The translations under genes were made by a program, and so were the position numbers. The notes under the pieces are model-generated. The model made no database searches and was not told the origin of the DNA. It saw only the letters and a program-made list of their open reading frames with translations. DNA of 42,829 bases from an uncultured Pelagibacteraceae bacterium. GTDB taxonomy: Bacteria; Pseudomonadota; Alphaproteobacteria; Pelagibacterales; Pelagibacteraceae. Shown in pieces: positions 1 to 42,829 of this stretch (position 1 is the stretch's first letter; every line of letters starts with the position of its first letter). The stretch is from positions 79,214 to 122,042 of the forward strand of contig CACMJB010000003.1 in the NCBI GenBank assembly GCA_902613915.1, written 5' to 3'.

Positions 1-300
1 AGTGAATTAAAAAATAAAGTAGTTGCAGAAATTAAAAAGATATATGACCCTGAAATACCGGTTAATATTTATGAACTCGGGCTTATCTACAAAATAGAAA
101 TAAGTGATGAAAAAAAAGTAAATATAGAAATGACTTTGACTTCACCAAACTGTCCTGTTGCTGAAAGTTTACCTAAAATGGTAAAAGATAATGTATTAAA
201 AATTGAGGAAGTTTCTGACGTTGACTTAAAATTAGTATGGAGTCCTCCTTGGACTAAAGATATGATGTCAGAGGCGGCAAAATTAGAATTGAATTTATGA
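1..300 (+). CDS. sufT: SUF-system DUF59/MIP18-family protein (SufT-like), 5' partial
   Basis: The frame is open from the first base and stops at 298-300, so the N-terminus lies outside the window; 99 residues are visible. Near the start is the family signature DPEIPVNIYELGLIY, followed by a Cys in SPNCPVAE and the C-terminal WSPPWTKDMMSEAAKLEL typical of DUF59 (MIP18/PaaD-like) proteins. In alphaproteobacteria this protein usually sits after sufS in the suf operon and helps iron-sulfur cluster assembly or delivery; its exact step is not settled. The stop overlaps the start of the next gene in an ATGA arrangement, which implies translational coupling. The family call is firm; the SufT label rests partly on context. 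Confidence 0.85.
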   Translation, partial: SELKNKVVAEIKKIYDPEIPVNIYELGLIYKIEISDEKKVNIEMTLTSPNCPVAESLPKMVKDNVLKIEEVSDVDLKLVWSPPWTKDMMSEAAKLELNL

Positions 301-632
301 GCGAACAAGTAATTAAACTAAGTACAAACGCAGCTGAAAGAATTAAAGAAATTATGTCTAAGGCAGAAGATAAAGCTATTGGTGTGAGAGTTGGTGTAAA
401 GTCAGGAGGATGTGCGGGAATGTCTTATGTTATGGAATATGCAAAAGATATTAAACCTAATGAAGAAGTTATAGAGGAAAAGGGTGTTAAGGTCCTAATT
501 GATCCAAAAGCAATTATGTACCTTTTAGGAACAGAAATGGATTACAAGAAAGAAAAATTTTCCTCTCAGTTCATATTTAAGAACCCTAATGAAACTGAGC
601 GTTGCGGTTGCGGCGAATCTTTTAAAGTTTAG
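297..632 (+). CDS. sufA: A-type iron-sulfur carrier (SufA/IscA/ErpA family)
   Basis: This 111-residue protein has the three conserved cysteines of A-type carriers: Cys39 in SGGCAGMSY and Cys103/Cys105 in the C-terminal CGCGESF motif. These residues bind an iron-sulfur cluster or iron during transfer to apo-proteins in the cytosol. Its length matches the family norm (about 105-120). The start overlaps the stop of the upstream SufT-like gene by 4 nt, so it is probably the last gene of a suf operon. Its stop codon overlaps the stop of the convergent glnA by 4 nt, leaving no room for a conventional terminator. SufA, IscA and ErpA cannot be separated by sequence alone; context favours SufA. Confidence 0.88.
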   Translation: MSEQVIKLSTNAAERIKEIMSKAEDKAIGVRVGVKSGGCAGMSYVMEYAKDIKPNEEVIEEKGVKVLIDPKAIMYLLGTEMDYKKEKFSSQFIFKNPNETERCGCGESFKV

Positions 633-2035
633 CCGCTATAATACATCTCAAATTCAATTGGATGTGGTGTATGCTCAAATTTATAGATTTCTTGGAATTT
701 CAACTCAATGTAAGCATCGATCTGATCATCAGTAAATACTCCACCCTCAGTTAAAAATTTTCTATCTTTATCAAGACTTTGCATTGCCTCTCTTAAAGAA
801 CCACACACTGTTGGAAGCTTTTTCACTTCATCTTCAGATAAAGAGTATAAATCTTGATCAAAAGCTTTACCTGGATCTATTTTATTTTTAATTCCATCAA
901 TTCCAGCCATCAGCATTGATGCAAAAGTTAAGTAAGGATTACCGGCAGCATCTGGAAATCTAATTTCCATTCTTGCAGCTTTTGGATTCATAATAACCGG
1001 TATTCTACATGACGCTGATCTGTTTCTTGCAGAATAAGCTAATATTACCGGTGCTTCAAAACCTGGAATTAAACGTTTATAACTATTAGTTGTTGCATTA
1101 GAGAAAGCGTTAATTGCTTTTGCATGTTTTAAAATTCCACCAATGTAGTATAAAGCTTCTTTAGATAAACCTGCGTATTCTTTACCCATAAATAATGGCG
1201 TGTTGCCTTTCCAGATAGATTGATGGCAATGCATTCCTGAACCATTATCACCTTTTACCGGTTTAGGCATAAAGGTAGCTGTTTTTCCAAAAGAATGTGT
1301 TACCATTTGTACGGCATATTTATAAAGTTGAACGTTGTCTGCCATGTTTGTTAAAGTACCAAAATACATACCTAATTCGTGCTGACTTGGTGCTACCTCA
1401 TGGTGGTGTTTCTCAACTTTAACACCCATGTCTTTAAGGGCTTTTAAATATTCACCTCGCATGTCTTGAGCGCTGTCAACTGGTGGTACGGGAAAATAAC
1501 CACCTTTGATCCCTGGTCTGTGACCCATGTTTCCATTTTCATATTTTTTACCAGTATTGTAAGGACCCTCTGAACTATCAATACTAAAACTTGTTTCGTT
1601 CATGTCATTTTTAAATCTTACATCATCAAAAACAAAAAATTCTGGCTCAGGTCCAAAGTACGACTTATCTCCAATTCCAGATTTTTTTAGATATTCTTCT
1701 GCTTTTTTTGCAGTTCCTCTTGGATCTCTTCCATAAGGATCTTTTTTAACTGCGTCTAAGATATCACAAAAAATATTTACCGTTGTGTGAGAGTTAAAAG
1801 GATCAACAATAGGTCGTGCTAAGTCTGGCTTTAAAATCATATCAGATTCGTTTATCGCTTTCCATCCAGCGATAGAAGAACCATCGAAAAACACGCCGTT
1901 TTCAAGCATGTCTTCGTCAACTACAGTTGAGTCCATTGTAAGATGTTGAAGTTTACCTTTTGGATCAGTAAACCTTAAGTCAACAAATTCTACTTGTTTG
2001 TCTTTAATTAACTTTAAAACGTCTTTTGAACTCAT
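629..2035 (-). CDS. glnA: Glutamine synthetase type I
   Basis: This 468-residue protein is a full-length class I glutamine synthetase, which makes glutamine from glutamate, ammonia and ATP. Visible signatures include the N-terminal beta-grasp region ending in VFFDGSSIAGW, the metal/ATP-site motif GPEPEFFVFD, KHHHEVAPSQHE, and KPVKGDNGSGMHCHQS. The regulatory tyrosine lies in FDQDLYSLSED at residue 397, the same number as the adenylylated Tyr of the enterobacterial enzyme, so the modification site is conserved. An AGGAGA Shine-Dalgarno at 2042-2047 (minus strand) sits 6 nt before the ATG. The gene is divergent from an EamA transporter and convergent with sufA, so it appears monocistronic here. 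I see no convincing sigma-54 promoter or riboswitch upstream. Confidence 0.98.
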   Translation of the reverse strand: MSSKDVLKLIKDKQVEFVDLRFTDPKGKLQHLTMDSTVVDEDMLENGVFFDGSSIAGWKAINESDMILKPDLARPIVDPFNSHTTVNIFCDILDAVKKDPYGRDPRGTAKKAEEYLKKSGIGDKSYFGPEPEFFVFDDVRFKNDMNETSFSIDSSEGPYNTGKKYENGNMGHRPGIKGGYFPVPPVDSAQDMRGEYLKALKDMGVKVEKHHHEVAPSQHELGMYFGTLTNMADNVQLYKYAVQMVTHSFGKTATFMPKPVKGDNGSGMHCHQSIWKGNTPLFMGKEYAGLSKEALYYIGGILKHAKAINAFSNATTNSYKRLIPGFEAPVILAYSARNRSASCRIPVIMNPKAARMEIRFPDAAGNPYLTFASMLMAGIDGIKNKIDPGKAFDQDLYSLSEDEVKKLPTVCGSLREAMQSLDKDRKFLTEGGVFTDDQIDAYIELKFQEIYKFEHTPHPIEFEMYYSG

Positions 2036-2041
2036 TAAATT

Positions 2042-2047
2042 TCTCCT
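2042..2047 (-). promoter_or_regulatory. Ribosome binding site of glnA
   Basis: AGGAGA on the minus strand, 6 nt before the glnA ATG. It is one of the better Shine-Dalgarno matches in the window, where many genes have none, and fixes the glnA start. Confidence 0.75.
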
Positions 2048-2061
2048 AAATTCTATTTATA

Positions 2062-2091
2062 TTGTTAATTGTTTAAAGACGTATATATAAT
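2062..2091 (+). promoter_or_regulatory. Candidate sigma-70 promoter of the EamA transporter
   Basis: TTGTTA at 2062-2067, 18 nt, then a perfect TATAAT at 2086-2091. Transcription would begin near 2098, which favours the downstream ATG at 2165 as start of the transporter. It lies in the 129-nt glnA/eamA divergent gap; no equally good minus-strand promoter for glnA was found in that gap. A+T-rich DNA gives many chance -10 matches, so this is only a candidate. Confidence 0.45.
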
Positions 2092-2164
2092 GCTTAATTC
2101 ATTAGTATTATTAATTACAAATATCAGCTATGCATTTAATACATATATACAATCTTTAATTGCA

Positions 2165-3058
2165 ATGAGAGAGGCAAACACAAAAGATTTATCGTTATTA
2201 CTATTACTAGGGGTCATTTGGGGTTCATCTTTTTTTAATATCAAAATAGCAACTTACTCTTATGAACCTTTCACTTTAGCTTTAGTACGAGTAATATTTG
2301 CAAGTATTCCATTATTTTTATTGTGCAAATTTCAAAAAATAAAGATTGAAGCTTTTAGTAATAATTGGATTTGGTATGCGCTAATAGGACTTTGTAATAT
2401 TGCTATTCCATTTGTGCTAATAGCAATAGGAACAGCGAAGATAAATAGCTACTTAGCTGCAATTTTAATGAGTACTACTCCTTTAAGTGGTTCAATACTT
2501 GCTCATATTTTCATTAAAGATGAAAAATTATCTTTTCTGAAATTCCTAGGAGTATCAATAGGGTTTAGTGGAATTATCTTATTATTTTTTGATAAAGTTG
2601 TAATTAATAGTGAAAATTACATTTACGCACTTATTACAATATTAGGTTCAACTTTTTACTGCATTGGAGGTTTATTAACTCTTAAACTTAAAAACAGAGT
2701 TAATGAAAACGTTACAACCTCAACAACTTTATGGTCAGTAATTTTTTTATTACCTTTATCTTTATTTTTCGAAGCTCCTTGGAACTCTAATCCTACTTTA
2801 GAGTCAACAGTTTCATTACTATACTTAGGTGTGATAGCAACGGGATTAGCTTGGTTGATTAGATTTAGAATATTAACGGTTAACGGCTTAGTCTTTCAGA
2901 CACAAGTAGCGTATTTAATACCAATTTTTGGAATAATTTTTGGATATTTTTTAATGAATGAAGTTATTACTTGGAGAGTGATTGTTTCACTAGTAATAAT
3001 ATTAATGGGTATTTATATTTTTAAAAAAAACAACAAGAGTACAAATAATGGGCAATGA
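2165..3058 (+). CDS. EamA-family (DMT superfamily) transporter
   Basis: Starting at the ATG at 2165 gives a 297-residue protein beginning MREANTKDL, with about ten hydrophobic segments in two EamA repeats. The first repeat starts with LLLLLGVIWGSSFFNIKIA, a classic DMT N-terminal pattern (GxxWGxxF). The frame can be extended upstream to 2069, but that adds 32 atypical residues and starts before the predicted transcription start, so I prefer 2165. The substrate cannot be read from sequence; relatives export amino acids or metabolites, and some move lipid-linked sugars. The 3' end overlaps the next gene, a sugar-phosphate transferase, by 11 nt, so the two are probably co-translated. Confidence 0.88.
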   Translation: MREANTKDLSLLLLLGVIWGSSFFNIKIATYSYEPFTLALVRVIFASIPLFLLCKFQKIKIEAFSNNWIWYALIGLCNIAIPFVLIAIGTAKINSYLAAILMSTTPLSGSILAHIFIKDEKLSFLKFLGVSIGFSGIILLFFDKVVINSENYIYALITILGSTFYCIGGLLTLKLKNRVNENVTTSTTLWSVIFLLPLSLFFEAPWNSNPTLESTVSLLYLGVIATGLAWLIRFRILTVNGLVFQTQVAYLIPIFGIIFGYFLMNEVITWRVIVSLVIILMGIYIFKKNNKSTNNGQ

Positions 3059-4109
3059 ATCAATTGAATTAAGTTTTTTATCAATTTTTACTTTAATTAC
3101 TTTTTTTATATTTTTAATTGTAAGTAAATATTCTTATAAATTTAAGAGCGGTATACTTTTAGATGAAGATTTTTCTAAACCACAAGCTTTCCACTATTCA
3201 GCAATTTCAAGAAGTGGTGGTATAGCCGGAATAACATCAATTAATATATTTTTGATTATTTATTATCTAATTTATTCAAATTTTTTATTAGATTATTTTT
3301 TATTATCAAATTTAATGTTTATGATTGGTTTTTTAGATGATGTAAAAATCAACATAAACCCATCTAAAAGATTAGTTTTGATGATTTTATTTTTACTAAT
3401 CTTAATTCATTTTATTCCAATCAAAATATTAAATATTGATGTGCCAGTGTTGTCATCATTTTTGAAAAATGACATCTTTTCAAGTTTATTTTTATTATTA
3501 TGTTTTTTGTTTGTTGTTAATGGAGCTAATTTAATAGATGGATTTAACGGTTTACTTGCCATTAATTTAATAATTATAAATATAATTTTAACTTATATTA
3601 ATGTTCAAAACGCAAATATTGATTTATCTTTTTTTATTATTGGCCAGATAGTTATTTTGCTATCTTTTTTATTATTTAATTTTCCAAATGCTAAAATTTT
3701 CTTAGGAGACAGTGGGTCTTATCTTTTCGGTTCACTTACAGCTTTAAACACAATTATGACGAATAATTTAAATCCAAATTATTCATCATTTTTTTTCTGT
3801 ATTTTGCTATTTTATATTTTTTTTGAGGTTTTTTTCTCTTTTATAAGAAAAGTTGTACAAAAAAAATCACCAATACATCCAGATAATAAACACCTTCATA
3901 TGCTTACATTTGAAAAAATTTCATCTAAATTTGGAGCAAATAAAGGAAATTACATAAACTCCATTATGATAAATATTGTTTATTCTGCACTAGTACTCCC
4001 AACTCTTTTATTTGCGAAAGATCCTTTGATAAGCAGATATTGGTTTTTCTTTTTAATTATTATTTATTTGCTTGTTTATTACAGACTTTATCGTTTAACA
4101 AAAAATTAA
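3048..4109 (+). CDS. Glycosyltransferase family 4 polyprenyl-phosphate sugar-1-phosphate transferase (WecA/MraY-like)
   Basis: This 353-residue, roughly ten-pass membrane protein carries the catalytic signatures of the MraY/WecA superfamily: Asp-Asp at 97-98 in GFLDDVKI, NGANLIDGFNGL at 158-169, FLGDSGSYLFG around Asp221, and a His-rich cytoplasmic loop at 277-286 (HPDNKHLHML). Such enzymes move a sugar-1-phosphate from a UDP-sugar to undecaprenyl phosphate, starting assembly of a lipid-linked glycan on the inner face of the cytoplasmic membrane. The lack of cell-wall genes around it argues against MraY and for a WecA-like O-antigen/capsule role, but the sugar is unknown. It overlaps the preceding EamA transporter by 11 nt, suggesting a functional pair. 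Confidence 0.9.
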   Translation: MGNESIELSFLSIFTLITFFIFLIVSKYSYKFKSGILLDEDFSKPQAFHYSAISRSGGIAGITSINIFLIIYYLIYSNFLLDYFLLSNLMFMIGFLDDVKININPSKRLVLMILFLLILIHFIPIKILNIDVPVLSSFLKNDIFSSLFLLLCFLFVVNGANLIDGFNGLLAINLIIINIILTYINVQNANIDLSFFIIGQIVILLSFLLFNFPNAKIFLGDSGSYLFGSLTALNTIMTNNLNPNYSSFFFCILLFYIFFEVFFSFIRKVVQKKSPIHPDNKHLHMLTFEKISSKFGANKGNYINSIMINIVYSALVLPTLLFAKDPLISRYWFFFLIIIYLLVYYRLYRLTKN

Positions 4110-4122
4110 ATTAATATATAAA
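4094..4122 (+). promoter_or_regulatory. Candidate promoter of tRNA-Leu / tig
   Basis: TTTAAC at 4094-4099, 17 nt, TATAAA at 4117-4122, then GTGTCGA. The -35 lies inside the end of the upstream glycosyltransferase gene. Predicted start about 10 nt before the mature tRNA. The downstream hexamer TGTCGA (4124-4129) recurs in front of tRNA-Val. Confidence 0.5.
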
Positions 4123-4138
4123 GTGTCGATTATTAATT

Positions 4139-4223
4139 GGGCAAGTGGCGGAATTGGTATACGCGCTGGTCTTAGAAACCAGTGCCGCAAGGCTTAAGAG
4201 TTCGAGTCTCTTCTTGCCCACCA
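4139..4223 (+). tRNA. tRNA-Leu (anticodon UAG)
   Basis: The acceptor stem GGGCAAG (4139-4145) pairs with CTTGCCC (4213-4219). Discriminator A at 4220 is followed by an encoded CCA at 4221-4223. The anticodon arm CTGGT-CTTAGAA-ACCAG gives anticodon UAG, reading CUN leucine codons. A long variable arm (TGCCGCAAGGCTT region) marks it as a type II tRNA, as expected for leucine. The T-arm contains TTCGAGTC. Trigger factor begins only 7 nt after the CCA, so tRNA 3' processing and the tig mRNA 5' end are probably linked. Confidence 0.97.
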
Positions 4224-4230
4224 TAAAATT

Positions 4231-5604
4231 ATGAAAGTAGAAGTAAAATCAAAAAAAGGTCTAAGAACAGTTTTATCTGTTATAGTTGATAAAAAAAGTA
4301 TTCAGACAAAGATGAACGAAAGGCTAAACGAGTTACAAAAAGAAGTTGCACTAAAAGGGTTTAGACCAGGAAAAGTTCCTCCAGCGGTTATAAAAAGTCA
4401 GTTCGGAAAATCGATTTATGGAGAAGTAGTTGATAAAGTTTTAAGAGAAACATCAACGAAAGCCATCGATGAAAAAAAATTAAAAGTTGCCGGCCAACCT
4501 AAAATTGACCTTAAACAATTTGGAGAAGGAAAAGATTTAAATTACGAACTTCAAATTGATTGTTTGCCAAAAGTTGAGTTAAAGAGTTTCGAAAAATTTA
4601 AAGCTACAGATTATAAAATTAAGATTGAAAACAAAGTTATTGAGGAAAAATTAAAAGAAATTGCATCTCAAAATAAACAATTTGAAGATAAAAAGGAAAA
4701 TGAAAAGGCAGTAATCGGAGATCAAGTTGTTTTTGATTACTCTGCAACAGTTGATGGAAATAAATTTGATGGAAGTGAAGGTAAAGGTGTTCAAATTGAA
4801 TTAGGTAAGAATCTTTTCTTAAAAGGTTTCGATGAGCAATTGGTAGGTGTAAAAAAAGGAGAAGAAAAAACAGTTGAAGCAACGTTACCTACAAACCATC
4901 CAAAAAAAGAACTAGCTAATAAAAAAACAAAATTTTTATGTAAAATATCTAACGTTAAAAAATCTAAAGAGATTAAGATCGATGATAATTTTGCAAAAAT
5001 GATGGGCGCAAAAGACGTGAAAGATTTAAACTTATTAATTGAAAAACAAATTTCAACTCAATATTCACAAGCATTAAATTCTATTACTAAAAAAGAAATT
5101 TTAGATCAAATAGAGAAAAATCATCAAATTGATTTACCACAAAATCTTATCGACCAAGAAGTTTCTATTATGACACAAAATTTAAAACCAGAAGAAAAAG
5201 AAAAACATAAAACAAATAATGAAAAATTAGCAAGATCAAGAATTAAGTTAGGATTATTATTAAATGAATATGGAGAAAAAAATAATCTTAAAGTAACAGA
5301 TGACGAAGTAAGAGCAGAAATCCAAAAACAAATAAAAGGTATGCCAGGGCAAGAAAAAATGGTTTTAGATTATTATCAAAAAAATCCAAGTGCCTCGCAA
5401 AGTTTGAAAGGCTCCCTTTACGAAGAGAAAATTATTGGTCTTATAAAATCTAAAATAAAACTTATTTCTAAAGAGATTAATTCTAAAGAAGCAGAAAAGA
5501 TTATATCTGAATTTAATAAATTTGATGTAAAAGATTCAGCTGCAAATAAATCAAAATCATCTCCAAAAGATAAGCCAAAATTAAAAAAAATTAGTAAAAA
5601 GTAA
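4231..5604 (+). CDS. tig: Trigger factor, ribosome-associated chaperone/prolyl isomerase
   Basis: This 457-residue protein binds at the ribosome exit tunnel and assists folding of nascent chains. The N-terminal ribosome-docking domain carries the signature GFRPGKVP at 43-50. An FKBP-like peptidyl-prolyl isomerase domain follows (about 150-245, with VFDYSATVDGNKFDGSEG), then the helical C-terminal chaperone arms and a Lys/Ser-rich tail. Residue 1 matches the usual family start, so the ATG at 4231 is right even though it is only 7 nt downstream of the tRNA-Leu CCA and has no Shine-Dalgarno. After tRNA processing the mRNA would be almost leaderless. It precedes clpP, clpX and lon, the usual bacterial order. 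Confidence 0.97.
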   Translation: MKVEVKSKKGLRTVLSVIVDKKSIQTKMNERLNELQKEVALKGFRPGKVPPAVIKSQFGKSIYGEVVDKVLRETSTKAIDEKKLKVAGQPKIDLKQFGEGKDLNYELQIDCLPKVELKSFEKFKATDYKIKIENKVIEEKLKEIASQNKQFEDKKENEKAVIGDQVVFDYSATVDGNKFDGSEGKGVQIELGKNLFLKGFDEQLVGVKKGEEKTVEATLPTNHPKKELANKKTKFLCKISNVKKSKEIKIDDNFAKMMGAKDVKDLNLLIEKQISTQYSQALNSITKKEILDQIEKNHQIDLPQNLIDQEVSIMTQNLKPEEKEKHKTNNEKLARSRIKLGLLLNEYGEKNNLKVTDDEVRAEIQKQIKGMPGQEKMVLDYYQKNPSASQSLKGSLYEEKIIGLIKSKIKLISKEINSKEAEKIISEFNKFDVKDSAANKSKSSPKDKPKLKKISKK

Positions 5605-5626
5605 CCAATAGTTGTATAAGTCAATT

Positions 5627-6238
5627 ATGAGTCGTGAACTTGAAGAAAAAATGAACAGTTTAATTCCTATGGTTGTTGAGCAAACAAGCAAAGGAGAGAG
5701 AGCTTATGATATTTACTCTAGACTGTTAAAAGAGAGAATTGTTTTTTTAGTAGGCCCAGTTAATGATGCAGTGGCTTCTTTAGTAACTGCTCAGTTGTTA
5801 TTTTTAGAGTCTGAAAATCCAAATAAGGAAATTAATTTTTATATAAATAGCCCAGGTGGATTAGTTACAGCTGGTCTCGGTATTTACGACACGATGCAAT
5901 ATATTAACTCCCCTGTGTCCACTCTTTGTATTGGTCAAGCCTCTTCTATGGGGTCTTTTCTTTTAGCGGCCGGGGAAAAAGGAAAAAGATACTCACTTCC
6001 AAATTCTAGGATTATGGTGCATCAACCCTCTGCAGGTTTTCAAGGACAAGCAACAGATATTCAAATACATGCTAAAGAAATTTTATCTCTTAAAGAGAGA
6101 TTAAATAAAATCTACTCAAAACACACTGGAAAATCTATTGATGAAATATCGAACGCTCTAGAAAGAGATAACTTCATGACCGCTGATGATGCTAAAAAAT
6201 TTGGTTTAATAGACTCTGTTGTGGAAAAAAGAAAATAA
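5627..6238 (+). CDS. clpP: ATP-dependent Clp protease proteolytic subunit
   Basis: ClpP is the tetradecameric serine protease that degrades substrates unfolded by ClpX or ClpA. From the ATG at 5627 the protein is 203 residues, starting [10 protein letters not shown]. The catalytic triad is complete: Ser107 in GQASSMGSF, His132 in MVHQPSAG, and Asp181 in ERDNFMT, with spacings of 25 and 49 residues identical to the E. coli enzyme. The NSPGG oxyanion-hole loop lies at 74-78. An in-frame TTG at 5612 would add five residues but has no support. The gene lies 22 nt after tig and is followed by clpX. Confidence 0.97.
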
Positions 6239-6271
6239 AACACAATATCTAGATATACATTCAACTTCAGC

Positions 6272-6300
6272 TTGCTAAGCATTTTGCAGAGTTTTATATT
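6272..6300 (+). promoter_or_regulatory. Candidate promoter of clpX
   Basis: TTGCTA at 6272-6277, exactly 17 nt, TATATT at 6295-6300, in the 79-nt clpP-clpX gap. The predicted start near 6307 leaves a leader of about 11 nt before the ATG at 6318. No other structure is seen in this gap. Confidence 0.45.
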
Positions 6301-6317
6301 CTAATTATTGATTCGTT

Positions 6318-7571
6318 ATGACAGAAAAAAATAACAAAAATATTTTATATTGTTCTTTTTGCGGTAAAAGCCAGCACGAAGTTAGAAAGTTAATAGCTGG
6401 TCCAACAGTTTTTATTTGTGATGAATGTGTAGAACTTTGTATGGACATTATAAAAGAGGAAAACAAAAGCTCTTTAGTGAAACATCAAGATGGAGTTCCT
6501 TCACCTAAAGAAATTTGCAAAGTATTAGATGATTACGTAATTGGTCAAAAATTTGCGAAAGAAATTTTATCTGTGGCGGTTCACAATCATTACAAAAGAT
6601 TAAACCATGAGACAAAAAATAATAAAGATATTGAGCTCTCAAAATCAAATATACTTTTAGTAGGTCCTACTGGGTGTGGAAAAACATTATTAGCTCAAAC
6701 GTTAGCACGAATTTTAGATGTTCCTTTTACCATGGCTGATGCTACAACACTTACAGAAGCAGGTTATGTTGGTGAAGATGTTGAAAATATAATTTTAAAA
6801 TTGTTACAGGCAGCTGATTACAATGTAGAGAAGGCGCAGAGAGGAATTGTTTATATTGATGAGGTTGATAAAATAAGTAGAAAATCAGAAAACCCTTCAA
6901 TAACAAGAGATGTTTCAGGCGAAGGAGTTCAACAAGCATTATTAAAAATAATGGAAGGCACAGTTGCAAGTGTTCCCCCGCAGGGTGGAAGAAAACATCC
7001 TCAGCAAGAATTTTTACAAGTTGATACTACAAATATTTTATTTATTTGCGGTGGAGCTTTTGCAGGCTTGGATAAATTAATTGACAGTAGAGGAAAAGGA
7101 AGCTCAATTGGATTTGGTGCTAAGGTTAAAAATTATAAAGAGCAACCACTTTCTGAGATTATGAAATTATTAGAACCGGAAGATTTAATTAAATATGGTT
7201 TAATACCAGAATTTATTGGAAGAATGCCAATTATAGCAACTTTAGATGACCTTGATGAAAAATCATTAATAAAAATTTTGAAAGAACCGAAAAACTCCCT
7301 TATCAAACAGTACCAAAGGTTATTTGAGTTTGAAGATGTTGAGTTAGAATTTAAAGCTGAAGCAATTGAAGAAATAGCCAAAAAAGCAATTGCAAAAAAA
7401 ACTGGAGCTAGAGGTTTGAGATCAATATTAGAAAATATTTTATTGAAGACAATGTTTGAATTGCCAGATATGGAGGACGTAATAAAGATAACTGTAGATA
7501 GCTCAGCTGTTAAAGGCTCCTCTGAACCCATTGTCACATATGGTAAAAAAGCATCAACATCTGTAGCTTGA
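6318..7571 (+). CDS. clpX: ATP-dependent Clp protease ATP-binding subunit ClpX
   Basis: ClpX is the hexameric AAA+ unfoldase that feeds proteins into ClpP. The 417-residue product has the N-terminal zinc-binding domain (Cys12, Cys15, Cys34, Cys37), Walker A GPTGCGKT at 116-123, the GYVG pore loop at 149-152, Walker B with Asp181-Glu182 in VYIDEVDK, and the sensor-2 region [13 protein letters not shown] near the C-terminus. Length and motifs are normal. A candidate promoter of its own lies in the clpP-clpX gap, so it could be expressed separately from tig-clpP as well as by read-through. Confidence 0.98.
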
Positions 7572-7584
7572 AGCTAATTTGTTT

Positions 7585-7615
7585 CTTGAAATAAGTCCAT
7601 TAATAGCCATATTAT
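7585..7615 (+). promoter_or_regulatory. Candidate RpoH-type heat-shock promoter of lon
   Basis: CTTGAAA at 7585-7591 is an exact match to the sigma-32 -35 element. CCATAT at 7607-7612 after 15 nt resembles the heat-shock -10, and an overlapping TATTAT at 7610-7615 would also serve as a sigma-70 -10 (TTGAAA-N18-TATTAT). The -10 ends only 6-9 nt before the lon ATG at 7622, so the mRNA would start at or next to the start codon. Confidence 0.55.
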
Positions 7616-7621
7616 ATCTTA

Positions 7622-10006
7622 ATGAAGACTACACTTGTAAAACCATTATTACCATTACGGGACATAGTTATTTTTCCTTCAATGGTTGTTCCGCTTTTCG
7701 TAGGCAGAGAAAAATCTATAAAAGCATTACAAGAGGTGATGAAATCAGATAAATCAATAGTTCTCGTAACCCAAAAAAATTCAGAAATTGATGACCCTAC
7801 AAGTAGAGATTTGTATCAATTTGGATGTTTAAGCAAAGTGCTTCAACTTTTAAAACTTCCTGATGGAACGGTAAAAGTTTTAGTCGAGGGTGAGAAAAGA
7901 ATTAAAATAGTTAAATATAATGAGGTAAATGATAATTTTTTAAATTGTGAAGTCGAAGTAGTTGAAGATAAAAAAGAAGGTAAGGATTTAGATCAATTAG
8001 CAAATGGCTTAGTAAGAAAATTTGAAAGGTTGCAAGTTTTAAATAAAAAAGAATTAAATGATAATTCAATAAATCTTAAAAATTTAAAAGACGTTGTTCA
8101 AATTGCAAATAATATTTCTTCAAATCTGAATATTCAAATATCAGCAAAACAGGAATTATTAGAAATATTTGATTTAAAAAAAAGGTTAGAAAAAATCCAT
8201 CAAATAATTGAAAAAGAAACAAGCGTTCTTTCTGTAGAGAAAAAAATTCGTGGAAGAGTAAAAAATCAAATGGAAAAAACTCAAAGAGAATATTATTTGA
8301 ATGAACAGTTAAAAGCTATCCAAAAAGAACTCGGAGAAATTGATGAAGGAAAAGATGAATTAACCTCCTTATCAAAATCTATTTCTGATGCAAAAATGCC
8401 AAAGCTTGCTAGGGAAAAGTGTCTATCTGAATTAAAAAAATTAAAATCGATGAGCCCAATGTCAGCTGAAGCTACTGTTGTAAGAAATTATCTTGATTGG
8501 ATGATCGAATTACCTTGGTCAACCAAATCAAAAATTAATTCAGATTTAAATAACGCTCAAAAAATTCTTGATGAAGATCATTATGGGCTAGAAAAAGTAA
8601 AAGATAGAATAATTGAGTTTTTAGCAGTACAAAAAAGAATTCAAAAAATGAAAGGGCCTATACTTTGTTTAGTTGGTCCACCGGGAGTTGGTAAGACTTC
8701 CTTAGGTAAATCAATAGCAAAAGCCACAAATAGAAAATTTATAAGAATGTCTCTAGGCGGCATTAAAGATGAAGCAGAAATTAGAGGTCATAGAAGAACC
8801 TATATTGGATCATTACCTGGTAAAATAATTCAAATGATGAAAAAAGCTGGAACTAAAAATCCACTTTTTTTACTTGATGAGATAGATAAAGTAGGGAACG
8901 ATTATAGAGGTGATCCTTCTTCAGCATTGCTAGAGGCGTTGGACCCAGAACAAAATAAGGAATTTAATGACCATTATTTAGAGGTTGATTATGATTTGTC
9001 AGATGTAATGTTTGTAACAACAGCTAATACCTTAAATATTCTTCCACCTCTTTTGGATAGAATGGAAGTAATCAGAATATCAGGTTATACAGAGGATGAA
9101 AAAGTTAGTATTTCTCAAAAATATTTAATTCCAAATCAAAGCAAGAATAATGGTTTAAAAAAAGATGAATGGGAGATTGATCAAGAAATAAACAGAAAAA
9201 TTATACGTCATTATACAAGAGAGTCTGGTGTAAGAAATCTTGAACGAGAAATTTCAAAAATAGCAAGAAAACTTGTAAAAAAAATTGATAACAAAGAAAA
9301 GGTAAACAATCCAATTAACGAAAAAGATTTAAAGGATCTTTTGGGAGTAGAGAAATTTAACTATGGAGAAATAGAAGAAGAAAATAGAGTTGGAGTTGTA
9401 ACTGGATTGGCATGGACCGAGGTGGGTGGAGAAATTTTAAAAATAGAGTCTGCAATCATGCCTGGTAAAGGCAAAATGCAAATAACTGGAAAACTTGGTG
9501 ATGTTATGCAAGAGTCAGTAAAAGCAGCTAAGTCATACATAAGATCAAAAAGTTTGGATTTTGGAATTATCCCTCCAATTTTTGATAAAAAAGATTTTCA
9601 TATACACGTTCCAGAAGGCGCTACACCAAAAGATGGACCTTCAGCAGGAATAGGTATGGTGACTTCAATTATATCTGCAATTACAGAAGTACCAGTAGAT
9701 AAAAAAGTTGCAATGACAGGAGAAATTACATTAAGAGGTCTTGTTCTTCCTATAGGTGGATTAAAAGAGAAACTTTTAGCCGCTCACAGAGCTGGGATAA
9801 AAAAAGTCATAATTCCTGTTGGAAATAAAAAAGATTTAGCTGAAGTACCAAAAACAGTTTTAGAGTCTATTGAAATAATTACCGTTAAAAACGTTGAGGA
9901 AGTTTTAAAAGTAGCACTCACTAAGCCACTTAAAAGAGTAGAATGGGTTGATGTAGATCAAATTTCTAAAAAAGATAAATTAAAAAAAGAATTGAGCACC
10001 CACTAG
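7622..10006 (+). CDS. lon: ATP-dependent protease Lon
   Basis: Lon is a soluble AAA+ serine protease that removes damaged and some regulatory proteins. The 794-residue product starts with the typical LPLRDIVIFPSMVVPLFVGR substrate-binding domain, followed by a coiled region (about 190-260). Walker A is GPPGVGKT at 352-359 and Walker B is FLLDEIDK. The proteolytic domain contains the Ser-Lys dyad: Ser674 in KDGPSAGIGM and Lys717 in GGLKEKLLAAH, 43 residues apart as in E. coli (679/722). The start fits the family N-terminus. It is the last gene of the tig-clpP-clpX-lon block and ends 7 nt from the stop of a convergent glycosyltransferase gene. A heat-shock-like promoter lies directly upstream. 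Confidence 0.98.
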   Translation: MKTTLVKPLLPLRDIVIFPSMVVPLFVGREKSIKALQEVMKSDKSIVLVTQKNSEIDDPTSRDLYQFGCLSKVLQLLKLPDGTVKVLVEGEKRIKIVKYNEVNDNFLNCEVEVVEDKKEGKDLDQLANGLVRKFERLQVLNKKELNDNSINLKNLKDVVQIANNISSNLNIQISAKQELLEIFDLKKRLEKIHQIIEKETSVLSVEKKIRGRVKNQMEKTQREYYLNEQLKAIQKELGEIDEGKDELTSLSKSISDAKMPKLAREKCLSELKKLKSMSPMSAEATVVRNYLDWMIELPWSTKSKINSDLNNAQKILDEDHYGLEKVKDRIIEFLAVQKRIQKMKGPILCLVGPPGVGKTSLGKSIAKATNRKFIRMSLGGIKDEAEIRGHRRTYIGSLPGKIIQMMKKAGTKNPLFLLDEIDKVGNDYRGDPSSALLEALDPEQNKEFNDHYLEVDYDLSDVMFVTTANTLNILPPLLDRMEVIRISGYTEDEKVSISQKYLIPNQSKNNGLKKDEWEIDQEINRKIIRHYTRESGVRNLEREISKIARKLVKKIDNKEKVNNPINEKDLKDLLGVEKFNYGEIEEENRVGVVTGLAWTEVGGEILKIESAIMPGKGKMQITGKLGDVMQESVKAAKSYIRSKSLDFGIIPPIFDKKDFHIHVPEGATPKDGPSAGIGMVTSIISAITEVPVDKKVAMTGEITLRGLVLPIGGLKEKLLAAHRAGIKKVIIPVGNKKDLAEVPKTVLESIEIITVKNVEEVLKVALTKPLKRVEWVDVDQISKKDKLKKELSTH

Positions 10007-10013
10007 ATTAATT

Positions 10014-10904
10014 CTAATCGATCCAATCATCATATTTTTCTAGATTAAGGCTTACATAATTTGGTAATTCAGAAGGATCAATCTTTTTTAATATTGATTT
10101 TCCAGACCATTTATAACCTTTCTGATCAATATTATGATCATACATAACTCTTTTTTCTGCCATTAAATCTTTTAAGTTTTTTAAGTTAAGTCCACTTTCT
10201 TCATATTCATAGTGATGAGCAAAATTTAGTAATTTTTTTTCTAACTCTTCAGGAGTTCTTAGACAAGTAAAATGCCACCCTCCATCTTTTACAAACATTA
10301 GGTTTGAATATTTTTTCTTAGAGAATAGAGTATCAATACGCCAAATTGGATATTTCCTTCCTTTTATATTTCTTAGCCACTGCGGTGATAAAAAATTCTT
10401 ATATTTAACCGCTTTTGATCCTTGCCATACAAAATCTTTGTAAAAAAGATTTAATTTGTAATAGAACATTTTCTGCTCAAAAATGACAATATTATTTTTT
10501 ATATTTTGAAAATTTAATTTATTTAAATTTGGAATTTCATCTAGATCACTTATGATAATCAAATCTTCGTCAGCTGCATTTTTCATACCCTTAAAAAGAC
10601 ACTCTCTTTGAAAATAATCTCTTGCCATCCCATTTAAAATGAGCTTTTCACCTTTTTGATCTTTTGTGTCTTTATCTGAAAGTTGTAAAATATTATTTGG
10701 CTGATTATCAACAACAATATAATCAATTTTATCTTTAAATTTTTGAAATTTACGAATATCAAAATTTAATTTTTTTTTTGATCCATTGTGGGTGTATGTT
10801 GCTTCAGTGATAACAAATTTATTGACGAATTTATCAAGAGAATTCAATCTAATATCTAGAAGCAAATCTTCATCAAAATACATGAAGCAATCGTATATTT
10901 TCAT
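10014..10904 (-). CDS. Glycosyltransferase family 17 protein
   Basis: This 296-residue protein resembles GT17 (beta-1,4-mannosyl-glycoprotein N-acetylglucosaminyltransferase-like) enzymes: it begins MKIYDCFMYFDEDLLLDIRL, continues with VNKFVITEATYTHNG, and has an acidic DLDE motif at 120-123 (IIISDLDEIPN), the likely metal/nucleotide-sugar site. The later WHFTCLRTPEELEKKL block is also typical. There is no signal peptide or membrane span, so it should act in the cytoplasm on a nucleotide sugar; donor and acceptor cannot be read from sequence. It is convergent with lon and divergent, 52 nt apart, from the SDR-cupin-methyltransferase fusion, which may make its donor sugar. That link is inference. 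Confidence 0.82.
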   Translation of the reverse strand: MKIYDCFMYFDEDLLLDIRLNSLDKFVNKFVITEATYTHNGSKKKLNFDIRKFQKFKDKIDYIVVDNQPNNILQLSDKDTKDQKGEKLILNGMARDYFQRECLFKGMKNAADEDLIIISDLDEIPNLNKLNFQNIKNNIVIFEQKMFYYKLNLFYKDFVWQGSKAVKYKNFLSPQWLRNIKGRKYPIWRIDTLFSKKKYSNLMFVKDGGWHFTCLRTPEELEKKLLNFAHHYEYEESGLNLKNLKDLMAEKRVMYDHNIDQKGYKWSGKSILKKIDPSELPNYVSLNLEKYDDWID

Positions 10905-10956
10905 CCTATTTGAGTTATAGTAAAAAATAATATAAGTAAATAATTATCATTTAAAC
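10905..10956. promoter_or_regulatory. Shared divergent promoter region between GT17 and the sugar-enzyme fusion
   Basis: These 52 nt separate two divergent start codons and must hold promoters for both unless transcription enters from elsewhere. Plus-strand candidates are TTGAGT and TATAAG about 15 nt apart; on the minus strand, TTATTT-N18-TATAAC ends close to the GT17 ATG. The region is nearly pure A+T, so the hexamers are weak evidence. Co-regulation of the two genes is plausible. Confidence 0.35.
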
Positions 10957-13515
10957 ATGAAAAAAAAGATCGTAATTACTGGTGGCTTAGGATACATCGG
11001 TACGGAGCTATGTAAACTATATTCAGGGCTAAGCTGGCATCACAAAATAATAGTAATAGATAATAGATTCATATCAGAAAGAGTTAATCAACTTAGAAAC
11101 TGGAACATGGAATTTATTCAAGGAGACATACTTGATAAAGATTTGATAAAAAAAAATTGTAGTGATGCAGACATTGTTCATCATTTAGCTGGAGTGACAG
11201 AGGTGCCTAGAACAAAAAGTGAGGCATCAAAAGATCAAGATGAAAAGATAAAGGAGGTTGCAGAAAAAGGCACTCAAAATATTTTAGACGTTATAAAAGA
11301 TAAATGTAAAATTATTTTTCCTTCCACACATGTTGTTTATGAAGGTATAAGTGAAGTAAAAACCAACATAAAAGAAAATGAAACAACAAAACCAGTACTA
11401 TCTTATTCTACTTCAAAAGCAATTAACGAAGACCAATTAAAAAAATCAGGAAAAAACTACATTATTTTAAGACTCGGATCTGTTTATGGTTATTCAACTG
11501 ACTCTATGCGAATAGATATAATGCCAAATTTATTTTCAAAAATAGCATCCCAGAATGGAACTTTAAAATTGTTTGCAGGAGGTAGACAAATTAAAAGCCT
11601 TGTACCATTAATTGATGTTGCTAGATGTTTTAAATTTATGGAGGAAAATAATGAAATAACAACTGAAATATTTAATTTAACTAAAGACACACTTTCAGTA
11701 AAAGAGGTTGCCCAAATTTGTAAAAAACATAACCCAAAAATAACTTTAAAAGAAACTAATGATGAAGTTCCAAATTTAGGTTTTTCTTTATCAAACAAAA
11801 AGTTATTAAACACAGGTTTTGAGTTTCTTTATAATTTAGATCAAAATATAAAAGAAATGATTGAGAAATGGTCTAACCAAAATATTAAAAAAGATCTAGA
11901 ATATGTAAAGGATGGAGAGAACTTATTTAAAGATGAAAGAGGAACAATAAGTAATCACGAGCTTACAGAACCTATAAACTTAATCGGATTGATAGACTCA
12001 AAAAAAGGTACAATTAGAGCAAACCATTATCACCCACAACAGGAGCAAAAATGTCTTTTCACGAAAGGTCAAATAATTGAGGTATATCAAGATATAATCA
12101 ATCCTAATTCACCCAAAATAACCCAGGTAGTTAATGCAGGTCAGCTATCGGTTATTAAACCCAATGTTGCACACACTATGGTTTTTACAAAGGATACAAC
12201 ATTTTTAAACCTTGTAAGAGGAGAAAGAGATCATGAAAATTACGGGATAACACATACAATAAAACATGTTTTTGTTGACGAAAAAGAAAAAGATTTATTG
12301 TTAGAATGTTATAAATTTGACTGCAGGTCATGCGGAAATTTAAATTTAAAAAGAGTTGTTTCTTTAGGTTATCAACCTTTAGCAAATAATTTGTTAAATA
12401 AAAAAGATGAAAAGTGTGAACTTTATCCATTAGAAGTAAATTATTGCGATAAATGTCATAATTGCCAGCTCTCGGTATCAGTTAATCCAAAAAAAATGTT
12501 TTCAAATTATCTTTACACATCTTCAACCTCAAAAGTTTTCAGAGAACATTTTGTAGAAGCTGCTAAAAAATACTCCAAAGAATTAAAATTGAATAAAAAA
12601 AAATCTTATATTATTGATATAGGAAGCAATGATGGAGTTGCTTTAAAGCCATTTTTGGATTTAGGATTTAAAAAAGTTTTAGGTGTTGAACCAGCAAAAA
12701 ATTTAGCAAAACTTGCAAATAAAAATAAAATAAAAACATTTAATGGTTTTTTAGAAAAGAAAAACCTTAAAAAAATTAAAAAGAATGCTGACTTAATTTT
12801 AGCTTCTAATGTTTTTGCACATTCTAATAAATTAAAAGAGATGGCGGAATGCATGTTGAGTTTATTAAATAAAAAAGGAACAATAATTATAGAGGTTCAG
12901 TATTTAATGAATACTTTAAAAGATTTAACTTTTGATAATATATATCATGAACATTATAACTATTGGTCACTCACATCATTAATTAATTTCTTTAATCAAT
13001 TTGATGCAAAAATATATAAATCTGAGAGAGTAGATACTCACGGTGGATCAATCAGGGTTTATATTAAAAAAGATAATAAAGTAAAAATAGACGCTAGTGT
13101 AAAAAAAATGCTTTTAGAGGAAGATAATTTTGGAATTAAAAAATATGAAACTTATAAAAAATTCGGTGAAAAAGTTTATAAAATAAGAGAAAATGTCTTA
13201 CAAAATATTAAAAAACTTAAAAGCCAGAATAAAAAAATTATAGGTTTTGGCGCACCTGCTAAAGCAACAACTGCTCTAAATTTTTTCGGAATTAAAGACG
13301 AAGTAGACTTTATTGTTGAAGATAATAAATTAAAACACAAAAAATTTATACCCGGAGTAAAAATACCGATTAAAAGCAAATCTGAAATAAAAAATAAAGA
13401 TAATATACTTTTAGTTCTTGCATGGAATTTTTATGATTCTATAAAAAAAAATAATTCAAATTTATCTGATAAATTTGTAAATATTAAAAGCTTAGAAACT
13501 AATAATTTGAAATAA
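10957..13515 (+). CDS. Three-domain fusion: NAD-dependent SDR epimerase/reductase + cupin + sugar C-methyltransferase
   Basis: One uninterrupted 852-residue frame joins three recognisable parts. Residues 1-310 are an extended SDR sugar-nucleotide enzyme: GGLGYIG at 9-15, PSTHVVYEG at 122-130, and catalytic Tyr150-Lys154. Residues 330-450 are a cupin of the CapF C-terminal type: DERGT, NHYH at 356-359, KG at 370-371, and a distal His406. Residues 451-852 are a TylC3/NovU-type SAM-dependent C-methyltransferase: an N-terminal zinc site with Cys456, Cys459, Cys497 and Cys500, SAM motif IDIGSNDG at 553-560, HEHYNYWS at 664-671, THGGSIRVY at 694-702 and GFGAPAKATTALNFFGI at 773-789. No Met lies between 408 and 514, so the methyltransferase cannot easily be made separately by ATG initiation. 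The likely role is making a modified, perhaps C-methylated, NDP-sugar for a surface glycan; substrate unknown. Confidence 0.85.
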   Translation: MKKKIVITGGLGYIGTELCKLYSGLSWHHKIIVIDNRFISERVNQLRNWNMEFIQGDILDKDLIKKNCSDADIVHHLAGVTEVPRTKSEASKDQDEKIKEVAEKGTQNILDVIKDKCKIIFPSTHVVYEGISEVKTNIKENETTKPVLSYSTSKAINEDQLKKSGKNYIILRLGSVYGYSTDSMRIDIMPNLFSKIASQNGTLKLFAGGRQIKSLVPLIDVARCFKFMEENNEITTEIFNLTKDTLSVKEVAQICKKHNPKITLKETNDEVPNLGFSLSNKKLLNTGFEFLYNLDQNIKEMIEKWSNQNIKKDLEYVKDGENLFKDERGTISNHELTEPINLIGLIDSKKGTIRANHYHPQQEQKCLFTKGQIIEVYQDIINPNSPKITQVVNAGQLSVIKPNVAHTMVFTKDTTFLNLVRGERDHENYGITHTIKHVFVDEKEKDLLLECYKFDCRSCGNLNLKRVVSLGYQPLANNLLNKKDEKCELYPLEVNYCDKCHNCQLSVSVNPKKMFSNYLYTSSTSKVFREHFVEAAKKYSKELKLNKKKSYIIDIGSNDGVALKPFLDLGFKKVLGVEPAKNLAKLANKNKIKTFNGFLEKKNLKKIKKNADLILASNVFAHSNKLKEMAECMLSLLNKKGTIIIEVQYLMNTLKDLTFDNIYHEHYNYWSLTSLINFFNQFDAKIYKSERVDTHGGSIRVYIKKDNKVKIDASVKKMLLEEDNFGIKKYETYKKFGEKVYKIRENVLQNIKKLKSQNKKIIGFGAPAKATTALNFFGIKDEVDFIVEDNKLKHKKFIPGVKIPIKSKSEIKNKDNILLVLAWNFYDSIKKNNSNLSDKFVNIKSLETNNLK

Positions 13516-14023
13516 GACTTTTCCAAATTTCAAATAGATTTTTTATACTTTCAAAAAAATATTTTAAATAATATTCAGTAAACGGTAATTTTGTAATAAT
13601 AAAATCTTGAAAAAAATATAGAATTCTTGAAAAAGCAATAGCAAAAACTAAAAAAATAAATAGCGAACTATAAAATCCAAATGAAACTTTATTTTTTGTA
13701 ACAGGCTTTTCATTTGTTTCATTTAGATTAATGCCATGTTTTTTTGCAAGGTATTCTGGGGAATATAAATCTATCTCTCGAGGTTTTCTAATAGAAGTTT
13801 TCTTTATTTTTTTTGCCCTTTGCTTTTTTGTCTGAGCTTGATTAGGCTGTGAAGCTATTTTTTTTTTTATGTTACTGATTGGTTCAGTATTATTTATTTC
13901 ATTTACAGGAAATTGTTTCCATTTCAGTCCACACGAACCACACTGAACCATTCGTCCAGCTGAAGGGATAGAATTATCCGGAAGAGAAAATTTCTTTAGG
14001 CCACAATTGCAAGTTATAATCAT
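13499..14023 (-). CDS. Zinc-ribbon (MJ0042-type) single-pass membrane protein
   Basis: From the ATG at 14023 the protein is 174 residues and begins MIITCNCG; an in-frame TTG at 14032 would add three residues. The N-terminal 40 residues form a zinc ribbon with a Cys-x-Cys pair (CNCG) and a Cys-x2-Cys pair (VQCGSCGLKWK), as in MJ0042-family domains. A basic Lys/Gln-rich linker follows, then one hydrophobic segment (about 117-140) and a short C-terminal tail rich in Phe and Lys. Similar small proteins are widespread in alphaproteobacteria without an agreed function. The topology suggests a cytosolic zinc ribbon anchored to the inner membrane. Its 3' end overlaps the convergent fusion gene by 17 nt. 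Confidence 0.75.
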   Translation of the reverse strand: MIITCNCGLKKFSLPDNSIPSAGRMVQCGSCGLKWKQFPVNEINNTEPISNIKKKIASQPNQAQTKKQRAKKIKKTSIRKPREIDLYSPEYLAKKHGINLNETNEKPVTKNKVSFGFYSSLFIFLVFAIAFSRILYFFQDFIITKLPFTEYYLKYFFESIKNLFEIWKSLISNY

Positions 14024-14076
14024 TATTTTCAATAATACTGATATTTATCTAAATTACATCAATATTTAAATACTTT

Positions 14077-14105
14077 TTTACTTTACAAATTTTTTATTGT
14101 ATATG
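14077..14105 (+). promoter_or_regulatory. Candidate promoter of the tRNA-Val/tRNA-Asp operon
   Basis: TTTACT at 14077-14082, 17 nt, TATATG at 14100-14105. The TGTCGA at 14104-14109 resembles a G+C-rich discriminator and is the same hexamer found downstream of the tRNA-Leu -10. The tRNA begins at 14122. Confidence 0.45.
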
Positions 14106-14121
14106 TCGACTTTGTTTAATA

Positions 14122-14197
14122 GGGCGGTTAGCTCAGTTGGTAGAGCATCTCGTTTACACCGAGAGGGTCATAGGTTCGAGTCCTTTACCGCCCACCA
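14122..14197 (+). tRNA. tRNA-Val (anticodon UAC)
   Basis: Acceptor stem GGGCGGT (14122-14128) pairs with ACCGCCC before discriminator A at 14194; CCA is encoded at 14195-14197. The anticodon arm TCTCG-TTTACAC-CGAGA gives UAC, reading valine GUN codons. D-arm AGCTCAGTTGGTAGAGC and T-arm GGTTCGAGTCC are canonical. It is 17 nt upstream of tRNA-Asp, with which it should be co-transcribed. Confidence 0.97.
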
Positions 14198-14214
14198 TTA
14201 AATTCAAGATCTGT

Positions 14215-14292
14215 GGGGGTGTAGCTCAGCTTGGTTAGAGCGCCTGCCTGTCACGCAGGAGGTCGCGGGTTCGAGTCCCGTCACTCCCGCCA
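14215..14292 (+). tRNA. tRNA-Asp (anticodon GUC)
   Basis: Acceptor stem GGGGGTG (14215-14221) pairs with CACTCCC with one G-U pair; discriminator G at 14289 and encoded CCA at 14290-14292. The anticodon arm CCTGC-CTGTCAC-GCAGG gives GUC. T-arm GGGTTCGAGTCCC is canonical. It is the second tRNA of a Val-Asp tandem just upstream of the nuo operon. Confidence 0.97.
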
Positions 14293-14435
14293 CAATACTA
14301 AGTATTAATTGAGATTTATTATCAACAAAACTGCTACGTTTGATACCTGTACAGATCAGTTAATAGTGCTATAAGTATTTTAATTAATATAAGAATCCTC
14401 GAGCTGAAAGTATCGGGGTAGGTATTGATTAAACA
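14293..14435 (+). promoter_or_regulatory. Leader/promoter region of the nuo operon
   Basis: This 143-nt non-coding gap must carry the promoter of the 22-gene string that starts with nuoA, unless it depends on the tRNA transcript. I see TTGATA at 14340-14345 and TATAAG boxes at 14370-14375 and 14388-14393, none with ideal spacing. Near the gene, CCTCGA (14397-14402) can pair with TCGGGG (14413-14418) around a 10-nt loop, a possible hairpin in the nuoA leader, 17 nt before the ATG. No open reading frame is evident. Confidence 0.4.
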
Positions 14436-14804
14436 ATGATTTATAATTTTTTATCAGAATACTTATCAATAATAATTTTTTTATTTATAGCTATATTTTT
14501 AAGTATAGGTTTTGTCTTAGCTAATTTTTTAGCTGCTCCATCAAATCCAGATCCAGAAAAATTATCAGCATATGAGTGTGGTTTTGAAGCATTTGATGAC
14601 TCTAGAATGGAGTTTGATGTAAGGTTTTATCTTGTGGCAATTCTTTTTATCATTTTTGATTTAGAGATTGCTTTTCTTTTTCCATGGGCAATATCTTTAG
14701 GCGGTATAGGAGCGTTAGGTTTCTGGTCGATGATGTTTTTTTTAGGAGTTTTAACCATTGGGTTTATTTATGAGTGGAAAAAAGGAGCTTTAGAATGGGA
14801 GTAA
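14436..14804 (+). CDS. nuoA: NADH-quinone oxidoreductase subunit A
   Basis: This 122-residue, three-span membrane subunit belongs to the arm of respiratory complex I that joins the peripheral Fe-S arm to the membrane. It has the family hallmarks [17 protein letters not shown] (with the conserved Cys), [25 protein letters not shown], and a C-terminal [14 protein letters not shown]. It is first in the operon; its 3' end overlaps nuoB by 10 nt, and the nuoB Shine-Dalgarno lies within it. Confidence 0.97.
14782..14787 (+). promoter_or_regulatory. Ribosome binding site of nuoB inside nuoA
   Basis: AAGGAG, 7 nt before the ATG at 14795. It supports that start over an upstream extension to 14774. 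A second ATG at 14807 has only GGGAG 5 nt upstream. Confidence 0.6.
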
Positions 14805-15331
14805 AAATGAATTCTACATTAGATAGACAAAATCAAATTCCAGATGAATTTAAAGATTTAGCAAAAGATTTTGCTGAAAAAGGTTTTATCACCACTTCAA
14901 GTGACAACCTGATCAATTGGGCGAGAACAGGATCATTACATTGGATGACATTCGGTCTTGCTTGTTGTGCGGTAGAAATGATGCAAACTTCTATGCCAAG
15001 ATATGATCTTGAAAGATTTGGTGCGGCACCACGAGCTTCACCAAGACAATCAGATGTGATGATTGTTGCTGGGACCTTAACAAATAAAATGGCACCAGCG
15101 TTAAGAAAAGTTTACGACCAGATGCCAGAACCAAGATACGTTGTTTCAATGGGTAGTTGCGCAAACGGAGGAGGATATTACCATTACTCTTATTCTGTAG
15201 TAAGAGGCTGTGATAAAATTGTGCCAGTTGATATTTATATACCTGGTTGTCCACCTTCTGCAGAAGCTTTGTTGTATGGAATCTTGCAACTACAAAAGAA
15301 AATTAGACGTGAAGGCTCAATAGAAAGATAA
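14795..15331 (+). CDS. nuoB: NADH-quinone oxidoreductase subunit B
   Basis: NuoB holds the terminal [4Fe-4S] cluster N2 next to the quinone site of complex I. From the ATG at 14795 it is 178 residues. The four cluster ligands are visible: Cys57 and Cys58 in [10 protein letters not shown], Cys122 in GSCANGGG, and Cys152 in [30 protein letters not shown] is the usual conserved stretch. The start was chosen from the AAGGAG at 14782-14787; an ATG at 14807 (174 residues) is an alternative. It overlaps nuoA by 10 nt and lies 5 nt before nuoC. Confidence 0.97.
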
Positions 15332-15336
15332 ACAAG

Positions 15337-15951
15337 ATGTCATCCTCATTAAAAGATCTCGAAAAATTAATAAACTCTGAATTATCTAGTAAAATAAAAT
15401 CATCAACAATAGAAAATAACGAACTTTTGGTAGAAACAGAAGAAGCAGAATTATTAGACGTAGTTCAGTTTTTAAAATCACATGAAAAATGTAAATTTAG
15501 ACAACTTATAGATATTGCAGGAGTAGATTACCCAGAAAATGAAAAGAGATTTGAACTAATTTATTTATTTTTGTCTCACGAACATAACTTAAGAATAAAA
15601 CTTTTAATTAAATTTCAGATCAATCAAACAATTGTTTCTTTGACAAAAATTTTCCCATCTGCCAATTGGATGGAAAGAGAAGTTTTTGATATGTATGGAG
15701 TTAAATTTAAAAATCATCCTGATTTGAGAAGAATATTAACAGACTACGGTTTCAAAGGACATCCACTAAGAAAAGATTTTCCATTAACTGGGTTTAATGA
15801 AGTGAGATATAGCGAGAAAGAAAAAAAAGTTGTTTATGAACCTGTAAAGCTTGAACAAAATTATAGGAACTTTGATTTTGAAAGTCCTTGGGAAGGAACG
15901 AATTATTTAAAGGAAATAAAAGATAATAATAAAGATGGCAAAAAAAACTAA
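15337..15951 (+). CDS. nuoC: NADH-quinone oxidoreductase subunit C
   Basis: This 204-residue peripheral-arm subunit (30 kDa-type) has the family signature [20 protein letters not shown] followed by [20 protein letters not shown]. It is separate from NuoD, as in most alphaproteobacteria and mitochondria, rather than fused as in enterobacteria. The stop lies 17 nt inside nuoD, the longest overlap within the nuo operon, so the two are probably translationally coupled. Confidence 0.97.
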
Positions 15952-17110
15952 ATCATTGAGTTTAAATTTTGGCCCACAACATCCAGCTGCTCACGGAGTA
16001 TTGAGATTAATATTAGAATTAGATGGAGAAGTGGTAGAAAAAGCAGATCCACATATAGGTTTGCTTCATAGAGGAACTGAAAAATTAATAGAACAAAAAA
16101 CTTATACTCAAGCATTGCCATATTTTGATAGGTTAGACTATGTAGCCCCAATGAACCAAGAACACGCCTTTGCTTTGGCAGCAGAAAAACTATTAAATGT
16201 AGAGGTCCCTATAAGAGCAAAATACATTAGGGTAATTTTTTGTGAAATTGGAAGAGTCTTGAGCCATATTCTTAATGTAACAACACAAGCTTTAGATGTG
16301 GGTGCTCTAACACCGTCTTTATGGGGTTTTGAAGAGAGAGAAACTTTAATGACTTTTTATGAGAGAGCTTCTGGATCAAGATTACATGCCAACTATTTTA
16401 GAACTGGAGGAGTTCATAAAGATATTCCTTTAAAATTAGTTGAAGATATTGAAAAGTTTTGCAAATCATTTCCAAAAATAATTGATGATTTAGAAGGTTT
16501 ATTAACTGACAATAGAATTTTTAAACAAAGAAATGTTGAAATTGGAATTGTATCAAAACAAGAAGCATTAGATCATAGTTTTTCTGGAGTAATGTTAAGA
16601 GGTTCAGGTGTTCCATGGGATCTTAGAAAGTCTCAACCTTACGAAATTTATAAAGATTTAGATTTTAAAATTCCGGTAGGTAAAAATGGGGATTGTTACG
16701 ATAGATATCTTTGTAGAATAGAAGAAATGAGAGAGAGTGTAAAAATTATTCTACAATGTATTGAAAAACTTCCTAAAGGTCCTGTCAAATCAATTGATAA
16801 TAAAATATCTCCACCGAACAGAGATGATATTAAACAATCTATGGAAGCTTTAATTCATCATTTTAAATTATTTACAGAAGGCTATAGAGTTCCTAAAGGT
16901 GACGTATACACTGCTGTTGAAGCACCTAAAGGAGAGTTCGGAGTATATTTAATTTCAGACGGAAGCAACAAACCTTATAGATGCAAAATAAGAGCTCCAG
17001 GTTTTTCACATCTTCAAGCAATGGATTATTTAATTAGAGGTCATATGTTAGCAGATGTGCCAGCAGTTCTTGGTTCGTTAGATATAGTTTTTGGAGAGGT
17101 GGATCGATGA
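15935..17110 (+). CDS. nuoD: NADH-quinone oxidoreductase subunit D
   Basis: The 391-residue 49 kDa-type subunit forms, with NuoB, the quinone-binding cavity of complex I. The quinone-site His lies in [16 protein letters not shown] near the N-terminus. [16 protein letters not shown], the [10 protein letters not shown] motif, and the C-terminal [11 protein letters not shown] are all present. It belongs to the hydrogenase large-subunit fold but lacks the metal-binding cysteines, as expected. It overlaps nuoC by 17 nt and nuoE by 4 nt (ATGA). Confidence 0.98.
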
Positions 17111-17712
17111 GTTTAAAAAAAGTACACGAAGATCAGCCAAAAGATTTTAAATTTAATAGTGAAAATTTAAAAAAAGTTGAAGAAATTTTTAAAAGATATC
17201 CTGAAAAAAATAAAAAAAGCGCAGTGATGCCATTATTATATTTAGCCCAAAAACAAAATGATAATTGGATACCTCTAGCTGCGATGAAATATATAGCTAA
17301 TTATTTATCAATTCCTTATATGTCAGTTTATGAAGTTGCCACTTTCTATACAATGTACAACCTTGCCCCAGTAGGAAAACATTTTATTCAAGTTTGTACT
17401 ACAACACCATGTTTAATAAGAGGGGCAGATAAAATAGTAAAATTATGTAAGGAGAAAATTTCACCAAACGAAAATGAAATTTCTAAACAAGGAAGCTGCT
17501 CTTGGATGGAAGTAGAGTGTCTTGGAGCTTGTGTCAGCGCGCCGATGGTTCAAGTTAATGATGATTATTATGAAGATTTGGATGAAAAAAGTACAAAAGA
17601 TATTTTAGAGTCATTAATAAAAGACAAACCTCTTAAACCTGGGTCATATAGGGGAAGAAAAAACACAGCACCAGAACAAAAATTAAATACGAAGGGTGAA
17701 AATCATGCTTAA
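17107..17712 (+). CDS. nuoE: NADH-quinone oxidoreductase subunit E
   Basis: The 201-residue NuoE carries the [2Fe-2S] cluster N1a of the NADH-oxidising module. The four ligands are Cys97 and Cys102 (QVCTTTPCL) and Cys138 and Cys142 ([11 protein letters not shown]). A thioredoxin-like fold is expected. The C-terminus has a basic, disordered-looking tail ([15 protein letters not shown]) of about 20 residues. The gene overlaps nuoD by 4 nt and nuoF by 8 nt. Confidence 0.97.
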
Positions 17713-19036
17713 GAAAGAAGATAAGATATTTAAAAATCTCTATAATGAACTTGGTTGGGATATTGAAAGTTCACTTAAAAGAGATGACTGGAAAAATACA
17801 AAAGATCTAATTTCAAAAGGGCGAGAATGGATTATAAACGAAGTTAAAACCTCAGAACTAAGAGGAAGAGGTGGAGCAGGTTTTTCTACAGGATTAAAAT
17901 GGTCATTTGCTCCAAAAGAAGTCGGATCAAGACCACATTATTTAGTAATAAACGCTGACGAATCCGAACCAGGCACTTGTAAAGATAGAGATATTCTCAG
18001 ATTTGAGCCTCAAAAATTAATTGAAGGATGTTTAATCGCTGGTTTCGCTGTTAACGCACATATTTGTTATATTTACATAAGAGGTGAATATTTAAACGAA
18101 GGAAAAAGATTACAAAAGGCTATAGACCAAGCATATGAAAAAAAATATTTAGGAAAAAACGCTTGTGGATCTGGTTGGGATTTCGATATTCATATTCATT
18201 TTGGTGCTGGAGCTTATATTTGTGGTGAAGAGACTGCTTTATTGGAAAGTATAGAGGGAAACAAAGGTCAACCTAGACTAAAACCACCATTTCCTGCTTT
18301 AGTAGGTTTATATGGATGTCCAACCATTGTGAATAATGTAGAAACTATTGCAGTTGTTCCTACAATATTAAGGAGAGGTGGAAAATGGTTTTCTTCTATT
18401 GGTAAGCCAAAAAACACAGGAACTAAAATATTTTGTATATCAGGGAATGTAAATTCACCTTGTAACGTAGAAGAAGAGATGGGAATTCCTTTAAAAGAGT
18501 TAATTGAAAAACATGCTGGAGGTGTAGTGGGAGGATGGGAAAATCTTCAAGCAGTTATTCCAGGTGGTTCATCAATGCCTCTGCTGCCAAAGAAAATTTG
18601 CGATACAATCACGATGGACTTTGACTCATTAATAGAAAATAAAAGTGGATTAGGAACAGCCGGCATTGTTGTTATTAATAAAGATCAAGACATAGTTGAA
18701 TGCATGGCAAGAATAGCCAGATTTTACAAACACGAAAGTTGTGGTCAGTGCACACCTTGTCGTGAGGGTTCTGGCTGGATGTGGAGAATATTAGATAGAG
18801 TTGTTAAAAGAAAAGCGACTTATGGTGATGTAGAATTATTATCAGATGTGACTAAACAAATTGAAGGTCACACTATTTGTGCTTTTGGCGAAGGTTCGGC
18901 TTGGCCAGTTCAAGGTCTATTAAGACATTTTAGAAAAGAAGTGGAAAGTAGGTGCAGAGAAGAACCTTTAATTAAGAAAAAATTAAACAATCCTTATCTA
19001 GTCGATCAACATTTATTGGAGAATAAAAATGCCTAA
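17705..19036 (+). CDS. nuoF: NADH-quinone oxidoreductase subunit F
   Basis: NuoF binds NADH and FMN and carries cluster N3. From the ATG at 17705 it is 443 residues; a GTG at 17696 would add three residues, but AAGGG at 17692-17696 is better placed for the ATG. The FMN/NADH motif [14 protein letters not shown] and the [19 protein letters not shown] loop are intact. The N3 ligands are Cys346, Cys349 and Cys352 in [12 protein letters not shown], plus Cys392 in HTICAFGEG. It overlaps nuoE and nuoG by 8 nt each. Confidence 0.98.
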
Positions 19037-21080
19037 AATTACAATAAATGGAAAAGAAATAGAATTTGATAAAGGAATGACGGTATTACAAGCTTGTGAG
19101 CTTGCTAATGTTGAAATACCAAGATTTTGTTATCATGAAAAACTATCTATAGCTGGAAATTGTAGGATGTGCTTGGTTGAGATGGAAAAATCTCCTAAGC
19201 CCATAGCATCTTGTGCGATGCCAGCAGCAGAAGGAATGAACATCAAAACTAATACTTATTTAGTTGAAAAGGCTAGAAAAGGTGTGATGGAGTTTTTGCT
19301 TGCAAACCATCCTTTAGATTGCCCCGTTTGTGATCAAGGTGGAGAATGCGATCTACAAGATCAATCTTTATATTATGGAGTAGATAAATCTAGATTTGTA
19401 GAAAATAAAAGAGACGTAAAAGAAAAATACATGGGTCCTTTAATAAAAACACAAATGACTAGATGTATTCATTGTACAAGATGTGTGAGGTTTGCAACGG
19501 AAGTAGCCGGTGTACCTGAAATTGGCGCAATTGGTCGAGGTGAAAACATGCAAATAACAACATACCTAGAAAAATCTATGGAGTCCGAACTCTCTGCGAA
19601 TGTTATTGATTTGTGTCCAGTTGGAGCGCTAACTTCAAAACCTTATGCTTTCGAAGCTAGACCTTGGGAACTCAAAAAAACAGAGAGCGTTGATGTTATG
19701 GATGCCGTAGGTTCTAATATTAGAGTAGACACGTACAACTGGGAAGTTAAAAGAATTTTACCAAGACTAAATAATGATATTAACGAAGAGTGGATTTCAG
19801 ATAAAACAAGATATTCTTGTGATGGATTACTTAAACAAAGATTAGATGTTCCTTATATTAAAAAAGAAAACAAACTTCAAAAATCAAATTGGGACGAGGC
19901 TTTAGATTTATTAATAAAAAAAATAAAAGAAGTTCAACCAAATGAAATAGCTGGTCATATAGGAGATATGATCAATATGGAAAATGCTTTAGGTTTTAAA
20001 AAATTATTCAATTTGATTAAAAGCAATAATTTAGAATTTAGAGAAAAAAAATTCTACATAAATTCTTCTGAAAAAATAAACTACATTTTCGGTTCTTCTA
20101 TTAACGGAATTGAGCAGTCAGATTTGATATTATTAATTGGAACAAATCCAAGACATGAAGCTTCAATGTTAAATGCCAGAATTAGAAAAGCATTTGTACA
20201 AAAAAAAGTTCCTATATTTTCTATTGGTGATCCAGGAGACCTTACTTATGATTATAAAATTATAAGTGATAAAACTGATGAAATAAAAAAAATAATAAAT
20301 AACGAAAGTGAATTATCAAATAAAATTCTTTCAGCTAAAAATCCAATAATTATTATAGGGGAGTCAGTTTTAGAGCTAGAAAGTGGAAAATATATTTTTG
20401 AAGAAATTAAAAACTTCCTTATACAAAATAATAAGATATCACAAGAATGGAATCCTCTTAATATTTTAATTCAGAACGCCTCAACGGTTGGTTTGTTAGA
20501 TTTAAAAATTATACCTGATCAAAAAGAAAATAATTTTACATTCTTTGATAATTTAGAAAATAAAAAATTTAAACTATTATATTTGTTAGGCTCAGATAAC
20601 CTTGATTTTAAAAAAGATAATGAATTTGTAGTTTATCAAGGAAGTCATGGTGATAGAGGGGCTGAGGTAGCTGATATTGTTCTACCAAGTGCAACATATA
20701 CAGAACAAGAAGGTTTATATGAAAATTTAGAGGGGAGAGTTCAAGAATGTAAAAAAGCTTCATATCCTATAGGAGAAGCTTTGGAAGATTGGAAAATTTT
20801 TAATCGAATAATAAAAAAAATGGGATTAAATGGTACAACTAATTTCGATCAGTTAAGAAAAGAAGTTTTAAATTCTATTCCTAATTTTTCAGATTTAAAT
20901 GAACTACCTAAAAATGTAGAGTCAAAGAATTCAAAAATCCAATCAAATTTTGTTAGTGAAAAAATCACAATAAGAGAGCTGGACTATTATTATACTAATT
21001 CTATTTCTCGCTCATCTAAAACAATGAGTGAATGTCGACAAATTCGTCAAAAAATTAAAAAAGATGGAACTAACAATTAA
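19029..21080 (+). CDS. nuoG: NADH-quinone oxidoreductase subunit G
   Basis: The 683-residue NuoG passes electrons from NuoF toward NuoI. The N-terminal ferredoxin domain has [2Fe-2S] ligands Cys34, Cys45, Cys48 and Cys62. Next come the His/Cys site (His94, Cys98, Cys101, Cys107) and a [4Fe-4S] site (Cys146, Cys149, Cys152, Cys196). The remainder is a degenerate molybdopterin-oxidoreductase fold, the usual vestigial domain, with [20 protein letters not shown] near residue 540. The extra N7 cysteine motif of some NuoG proteins is not seen. It overlaps nuoF by 8 nt and shares one base with nuoH. Confidence 0.97.
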
Positions 21081-22087
21081 TGTTTGAGTATATCCAAATT
21101 TTAGGTCAGGAAATTTACAAAATTTTATTTGTACTTGTACCAATTTTAGTCTCAGTTGCTATGATTGTTTGGTTAGATAGAAGAGTTTGGGGCTTGGTGC
21201 AAAAAAGAAAAGGCCCGAATGTTGTCGGCCCTTTTGGATTACTACAAACACTTGCAGATGCTCTAAAATATATTTTTAAGGAAATAATTATTCCAGCAAG
21301 CGCAAATAAAGCAGTTTTTGTATTAGCGCCGATTGTTACAATGACATTAGCACTAGTAGCTTGGGCAGTTATTCCAATGAGTGAGGAATTTGTTCTCGCA
21401 GATATTAACGTAGGTGTTTTATATTTATTTGCTGTTTCATCGCTTGGAGTTTATGGAATAATTATGGGCGGCTGGGCATCAAATTCTAAATATCCTTTTT
21501 TAGGAGCAATAAGATCAGCAGCTCAAATGGTTTCATATGAAGTATCAATCGGGATAATTATTATAAATGTTTTGTTATGTGTTGGATCATTAAATTTAAA
21601 GGAAATTGTTTTAGCACAAAAAGATCTTTGGTATGTAATTCCACTTTTTCCGATGTTTGTAATTTTTTTTATTTCTGCTCTTGCAGAAACAAACAGGCCT
21701 CCTTTCGATCTTCCAGAAGCCGAGGCAGAATTAGTAGCAGGTTATCAAACTGAATATTCAGGAATGATGTACGCAATGTTTTGGTTAGGAGAGTATGCAA
21801 ATATACTATTGATGTGTGCGATGGGCTCAATATTATTTTTAGGTGGATGGTTACCAATAATCGATCTTTATCCAATTAACTTAATTCCAGCTCCAATCTG
21901 GATGATCATAAAAATTTTATTCTTATTTTTCTTGTTCGCCTTAATAAAAGCTATTGTTCCAAGATACAGATATGACCAACTAATGAGACTAGGGTGGAAA
22001 ATATTTCTACCATTTTCATTATTCTACTTAGTTTTAACAGCTAGCTTTTTATTTTATTTCGACAAACTACCGAAAGGAAATTTTTAA
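21080..22087 (+). CDS. nuoH: NADH-quinone oxidoreductase subunit H
   Basis: This 335-residue membrane subunit, with about eight or nine spans, forms the lower part of the quinone chamber. It shows the conserved [20 protein letters not shown] and the acidic loop [20 protein letters not shown], whose Glu/Asp residues are implicated in coupling. [13 protein letters not shown] marks the C-terminal region. It shares its first base with the nuoG stop and its last with the nuoI start. Confidence 0.97.
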
Positions 22088-22572
22088 TGACTTTAGGAAG
22101 AATTTTTAAAACCATTTTTTTAGTAGAGTTCGTCAAAGGATTATTAATGGCAATTAAAGAAATGTTTAAAAAATCTAAAACAATAAATTACCCATTTGAA
22201 AAAGGACCAATCAGTCCAAGAATGAGAGGTGAACATGCTTTAAGAAGATATCCTAACGGCGAAGAAAGATGTATTGCATGTAAATTATGTGAAGCTGTTT
22301 GTCCAGCCCAAGCTATTACTATTGAGTCAGCAGAAAGAGCCGATGGTAGCAGAAAAACTACGAGGTATGATATTGATATGCTTAAATGTATATACTGCGG
22401 GTTATGCCAGGAGTCTTGTCCAGTAGATGCAATAGTTCAAGGTCCAAATTTTGAGTTTGCAACAGAGACTAGAGAAGAACTTTATTATAATAAACAAAAA
22501 TTATTGGATAATGGGGATAGATGGGAATCTGTTTTAGCTAAGAATATAAAATTAGATAAACCTTATAGATAA
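22087..22572 (+). CDS. nuoI: NADH-quinone oxidoreductase subunit I
   Basis: The 161-residue 8Fe ferredoxin-type subunit carries clusters N6a and N6b. Ligands fall in two CxxCxxCxxxCP motifs: Cys62, Cys65, Cys68, Cys72 and Cys101, Cys104, Cys107, Cys111. An N-terminal amphipathic helix ([20 protein letters not shown]) anchors it to the membrane arm, and [19 protein letters not shown] is the usual lead-in. The 8 nt before nuoJ are the largest gap in the whole nuo-to-dnaE string. Confidence 0.98.
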
Positions 22573-22580
22573 TAGATAAA

Positions 22581-23207
22581 ATGTTAGTTCACTCAATATT
22601 CTTTTATTTTTTTTCTGTTATAGCAATTTTTTCATCGCTAATGGTTATAACTTCAAGAAATACAGTTAACTCAGTTTTCTTTTTAATTTTAGATTTTATT
22701 TCTGTTGGTTGTCTTTTTATTATGGTTGGTGCTGAATTTTTAGGCATGATTATATTAATCGTTTACGTTGGCGCAGTAGCAGTATTATTCTTATTTGTTG
22801 TAATGATGCTAAATGTAGCTGAACAGAAACAATCTTGGTTTATTGGTAAAAAATCTACACATATTCCTACAGGATTAATTGTAAGCGTATTAATTTTACT
22901 CGAGTTGTTAGTTGTAGTAGGTGGCTGGAAATATAAAGACAACGTAATGTCTAGCAGCACTTTGGAATTATCAAATATTTCTAATACTCATCAATTAGGT
23001 TTAGTTATGTACACAGACTATATTTTATATTTTCAATTAGCAGGCATAATCCTATTACTCTCAATGATTGGAGCAATTTTATTAACTTTTAGACAAAGAA
23101 AAGGAGTAAAGAAACAAAGTTACTTTAACCAAATTTCCAGAAATCCATCCTCATCAATTGAACTTAAAGAGGCAGAGATAAATAAAGGAGTAAAAATTGA
23201 TGATTGA
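22581..23207 (+). CDS. nuoJ: NADH-quinone oxidoreductase subunit J
   Basis: This 208-residue five-span membrane subunit has the strongly conserved [28 protein letters not shown] segment (third span, containing the pi-bulge region), and [16 protein letters not shown] after the last span. The hydrophilic C-terminal tail (about 35 residues) is ordinary for the family. It overlaps nuoK by 8 nt, and the nuoK Shine-Dalgarno AAGGAG (23185-23190) lies inside it. Confidence 0.95.
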
Positions 23208-23511
23208 AATTGGGTTGGGTCACTATCTTTCCTTAGGGGCGATAATATTTTTTTTAGGTGTAATTGGAATTTTTTTGAACAGGAAAAATATAATTGTAAT
23301 TTTAATGTCTATCGAACTAATATTACTTGCTGTTAATATTAATTTGATTTCATTTTCAATTTTTTCAGGAGATATAGTTGGTCAAATATTTACTATGTTA
23401 ATTTTGACAGTGGCCGCAGCTGAGGCAGCCATAGGACTAGCTATTATTGTAATCTACTATAGAAATAAAGGCTCAATTAGAGTTGAAGACATACATGGAA
23501 TGAAAGGATAA
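23200..23511 (+). CDS. nuoK: NADH-quinone oxidoreductase subunit K
   Basis: From the ATG at 23200 the protein has 103 residues, begins [10 protein letters not shown] and has three membrane spans, the family norm. It belongs to the MrpC-like subunits. The buried glutamates of the proton path are present: one in [18 protein letters not shown] and one in [19 protein letters not shown] at 23197 would add one residue. AAGGAG at 23185-23190 lies 9 nt before the ATG. The stop is directly followed by nuoL. Confidence 0.96.
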
Positions 23512-25419
23512 ATGGAATACGCTGTAATCTTTCTACCATTAATTGGAGCTATAATTGGTTTTCTAGGGAAATCACTAATTAAATATTTTTCAGAAGTTAT
23601 TACAAGCTTATTGGTAAGCACTTCAGCTGTTTTATCTATTTTTATTTTTTGGAACGGTTTACAAAATAATGTCTATGGAAACTATAAAATATTTGAGTGG
23701 GTAAGTTCAGGAAATTTTGTAGCTAATTGGTCAATTAATTTAGATCCATTAAGTTCTGTGATGTTGGTCGTTGTTACTTTTGTTTCATCTCTTGTTCATA
23801 TTTATTCAATTGGATATATGAGCCACGATCCTCACAAACCGAGATTTATGTCCTATTTATCATTATTTACATTTTCGATGCTAGTGCTTGTAGTATCAGA
23901 TAATTTTTTACAATTATTTTTTGGATGGGAAGGTGTTGGTTTATGTTCTTATCTTTTAATCGGTTTTTGGTTTAAAAAGGAAAGTGCGAATAATGCGGCA
24001 ATCAAAGCTTTCATTGTAAATAGAGTGGGAGATTTTGGTCTAGCAATAGGAATTTTTCTCATATTCTTTTATTTCGGTACAATTAATTTTAAAGAAGTTT
24101 TTGAATTAGTTCCTCAATTTATAGAAAATAAATTAGTATTTTTTGGGTTTGAAACAAGTTTAATAACTTTAATTTGTTTATTCTTATTTATTGGAGCAAT
24201 GGGAAAATCAGCTCAATTTTTATTACACACTTGGTTACCAGACGCGATGGAAGGACCAACACCTGTTTCAGCTCTAATCCATGCTGCTACAATGGTAACA
24301 GCAGGAGTTTTTTTAGTTGTCCGATGTTCACCTTTGTTTGAATATTCTCAAACTGCATTAAACTTAGTAACCGTAGTTGGTATGATCACTGCAGTTTTTG
24401 CTGCCTCAGTAGCTCTAGTCCAAAACGATATTAAAAAAATTGTAGCATACTCTACCTGTAGTCAACTTGGGTATATGTTTTTTGCAGCTGGAGTAGGAGC
24501 ATATCATGTAGCGATGTTTCATCTTTTCACGCATGCTTTCTTTAAAGCTTTATTATTTTTAGGATCTGGCTCTGTAATACATGCATTTAAAGATGAACAA
24601 GATATTCGAAATATGGGTGGAGTAAGAAAAAAACTTCCATACACTTACTTGTTCATGTTATTAGGTACGCTAGCATTAACAGGTTTCCCTTTTTTATCTG
24701 GTTTTTATTCTAAAGATGCAATAATTGAATTTGCATATTTAAGAAATTCATCTTTAGGAAATTATGCTGCAACCGTTGGAATTTTTACAGCCTTTTTAAC
24801 ATCAATATATTCTTGGAGATTATTTTTTAAAACATTTCATGGTAGTTATAATAACAAGAATATTCCGATAGAAGCTACTCACGAGTCACCATTAGTTATG
24901 CTGTTTCCTCTGCTGTTTCTTGGAATAGGTGCTGTGTTTTCTGGATACTTATTCAAAGATACTTTCATTGGTCATAATAGTAACGATTTTTGGCAATCAT
25001 CAATATTCTTCTTAAACGAAATTAAACATGAATCTATTCCACTTTGGTTCTTAATACTGACACCAACTTTAGTTGTAATTTCCATCCCTATTTCATTTTA
25101 CTATTTTATTCAAAACACAGGAATTTTGGAAGGATTCAAAAATACTAATTTACCATTGTATAAATTTTTAATTAACAAATGGTACATCGACGAATTATAC
25201 GATTTAATTTTTGTTAATCCCTCTAAAAAGATAGGATCTTTTTTTTGGAAAAAAGGAGATCAAGGGTTTATTGATAGGTTTGGACCTGATGGAATATCAA
25301 AAGTTATAAAAAAACTCTCAGATAAAGCAGGACTTTTTCAAACTGGATTCATTTATGATTATGCTTTTGTAATGTTACTGGGACTTTCGCTTCTTCTTAC
25401 TTATTTAATTCTAAATTAA
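23512..25419 (+). CDS. nuoL: NADH-quinone oxidoreductase subunit L
   Basis: The 635-residue antiporter-like subunit forms the distal proton channel and the lateral helix of complex I. Typical features are FFGWEGVGLCSYLLIGFWF (with the conserved Glu), KAFIVNRVGDFG, GAMGKSAQFLLHTWLPDAME, PTPVSALIHAATMVTAGVF, and THAFFKALLFLGSGSVIHA. The C-terminus contains the long amphipathic stretch and a final span. Length is normal. It begins with no gap after nuoK and lies 1 nt before nuoM. Confidence 0.98.
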   Translation: MEYAVIFLPLIGAIIGFLGKSLIKYFSEVITSLLVSTSAVLSIFIFWNGLQNNVYGNYKIFEWVSSGNFVANWSINLDPLSSVMLVVVTFVSSLVHIYSIGYMSHDPHKPRFMSYLSLFTFSMLVLVVSDNFLQLFFGWEGVGLCSYLLIGFWFKKESANNAAIKAFIVNRVGDFGLAIGIFLIFFYFGTINFKEVFELVPQFIENKLVFFGFETSLITLICLFLFIGAMGKSAQFLLHTWLPDAMEGPTPVSALIHAATMVTAGVFLVVRCSPLFEYSQTALNLVTVVGMITAVFAASVALVQNDIKKIVAYSTCSQLGYMFFAAGVGAYHVAMFHLFTHAFFKALLFLGSGSVIHAFKDEQDIRNMGGVRKKLPYTYLFMLLGTLALTGFPFLSGFYSKDAIIEFAYLRNSSLGNYAATVGIFTAFLTSIYSWRLFFKTFHGSYNNKNIPIEATHESPLVMLFPLLFLGIGAVFSGYLFKDTFIGHNSNDFWQSSIFFLNEIKHESIPLWFLILTPTLVVISIPISFYYFIQNTGILEGFKNTNLPLYKFLINKWYIDELYDLIFVNPSKKIGSFFWKKGDQGFIDRFGPDGISKVIKKLSDKAGLFQTGFIYDYAFVMLLGLSLLLTYLILN

Positions 25420-25420
25420 A

Positions 25421-26908
25421 ATGAACTTCCCAATTTTATCAACTTTAATATTTTTACCTTTAATAAGTTCTTTCTTTATATTCTTATCAAAAGGAAAGAA
25501 AAATAATTTTAGTGCAATTTATATTTCTTTATTTAGCAGCTTAGCCACTTTCATTTTATCTATATTTATTTGGTATTCAATGGACTTTTCATCTTCGGAA
25601 TTTCAATTTTTGGAAGAGCAGTCTTGGATAAATAATTTTATAAAATTTAAATTAGGAGTAGATGGTATTTCAATACTCTTTATTGTTTTAACAACATTAA
25701 TAACACCTATTTGTATAGTATCTTGCATAAATAGCGTTAAAGACAGAATTAAAGAGTTTCTGATTGCAATTTTAGTTTTAGAAACTTTCATGATTGGTGT
25801 TTTTTGTTCATTAGATCTAGTTGTCTTTTATTTATTTTTCGAAGCAGGGTTAATACCAATGTTTTTAATTATAGGTGTTTGGGGTGGGCCTAGGAGAGTC
25901 TATTCAGCCTTTAAATTTTTCTTGTTTACACTATTAGGCTCAGTTTTAATGCTTGCTGCTATCATAGCTATTTACTGGATAACTGGAACAACTGATGTAA
26001 CTCAGATTTACGAGGTCAAAATACCTAAAGAATATCAAAATTTATTGTGGTTAGCTTTTTTTAGTTCTTTTGCAGTAAAAATGCCTATGTGGCCAGTACA
26101 CACTTGGTTGCCAGACGCACACGTAGAAGCACCAACAGCTGGATCAGTAATTTTAGCCGCTATACTTTTAAAAATGGCGGGTTATGGGTTTTTAAGATTT
26201 TCTGTGCCAATGTTCCCTTTAGCTTCTGAGTATTTTACTCCATTGATTTACACTCTAAGTATAATTGCAATTATCTACACTTCATTAGTTGCTTTGATGC
26301 AAGAAGATATGAAGAAATTAATTGCATATTCATCAGTTGCTCATATGGGATATGTAACATTAGGGATATTCACTTTTACAAAACAAGGCATAGAAGGCAG
26401 CATTTATCAAATGATAAGTCATGGATTAATTTCAGCAGCTTTATTTTTATGTGTTGGAGTTGTTTACGACAGATTGCACTCAAGAATGATAAGTACTTAT
26501 GGAGGAATAGTTAATTATTTACCAAAATATTCTTTTTTATTTATCGTTTTTGCTTTAGCTGGATTAGGTTTGCCTGGAACTTCTGGTTTTTTAGGAGAGT
26601 TTTTAGTTTTAACCGGTGCGTTTCAAAAAAGTTATTTGGTGGCGATGTTAGCCACTTTTGGAGTAGTTCTTGGAGCAGCTTATATGCTTTGGCTTACAAA
26701 GAGAGTTATTTTTGGAGTTACAAAGAATGAAGATGTTAAAAAAATGCATGATATTAATAAAACTGAAATTTTAATGCTAGGTATTTTAACTGTTTTAGTT
26801 ATAGTTTTTGGATTTTATCCGGCACCTTTAATAGAAACTTTTGATATTTCTGTAAATAATTTAATAAATAACTATGAAATGGCAATCAGTTCTGAAGGAA
26901 TAAAATAA
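25421..26908 (+). CDS. nuoM: NADH-quinone oxidoreductase subunit M
   Basis: This 495-residue antiporter-like membrane subunit is recognised by YLFFEAGLIPMFLIIGVWGG (conserved Glu), FAVKMPMWPVHTWLPDAHVE, APTAGSVILAAILLKMAGYG, and ISHGLISAALFLCVGVVYDR. It is one of three proton-pumping modules of complex I. Length and motifs are normal. It is separated from nuoL and nuoN by a single base on each side. Confidence 0.98.
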   Translation: MNFPILSTLIFLPLISSFFIFLSKGKKNNFSAIYISLFSSLATFILSIFIWYSMDFSSSEFQFLEEQSWINNFIKFKLGVDGISILFIVLTTLITPICIVSCINSVKDRIKEFLIAILVLETFMIGVFCSLDLVVFYLFFEAGLIPMFLIIGVWGGPRRVYSAFKFFLFTLLGSVLMLAAIIAIYWITGTTDVTQIYEVKIPKEYQNLLWLAFFSSFAVKMPMWPVHTWLPDAHVEAPTAGSVILAAILLKMAGYGFLRFSVPMFPLASEYFTPLIYTLSIIAIIYTSLVALMQEDMKKLIAYSSVAHMGYVTLGIFTFTKQGIEGSIYQMISHGLISAALFLCVGVVYDRLHSRMISTYGGIVNYLPKYSFLFIVFALAGLGLPGTSGFLGEFLVLTGAFQKSYLVAMLATFGVVLGAAYMLWLTKRVIFGVTKNEDVKKMHDINKTEILMLGILTVLVIVFGFYPAPLIETFDISVNNLINNYEMAISSEGIK

Positions 26909-26909
26909 A

Positions 26910-28325
26910 ATGTTAAATAATTTAAATATTTTACTACCTGAAATATTCTTAACTTTATCAATCTTTTCGATCTTGATGATTGGAGTTTTTATCAAAGAGA
27001 GTTTTAATTTAATTTTCAATTTAAGTTCAGCGATTATTCTTTTTACAATTGCTATAATTTTAAATAGCTCAAATGAAACAGAAAAAGTATTTTTAGACAG
27101 CTTCACGAGAGATTCTTTTTCAAATTTTTTTAAAATTTTAATTTTAATAGCAAGTTTGTTTGTTCTTAATACATCTAAAGTTTTTATAATTGATAATAAA
27201 ATAAGAAAGTTTGAGTATCCGATAATAATTCTTCTCTCAATCTTGGGAATGTTTTTTATGGTAAGTTCTAATGATATAATTTTATTTTATCTTGGTTTAG
27301 AGTTACAATCTTTATCTCTTTATATTTTAGCTTCTATTGATAGAGATAATTTAAGATCATCAGAGTCTGGAATAAAATATTTTGTACTTAGTGCCTTATC
27401 TTCAGGTCTATTATTGTATGGTTGTTCATTATTATATGGTTTTACTGGATCCACAAATTTTGACTTAATAGCAGATCAGTTAATTAAAGATAATAAAGGT
27501 GCTGTTTTTGCTATGGTATTTGTTTTAGTTGGCCTTGCATTTAAAGTGTCGGCAGTTCCATTTCATATGTGGACTCCTGATGTATATGAAGGAGCACCTA
27601 CATCAATAACTAGTTACTTTGCAGTAGTTCCAAAAGTTGCTGGTTTAGCAGTGTTAATCAAGTTTATGTTTATACCATTTTCAAATATTTTATCAGAATG
27701 GCAATTAATAATTATTTTTATTTCAATTGCATCAATGATCTTAGGTGCAGTAGCAGCGATAGTTCAAAAAAATATTAAAAGATTATTAGCCTATAGTTCA
27801 ATCGGACATGTGGGATATGCTTTGGCTGGTGTGGCCACTGGAGTTATTTCTGGATATGAAAGTTCTATTATTTATATATCGATTTATGTAGTTATGAATG
27901 TTGGAGCGTTTTCCTGTCTTTATTTGTTAAAAAAAGATGGAGAGTATCGAGAAAACATATCAGATTTATCAGGATTATCGAAAAAACAACCTCTTTTAGC
28001 AATTTCGTTTTTGGTAATATTATTTTCTCTGGCAGGCATACCACCTCTTGCAGGATTTTTTGCAAAGTTTTATGTCTTTACTGCTGTTATAGAGCAAAAA
28101 ATGTATGCCTTAGCAATTATTGGATTATTAACAACAGTAATCTCAGCTTTTTATTATTTAAGAATTATTAAAATAATTTATTTTGATGACAGTGCAATTT
28201 CTTTTGATCCTGTAAAAAATAGTGTTGCAAAATTATCAGTTTTAATTAGTTGTGCAATTTTGATTACATTCTTTTTGTACCCAGCTATTTTAAACAATTT
28301 AGTGGATGCACTATTTATTAATTAA
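26910..28325 (+). CDS. nuoN: NADH-quinone oxidoreductase subunit N
   Basis: The 471-residue third antiporter-like subunit completes the operon. Diagnostic blocks are FYLGLELQSLSLYILAS, SGIKYFVLSALSSGLLLYG, AFKVSAVPFHMWTPDVYEGA, RLLAYSSIGHVGYALAG, and LAGIPPLAGFFAKFYVF. All 14 nuo subunits are therefore present with no inserted unrelated frames. Its stop shares one base with the birA start (TAATG), continuing the transcript into non-complex-I genes. Confidence 0.98.
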   Translation: MLNNLNILLPEIFLTLSIFSILMIGVFIKESFNLIFNLSSAIILFTIAIILNSSNETEKVFLDSFTRDSFSNFFKILILIASLFVLNTSKVFIIDNKIRKFEYPIIILLSILGMFFMVSSNDIILFYLGLELQSLSLYILASIDRDNLRSSESGIKYFVLSALSSGLLLYGCSLLYGFTGSTNFDLIADQLIKDNKGAVFAMVFVLVGLAFKVSAVPFHMWTPDVYEGAPTSITSYFAVVPKVAGLAVLIKFMFIPFSNILSEWQLIIIFISIASMILGAVAAIVQKNIKRLLAYSSIGHVGYALAGVATGVISGYESSIIYISIYVVMNVGAFSCLYLLKKDGEYRENISDLSGLSKKQPLLAISFLVILFSLAGIPPLAGFFAKFYVFTAVIEQKMYALAIIGLLTTVISAFYYLRIIKIIYFDDSAISFDPVKNSVAKLSVLISCAILITFFLYPAILNNLVDALFIN

Positions 28326-28888
28326 TGAAGATTAAGTCATTAAAATTTAAAAGTGTTAATAGCACAAATAATATTGCATTAGATCTAATTAAAAAAAATA
28401 AATTTAAGCCTACTCTAATCTCTGCCGAACAACAAATTAAAGGCAGGGGAACAATGGGAAAAAAATGGGTTTCCAAAAAAGGAAATTTGTATCTGACAAT
28501 TTATTTCGAAATTGACCAAAAAAAAATTAACTTTAAACATTACGCAGTACTTAATGCATATTTATTAAAATATATAATTAGAAAAAATTATTCAGATCAG
28601 GTTCAAATTAAATGGCCTAATGATTTATTGATTAAAAAAAAAAAAATTTGTGGAATCTTACAAGAAGTGCTTAAAAATGGAAATAAAAACTTCCTAATAG
28701 TTGGAATAGGCATTAATACAAATTTTAATCCAACAACTAATCAATTTAATTCAATTTCATTAAAAGATATAACTAAAAAAAAAATTAATAACAAAAAGCT
28801 ATTAGAAAATATCAAAAAAGAGTATGAAAATTTGCTAAGAAGATTAAAAACATATTCATTTCAAGAATTAAAAAAAATGTATAAATAA
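28325..28888 (+). CDS. birA: Biotin--[acetyl-CoA-carboxylase] ligase, short form
   Basis: BirA activates biotin with ATP and attaches it to the carboxyl-carrier protein of acetyl-CoA carboxylase. The catalytic core is visible: STNNIALDL, QQIKGRGTMGKKWVSKKGNL (biotin/ATP loop, usual GRGRxGRxW), IKWPNDLLIKKKKICGILQE (active-site Lys region), and IVGIGINTN. The protein is only 187 residues. It lacks the N-terminal helix-turn-helix DNA-binding domain, so it should not act as a repressor, and the C-terminal SH3-like domain appears absent or very reduced. The sequence is very Lys-rich, in line with local A richness. It shares a base with the nuoN stop. Confidence 0.92.
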   Translation: MKIKSLKFKSVNSTNNIALDLIKKNKFKPTLISAEQQIKGRGTMGKKWVSKKGNLYLTIYFEIDQKKINFKHYAVLNAYLLKYIIRKNYSDQVQIKWPNDLLIKKKKICGILQEVLKNGNKNFLIVGIGINTNFNPTTNQFNSISLKDITKKKINNKKLLENIKKEYENLLRRLKTYSFQELKKMYK

Positions 28889-28891
28889 TTT

Positions 28892-29638
28892 ATGAAATAC
28901 TTAATCGGAGATATAGGCAACACATCCACGAAAATTTGCCTATTAAATCACAAATTTAAAATTGTAAAACATTTCGAAATTGATACTAAAAAAAATATAA
29001 AAAATAATTTTTTAAAAAAAATTTTAAGTCGTTATAAAACAAACAATCTAAATCCAAATTTTTTATTTTCAAGCGTTGTTCCATTAGCATTTAAAAAAAT
29101 GAAAAAAAGATTTAAATATACTAAATATAAAATTTATGAAGTTAAGGATTTTGATTTAAAAAAATTAATCAAATTAAATGTAAAAAATACAAAACAACTA
29201 GGCTCAGATAGGATAGCGAATGCAATTGGTGTCCAAAAGTTTAAAAATTGTTTAGTAGTAGATTTTGGAACAGCTACTACATTTGATGTTATTAAGAATA
29301 ACATCTATGAAGGAGGCGTAATTGCTCCGGGTGTTAAACTCTCAATTACTAATTTATATAACTCAACTGCTCTACTTCCTTTAATTAAATTGAAAAATAT
29401 TAAAAATAGTTTTGGAAAAAATACTAAAGATGCTCTAAATGCTGGATTTATGTGGGGTTACGAGGGCTTGATAAATAATATAATAAATAAAATTGTTAAA
29501 ACTAATAAAACAAATTTTAAAATTATTTTAACTGGTGGTTTTGCAAATTTTTTTAAAAAATCAATTAAAAAAAAAGTGTTGATCGATCAAAATATAACAA
29601 TCAAAGGAATAGCAAAAATTTATAAGAAATTTTTATGA
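28892..29638 (+). CDS. coaX: Type III pantothenate kinase
   Basis: CoaX phosphorylates pantothenate, the first step of coenzyme A synthesis. The 248-residue protein belongs to the ASKHA fold: an N-terminal phosphate loop with GDIGNTSTK, the mid-protein GSDRIANAIG (substrate-binding region), VVDFGTATTFDVI, EGGVIAPGVKLS, and a C-terminal ILTGGFANF. It is Lys/Asn-rich. Its stop overlaps the start of the RNase J gene by 4 nt (ATGA). birA-coaX-rnj after nuoN is an order seen in many alphaproteobacteria. Confidence 0.95.
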   Translation: MKYLIGDIGNTSTKICLLNHKFKIVKHFEIDTKKNIKNNFLKKILSRYKTNNLNPNFLFSSVVPLAFKKMKKRFKYTKYKIYEVKDFDLKKLIKLNVKNTKQLGSDRIANAIGVQKFKNCLVVDFGTATTFDVIKNNIYEGGVIAPGVKLSITNLYNSTALLPLIKLKNIKNSFGKNTKDALNAGFMWGYEGLINNIINKIVKTNKTNFKIILTGGFANFFKKSIKKKVLIDQNITIKGIAKIYKKFL

Positions 29639-31296
29639 GTAAAGAAGAATTACTTTTTTGTCCATTAGGGGGATCTGGTGAAATTGGCATGAATATGAAT
29701 CTCTTTGCGTATGGTAAAGAAGATAATCAAAAATGGATAATCGTTGATATGGGGGTAACTTTTGCCGACGACTCTATTCCTGGTATTGATTTAATTATGC
29801 CCGACCCAGGTTTTATAATTGATAAAAAAGATGATTTGCTCGGTGTAGTTTTAACTCATGCACATGAAGATCATATAGGTGCCATAGCACATATTTGGCC
29901 TGAGCTTAAATGCAAATTATATGCAACACCTTTCACTGCAGCATTAATTACAGAAAAATTTAAAGAAAAAAAAATTGATATCTCTTCTTATTTAAAGATT
30001 GTACCTTTAAATGGCAAAATTAAACTTGGAGAATTTGAAATTGACTTTGTTACATTAACTCACTCAATTTTAGAGCCTAATGGATTAAGTATTAAAACAC
30101 CGTTAGGAACAATTTTACACACAGGTGATTGGAAAATAGATCCTAATCCTTTGATCGGAAATAAAATTGATGAAGAAAAATTAAAAAAAATTGGAGACGA
30201 GGGTGTTTCTGCAATGATTTGTGACTCAACAAATATTTTTAGCCCTGGAAGAGCAGGATCAGAGGCAGATGTAAGAGATAGCTTGCTTAGAATAATGGAA
30301 CTTAAAACTAAAAGGATTTTAGTTACTTCATTTGCTTCAAATGTGGCAAGGATGGAGTCTATTTTTTATTGTGCAAAGAAAACAGGTAGATCTATTTGTC
30401 TTGTTGGTAGATCAATGCACCGAATATATAAAGCTGCAAAAAAATGTGGTTATCTAAAAGGATTAATTGAACCACTCGAACCAAGAGATGCAAAAAAGGT
30501 ATCTAAAAATAAAATCTTATATTTAGCAACTGGAAGCCAAGGTGAACCTATGGGGGCCATGAATAGAATAATTAATGGAACCCACCCAGAAGTATTTTTA
30601 GAAGATGGTGATTGTATAATTTTTTCTTCAAAAATTATTCCTGGAAATGAAAAAAAATTATATCAACTGCAAAATCTAATAGTAAAAAATAACATGGAGA
30701 TAATTAGCGAAGAAAATGCGTTTGTTCATGTTTCAGGCCATCCTAATAGAGACGATTTAAAAGATATGTATAAATGGGTAAAACCTAAAAGCGTTATCCC
30801 TGTTCATGGTGAGCACAGACATATGCAAGAACATGTTAAGTTTGCAAAAGAAATGCAAGTTCCTAAAACATTATTAATTGAAAACGGAGACATAATAAAA
30901 TTATTACCAGGTAATCATCCAGAAATTGTAGATAAAGCACCATCAGGCAGAATTTATTTAGATGGTAGTGTGAATGTAGAAACAGATTCACAGTCAATTA
31001 AAGATAGAAAGAATTTATCAATCAATGGCTATTTAGAAATTACACTTTTACTCTCAAATAATGGAAAAATAAAAAAACCAATCATTTCATTCAAAGGGAT
31101 ACCAGAAAGTCAAAAAAAAGATCCATTTATTTTTGATATGGAAGATGAAATCTTTAATATTTGTAGAACATTTTCTTTAGATAACGCAAAACAACAAAAA
31201 AATTTAATAGAGACAATTAAACAAAATTGCAGAAGAATTGTTAGAGAAAAAACAGGAAAAAAACCTTTCACTAATATTAATATTGCGAGGGTTTAG
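29635..31296 (+). CDS. rnj: Ribonuclease J
   Basis: This 553-residue metallo-beta-lactamase/beta-CASP ribonuclease combines endo- and 5'-exonuclease activities in RNA maturation and decay. The zinc-binding HxHxDH motif is His75-Ala-His77-Glu-Asp79-His80. Further ligands lie in LTHSILEPNG, LHTGDWKIDP and a late VIPVHGEHRHMQ. The beta-CASP domain contains ASNVARMESI and ATGSQGEPMGAMNRI, the classical RNase J motif. It overlaps coaX by 4 nt and shares a base with the next gene. Confidence 0.96.
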   Translation: MSKEELLFCPLGGSGEIGMNMNLFAYGKEDNQKWIIVDMGVTFADDSIPGIDLIMPDPGFIIDKKDDLLGVVLTHAHEDHIGAIAHIWPELKCKLYATPFTAALITEKFKEKKIDISSYLKIVPLNGKIKLGEFEIDFVTLTHSILEPNGLSIKTPLGTILHTGDWKIDPNPLIGNKIDEEKLKKIGDEGVSAMICDSTNIFSPGRAGSEADVRDSLLRIMELKTKRILVTSFASNVARMESIFYCAKKTGRSICLVGRSMHRIYKAAKKCGYLKGLIEPLEPRDAKKVSKNKILYLATGSQGEPMGAMNRIINGTHPEVFLEDGDCIIFSSKIIPGNEKKLYQLQNLIVKNNMEIISEENAFVHVSGHPNRDDLKDMYKWVKPKSVIPVHGEHRHMQEHVKFAKEMQVPKTLLIENGDIIKLLPGNHPEIVDKAPSGRIYLDGSVNVETDSQSIKDRKNLSINGYLEITLLLSNNGKIKKPIISFKGIPESQKKDPFIFDMEDEIFNICRTFSLDNAKQQKNLIETIKQNCRRIVREKTGKKPFTNINIARV

Positions 31297-31550
31297 TGGG
31301 AATTACCGGTTCTATTATAGTTTATGTTTTAATTTGGTGGATAATTTTCTTTTCCGTGCTACCCGTTGGAATTCAATCAAATAAAGAAAAATTTAAAGAA
31401 AAAATAGACGGTATTGATCCAGGAGCTCCTATAAATCCTAAAATTGGGAAAAAATTTTTAATTACAACTTTAATTACTTCTATAATTTTTATTGTAATAT
31501 ATTATCTAGTTGAGTTTAATTTATTAAATTTAAGAGAATATTTGCAATAA
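31296..31550 (+). CDS. DUF1467-family small membrane protein
   Basis: This 84-residue protein has two membrane spans: an N-terminal one (VLIWWIIFFSVLPVGIQ) and a C-terminal one (FLITTLITSIIFIVIYYLVEF). The loop contains DPGAPINPKIGKKF, the recurring DUF1467 pattern in alphaproteobacteria. It starts with GTG, whose first G is the last base of the rnj stop (TAGTG). Function is unknown; the constant position between rnj and proS suggests an envelope or housekeeping role, but that is only positional. Confidence 0.85.
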   Translation: MGITGSIIVYVLIWWIIFFSVLPVGIQSNKEKFKEKIDGIDPGAPINPKIGKKFLITTLITSIIFIVIYYLVEFNLLNLREYLQ

Positions 31551-31551
31551 A

Positions 31552-32865
31552 ATGTACCTTTCAAAATTATTTATTCCAATAACTAAAGATTTACCAGCTG
31601 AAGCTAAGATTAAGTCTCATCAATTAATGTTACGAACAGGTATGATAAAACAATCTTCAGCAGGAATTTATTCCTGGCTACCTTTAGGCTTCAAAGTAAT
31701 GAAAAAAATAGAACAAATCGTCAGAGAAGAACAAAATTCTATCGGTGCACAAGAAATGTTAATGCCAACTATTCAATCGTCTGAGATTTGGAAAGAAAGT
31801 GGTAGATACGATGATTATGGTGAAGAGATGCTAAGAATAAAAGATCGCCAAGGGAGAGAAATTTTATATGGACCAACAAATGAAGAACTTATTACAGATG
31901 TTTTTAGATCAAGTGTAAAATCATATAAATCACTGCCCCAACTTTTATATCATATTCAATGGAAATTTAGAGACGAGATAAGACCTAGATTTGGAGTAAT
32001 GCGATGTAAAGAGTTTTATATGAAAGATGCATATTCTTTTGATGTATCAGACGAGGAAGCAAAAAAATCTTACAATAAAATGTTTTTTTCCTATCTTAAA
32101 ACTTTTAATAGATTGGGATTAAAAGCAATTCCTATGGCCGCAGACACAGGACCTATTGGTGGAGACTTATCTCACGAATTTATCATATTAGCTGAAACTG
32201 GAGAAAGTCAAATTTATGCAGATAAAAAAATTTTCGAAATTGATTTAAATAAATATGAATTCGAAGATAGTTCTCTGGGACAAATGCGAAAAGATTTTAC
32301 TGATATTTATGCTGTAACAGATGAAAAATATAATGAAAAAAAGTTTAATGAGTCCGTAGATAAAAAAGACCAGATTAAAACCAAAGGGATAGAAGTCGGA
32401 CATATATTTTATTTTGGAGATAAATACTCAAAACCAATGAGCTGTACAATTGATGATAAAAGTGGAAAAAAAATATCCGTAAAAATGGGATCTTATGGCA
32501 TTGGAGTTTCCAGATTAGTTGGAGCAATTATAGAAGCTAAATATAACAACAATGTAATGAAATGGCCAAAATCTGTTTCACCATTCGACGTAGTAATAAT
32601 TCCAAGTTTTAATAAAAATAATAAAGAAAATTTAATAAAAGCTGAAAAAGTTTACCATGATCTAAAAAAACAAAATATTGACGTATTGTTAGATGATCTT
32701 GATGAAAATATGTCTAATAAATTTAAAAAACATGACTTAATAGGTATACCTTACCAAATTATTATTGGGTCAAAATCTGAAGGTGATAGATTTGAGTTTA
32801 AAGAACTAAACTCTGAAAGTGCAATATTAAGTTTAGAAGACATTAAATCTAAACTTAAGAATTGA
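31552..32865 (+). CDS. proS: Prolyl-tRNA synthetase (short form without editing insertion)
   Basis: ProS charges tRNA-Pro with proline. At 437 residues it is the compact alphaproteobacterial form that lacks the insertion editing domain of about 180 residues found in the enterobacterial enzyme. Class II motifs are present: motif 1 in SWLPLGFKVMKKIEQIVREE, motif 2 in FRDEIRPRFGVMRCKEFYMK, motif 3 in MGSYGIGVSRLVGAIIEAK, and a C-terminal anticodon-binding domain (about 340-437). Without the insertion, editing of misacylated Ala-tRNA-Pro would need a free-standing factor elsewhere. Confidence 0.97.
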   Translation: MYLSKLFIPITKDLPAEAKIKSHQLMLRTGMIKQSSAGIYSWLPLGFKVMKKIEQIVREEQNSIGAQEMLMPTIQSSEIWKESGRYDDYGEEMLRIKDRQGREILYGPTNEELITDVFRSSVKSYKSLPQLLYHIQWKFRDEIRPRFGVMRCKEFYMKDAYSFDVSDEEAKKSYNKMFFSYLKTFNRLGLKAIPMAADTGPIGGDLSHEFIILAETGESQIYADKKIFEIDLNKYEFEDSSLGQMRKDFTDIYAVTDEKYNEKKFNESVDKKDQIKTKGIEVGHIFYFGDKYSKPMSCTIDDKSGKKISVKMGSYGIGVSRLVGAIIEAKYNNNVMKWPKSVSPFDVVIIPSFNKNNKENLIKAEKVYHDLKKQNIDVLLDDLDENMSNKFKKHDLIGIPYQIIIGSKSEGDRFEFKELNSESAILSLEDIKSKLKN

Positions 32866-32869
32866 TACC

Positions 32870-34102
32870 TTGTTTACAAAAATTGAAAGATTAATTTCAT
32901 TAAGAAATCTTAGGCCTAAAAAAAAAGAGGGATTTTTAAAAATAATTTCTATTTTTTCCTTTTTAGGAATAATGCTTGGTGTAGCAATACTTATTATTGT
33001 TATGTCAGTAATGAATGGTTTTAAAACTGATTTAACTAAAAAAATTTTAGGTCTTAATCCTCATATAGTAATTCAACCAAACAGCTTTACTATAGATAAT
33101 GAATATTTATTAAAAATACGCCAAGAATTCCAAGATATATCAATAAGTAAAACTTTTTCTGGTGAGGGTATAGTAATAAGTAATGATAAAGCAAAAGGAG
33201 TAATACTAAAGGGAGTAAATCAGAATGAAAAAAAAATATCTGAATTTTTAGAAAAAAATATCGTATCAGGTAAAATTGAGGAATTTAATAAAAATAGTAT
33301 TCTTATTGGATCTGAGCTTGCTTTTAATCTTAATTTAAAAGAAGGTGATTATACCAGCTTAATGTCTTCGGCATTTGTTGCTACTCCTCTAGGAAATTTG
33401 CCTAAGCAAGAAAGTTTTAGAGTAGCAGGTATTTTTAATACAGGTTTTATAGAATTTGACCAGAATATAATTTTTTTGAACGTAAATGATTCTTTATCAA
33501 TATTTGATAAGGATTTTAAAGATCAAAATATTGAAATTTATTTAAATGATCCTTTAAAAGCTGATAGATACAAAGAAAAAATTGAAAAACTAAATCAAAA
33601 TTACTTTATTTATACATGGACAGATTTAAATAAATCTTTTTTTAGCGCTCTTAAAGTTGAAAGAAATGTGATGTTTATAATTTTAACTTTAATCATAATT
33701 GTTGCAGCTTTTAATATAATTTCTGGATTAACAATTTTAATAAAAAACAAAACAAAGGAAATTGCTATTCTAAAAACTTTAGGATTTAGTAATACATCAA
33801 TAAAAAAAACTTTTTTTTTAACTGGATTTTCTATAGGTTTTTTTGCATCAATCAGCGGTGTTATTCTGGGAGTTTTATTCTCATTAAATATTGAAAAAGT
33901 AAGAGTAATTTTATCTTCAGCATTCAATTTAGAAATATTTCCACCAGATATTTATTTTTTAGAAAAACTTCCAAGTGAGATTAATATATATTCAATATCA
34001 ATTATCTTTATTTTATCTTTAATAGTGACAGCAATCGCTTCATATATACCTGCTAGAAATATTTCAAAAATGAAAACCTTTAGAGCCTTAAAATATGAAT
34101 AA
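32870..34102 (+). CDS. lolC: Lipoprotein-releasing ABC transporter permease (LolC/LolE family)
   Basis: This 410-residue permease, with LolD, extracts lipoproteins from the inner membrane and hands them to LolA for transfer to the outer membrane. It has one N-terminal span (about 22-46), a periplasmic MacB-like domain of about 200 residues, and three C-terminal spans, including the FtsX-type KTKEIAILKTLGFSNTSIKK coupling region. The start is TTG at 32870: MFTKIERLISLRNLRPKKKEG matches the typical LolC beginning and no nearby ATG fits. Only one permease gene is present, so a homodimer (LolF-like) is likely. It lies 4 nt after proS and overlaps lolD by 8 nt. Confidence 0.94.
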   Translation: MFTKIERLISLRNLRPKKKEGFLKIISIFSFLGIMLGVAILIIVMSVMNGFKTDLTKKILGLNPHIVIQPNSFTIDNEYLLKIRQEFQDISISKTFSGEGIVISNDKAKGVILKGVNQNEKKISEFLEKNIVSGKIEEFNKNSILIGSELAFNLNLKEGDYTSLMSSAFVATPLGNLPKQESFRVAGIFNTGFIEFDQNIIFLNVNDSLSIFDKDFKDQNIEIYLNDPLKADRYKEKIEKLNQNYFIYTWTDLNKSFFSALKVERNVMFIILTLIIIVAAFNIISGLTILIKNKTKEIAILKTLGFSNTSIKKTFFLTGFSIGFFASISGVILGVLFSLNIEKVRVILSSAFNLEIFPPDIYFLEKLPSEINIYSISIIFILSLIVTAIASYIPARNISKMKTFRALKYE

Positions 34103-34781
34103 TTCAATATTAGAAATTTTTAATTTAAAAAAAACCTATAAGCACTCAAACGGTATTATTACACTTTTTGATAAATTAAATATTAATATAAAGAAAGGAG
34201 ACCTTGTTGCTTTAGTAGGCCCATCTGGATCTGGAAAGTCATCTTTGCTTCATTTGCTCGCGTTACTAGATGATCCTTCTAAAGGTGGCATAAAAATTAA
34301 CAATATTTCAACAAATACACTAAATGATGAGGAAAAAGATAAAATTAGAAGAGAAGAGATATCAATAATTTTTCAAGATAATAATTTGTTAAATGATTTC
34401 ACAGCCATTGAAAATGTTATGATGCCATTATTAATAAAAAATATTAATAGAGAAGAGGCAAAAAAAAGAGCACAAAGAATCTTAAAGTCAGTAAAAATTC
34501 TGGAGAGGTCCCAACATTTTCCAAATGAATTGTCAGGTGGCGAGCAACAAAGAGTTGCTATAGCTAGAGCTTTGATAGCAGAAACTAATTTAATATTAGC
34601 AGATGAACCGACAGGTAATCTTGATTATAAAACTTCTTTAGAAATATTTTCTTATTTTCTAAAACTTAAAAAAATCAAAAAAACAATTATTTTTGCAACT
34701 CATAATAGAGAACTTGCTAACAGGGCAGATTACAAGTTGTCAATTTCTAACGGTGGTATAAAACGGGTTAATGCCCGTTAG
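34095..34781 (+). CDS. lolD: Lipoprotein-releasing ABC transporter ATP-binding protein
   Basis: The 228-residue ATPase energises lipoprotein release. Walker A is GPSGSGKS at 42-49, the ABC signature is LSGGEQQRVAIARAL, Walker B is LILADEPTGNLD, and the H-loop is in FATHNREL. The sequence belongs to the LolD/MacB subfamily and pairs with the overlapping permease gene upstream. It overlaps dnaE by 11 nt. Confidence 0.96.
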   Translation: MNNSILEIFNLKKTYKHSNGIITLFDKLNINIKKGDLVALVGPSGSGKSSLLHLLALLDDPSKGGIKINNISTNTLNDEEKDKIRREEISIIFQDNNLLNDFTAIENVMMPLLIKNINREEAKKRAQRILKSVKILERSQHFPNELSGGEQQRVAIARALIAETNLILADEPTGNLDYKTSLEIFSYFLKLKKIKKTIIFATHNRELANRADYKLSISNGGIKRVNAR

Positions 34782-37700
34782 TAATAAAAATTTTAACAAT
34801 ATAAAAGTTCATACACAGTATTCCATTTGTGAGGGCGCAATTAAAATTGATGAATTAGCAGATTATTGTAAAGCCAATAAAATAAAATCTTTAGGTTTAG
34901 CGGATAGCTACAACTTGTGCGGAGCACTAGAATTTTCCGAAAAGTTATCAAAAGTGGGAACTCAACCGATTATTGGAACACAGATAAATTTAAAAGCCAA
35001 AGGAGTAATTGGAAAAGTTACTTTGTATGCAACCACAGAGGTTGGTTATAAAAACTTAACAAAATTATCTTCAAAAAGTTATTTAGATAGTTCGCTAACA
35101 GATGAGCCTGCTTGTGATATTAATGACCTTATTCAAAATAACAAAGATCTAATATTATTAACAGGAAATTATTTAAATTTTTTTGGAAAACTCTATTACA
35201 AGAATAAGTCAAAAGACCTTGAAGAGATACTAAATACTTTAAAGAAAAATTTTAATGATAATAGGCTATATATTGAAATCCAGCGTCATAGTGAAGATCA
35301 AGAAAAAAATTTTGAAAATTATTTATTAGAAATTTCAAAAAAACTTAACTTACCCTTAATTGCATCTCAAGAAATATTTTATCTTGATCAAGATATGTAT
35401 GAGGCTCATGATGCTTTAGTTTGTATAGGTGAGAAAAATTTTATAGATGATACAAATCGTTTTAAATATAGCAACCAGCATTTCGTTAAGCCTTCAAATG
35501 ATCTTAAAACTTTATATTCAGATATACCAGAAGCTTTAGAAAATAATTATAATTTTCATTTAAGATTTAATTTTAAACCGAAAAAATCAAAACCAATTCT
35601 TCCATCTATTGAAGGTGGTGAAAATATTTCTCCAGAAAAAGAGCTTTTAAGATTAGCAAAAATCGGTTTAGAAAATAGATTAAATAACTTTATTTTAAAA
35701 AAAGAAAGCATTCAAAAAGAAGAACAAGTTATCAAAAAGTATGAAGATAGACTTTTTCATGAAATAAACATCATTAACTCTATGGATTATGCTAGTTATT
35801 TTTTAATTGTTTCTGATTATATCAAGTGGGCAAAAAAAAATTCTATACCAGTTGGACCGGGTAGAGGTTCTGGAGCAGGATCTTTAGTAGCTTATTGTTT
35901 AGATATTACAGACTTAGACCCTATAGAATTTGATTTAATCTTTGAACGTTTTTTAAACCCAGATAGAATTTCTATGCCAGATTTTGATATAGATTTTTGT
36001 GAGGAAAAAAGAGACCAGGTTTTTGAATATTTAAAAACTAAATATAAAAATGGTGTAGCACATATAATTACTTTTGGAAAATTGAAAGCAAGAATGGCAT
36101 TGAGAGATGTAGGAAGAGTTTTAGGTCTTTCATATGGACATGTAGATAGAATTTGTAAAATGGTACCATTTGATCCTTCTAGACCACTTACTCTTCAAGA
36201 GTCGATTGATAGAGAACCAAGATTTAAAGAAGAAATTAAGAGTAATGCAAAAGTGAAAAAACTTTTAGAATTATCCTTAAAATTAGAGGGGCTTAATCGT
36301 AATATGGCCACTCACGCAGCAGGAGTTGTTATAGCTGGAAATAAATTGTCTGAGCAATTTCCTTTATATATTGATCACAGTTCAAATTTAACCTTACCGT
36401 CAACCCAATACGATATGTATTCATCTGAAAACGCAGGTTTGGTGAAATTTGATTTACTTGGATTAAAAACATTAACTGTAATTGATAAAACAATTAAACG
36501 ATTAAAACAAAAAAATATTAATTTAGATATTAGCAAAATTAATCAAAATGATGAGAAAGTATTCTCTTTACTTTCAACTGGAGAGACAACTGGGTTATTC
36601 CAACTTGAAAGTGCAGGAATGAGAGATGCTATCAGACAAATGAAACCAAATAAATTTGACGATATAATTGCTCTTGTTGCTTTATACAGGCCTGGACCAA
36701 TGAGCAACATTCCTGTTTATAATGATTGCAAGAACGGGATTAAAGAACCTGATTATATTCATCCGACACTTAAAGAAATATTAAAATCGACTTATGGAAT
36801 TATTATCTATCAAGAACAAGTGATGCAAATCGCACAAATATTGGCAGGGTTTACAGCAGGAGAAGCAGATATATTACGTCGAGCAATGGGAAAGAAAAAA
36901 AAGGCCGAACTGGACAAACAAAAAGAAAGATTTATCAATGGTGCTATAAAAAATGGTATCGCAAAAGATGTTGCAAATTTTGTTTTTACAAAAATTGAAC
37001 CATTTGCACAGTATGGATTTAACAAAAGTCATGCAGCAGCTTATGCTCTAATAGCTTATCAAACAGCTTTTTTAAAAACATATTATAAAGAAGATTTTAT
37101 TGCTGCTACGATGTCAACAGAGCTTACCAGCACTTCAAAACTAAGAGAGTTTGTAGAAGAGTTAAAAAAACTTAATATTAAGATTATTAATCCATCAATC
37201 AATGAGTCTTTCCCAGATTTTAGGGCCACAGATGGAAAAATTTTCTATGGCTTAGGAGCGATTAAAAATGTTGGTTATGAAGCTATATCAAATATCGTAA
37301 ATGAGAGAGAAAAAAATGGAAAATTTAAATCTTTCACCGATTTTATGAATAGAGTTAATTCAAAAGATATCAATAAATTACAATTAGAAGGCTTAGTAAA
37401 AGCTGGAGTGTTTGATGTTTTTGAAAAAGATAGAAATAAAATTATGGTTTCTATTCCAAAAATTATTCAAAATGTAAAAAATATCAATGAAGATAAAGAA
37501 AGTCGTCAAACAAATCTTTTTATTAATAGTGAAAGTGAAGAAGGGGCCTTTGTGTTTCAACATTCCACACCATGGAAAAAGAAAAAGCTATTATCTGAAG
37601 AATTCAATGCAATTGGTTTTTATTTAACCGATCATCCTCATAATGAGTTTGAAGAAATATTTACTCAATTTAATATAAAAACTTATAATGAATTTTATGC

Positions 37701-38190
37701 TAACAATGCAAAAGAGGGATTAGTTGCTGGCACTATAATGTCAATTCAAGAGAAAAAAAGTGCAAAAGGGACTCCGTACGCTATAGTAAAATTTAGTGAC
37801 AAAAATTCTGAATTTGAATTATTCTTATTTGCTGAAATTTTAGTTTCAAATAGATCTATATTAAAAGAGTCGGAAACATTTGTTCTTACATTGCAAAAAG
37901 ATAATAATACTGCTGAGAATATTAAAAAAAGAATTAATATAAGGAAAATACTTCATTTGGATGACTTAATTAAAAAACCCTATTCAAAAGTAACTATCGA
38001 ATTAAAAAAAGATTTTAACATTGAGGAAATAAAAAAAATGCTTTCTAGTTCAGGAGAAACTAAAGTTAATTTAGTGATAAAAGATAAAAACAAAAAAATT
38101 TACTATTCATTGGAGAAATACAGAAAATTTGATTTAAATCATTTAAAAGCTCTAAAAGCCAAGGATTATGTGGAAAAAATAACTGTTTAG
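34771..38190 (+). CDS. dnaE: DNA polymerase III subunit alpha
   Basis: DnaE is the main replicative polymerase. The 1139-residue protein has an N-terminal PHP domain (VHTQYSICEGAIKIDEL), the palm with PVGPGRGSGAGSLVAYCLDI, catalytic Asp404 and Asp406 in PDFDIDF, a third Asp561 in VKFDLLGLKTLTVID, a thumb/finger region with GFNKSHAAAYALIAYQTAFL, a helix-hairpin-helix region and a C-terminal OB fold (VAGTIMSIQEKKSAKGTPYA). The first PHP metal motif is degenerate, as in E. coli, so intrinsic proofreading is unlikely. The start overlaps lolD by 11 nt. It ends the long nuo-dnaE string. Confidence 0.98.
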   Translation: MPVSNKNFNNIKVHTQYSICEGAIKIDELADYCKANKIKSLGLADSYNLCGALEFSEKLSKVGTQPIIGTQINLKAKGVIGKVTLYATTEVGYKNLTKLSSKSYLDSSLTDEPACDINDLIQNNKDLILLTGNYLNFFGKLYYKNKSKDLEEILNTLKKNFNDNRLYIEIQRHSEDQEKNFENYLLEISKKLNLPLIASQEIFYLDQDMYEAHDALVCIGEKNFIDDTNRFKYSNQHFVKPSNDLKTLYSDIPEALENNYNFHLRFNFKPKKSKPILPSIEGGENISPEKELLRLAKIGLENRLNNFILKKESIQKEEQVIKKYEDRLFHEINIINSMDYASYFLIVSDYIKWAKKNSIPVGPGRGSGAGSLVAYCLDITDLDPIEFDLIFERFLNPDRISMPDFDIDFCEEKRDQVFEYLKTKYKNGVAHIITFGKLKARMALRDVGRVLGLSYGHVDRICKMVPFDPSRPLTLQESIDREPRFKEEIKSNAKVKKLLELSLKLEGLNRNMATHAAGVVIAGNKLSEQFPLYIDHSSNLTLPSTQYDMYSSENAGLVKFDLLGLKTLTVIDKTIKRLKQKNINLDISKINQNDEKVFSLLSTGETTGLFQLESAGMRDAIRQMKPNKFDDIIALVALYRPGPMSNIPVYNDCKNGIKEPDYIHPTLKEILKSTYGIIIYQEQVMQIAQILAGFTAGEADILRRAMGKKKKAELDKQKERFINGAIKNGIAKDVANFVFTKIEPFAQYGFNKSHAAAYALIAYQTAFLKTYYKEDFIAATMSTELTSTSKLREFVEELKKLNIKIINPSINESFPDFRATDGKIFYGLGAIKNVGYEAISNIVNEREKNGKFKSFTDFMNRVNSKDINKLQLEGLVKAGVFDVFEKDRNKIMVSIPKIIQNVKNINEDKESRQTNLFINSESEEGAFVFQHSTPWKKKKLLSEEFNAIGFYLTDHPHNEFEEIFTQFNIKTYNEFYANNAKEGLVAGTIMSIQEKKSAKGTPYAIVKFSDKNSEFELFLFAEILVSNRSILKESETFVLTLQKDNNTAENIKKRINIRKILHLDDLIKKPYSKVTIELKKDFNIEEIKKMLSSSGETKVNLVIKDKNKKIYYSLEKYRKFDLNHLKALKAKDYVEKITV

Positions 38191-38308
38191 ACTGTTGATT
38201 TTTTACCTTGATTGTATATATGTGTTCTTATTTCGCACACAGTTATAAGGGCAGTGCCCTACCGGTCCATTTTTTGGAGTTACTGTGGTGGATTAACCGG
38301 GAAAATTA
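38191..38308 (+). ncRNA. Structured 5' leader of rpsB (candidate S2 autoregulatory element)
   Basis: The 118-nt gap before rpsB holds a possible promoter (TTGATT 38195-38200, TATATG 38217-38222) and a G+C-rich stretch unusual for this genome. Possible pairings are: AGGGC (38248-38252) with GCCCT (38256-38260) around AGT; TCCA (38266-38269) with TGGA (38275-38278); CAGT (38252-38255) with ACTG (38282-38285), which excludes the first; and CCGGT (38262-38266) with ACCGG (38296-38300). The last would cover the weak GGGA ribosome site at 38299-38302. Structured rpsB leaders are known in alphaproteobacteria, where S2 is thought to repress its own operon. Pairings were found by eye and not energy-tested. 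Confidence 0.6.
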
Positions 38309-39055
38309 ATGAACGTACCAAAAGTAGACATAAAACAATTATTGGAAGCTGGAGTACACCTAGGTCACAAAACATTAAGGTGGAACCCAAAAATGAAGAG
38401 ATACATTTTTGGAGAGAAAAATTCTATACACATTATTGATTTGACTCAAACAGTTGATTTTATAAAAAATGCATTAACACAAGTCCATAAAGTTATAGCA
38501 AGCGGAGGAAAACTTCTAGTTGTTTCAACTAAAAAACAAGCGTCTGAACAAATAAGTGATCTTGCAAAAGAAACCGGTCAATATTTTGTTAATTATAGAT
38601 GGCTTGGAGGAATGCTTACAAATTGGAACACAATACAAAATTCTATAAAAAGACTAAAAAAATTAGACGATCAATTATCAAAAGAAAATCTTGGATTTAC
38701 AAAAAAAGAGATACTTAAATTTGGTAAAGAAAAAGAGAAACTTCAAAGGTCGTTGGGTGGAATTTCAGAAATGAAAAAAACACCTGATCTAATATTTATA
38801 ATTGATACGAATATAGAGTCACTTGCAGTGGCAGAGGCAAAAAAACTAGGTATACCTATAATAGCTGTTTTAGATACAAATTCAGATCCTACAGGCATCG
38901 ATTACCCAATCCCAGGCAATGATGATGCAAGAAGATCTATAAATTTATACTGTGAACTAATAAAAGATACAATTAAAGATGCCGAAAAGTTTATTAAAGA
39001 TCCTAATGATAAGTCCGATCAAAAAAACTCTAATAAAATTAAAGAAAAAAAATAA
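38309..39055 (+). CDS. rpsB: 30S ribosomal protein S2
   Basis: The 248-residue S2 has its family signatures: [17 protein letters not shown] near the N-terminus, [22 protein letters not shown], and the late [21 protein letters not shown] Lys-rich tail closes the protein. S2 is added late in 30S assembly. The gene has a long structured leader and is followed by tsf after 19 nt. Confidence 0.98.
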
Positions 39056-39074
39056 ACTCAAACTGAAGAATTAG

Positions 39075-39941
39075 ATGTCAAATAAAGATTTATTAGACAA
39101 TATAAAAAAGCTTAGAGAATTAACTGGCGTAGGTTTTAAAGATTGCAAAATTGCAATAGATGAAACTAAAGGTGATATAGAAAAGTCAATTGAATTTTTG
39201 AGAAAAAAAGGAATAGCTAAGGCTTCTAAAAAAATGAGCAGAACTGCTTCTGAAGGCTTGGTATTAGTTAAAGAGGAGGCAGGCAAAGCTGCATTAATTG
39301 AAATCAATAGCGAAACAGATTTTGTTGCTAAAAACCAAAATTTTATAAATTTTTGTAAAGAACTTTCTGAGATAAATTTTAAAGTAAAGAGCGATATGAA
39401 GAGATTAAACGACACTCAGATGGAGAATGGAATTTTAGTTAAAGATAATTTAGTAAATTTAATCGCGAAAATTGGTGAAAAAATTACAATTAGAAGAGCT
39501 GATTATTACGATAATAATGATGGACAAAATTTTTTTTATGTTCATTCTGCTTTAGATAAAGGAATAGGCAAAATTATTTCATTAGTTAAGTTAGATGGAA
39601 TTGTTCAAGGGAAAAATGATATTATTGGAAATAAAATCGCTATGCATATAGCTGCATCAAATCCATTAGCTCTAGATAAAGATGGGATCGATAAAAAAAT
39701 TGTCGACAAAGAATTAGAAATAATTAAAGCAGAAATTACCAATTCAGGCAAACCTTTAGAAATGGCTGAAAAAATTTCAAAAGGAAAAATATCAAAATTT
39801 TTAAATGACAATTCACTTCTTAATCAAATTTGGATTATGGACCCCAAAAAAAAAGTCACAGATATCCTGAAAGAAAATTCAGTTGCTCAAGAGCTAAAAA
39901 TTATTAGTTTTATAAGATATAAAGTAGGTGAAGGAATCTAA
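39075..39941 (+). CDS. tsf: Elongation factor Ts
   Basis: EF-Ts recharges EF-Tu by exchanging GDP for GTP. The 288-residue protein starts with the UBA-like domain (LRELTGVGFKDCKIAIDET), followed by SEGLVLVKEEAGKAALIEIN and the conserved SETDFVAKNQNFINF, which contacts EF-Tu. A MHIAASNPLALDKDGID block lies in the C-terminal subdomain. Length is normal. It stops 2 nt before frr; the usual pyrH between them is missing. Confidence 0.97.
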   Translation: MSNKDLLDNIKKLRELTGVGFKDCKIAIDETKGDIEKSIEFLRKKGIAKASKKMSRTASEGLVLVKEEAGKAALIEINSETDFVAKNQNFINFCKELSEINFKVKSDMKRLNDTQMENGILVKDNLVNLIAKIGEKITIRRADYYDNNDGQNFFYVHSALDKGIGKIISLVKLDGIVQGKNDIIGNKIAMHIAASNPLALDKDGIDKKIVDKELEIIKAEITNSGKPLEMAEKISKGKISKFLNDNSLLNQIWIMDPKKKVTDILKENSVAQELKIISFIRYKVGEGI

Positions 39942-39943
39942 AA

Positions 39944-40504
39944 GTGAGTAATCATTTTGAAGAAAAAAATTATTCATCAAAAATGGATAAAAGTATCCAG
40001 TCTTTAAAAAAAGATATTTCAACTCTAAGAACTGGCAGAGCGAATACAAATATGCTTGATACTATTAAAGTAGATGTTTACGGTCAGCTTATGCCTATCA
40101 ACCAATTAGCTACAATTAGCGTCCCTGAAGCAAGATTAATTTCAATACAAGTTTGGGATAAAGTCAATACAAGCTTAATAGAAAGCGCAATCCAAAAATC
40201 TGAGCTTGGAATAAATCCACAAATAGATGGACAAATGATAAGATTAAGAATTCCAGATTTAACAGAAGAAAGAAGAAACGACTTAATAAAAGTACTTAAA
40301 AACATGGGTGAAAAAAGTAAAGTCGCAATTAGAAATATTAGAAGAGAAGCGAATGAAGAGCTTAAAAAAAAACATAAAGAAAAAATAGTTTCAGAGGATG
40401 AAGGTAAAAATTACGAAAAAAATATACAAAAACTTACTGATACAAATATAGAAAATATTGAAAAAATTTTATCTGAGAAAGAAAAAGAGATAAGTCAAAT
40501 ATGA
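39944..40504 (+). CDS. frr: Ribosome recycling factor
   Basis: RRF, with EF-G, splits the post-termination ribosome. The 186-residue protein shows the three-helix bundle pattern, with LRTGRANTNMLDTIKVDVYG, the beta domain LATISVPEARLISIQVWDK, and the conserved RIPDLTEERRNDLIKVLKNM. It begins with GTG at 39944, 2 nt after the tsf stop. It overlaps uppS by 4 nt. Confidence 0.98.
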   Translation: MSNHFEEKNYSSKMDKSIQSLKKDISTLRTGRANTNMLDTIKVDVYGQLMPINQLATISVPEARLISIQVWDKVNTSLIESAIQKSELGINPQIDGQMIRLRIPDLTEERRNDLIKVLKNMGEKSKVAIRNIRREANEELKKKHKEKIVSEDEGKNYEKNIQKLTDTNIENIEKILSEKEKEISQI

Positions 40505-41169
40505 ACACTCTCGACCATATTGCCTTTATAATGGACGGCAATGGAAGGTGGGGAGAGATTAAAAAAAAAAGTAGAAACTTTGGTCATTTAAAGGGACTAG
40601 AAACAGTAAAAAAAGTTGTTAAAAGTTCAATTGATTTAAAAATTCCTGTAATAACGTTTTTTGTTTTTTCATCTGAAAATTGGAAAAGACCTAAAACAGA
40701 AGTAGAATATTTATTTGGATTAATTAAAAATTATTTTACTAAAGAAATCAAAAATGTCATTAGACAAGGAATAAAATTAAATATCATAGGGGAATTAAAA
40801 GAATTACCTAAAGACGTAAGAAAAACTTTATATAAAAGCATGTCTCTAACAAAAAAAAACAAAAAAATTCAAGTGAATTTAGCAATAAATTATGGATCAA
40901 AAAAGGAAATAGTAAATACTATAAAAAAAATTAAAACAAAAATTTCAATAAATAATTTTGAAAAAAATCACTATACCAAATATTTGCCTGATCCTGATAT
41001 ACTAATAAGGACAGGTGGCCACCAAAGATTAAGCAATTTTTTATTGTGGCAATTAGCTTATGCTGAAATTTTTTTTTTAAAAAAATTATGGCCTGATTTT
41101 AATGTTATTGATTTAAAACGTATAATCAAAAAATTTAACAAGATAAAAAGAAATTTTGGAGCAATATGA
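40501..41169 (+). CDS. uppS: Isoprenyl transferase (undecaprenyl diphosphate synthase)
   Basis: UppS extends farnesyl diphosphate with isopentenyl units to make the C55 carrier for cell-wall and surface glycans. The 222-residue cis-prenyltransferase has IMDGNGRW with catalytic Asp12, the FSSENWKRPKTEV loop and the C-terminal LSNFLLWQLAYAEIFF with its metal-linked Glu. One conserved position differs: the usual GExR in the RTGG segment reads RTGGHQRLSNF, with His174 where Glu is nearly universal. The protein is about 30 residues shorter than the E. coli enzyme. It overlaps frr and cdsA by 4 nt each. Confidence 0.95.
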   Translation: MNTLDHIAFIMDGNGRWGEIKKKSRNFGHLKGLETVKKVVKSSIDLKIPVITFFVFSSENWKRPKTEVEYLFGLIKNYFTKEIKNVIRQGIKLNIIGELKELPKDVRKTLYKSMSLTKKNKKIQVNLAINYGSKKEIVNTIKKIKTKISINNFEKNHYTKYLPDPDILIRTGGHQRLSNFLLWQLAYAEIFFLKKLWPDFNVIDLKRIIKKFNKIKRNFGAI

Positions 41170-41819
41170 TTACAAAAAATTTTAAAGAAAGATTAACAAC
41201 TTCTTTATTATTAATTTTTCTAACTATATTAATTTTTAATTATAAATTTTTATTTGTTTATACCCTTATTATTTTAGGTATTTTATCTATTATTGAATTT
41301 TTTAATCTCAATAAAAGAATTTTTAAAAAAAATATATCCATTTTTATTTTGAATTTTTTTTTTATTTTTTATGTATTTATTTTTTGTCTAATAATAAGTA
41401 TTTTCTATAATTATTTTCATCTAAAGATTATTATATTTTCAATATTATTATGTTGTATCGCCTCAGATATCGGTGGTTATTTTGTTGGTAAAATTTTAAA
41501 AGGTCCAAAGATATCAAAAATTAGTCCAAATAAAACAATTTCAGGTTCAATTGGATCAATATTTTTTTCATGTATATTTCTATCTTTTTTTTACTTTTAT
41601 TTGCTGAATAAAATTCATTTAGAGTATTTTATTATAGGAACTTTAACTTCAATTTTTTGCCAAATAGGAGATTTATTATTTTCTTTAATGAAAAGAAAAG
41701 CAAACTTAAAAGATACAAGTAACTATTTGCCAGGGCACGGTGGAATTTTAGATAGGATAGATGGTATACTTTTAGGTCTACCGTTTGGTATTTTATCGAT
41801 AATAATATTTTTACCATAA
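41166..41819 (+). CDS. cdsA: Phosphatidate cytidylyltransferase
   Basis: CdsA makes CDP-diacylglycerol, the branch-point of phospholipid synthesis. The 217-residue protein has several hydrophobic spans and, near its end, the family signature: SLMKRKANLKDTSNYLPGHG followed by GILDRIDG. CIASDIGGYFVGKILKGPKI and ISPNKTISGSIGSI are the other conserved blocks. It is shorter than the E. coli enzyme (285), with fewer N-terminal spans, as is common in compact genomes. The start overlaps uppS by 4 nt (ATGA) and the stop shares a base with dxr. Confidence 0.95.
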   Translation: MITKNFKERLTTSLLLIFLTILIFNYKFLFVYTLIILGILSIIEFFNLNKRIFKKNISIFILNFFFIFYVFIFCLIISIFYNYFHLKIIIFSILLCCIASDIGGYFVGKILKGPKISKISPNKTISGSIGSIFFSCIFLSFFYFYLLNKIHLEYFIIGTLTSIFCQIGDLLFSLMKRKANLKDTSNYLPGHGGILDRIDGILLGLPFGILSIIIFLP

Positions 41820-42829
41820 TGATTAAAACAATTTCTATTCTTGGCTCTACAGGTTCAATTGGGCTTACATCTTTGGATATTATAGAAAAAAAAAAAAATT
41901 TTTTTAAGGTTTATTTATTATCAGCTAATAAAAATTATAAGCTAATTACGAGACAAATAAAAAAATATAAACCAAGTATTTTTGTTATAGGCAATTATTC
42001 AATTTTTAAAAAAGTTTCTAAAGCATATAAGAGTAAAAAAACTTTAATAGTAAATCAAATTGATCATAATTTTATAAAAAAAAAAACTGATATTACTATT
42101 GCAGCAATACCAGGCATTGCAGGATTGTTACCTACCATCAAAATGATTGAGAAAAGCAAAAAAGTTTTAATAGCAAACAAAGAGTCAGTTATATGTGGTT
42201 GGAACTTAATTAAAAAAGCAGCAAGTAAAAATCAAACTTCTATTATACCAGTAGACTCTGAACATTTTTCTATTTACAAGCTTTTAGAGAACAATCAATA
42301 CAATCAAATTAGAAAAATTTATATAACAGCCTCTGGCGGACCATTTTTAAACTTAGACCCAAAAAAATTTAAAAATATAAAAGTTCATCAAGCTTTAAAA
42401 CATCCAAAATGGAAAATGGGAAAAAAAATTTCAATAGACTCTGCAACTCTAATGAATAAAATGTTAGAATTAATTGAGGCTGAAAAAATTTTTAAAATTC
42501 CACTAGAAAAAATAGAAATTCTAATTCATCCAAATTCTATTGTTCATGCTATCGTAAGCTTAAAAAACGGGATAAATAAACTTTTATACCATAGCACATC
42601 TATGACTGTTCCATTAGCTAATGCAATTTTTGATGGCAAACTATCTATTGATGATTTTATGTCAAAAAACTTCTCCTATAAAAAAAAAGATGAAATGCTT
42701 AATCAGTTTAATTTCAAAAAAGTAAATAAAAAAATATTTCCAATTATTATCATTAAAAATAGACTAAACGAATACCCCTCTACTCCAATAATAATTAATG
42801 CTAGCAATGAAATTTTAGTACAGAAATTT
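41819..42829 (+). CDS. dxr: 1-deoxy-D-xylulose 5-phosphate reductoisomerase, 3' partial
   Basis: Dxr converts DXP to 2-C-methylerythritol 4-phosphate, the committed step of the non-mevalonate isoprenoid pathway that feeds UppS. The frame runs 337 residues to the window edge, so about 50 C-terminal residues are missing. Visible motifs are the NADPH loop ILGSTGSIG (residues 7-15), IANKES, metal ligands Asp146 and Glu148 in PVDSEHFS, the flexible-loop region TASGGPF, MGKKISIDSATLMNK, LELIEAEKIF, and IHPNSIVHAIV. The N-terminal domain is Lys/Ile-rich, with a poly-A tract coding for Lys near 41886-41900. The ATG shares a base with the cdsA stop (TAATG). Confidence 0.96.
   Translation, partial: MIKTISILGSTGSIGLTSLDIIEKKKNFFKVYLLSANKNYKLITRQIKKYKPSIFVIGNYSIFKKVSKAYKSKKTLIVNQIDHNFIKKKTDITIAAIPGIAGLLPTIKMIEKSKKVLIANKESVICGWNLIKKAASKNQTSIIPVDSEHFSIYKLLENNQYNQIRKIYITASGGPFLNLDPKKFKNIKVHQALKHPKWKMGKKISIDSATLMNKMLELIEAEKIFKIPLEKIEILIHPNSIVHAIVSLKNGINKLLYHSTSMTVPLANAIFDGKLSIDDFMSKNFSYKKKDEMLNQFNFKKVNKKIFPIIIIKNRLNEYPSTPIIINASNEILVQKF

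Follow-up and report, generated by a model that had tools for sequence, protein, structure and literature searches.

The window, a 42,829-bp stretch of DNA from an uncultured Pelagibacteraceae (SAR11) genome, contains two divergently oriented genes (Table 1). The longer encodes an SDR domain, a cupin, and a sugar C-methyltransferase in a single frame, and the shorter encodes a family 17 glycosyltransferase (GT17).

Table 1. Features of the fusion locus, with positions given in the window
Feature	Position	Strand	Basis
Glycosyltransferase family 17, 296 aa, divergent neighbor	10014..10904	-	PF04724 57.4 bits, cut-off 26
A+T-rich gap between divergent genes, 52 bp	10905..10956	.	Sequence; start signals presumed
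SDR-cupin-C-methyltransferase fusion gene	10957..13515	+	852 codons; one frame in 80/80 kept named loci
SDR domain, residues 1-311	10957..11889	+	Pfam Epimerase; nearest solved structure Cj1427 (6vo6)
Cupin domain, about residues 323-436	11923..12264	+	R354, H357, H359, Q364, K365, H406 invariant; separate model
Cupin-methyltransferase joint, residues 437-454	12265..12318	+	Conserved; without conserved start codon
Sugar C-methyltransferase, residues 455-838	12319..13470	+	Pfam; Zn site C456/C459/C497/C500; Y518/H622/Y663/E665/H666

The fusion gene was read from the window sequence as an ATG-initiated frame with zero internal stops. A domain-architecture search against Pfam placed Epimerase (residues 5-241), Methyltransf_13 (zinc, 456-515), Methyltransf_23 (533-686), and Methyltransf_14 (694-838), all above curated cut-offs, with the cupin below. 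The preliminary description had reported a single 852-codon frame holding all three domains, and this was confirmed by the frame, the Pfam placements, and a separate cupin model. The motifs named there were also located (GGLGYIG, Y150/K154, NHYH at 356-359, H406, C456/C459/C497/C500, and GFGAPAKA). The sequence evidence thus supports three sugar-modifying domains with intact predicted active sites on one chain. Three folded domains were present in the full-length predicted model (pTM 0.59); neither this model nor the fusion itself establishes domain packing, so that the channeling of a keto-sugar intermediate put forward in the preliminary description is a hypothesis.

Methyltransf_13, Methyltransf_23, and Methyltransf_14 scored 59.2, 54.6, and 144.5 bits against cut-offs of 31.3, 27, and 23.5, respectively. 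Assignment of this domain as a TylC3-type C-methyltransferase was borne out by structure comparison using VIA, which identified it as the TylC3/TcaB9 kind (Z about 46, about 28% identity). By sequence, the nearest solved methyltransferase was MtmC, which we take to be the TylCIII enzyme of S. argillaceus. Residues Y518/H622/Y663/E665/H666 aligned with TcaB9 Y76/H181/Y222/E224/H225 (a two-residue chain offset was counted by hand) and did not vary in any of the 95 proteins; the TcaB9 active-site residues are those named in mutant structure entries. C-methylation of the TcaB9 type proceeds via an enolate using a catalytic His/Tyr pair. NovU also belongs with the TylC3-type sugar C-methyltransferases, and NovW/NovU represent the C5-type chemistry of the noviose route. 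Zinc-site cysteines were missing in some phage forms of the fusion.

The SDR domain of the window protein carries TGGLGYIG, T124/H125, Y150, and K154. An assignment as an NDP-sugar 4,6-dehydratase was not supported, given that the RmlB equivalog TIGR01181 scored 63.9 bits, below its cut-off of 365.1, and that Asp-Glu is absent after T124 (the dehydratase-type motif pattern is STDEVYG). Cj1427 (6vo6) ranked first among solved SDRs by both sequence and fold, at approximately 25% identity, and 2hun tied with it by Z in one VIA comparison. CapF was missing from the structure and sequence match lists of this domain, an absence that is no proof against a CapF-type SDR. The earlier label "CapF-like" for the SDR-cupin half was therefore retained for the cupin, the fold of which was closest to CapF, but not for the SDR, which ranked nearest to Cj1427. 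Cj1427 is described in PMC10680097 as a C4-dehydrogenase of GDP-heptose that keeps a firm hold on NADH; with this enzyme as the closest SDR, C4 oxidation, reduction, or both are therefore possible.

The cupin was folded separately (pLDDT 82) because the VIA and Foldseek lists from the full model left it untested. Its Pfam scores were below cut-offs, at best 17.7 bits against 27 for PF00908 (RmlC type) and 17.2 bits against 28.7 for PF14667. All five best Foldseek matches of the separate model were CapF (E 1.7e-8 to 2.2e-7, TMq 0.65-0.71). The six cupin residues listed in Table 1 were invariant in 95/95 proteins and in 38/38 distinct viral proteins, two sets that overlap. Zn2+ in CapF is held by His, His, Glu, and His. 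Although H357, H359, and H406 are present here, the sequence alignment put the invariant Gln364 at the position of the CapF Glu, five residues after HxH, and a CapF-type zinc site is therefore doubtful; Glu363 adjoins Gln364 in 91 of the 95 proteins. H357 and K365 aligned with a His and a Lys of 2b9u/1wlt (a weak match, E 0.003-0.004), and RmlC-type epimerases are described in PMC7949155 as using a catalytic His and a Lys that stabilizes the enolate. A cupin-only profile search of 398 genomes at E <= 1e-25 returned no match and, having been run without a positive control, carries no weight.

A total of 217 relatives were found in genome contigs, from which 80 named Pelagibacteraceae loci were kept and the other 137 left out. 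Every one of the 80 contained one open frame of 848-880 codons. Within the genus, the full-length fusion was present in 24 of 37 genomes (own genome counted), and no piece of it was found in six, several of which are incomplete. Across domains and joints, dN/dS ranged from 0.023 to 0.085 (12 independent pairs). The cupin was the most constrained part (0.023), and the joints, at 0.085 and 0.033 (the latter for residues 437-455), were also under purifying selection. Identity in all 95 proteins was seen at 22 of 25 checked positions, the exceptions being G10 (94/95), T124 (93/95), and E363 (91/95). In the window protein, Met occurs at 408 and next at 514. The earlier observation of no Met from 409 to 513 accordingly stood for this protein but not for the family, as 17 of 89 proteins (the window protein among the 89, not among the 17) carry an ATG codon at 425-475. 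GTG or TTG was found at codons 435-460 in 36/89. A separate internal methyltransferase start was rejected as a conserved feature, given that 72/89 are without ATG at 425-475.

That the frame is an assembly artefact, with a lost stop or a frameshift having merged two or three genes, can practically be dismissed. Split versions do occur in other genomes and viral contigs, but the single frame recurred in all of the kept loci and at full length in most genomes of the genus, purifying selection spans the joint, and a conserved internal start is absent. For the family, agreement among many genomes excludes a collapsed stop or a frameshift around codons 440-460. Rejection of an assembly accident applies at this family level, on the many single-frame loci and dN/dS. 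No loss of active-site residues was seen among SAR11 homologs in the 95-protein comparison. The fusion had been taken as a local oddity and instead proved to belong to a conserved protein family that Pelagibacteraceae share with T4-type and huge phages.

The closest split relative was viral (L122), in which an SDR-cupin gene (59/61% identity) and a methyltransferase gene (50%) overlap by 4 bp. In L210, a single gene separates the SDR gene (54%) from a cupin-methyltransferase fusion (49%). More distantly, L127 and L124 have SDR, cupin, and methyltransferase as three adjoining genes in the same order, and cupin and methyltransferase share one frame broken by a single stop in L124 (TAG) and L125 (TGA). 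SDRs of the three-gene neighbors were only 23-24% identical to the fusion SDR; the L127 one resembles RmlB (299 bits against a cut-off of 365) and is therefore probably a dehydratase, not a counterpart of the fusion SDR. In L196, L204, and L198, the methyltransferase near an SDR-cupin gene is distant (25-28% identity), and these are therefore not the same parts unjoined. At E <= 1e-110, the fusion was detected among 385 class genomes in its own genome only, a threshold at which weaker relatives are invisible, and among 398 phylum genomes in its own genome and in G704 and G646, the latter two over cupin and methyltransferase only; the two samples overlap and include a few Pelagibacteraceae. The split and four-domain relatives suggest how the fusion arose, and it looks to have done so by the joining of neighboring or overlapping genes.

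The same three-part protein was present in 43 of 64 related IMG/VR loci, at full length in 39, and in the 642-kb phage LR756502 (642,428 bp), treated as a megaphage in the consulted part of PMC9723777. Searches of 50 virus or phage records returned Gp23 or terminase matches above cut-off in 16, and T4-type capsid or terminase genes co-occurred with the fusion in 14 of these. It is highly improbable that the viral contigs are miscalled bacterial islands and the enzyme bacterial only: the 34 records without such a match would fit, but many contigs are fragments, one of the 14 is LR756502, and the virus proteins, more diverse than those of SAR11, make up one side of a branch with support of 100. 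The 51-row tree was midpoint-rooted and the 29-row tree has outgroups on very long branches, so transfer between phages and SAR11 may have run either way, and the split in L122 may be ancestral or derived. Collagen-like neighbors were found in 5/72 viral loci, representing two distinct sequences, and no weight was put on them.

GT17 was the divergent neighbor in 60 of 77 scorable SAR11 loci and not in the other 17. It is also near the fusion in phages; a tblastn search of 50,697 phage records matched GT17 in LR756502 only, beside the only fusion match in those records covering at least 80%. The GT17 enzyme is likely the user of the branched sugar, and from this gene context we infer a surface sugar. 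The distribution suggests that SAR11 and aquatic phages both make an unusual methyl-branched surface sugar. As candidate sources of the keto sugar, RmlA, RmlB, and CDP-glucose 4,6-dehydratase scored above cut-off in the window's own genome. Naming the nucleotide from this genome was abandoned, as each of the dTDP, CDP, and GDP routes is partly present. RmlB and RmlA are encoded next to proteins of 178 and 233 aa, which could be RmlC and RmlD, and may have no role beyond rhamnose. Genes of 230-246 aa that lie upstream of the fusion in several loci were rejected as a linked nucleotidyltransferase, since their products differ from locus to locus (PLOD-type GT, GT2, transaldolase-like, or no match).

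The fusion is probably a single-chain enzyme of three activities whose product is a C-methyl-branched sugar in nucleotide-activated form. The starting NDP-4-keto sugar would come either from a separate dehydratase or from the SDR domain; the cupin would epimerize it beside the ketone, and the methyltransferase would add the SAM methyl to a carbon next to the ketone via an enolate, H666/Y663 acting as the catalytic pair if TcaB9 is a guide. The SDR would then reduce the C4 ketone with NAD(P)H; CapF follows the same order, with epimerization by the cupin ahead of reduction by the SDR (PMC5393024). Finally, GT17 would move the branched sugar onto a glycan at the SAR11 cell surface or, for phages, on the virion or host surface. 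Step order, SDR direction, nucleotide, methyl position, and glycan are as we infer them. Several observations count against this main reading. The SDR is closest to a C4-dehydrogenase rather than to a ketoreductase, and C3 methylation would make a prior C3 epimerase seem redundant, whereas C5 chemistry would fit better. The distant SDRs and methyltransferases of some of the unfused loci, the Gln at the CapF Glu position, the loci with another neighbor than GT17, the genomes of the genus with no piece of the fusion, and the phage forms with missing zinc-site cysteines also weigh against it.

A redox-neutral cycle is possible, although on the unlikely side. The SDR with bound NAD+ would oxidize C4 of an ordinary NDP-hexose, the resulting 4-keto form would be the substrate of the cupin and the methyltransferase, and the SDR would later return the hydride, so that only SAM is consumed. 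The tightly bound NADH of Cj1427 agrees with such a cycle, and the fusion would hold the keto intermediate close to the reduced SDR; however, identity to Cj1427 is low, extended SDRs switch direction easily, and dehydratases are present in the window's own genome. GDP-mannose 3,5-epimerase, with oxidation and double epimerization in one SDR, offers a precedent, but CapF and the RmlC/D fusions use the SDR as a reductase after the epimerase (PMC5393024, PMC6556577, in part). A broader proposal, which we regard as rather doubtful, combines this chemistry with the phage distribution: a transferable one-gene branched-sugar synthase common to SAR11 and to T4-type and huge phages, with NDP-hexose input, would oxidize C4 by the SDR, epimerize by the cupin, methylate by the third domain, and re-reduce by the SDR, all on one chain and using SAM only, would form with GT17 a two-gene cassette for virion decoration or host-surface remodeling, and would have been taken up once by SAR11. 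It is very unlikely that one or two domains are catalytically idle (e.g., a cupin for substrate binding or subunit joining), leaving in effect a bifunctional methyltransferase/reductase. Such idleness would accommodate the Gln in place of the CapF-type Glu, the viral loci L203 and L207, in which a methyltransferase gene (50-53%) adjoins an SDR gene of low identity (25-27%) and a cupin match is missing, and the 4-ketoreductase activity reported for S. argillaceus TylCIII (source cited in the consulted part of PMC3539893), but the cupin has the lowest dN/dS and its six residues are invariant in both overlapping protein sets.

The three-activity enzyme was compared with known systems. Like CapF (Staphylococcus aureus Cap5F), it has an SDR then a cupin on one chain and a cupin fold closest to CapF; unlike CapF, it adds a methyltransferase, has Gln for Glu after HxH, has an SDR nearer Cj1427, and scores below cut-off for PF14667. 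It shares the whole fold and the zinc and catalytic residues of the sugar 3-C-methyltransferases TylC3, TcaB9, MtmC, and KijD1, whereas those are separate proteins and the methyltransferase here forms the C-terminal portion of a larger chain. It has in common with Cj1427 a chemistry centered on a C4 ketone, but Cj1427, the Cj1430 epimerase, and the C4-reductase are separate, and C-methylation is not mentioned in the consulted portion of PMC10680097. Consecutive NDP-sugar steps, epimerase and reductase, are likewise fused in the haptophyte RmlC/D fusion and trifunctional RHM, but these make rhamnose and are without a methyltransferase (PMC6556577, in part). In the Coxiella virenose route, a 4-keto-6-deoxy sugar destined for a surface glycan is likewise C-methylated and afterward reduced, although by separate enzymes and as an in silico proposal (PMC3539893). 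On plasmid p1 of Desulfolutivibrio sulfoxidireducens, epimerase, methyltransferase, and SDR genes are close together (rfbF, rfbG (CDP-glucose 4,6-dehydratase), RmlC-family epimerase, C-methyltransferase, acyltransferase, SDR), but as separate genes and with a true RmlC (PF00908 194 bits).

Each part and NDP-sugar fusions are known; addition of a C-methyltransferase is undescribed in the open-access literature searched. No description of an SDR-cupin-C-methyltransferase enzyme was found there, in searches partly aimed at other points, consistent with the earlier remark that this architecture was not known as a described enzyme. Most known branched sugars come from antibiotics, with a few from surface glycans. 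If the proposed function is true, SAR11 and phages would make them with one gene, which would provide a testable handle on SAR11 surface-glycan chemistry and on glycosylation encoded by phages. The split, two-gene, fused, and four-domain forms make up a natural series well suited to asking what a pathway gains from fusion. The host lineage, SAR11, consists of very abundant ocean bacteria.

The fusion gene is a single open reading frame in the window (G000:C3:79214-122042 of a genome with a size of 1.0 Mb, its nearest named relatives being uncultured Pelagibacteraceae of the SAR11 group), and Pfam matches were placed along its product as listed in the table. No NCBIfam model reached its own cut-off on the fusion protein, and in the stretch between the SDR and methyltransferase parts Cupin_2, PF14667 and PF00908 all scored under cut-off. 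Modelled alone (pLDDT 82.4, pTM 0.79), this stretch consisted of strands throughout except for one C-terminal helix, and its top five matches in the PDB were all CapF. The preliminary description had claimed three parts in a single frame, and this was borne out by one ORF with SDR and methyltransferase parts by Pfam and a CapF-like cupin fold between them. Domain packing in the full-protein model is unreliable given a pTM of 0.59 and a mean pLDDT of 78. Residues ~2-309 of this model matched SDRs, with Cj1427 ranking first (Z 26.4, 25% identity, rmsd 4.5 over 279 residues) and 2hun tied with it (Z 26.1), and residues 447-851 matched the C-3'-methyltransferases KijD1, TcaB9 and MtmC (Z 45-46.5, 28-30% identity).

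The fusion gene, its Pfam domains and the adjoining glycosyltransferase gene
Feature	Coordinates	Strand	Remarks
Fusion ORF	window 10957-13515	+	852 codons, ATG start, zero internal stops
Epimerase (Pfam)	residues 5-241		over cut-off
Methyltransf_13 (Pfam)	residues 456-515		over cut-off
Methyltransf_23 (Pfam)	residues 533-686		over cut-off
Methyltransf_14 (Pfam)	residues 694-838		over cut-off
GT17 glycosyltransferase	window 10014-10904	-	Pfam; 52 bp from fusion, divergent

A first sample comprised 61 genomes (the source genome, 36 of the same genus and 24 of the same order but another family). Full-length one-frame protein was found in 24 of the 37 same-genus genomes, the source genome included, and a partial fusion in seven more, six of which were fetched and were each cut by a contig end. 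No piece was found in six of the 37 (completeness 59-84%), and the fusion was absent from all 24 sampled genomes of the other family. Rows flagged with one internal stop in this sample closed as ORFs of the right size. In the best 80 of 217 relatives from genome_contigs, every locus held one open frame of 848-880 codons; the two samples overlap (loci L004 and L033 have contigs of equal length and one and the same identity) and their counts are not independent. Sampling 197 genomes evenly over the order yielded 26 full-length cases (15 in the same genus; two other genera gave 9 and 2). Across 12 independent SAR11 pairs, each with at least 90% identity, dN/dS was 0.067 for the SDR, 0.085 for the first joint, 0.023 for the cupin, 0.033 for the second joint and 0.070 for the methyltransferase, at pS values of 0.32-0.46, which are high and short of saturation. 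An assembly artefact was rejected based upon the single frame in all 80 kept loci and the low dN/dS at both joints; with the full-length same-genus copies, the single-frame fusion first noticed in the sequence is no artefact.

Viral copies were recovered in two scans, the first giving 10 loci (51-59% identity) and the second, with an alignment as query, 64 loci that included the first ten records. Parts of all three domains occurred in a single ORF in 43 of the 64 loci, 39 of them with at least 848 aa; of the four shorter ones, L174, L186 and L193 were cut by a contig end and L183 (the same record as L120) was frameshifted in the SDR part. Copies occurred among the fused loci, leaving 38 distinct proteins. 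The other 21 loci held the methyltransferase only (10, >38% identity), SDR-cupin (5), cupin-methyltransferase (2), the split form of L122 (1) or none of these (3). Among 50,697 annotated phage records, one matched over at least 80% of the fusion protein, LR756502.1 (642,428 bp, 55% identity); this phage is treated as a freshwater-lake megaphage in PMC9723777, and a complete 642-kb phage is reported by PMC7162821. T4-type capsid Gp23 or terminase scored over cut-off in 16 of 50 virus or phage records (4/11 and 12/39), 14 of which carry the fused gene; neither was matched in the other 34, many of which are fragments. A tree built from 51 proteins (36 virus, 15 SAR11) had a single branch with support of 100 between virus and SAR11, and the virus side was the more diverse. 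Transfer therefore looks old and rare, whichever way it went.

Split and partly joined relatives are explained simply by the joining of adjacent genes. Viral contig L122 carries an SDR-cupin gene (450 aa) and a methyltransferase gene (403 aa) with a 4-bp overlap; it sits on a long branch, and an ancestral split and a later split both fit. In L210, one other gene separates an SDR gene from a fused cupin-methyltransferase. SDR, cupin and methyltransferase are three adjacent genes, in that order, in L127 (SAR11 family) and L124 (from elsewhere in the same phylum), whose SDRs are only 23-24% identical to that of the fusion, the L127 SDR being RmlB-like. In L124 the cupin stop TAG is followed directly and in frame by the methyltransferase ATG, and in L125 cupin and methyltransferase share a frame interrupted by one TGA. 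In L196 and L204, a methyltransferase gene distant from that of the fusion (25% identity) overlaps the SDR-cupin gene by 13 bp and 29 bp, respectively, when the first possible start is taken, and L198 has SDR-cupin, FkbM methyltransferase and a distant C-methyltransferase in order. A 134-kb viral contig encodes a four-domain chain of 1124 aa (L188:2995-6369), in which an FkbM methyltransferase domain follows SDR, cupin and C-methyltransferase at the C-terminus. A distant SDR gene adjoins the methyltransferase in L203 and L207, where a cupin match is absent, and on a Desulfolutivibrio plasmid the genes for rfbF, rfbG, RmlC, methyltransferase, acyltransferase and SDR follow one another.

Active sites were read at 25 positions in an alignment of 95 proteins (the window, 80 SAR11 loci, eight viral members, of which L113 and L119 are alike, LR756502, four of another SAR11 genus, and the two L122 genes joined by X). 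Invariant were G9, G12, G15, H125, Y150 and K154 in the SDR, R354, H357, H359, Q364, K365 and H406 in the cupin, the zinc-site C456, C459, C497 and C500, and Y518, H622, Y663, H664, E665 and H666 in the methyltransferase; G10 (94/95), T124 (93/95) and E363 (91/95) were less than invariant. The five TcaB9 residues mutated in its structures (per titles) align with Y518, H622, Y663, E665 and H666. In the 38 distinct viral proteins (the first-scan ones included; contig ends truncate some, and one is broken), catalytic residues were kept wherever a letter is present. Zinc-site cysteines were replaced at 456 in five, 459 in seven, 497 in two and 500 in seven, and several phage versions have the methyltransferase catalytic residues without the full set of cysteines.

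Each of the three parts is of a known kind. By their structure titles, TcaB9-type enzymes are established as sugar C-3'-methyltransferases. In CapF, a known fusion of NDP-sugar steps, the cupin epimerises and the SDR reduces afterwards (PMC5393024). Given this order, TcaB9-type activity and the intact sites, the likeliest sequence would be cupin epimerisation, then C-methylation, then SDR reduction. The rival is a Cj1427-like start, in which the SDR would oxidise C4 and NADH would stay on the enzyme; Cj1427 provides the precedent for such oxidation with enzyme-held NADH (PMC10680097). Of candidate sources of the substrate, RmlA, RmlB and CDP-glucose 4,6-dehydratase scored over cut-offs in the source genome, and a GMP_PMI-like guanylyltransferase slightly under (354.1 vs 372.95). 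In the order that begins with epimerisation, a C3 epimerase ahead of C3 methylation would be of little use, and C5 chemistry is therefore worth considering. The noviose route is such C5 chemistry. A further known fusion of NDP-sugar steps is RmlC/D in algae (PMC6556577). No description of an SDR-cupin-C-methyltransferase protein was found in the open-access papers searched, with some searches aimed elsewhere, and a term count gave zero "epimerase" or "methyltransferase" in the main text of a study from 2025 on O-chain clusters in SAR11. Spread through SAR11 and phages heightens the interest of the fusion.

Of the 77 SAR11 loci that could be scored, 60 had GT17 as the divergent neighbour of the fusion, four had a GT17 elsewhere and 13 had none; three further loci held too little sequence for scoring. 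Lon was present in 68 and Nuo genes in 57 of the 77. GT17 lay at most 3 kb upstream in 11 of the 43 fused viral loci and immediately precedes the fusion in LR756502, the sole tblastn hit of the window GT17 in the 50,697 phage records. This linkage is the best evidence of a shared pathway, and GT17 is not obligatory.

On two phage contigs (L113/L119:4243-11459), a PLOD-type glycosyltransferase domain is directly upstream of the fusion (read in L113), and in L119 GT2 and a collagen-repeat protein are downstream; another contig, L190, has a collagen-like neighbour. In phages, a collagen-like fibre might carry the sugar as decoration. Three IMG/VR contigs with no Gp23 or terminase match have neighbourhoods that resemble surface-glycan islands, with NeuB and DegT-type aminotransferase genes (L114), sialyltransferase-family GT29 and carbamoyltransferase genes (L116) or a PseB-like gene under cut-off (L121).

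In one same-genus genome that is 98% complete (L132, G077:C10:1-20000), the fusion, which adjoins GT17 and lon, ends after ~259 residues, and an inverted piece with a match to residues 225-332 lies ~14 kb away, either as a natural disruption or as a mis-joined assembly. The source genome has a separate second C-methyltransferase homologue (L002, G000:C15:1526-2731, 31% identity) on a 13-kb contig shared with a PseB gene. In genome G181, a C-methyltransferase shares one frame with the greater part of a DegT/DnrJ/EryC1 aminotransferase domain (L133:3420-5351, 643 aa), possibly another fusion of the same methyltransferase family within the same bacterial family.
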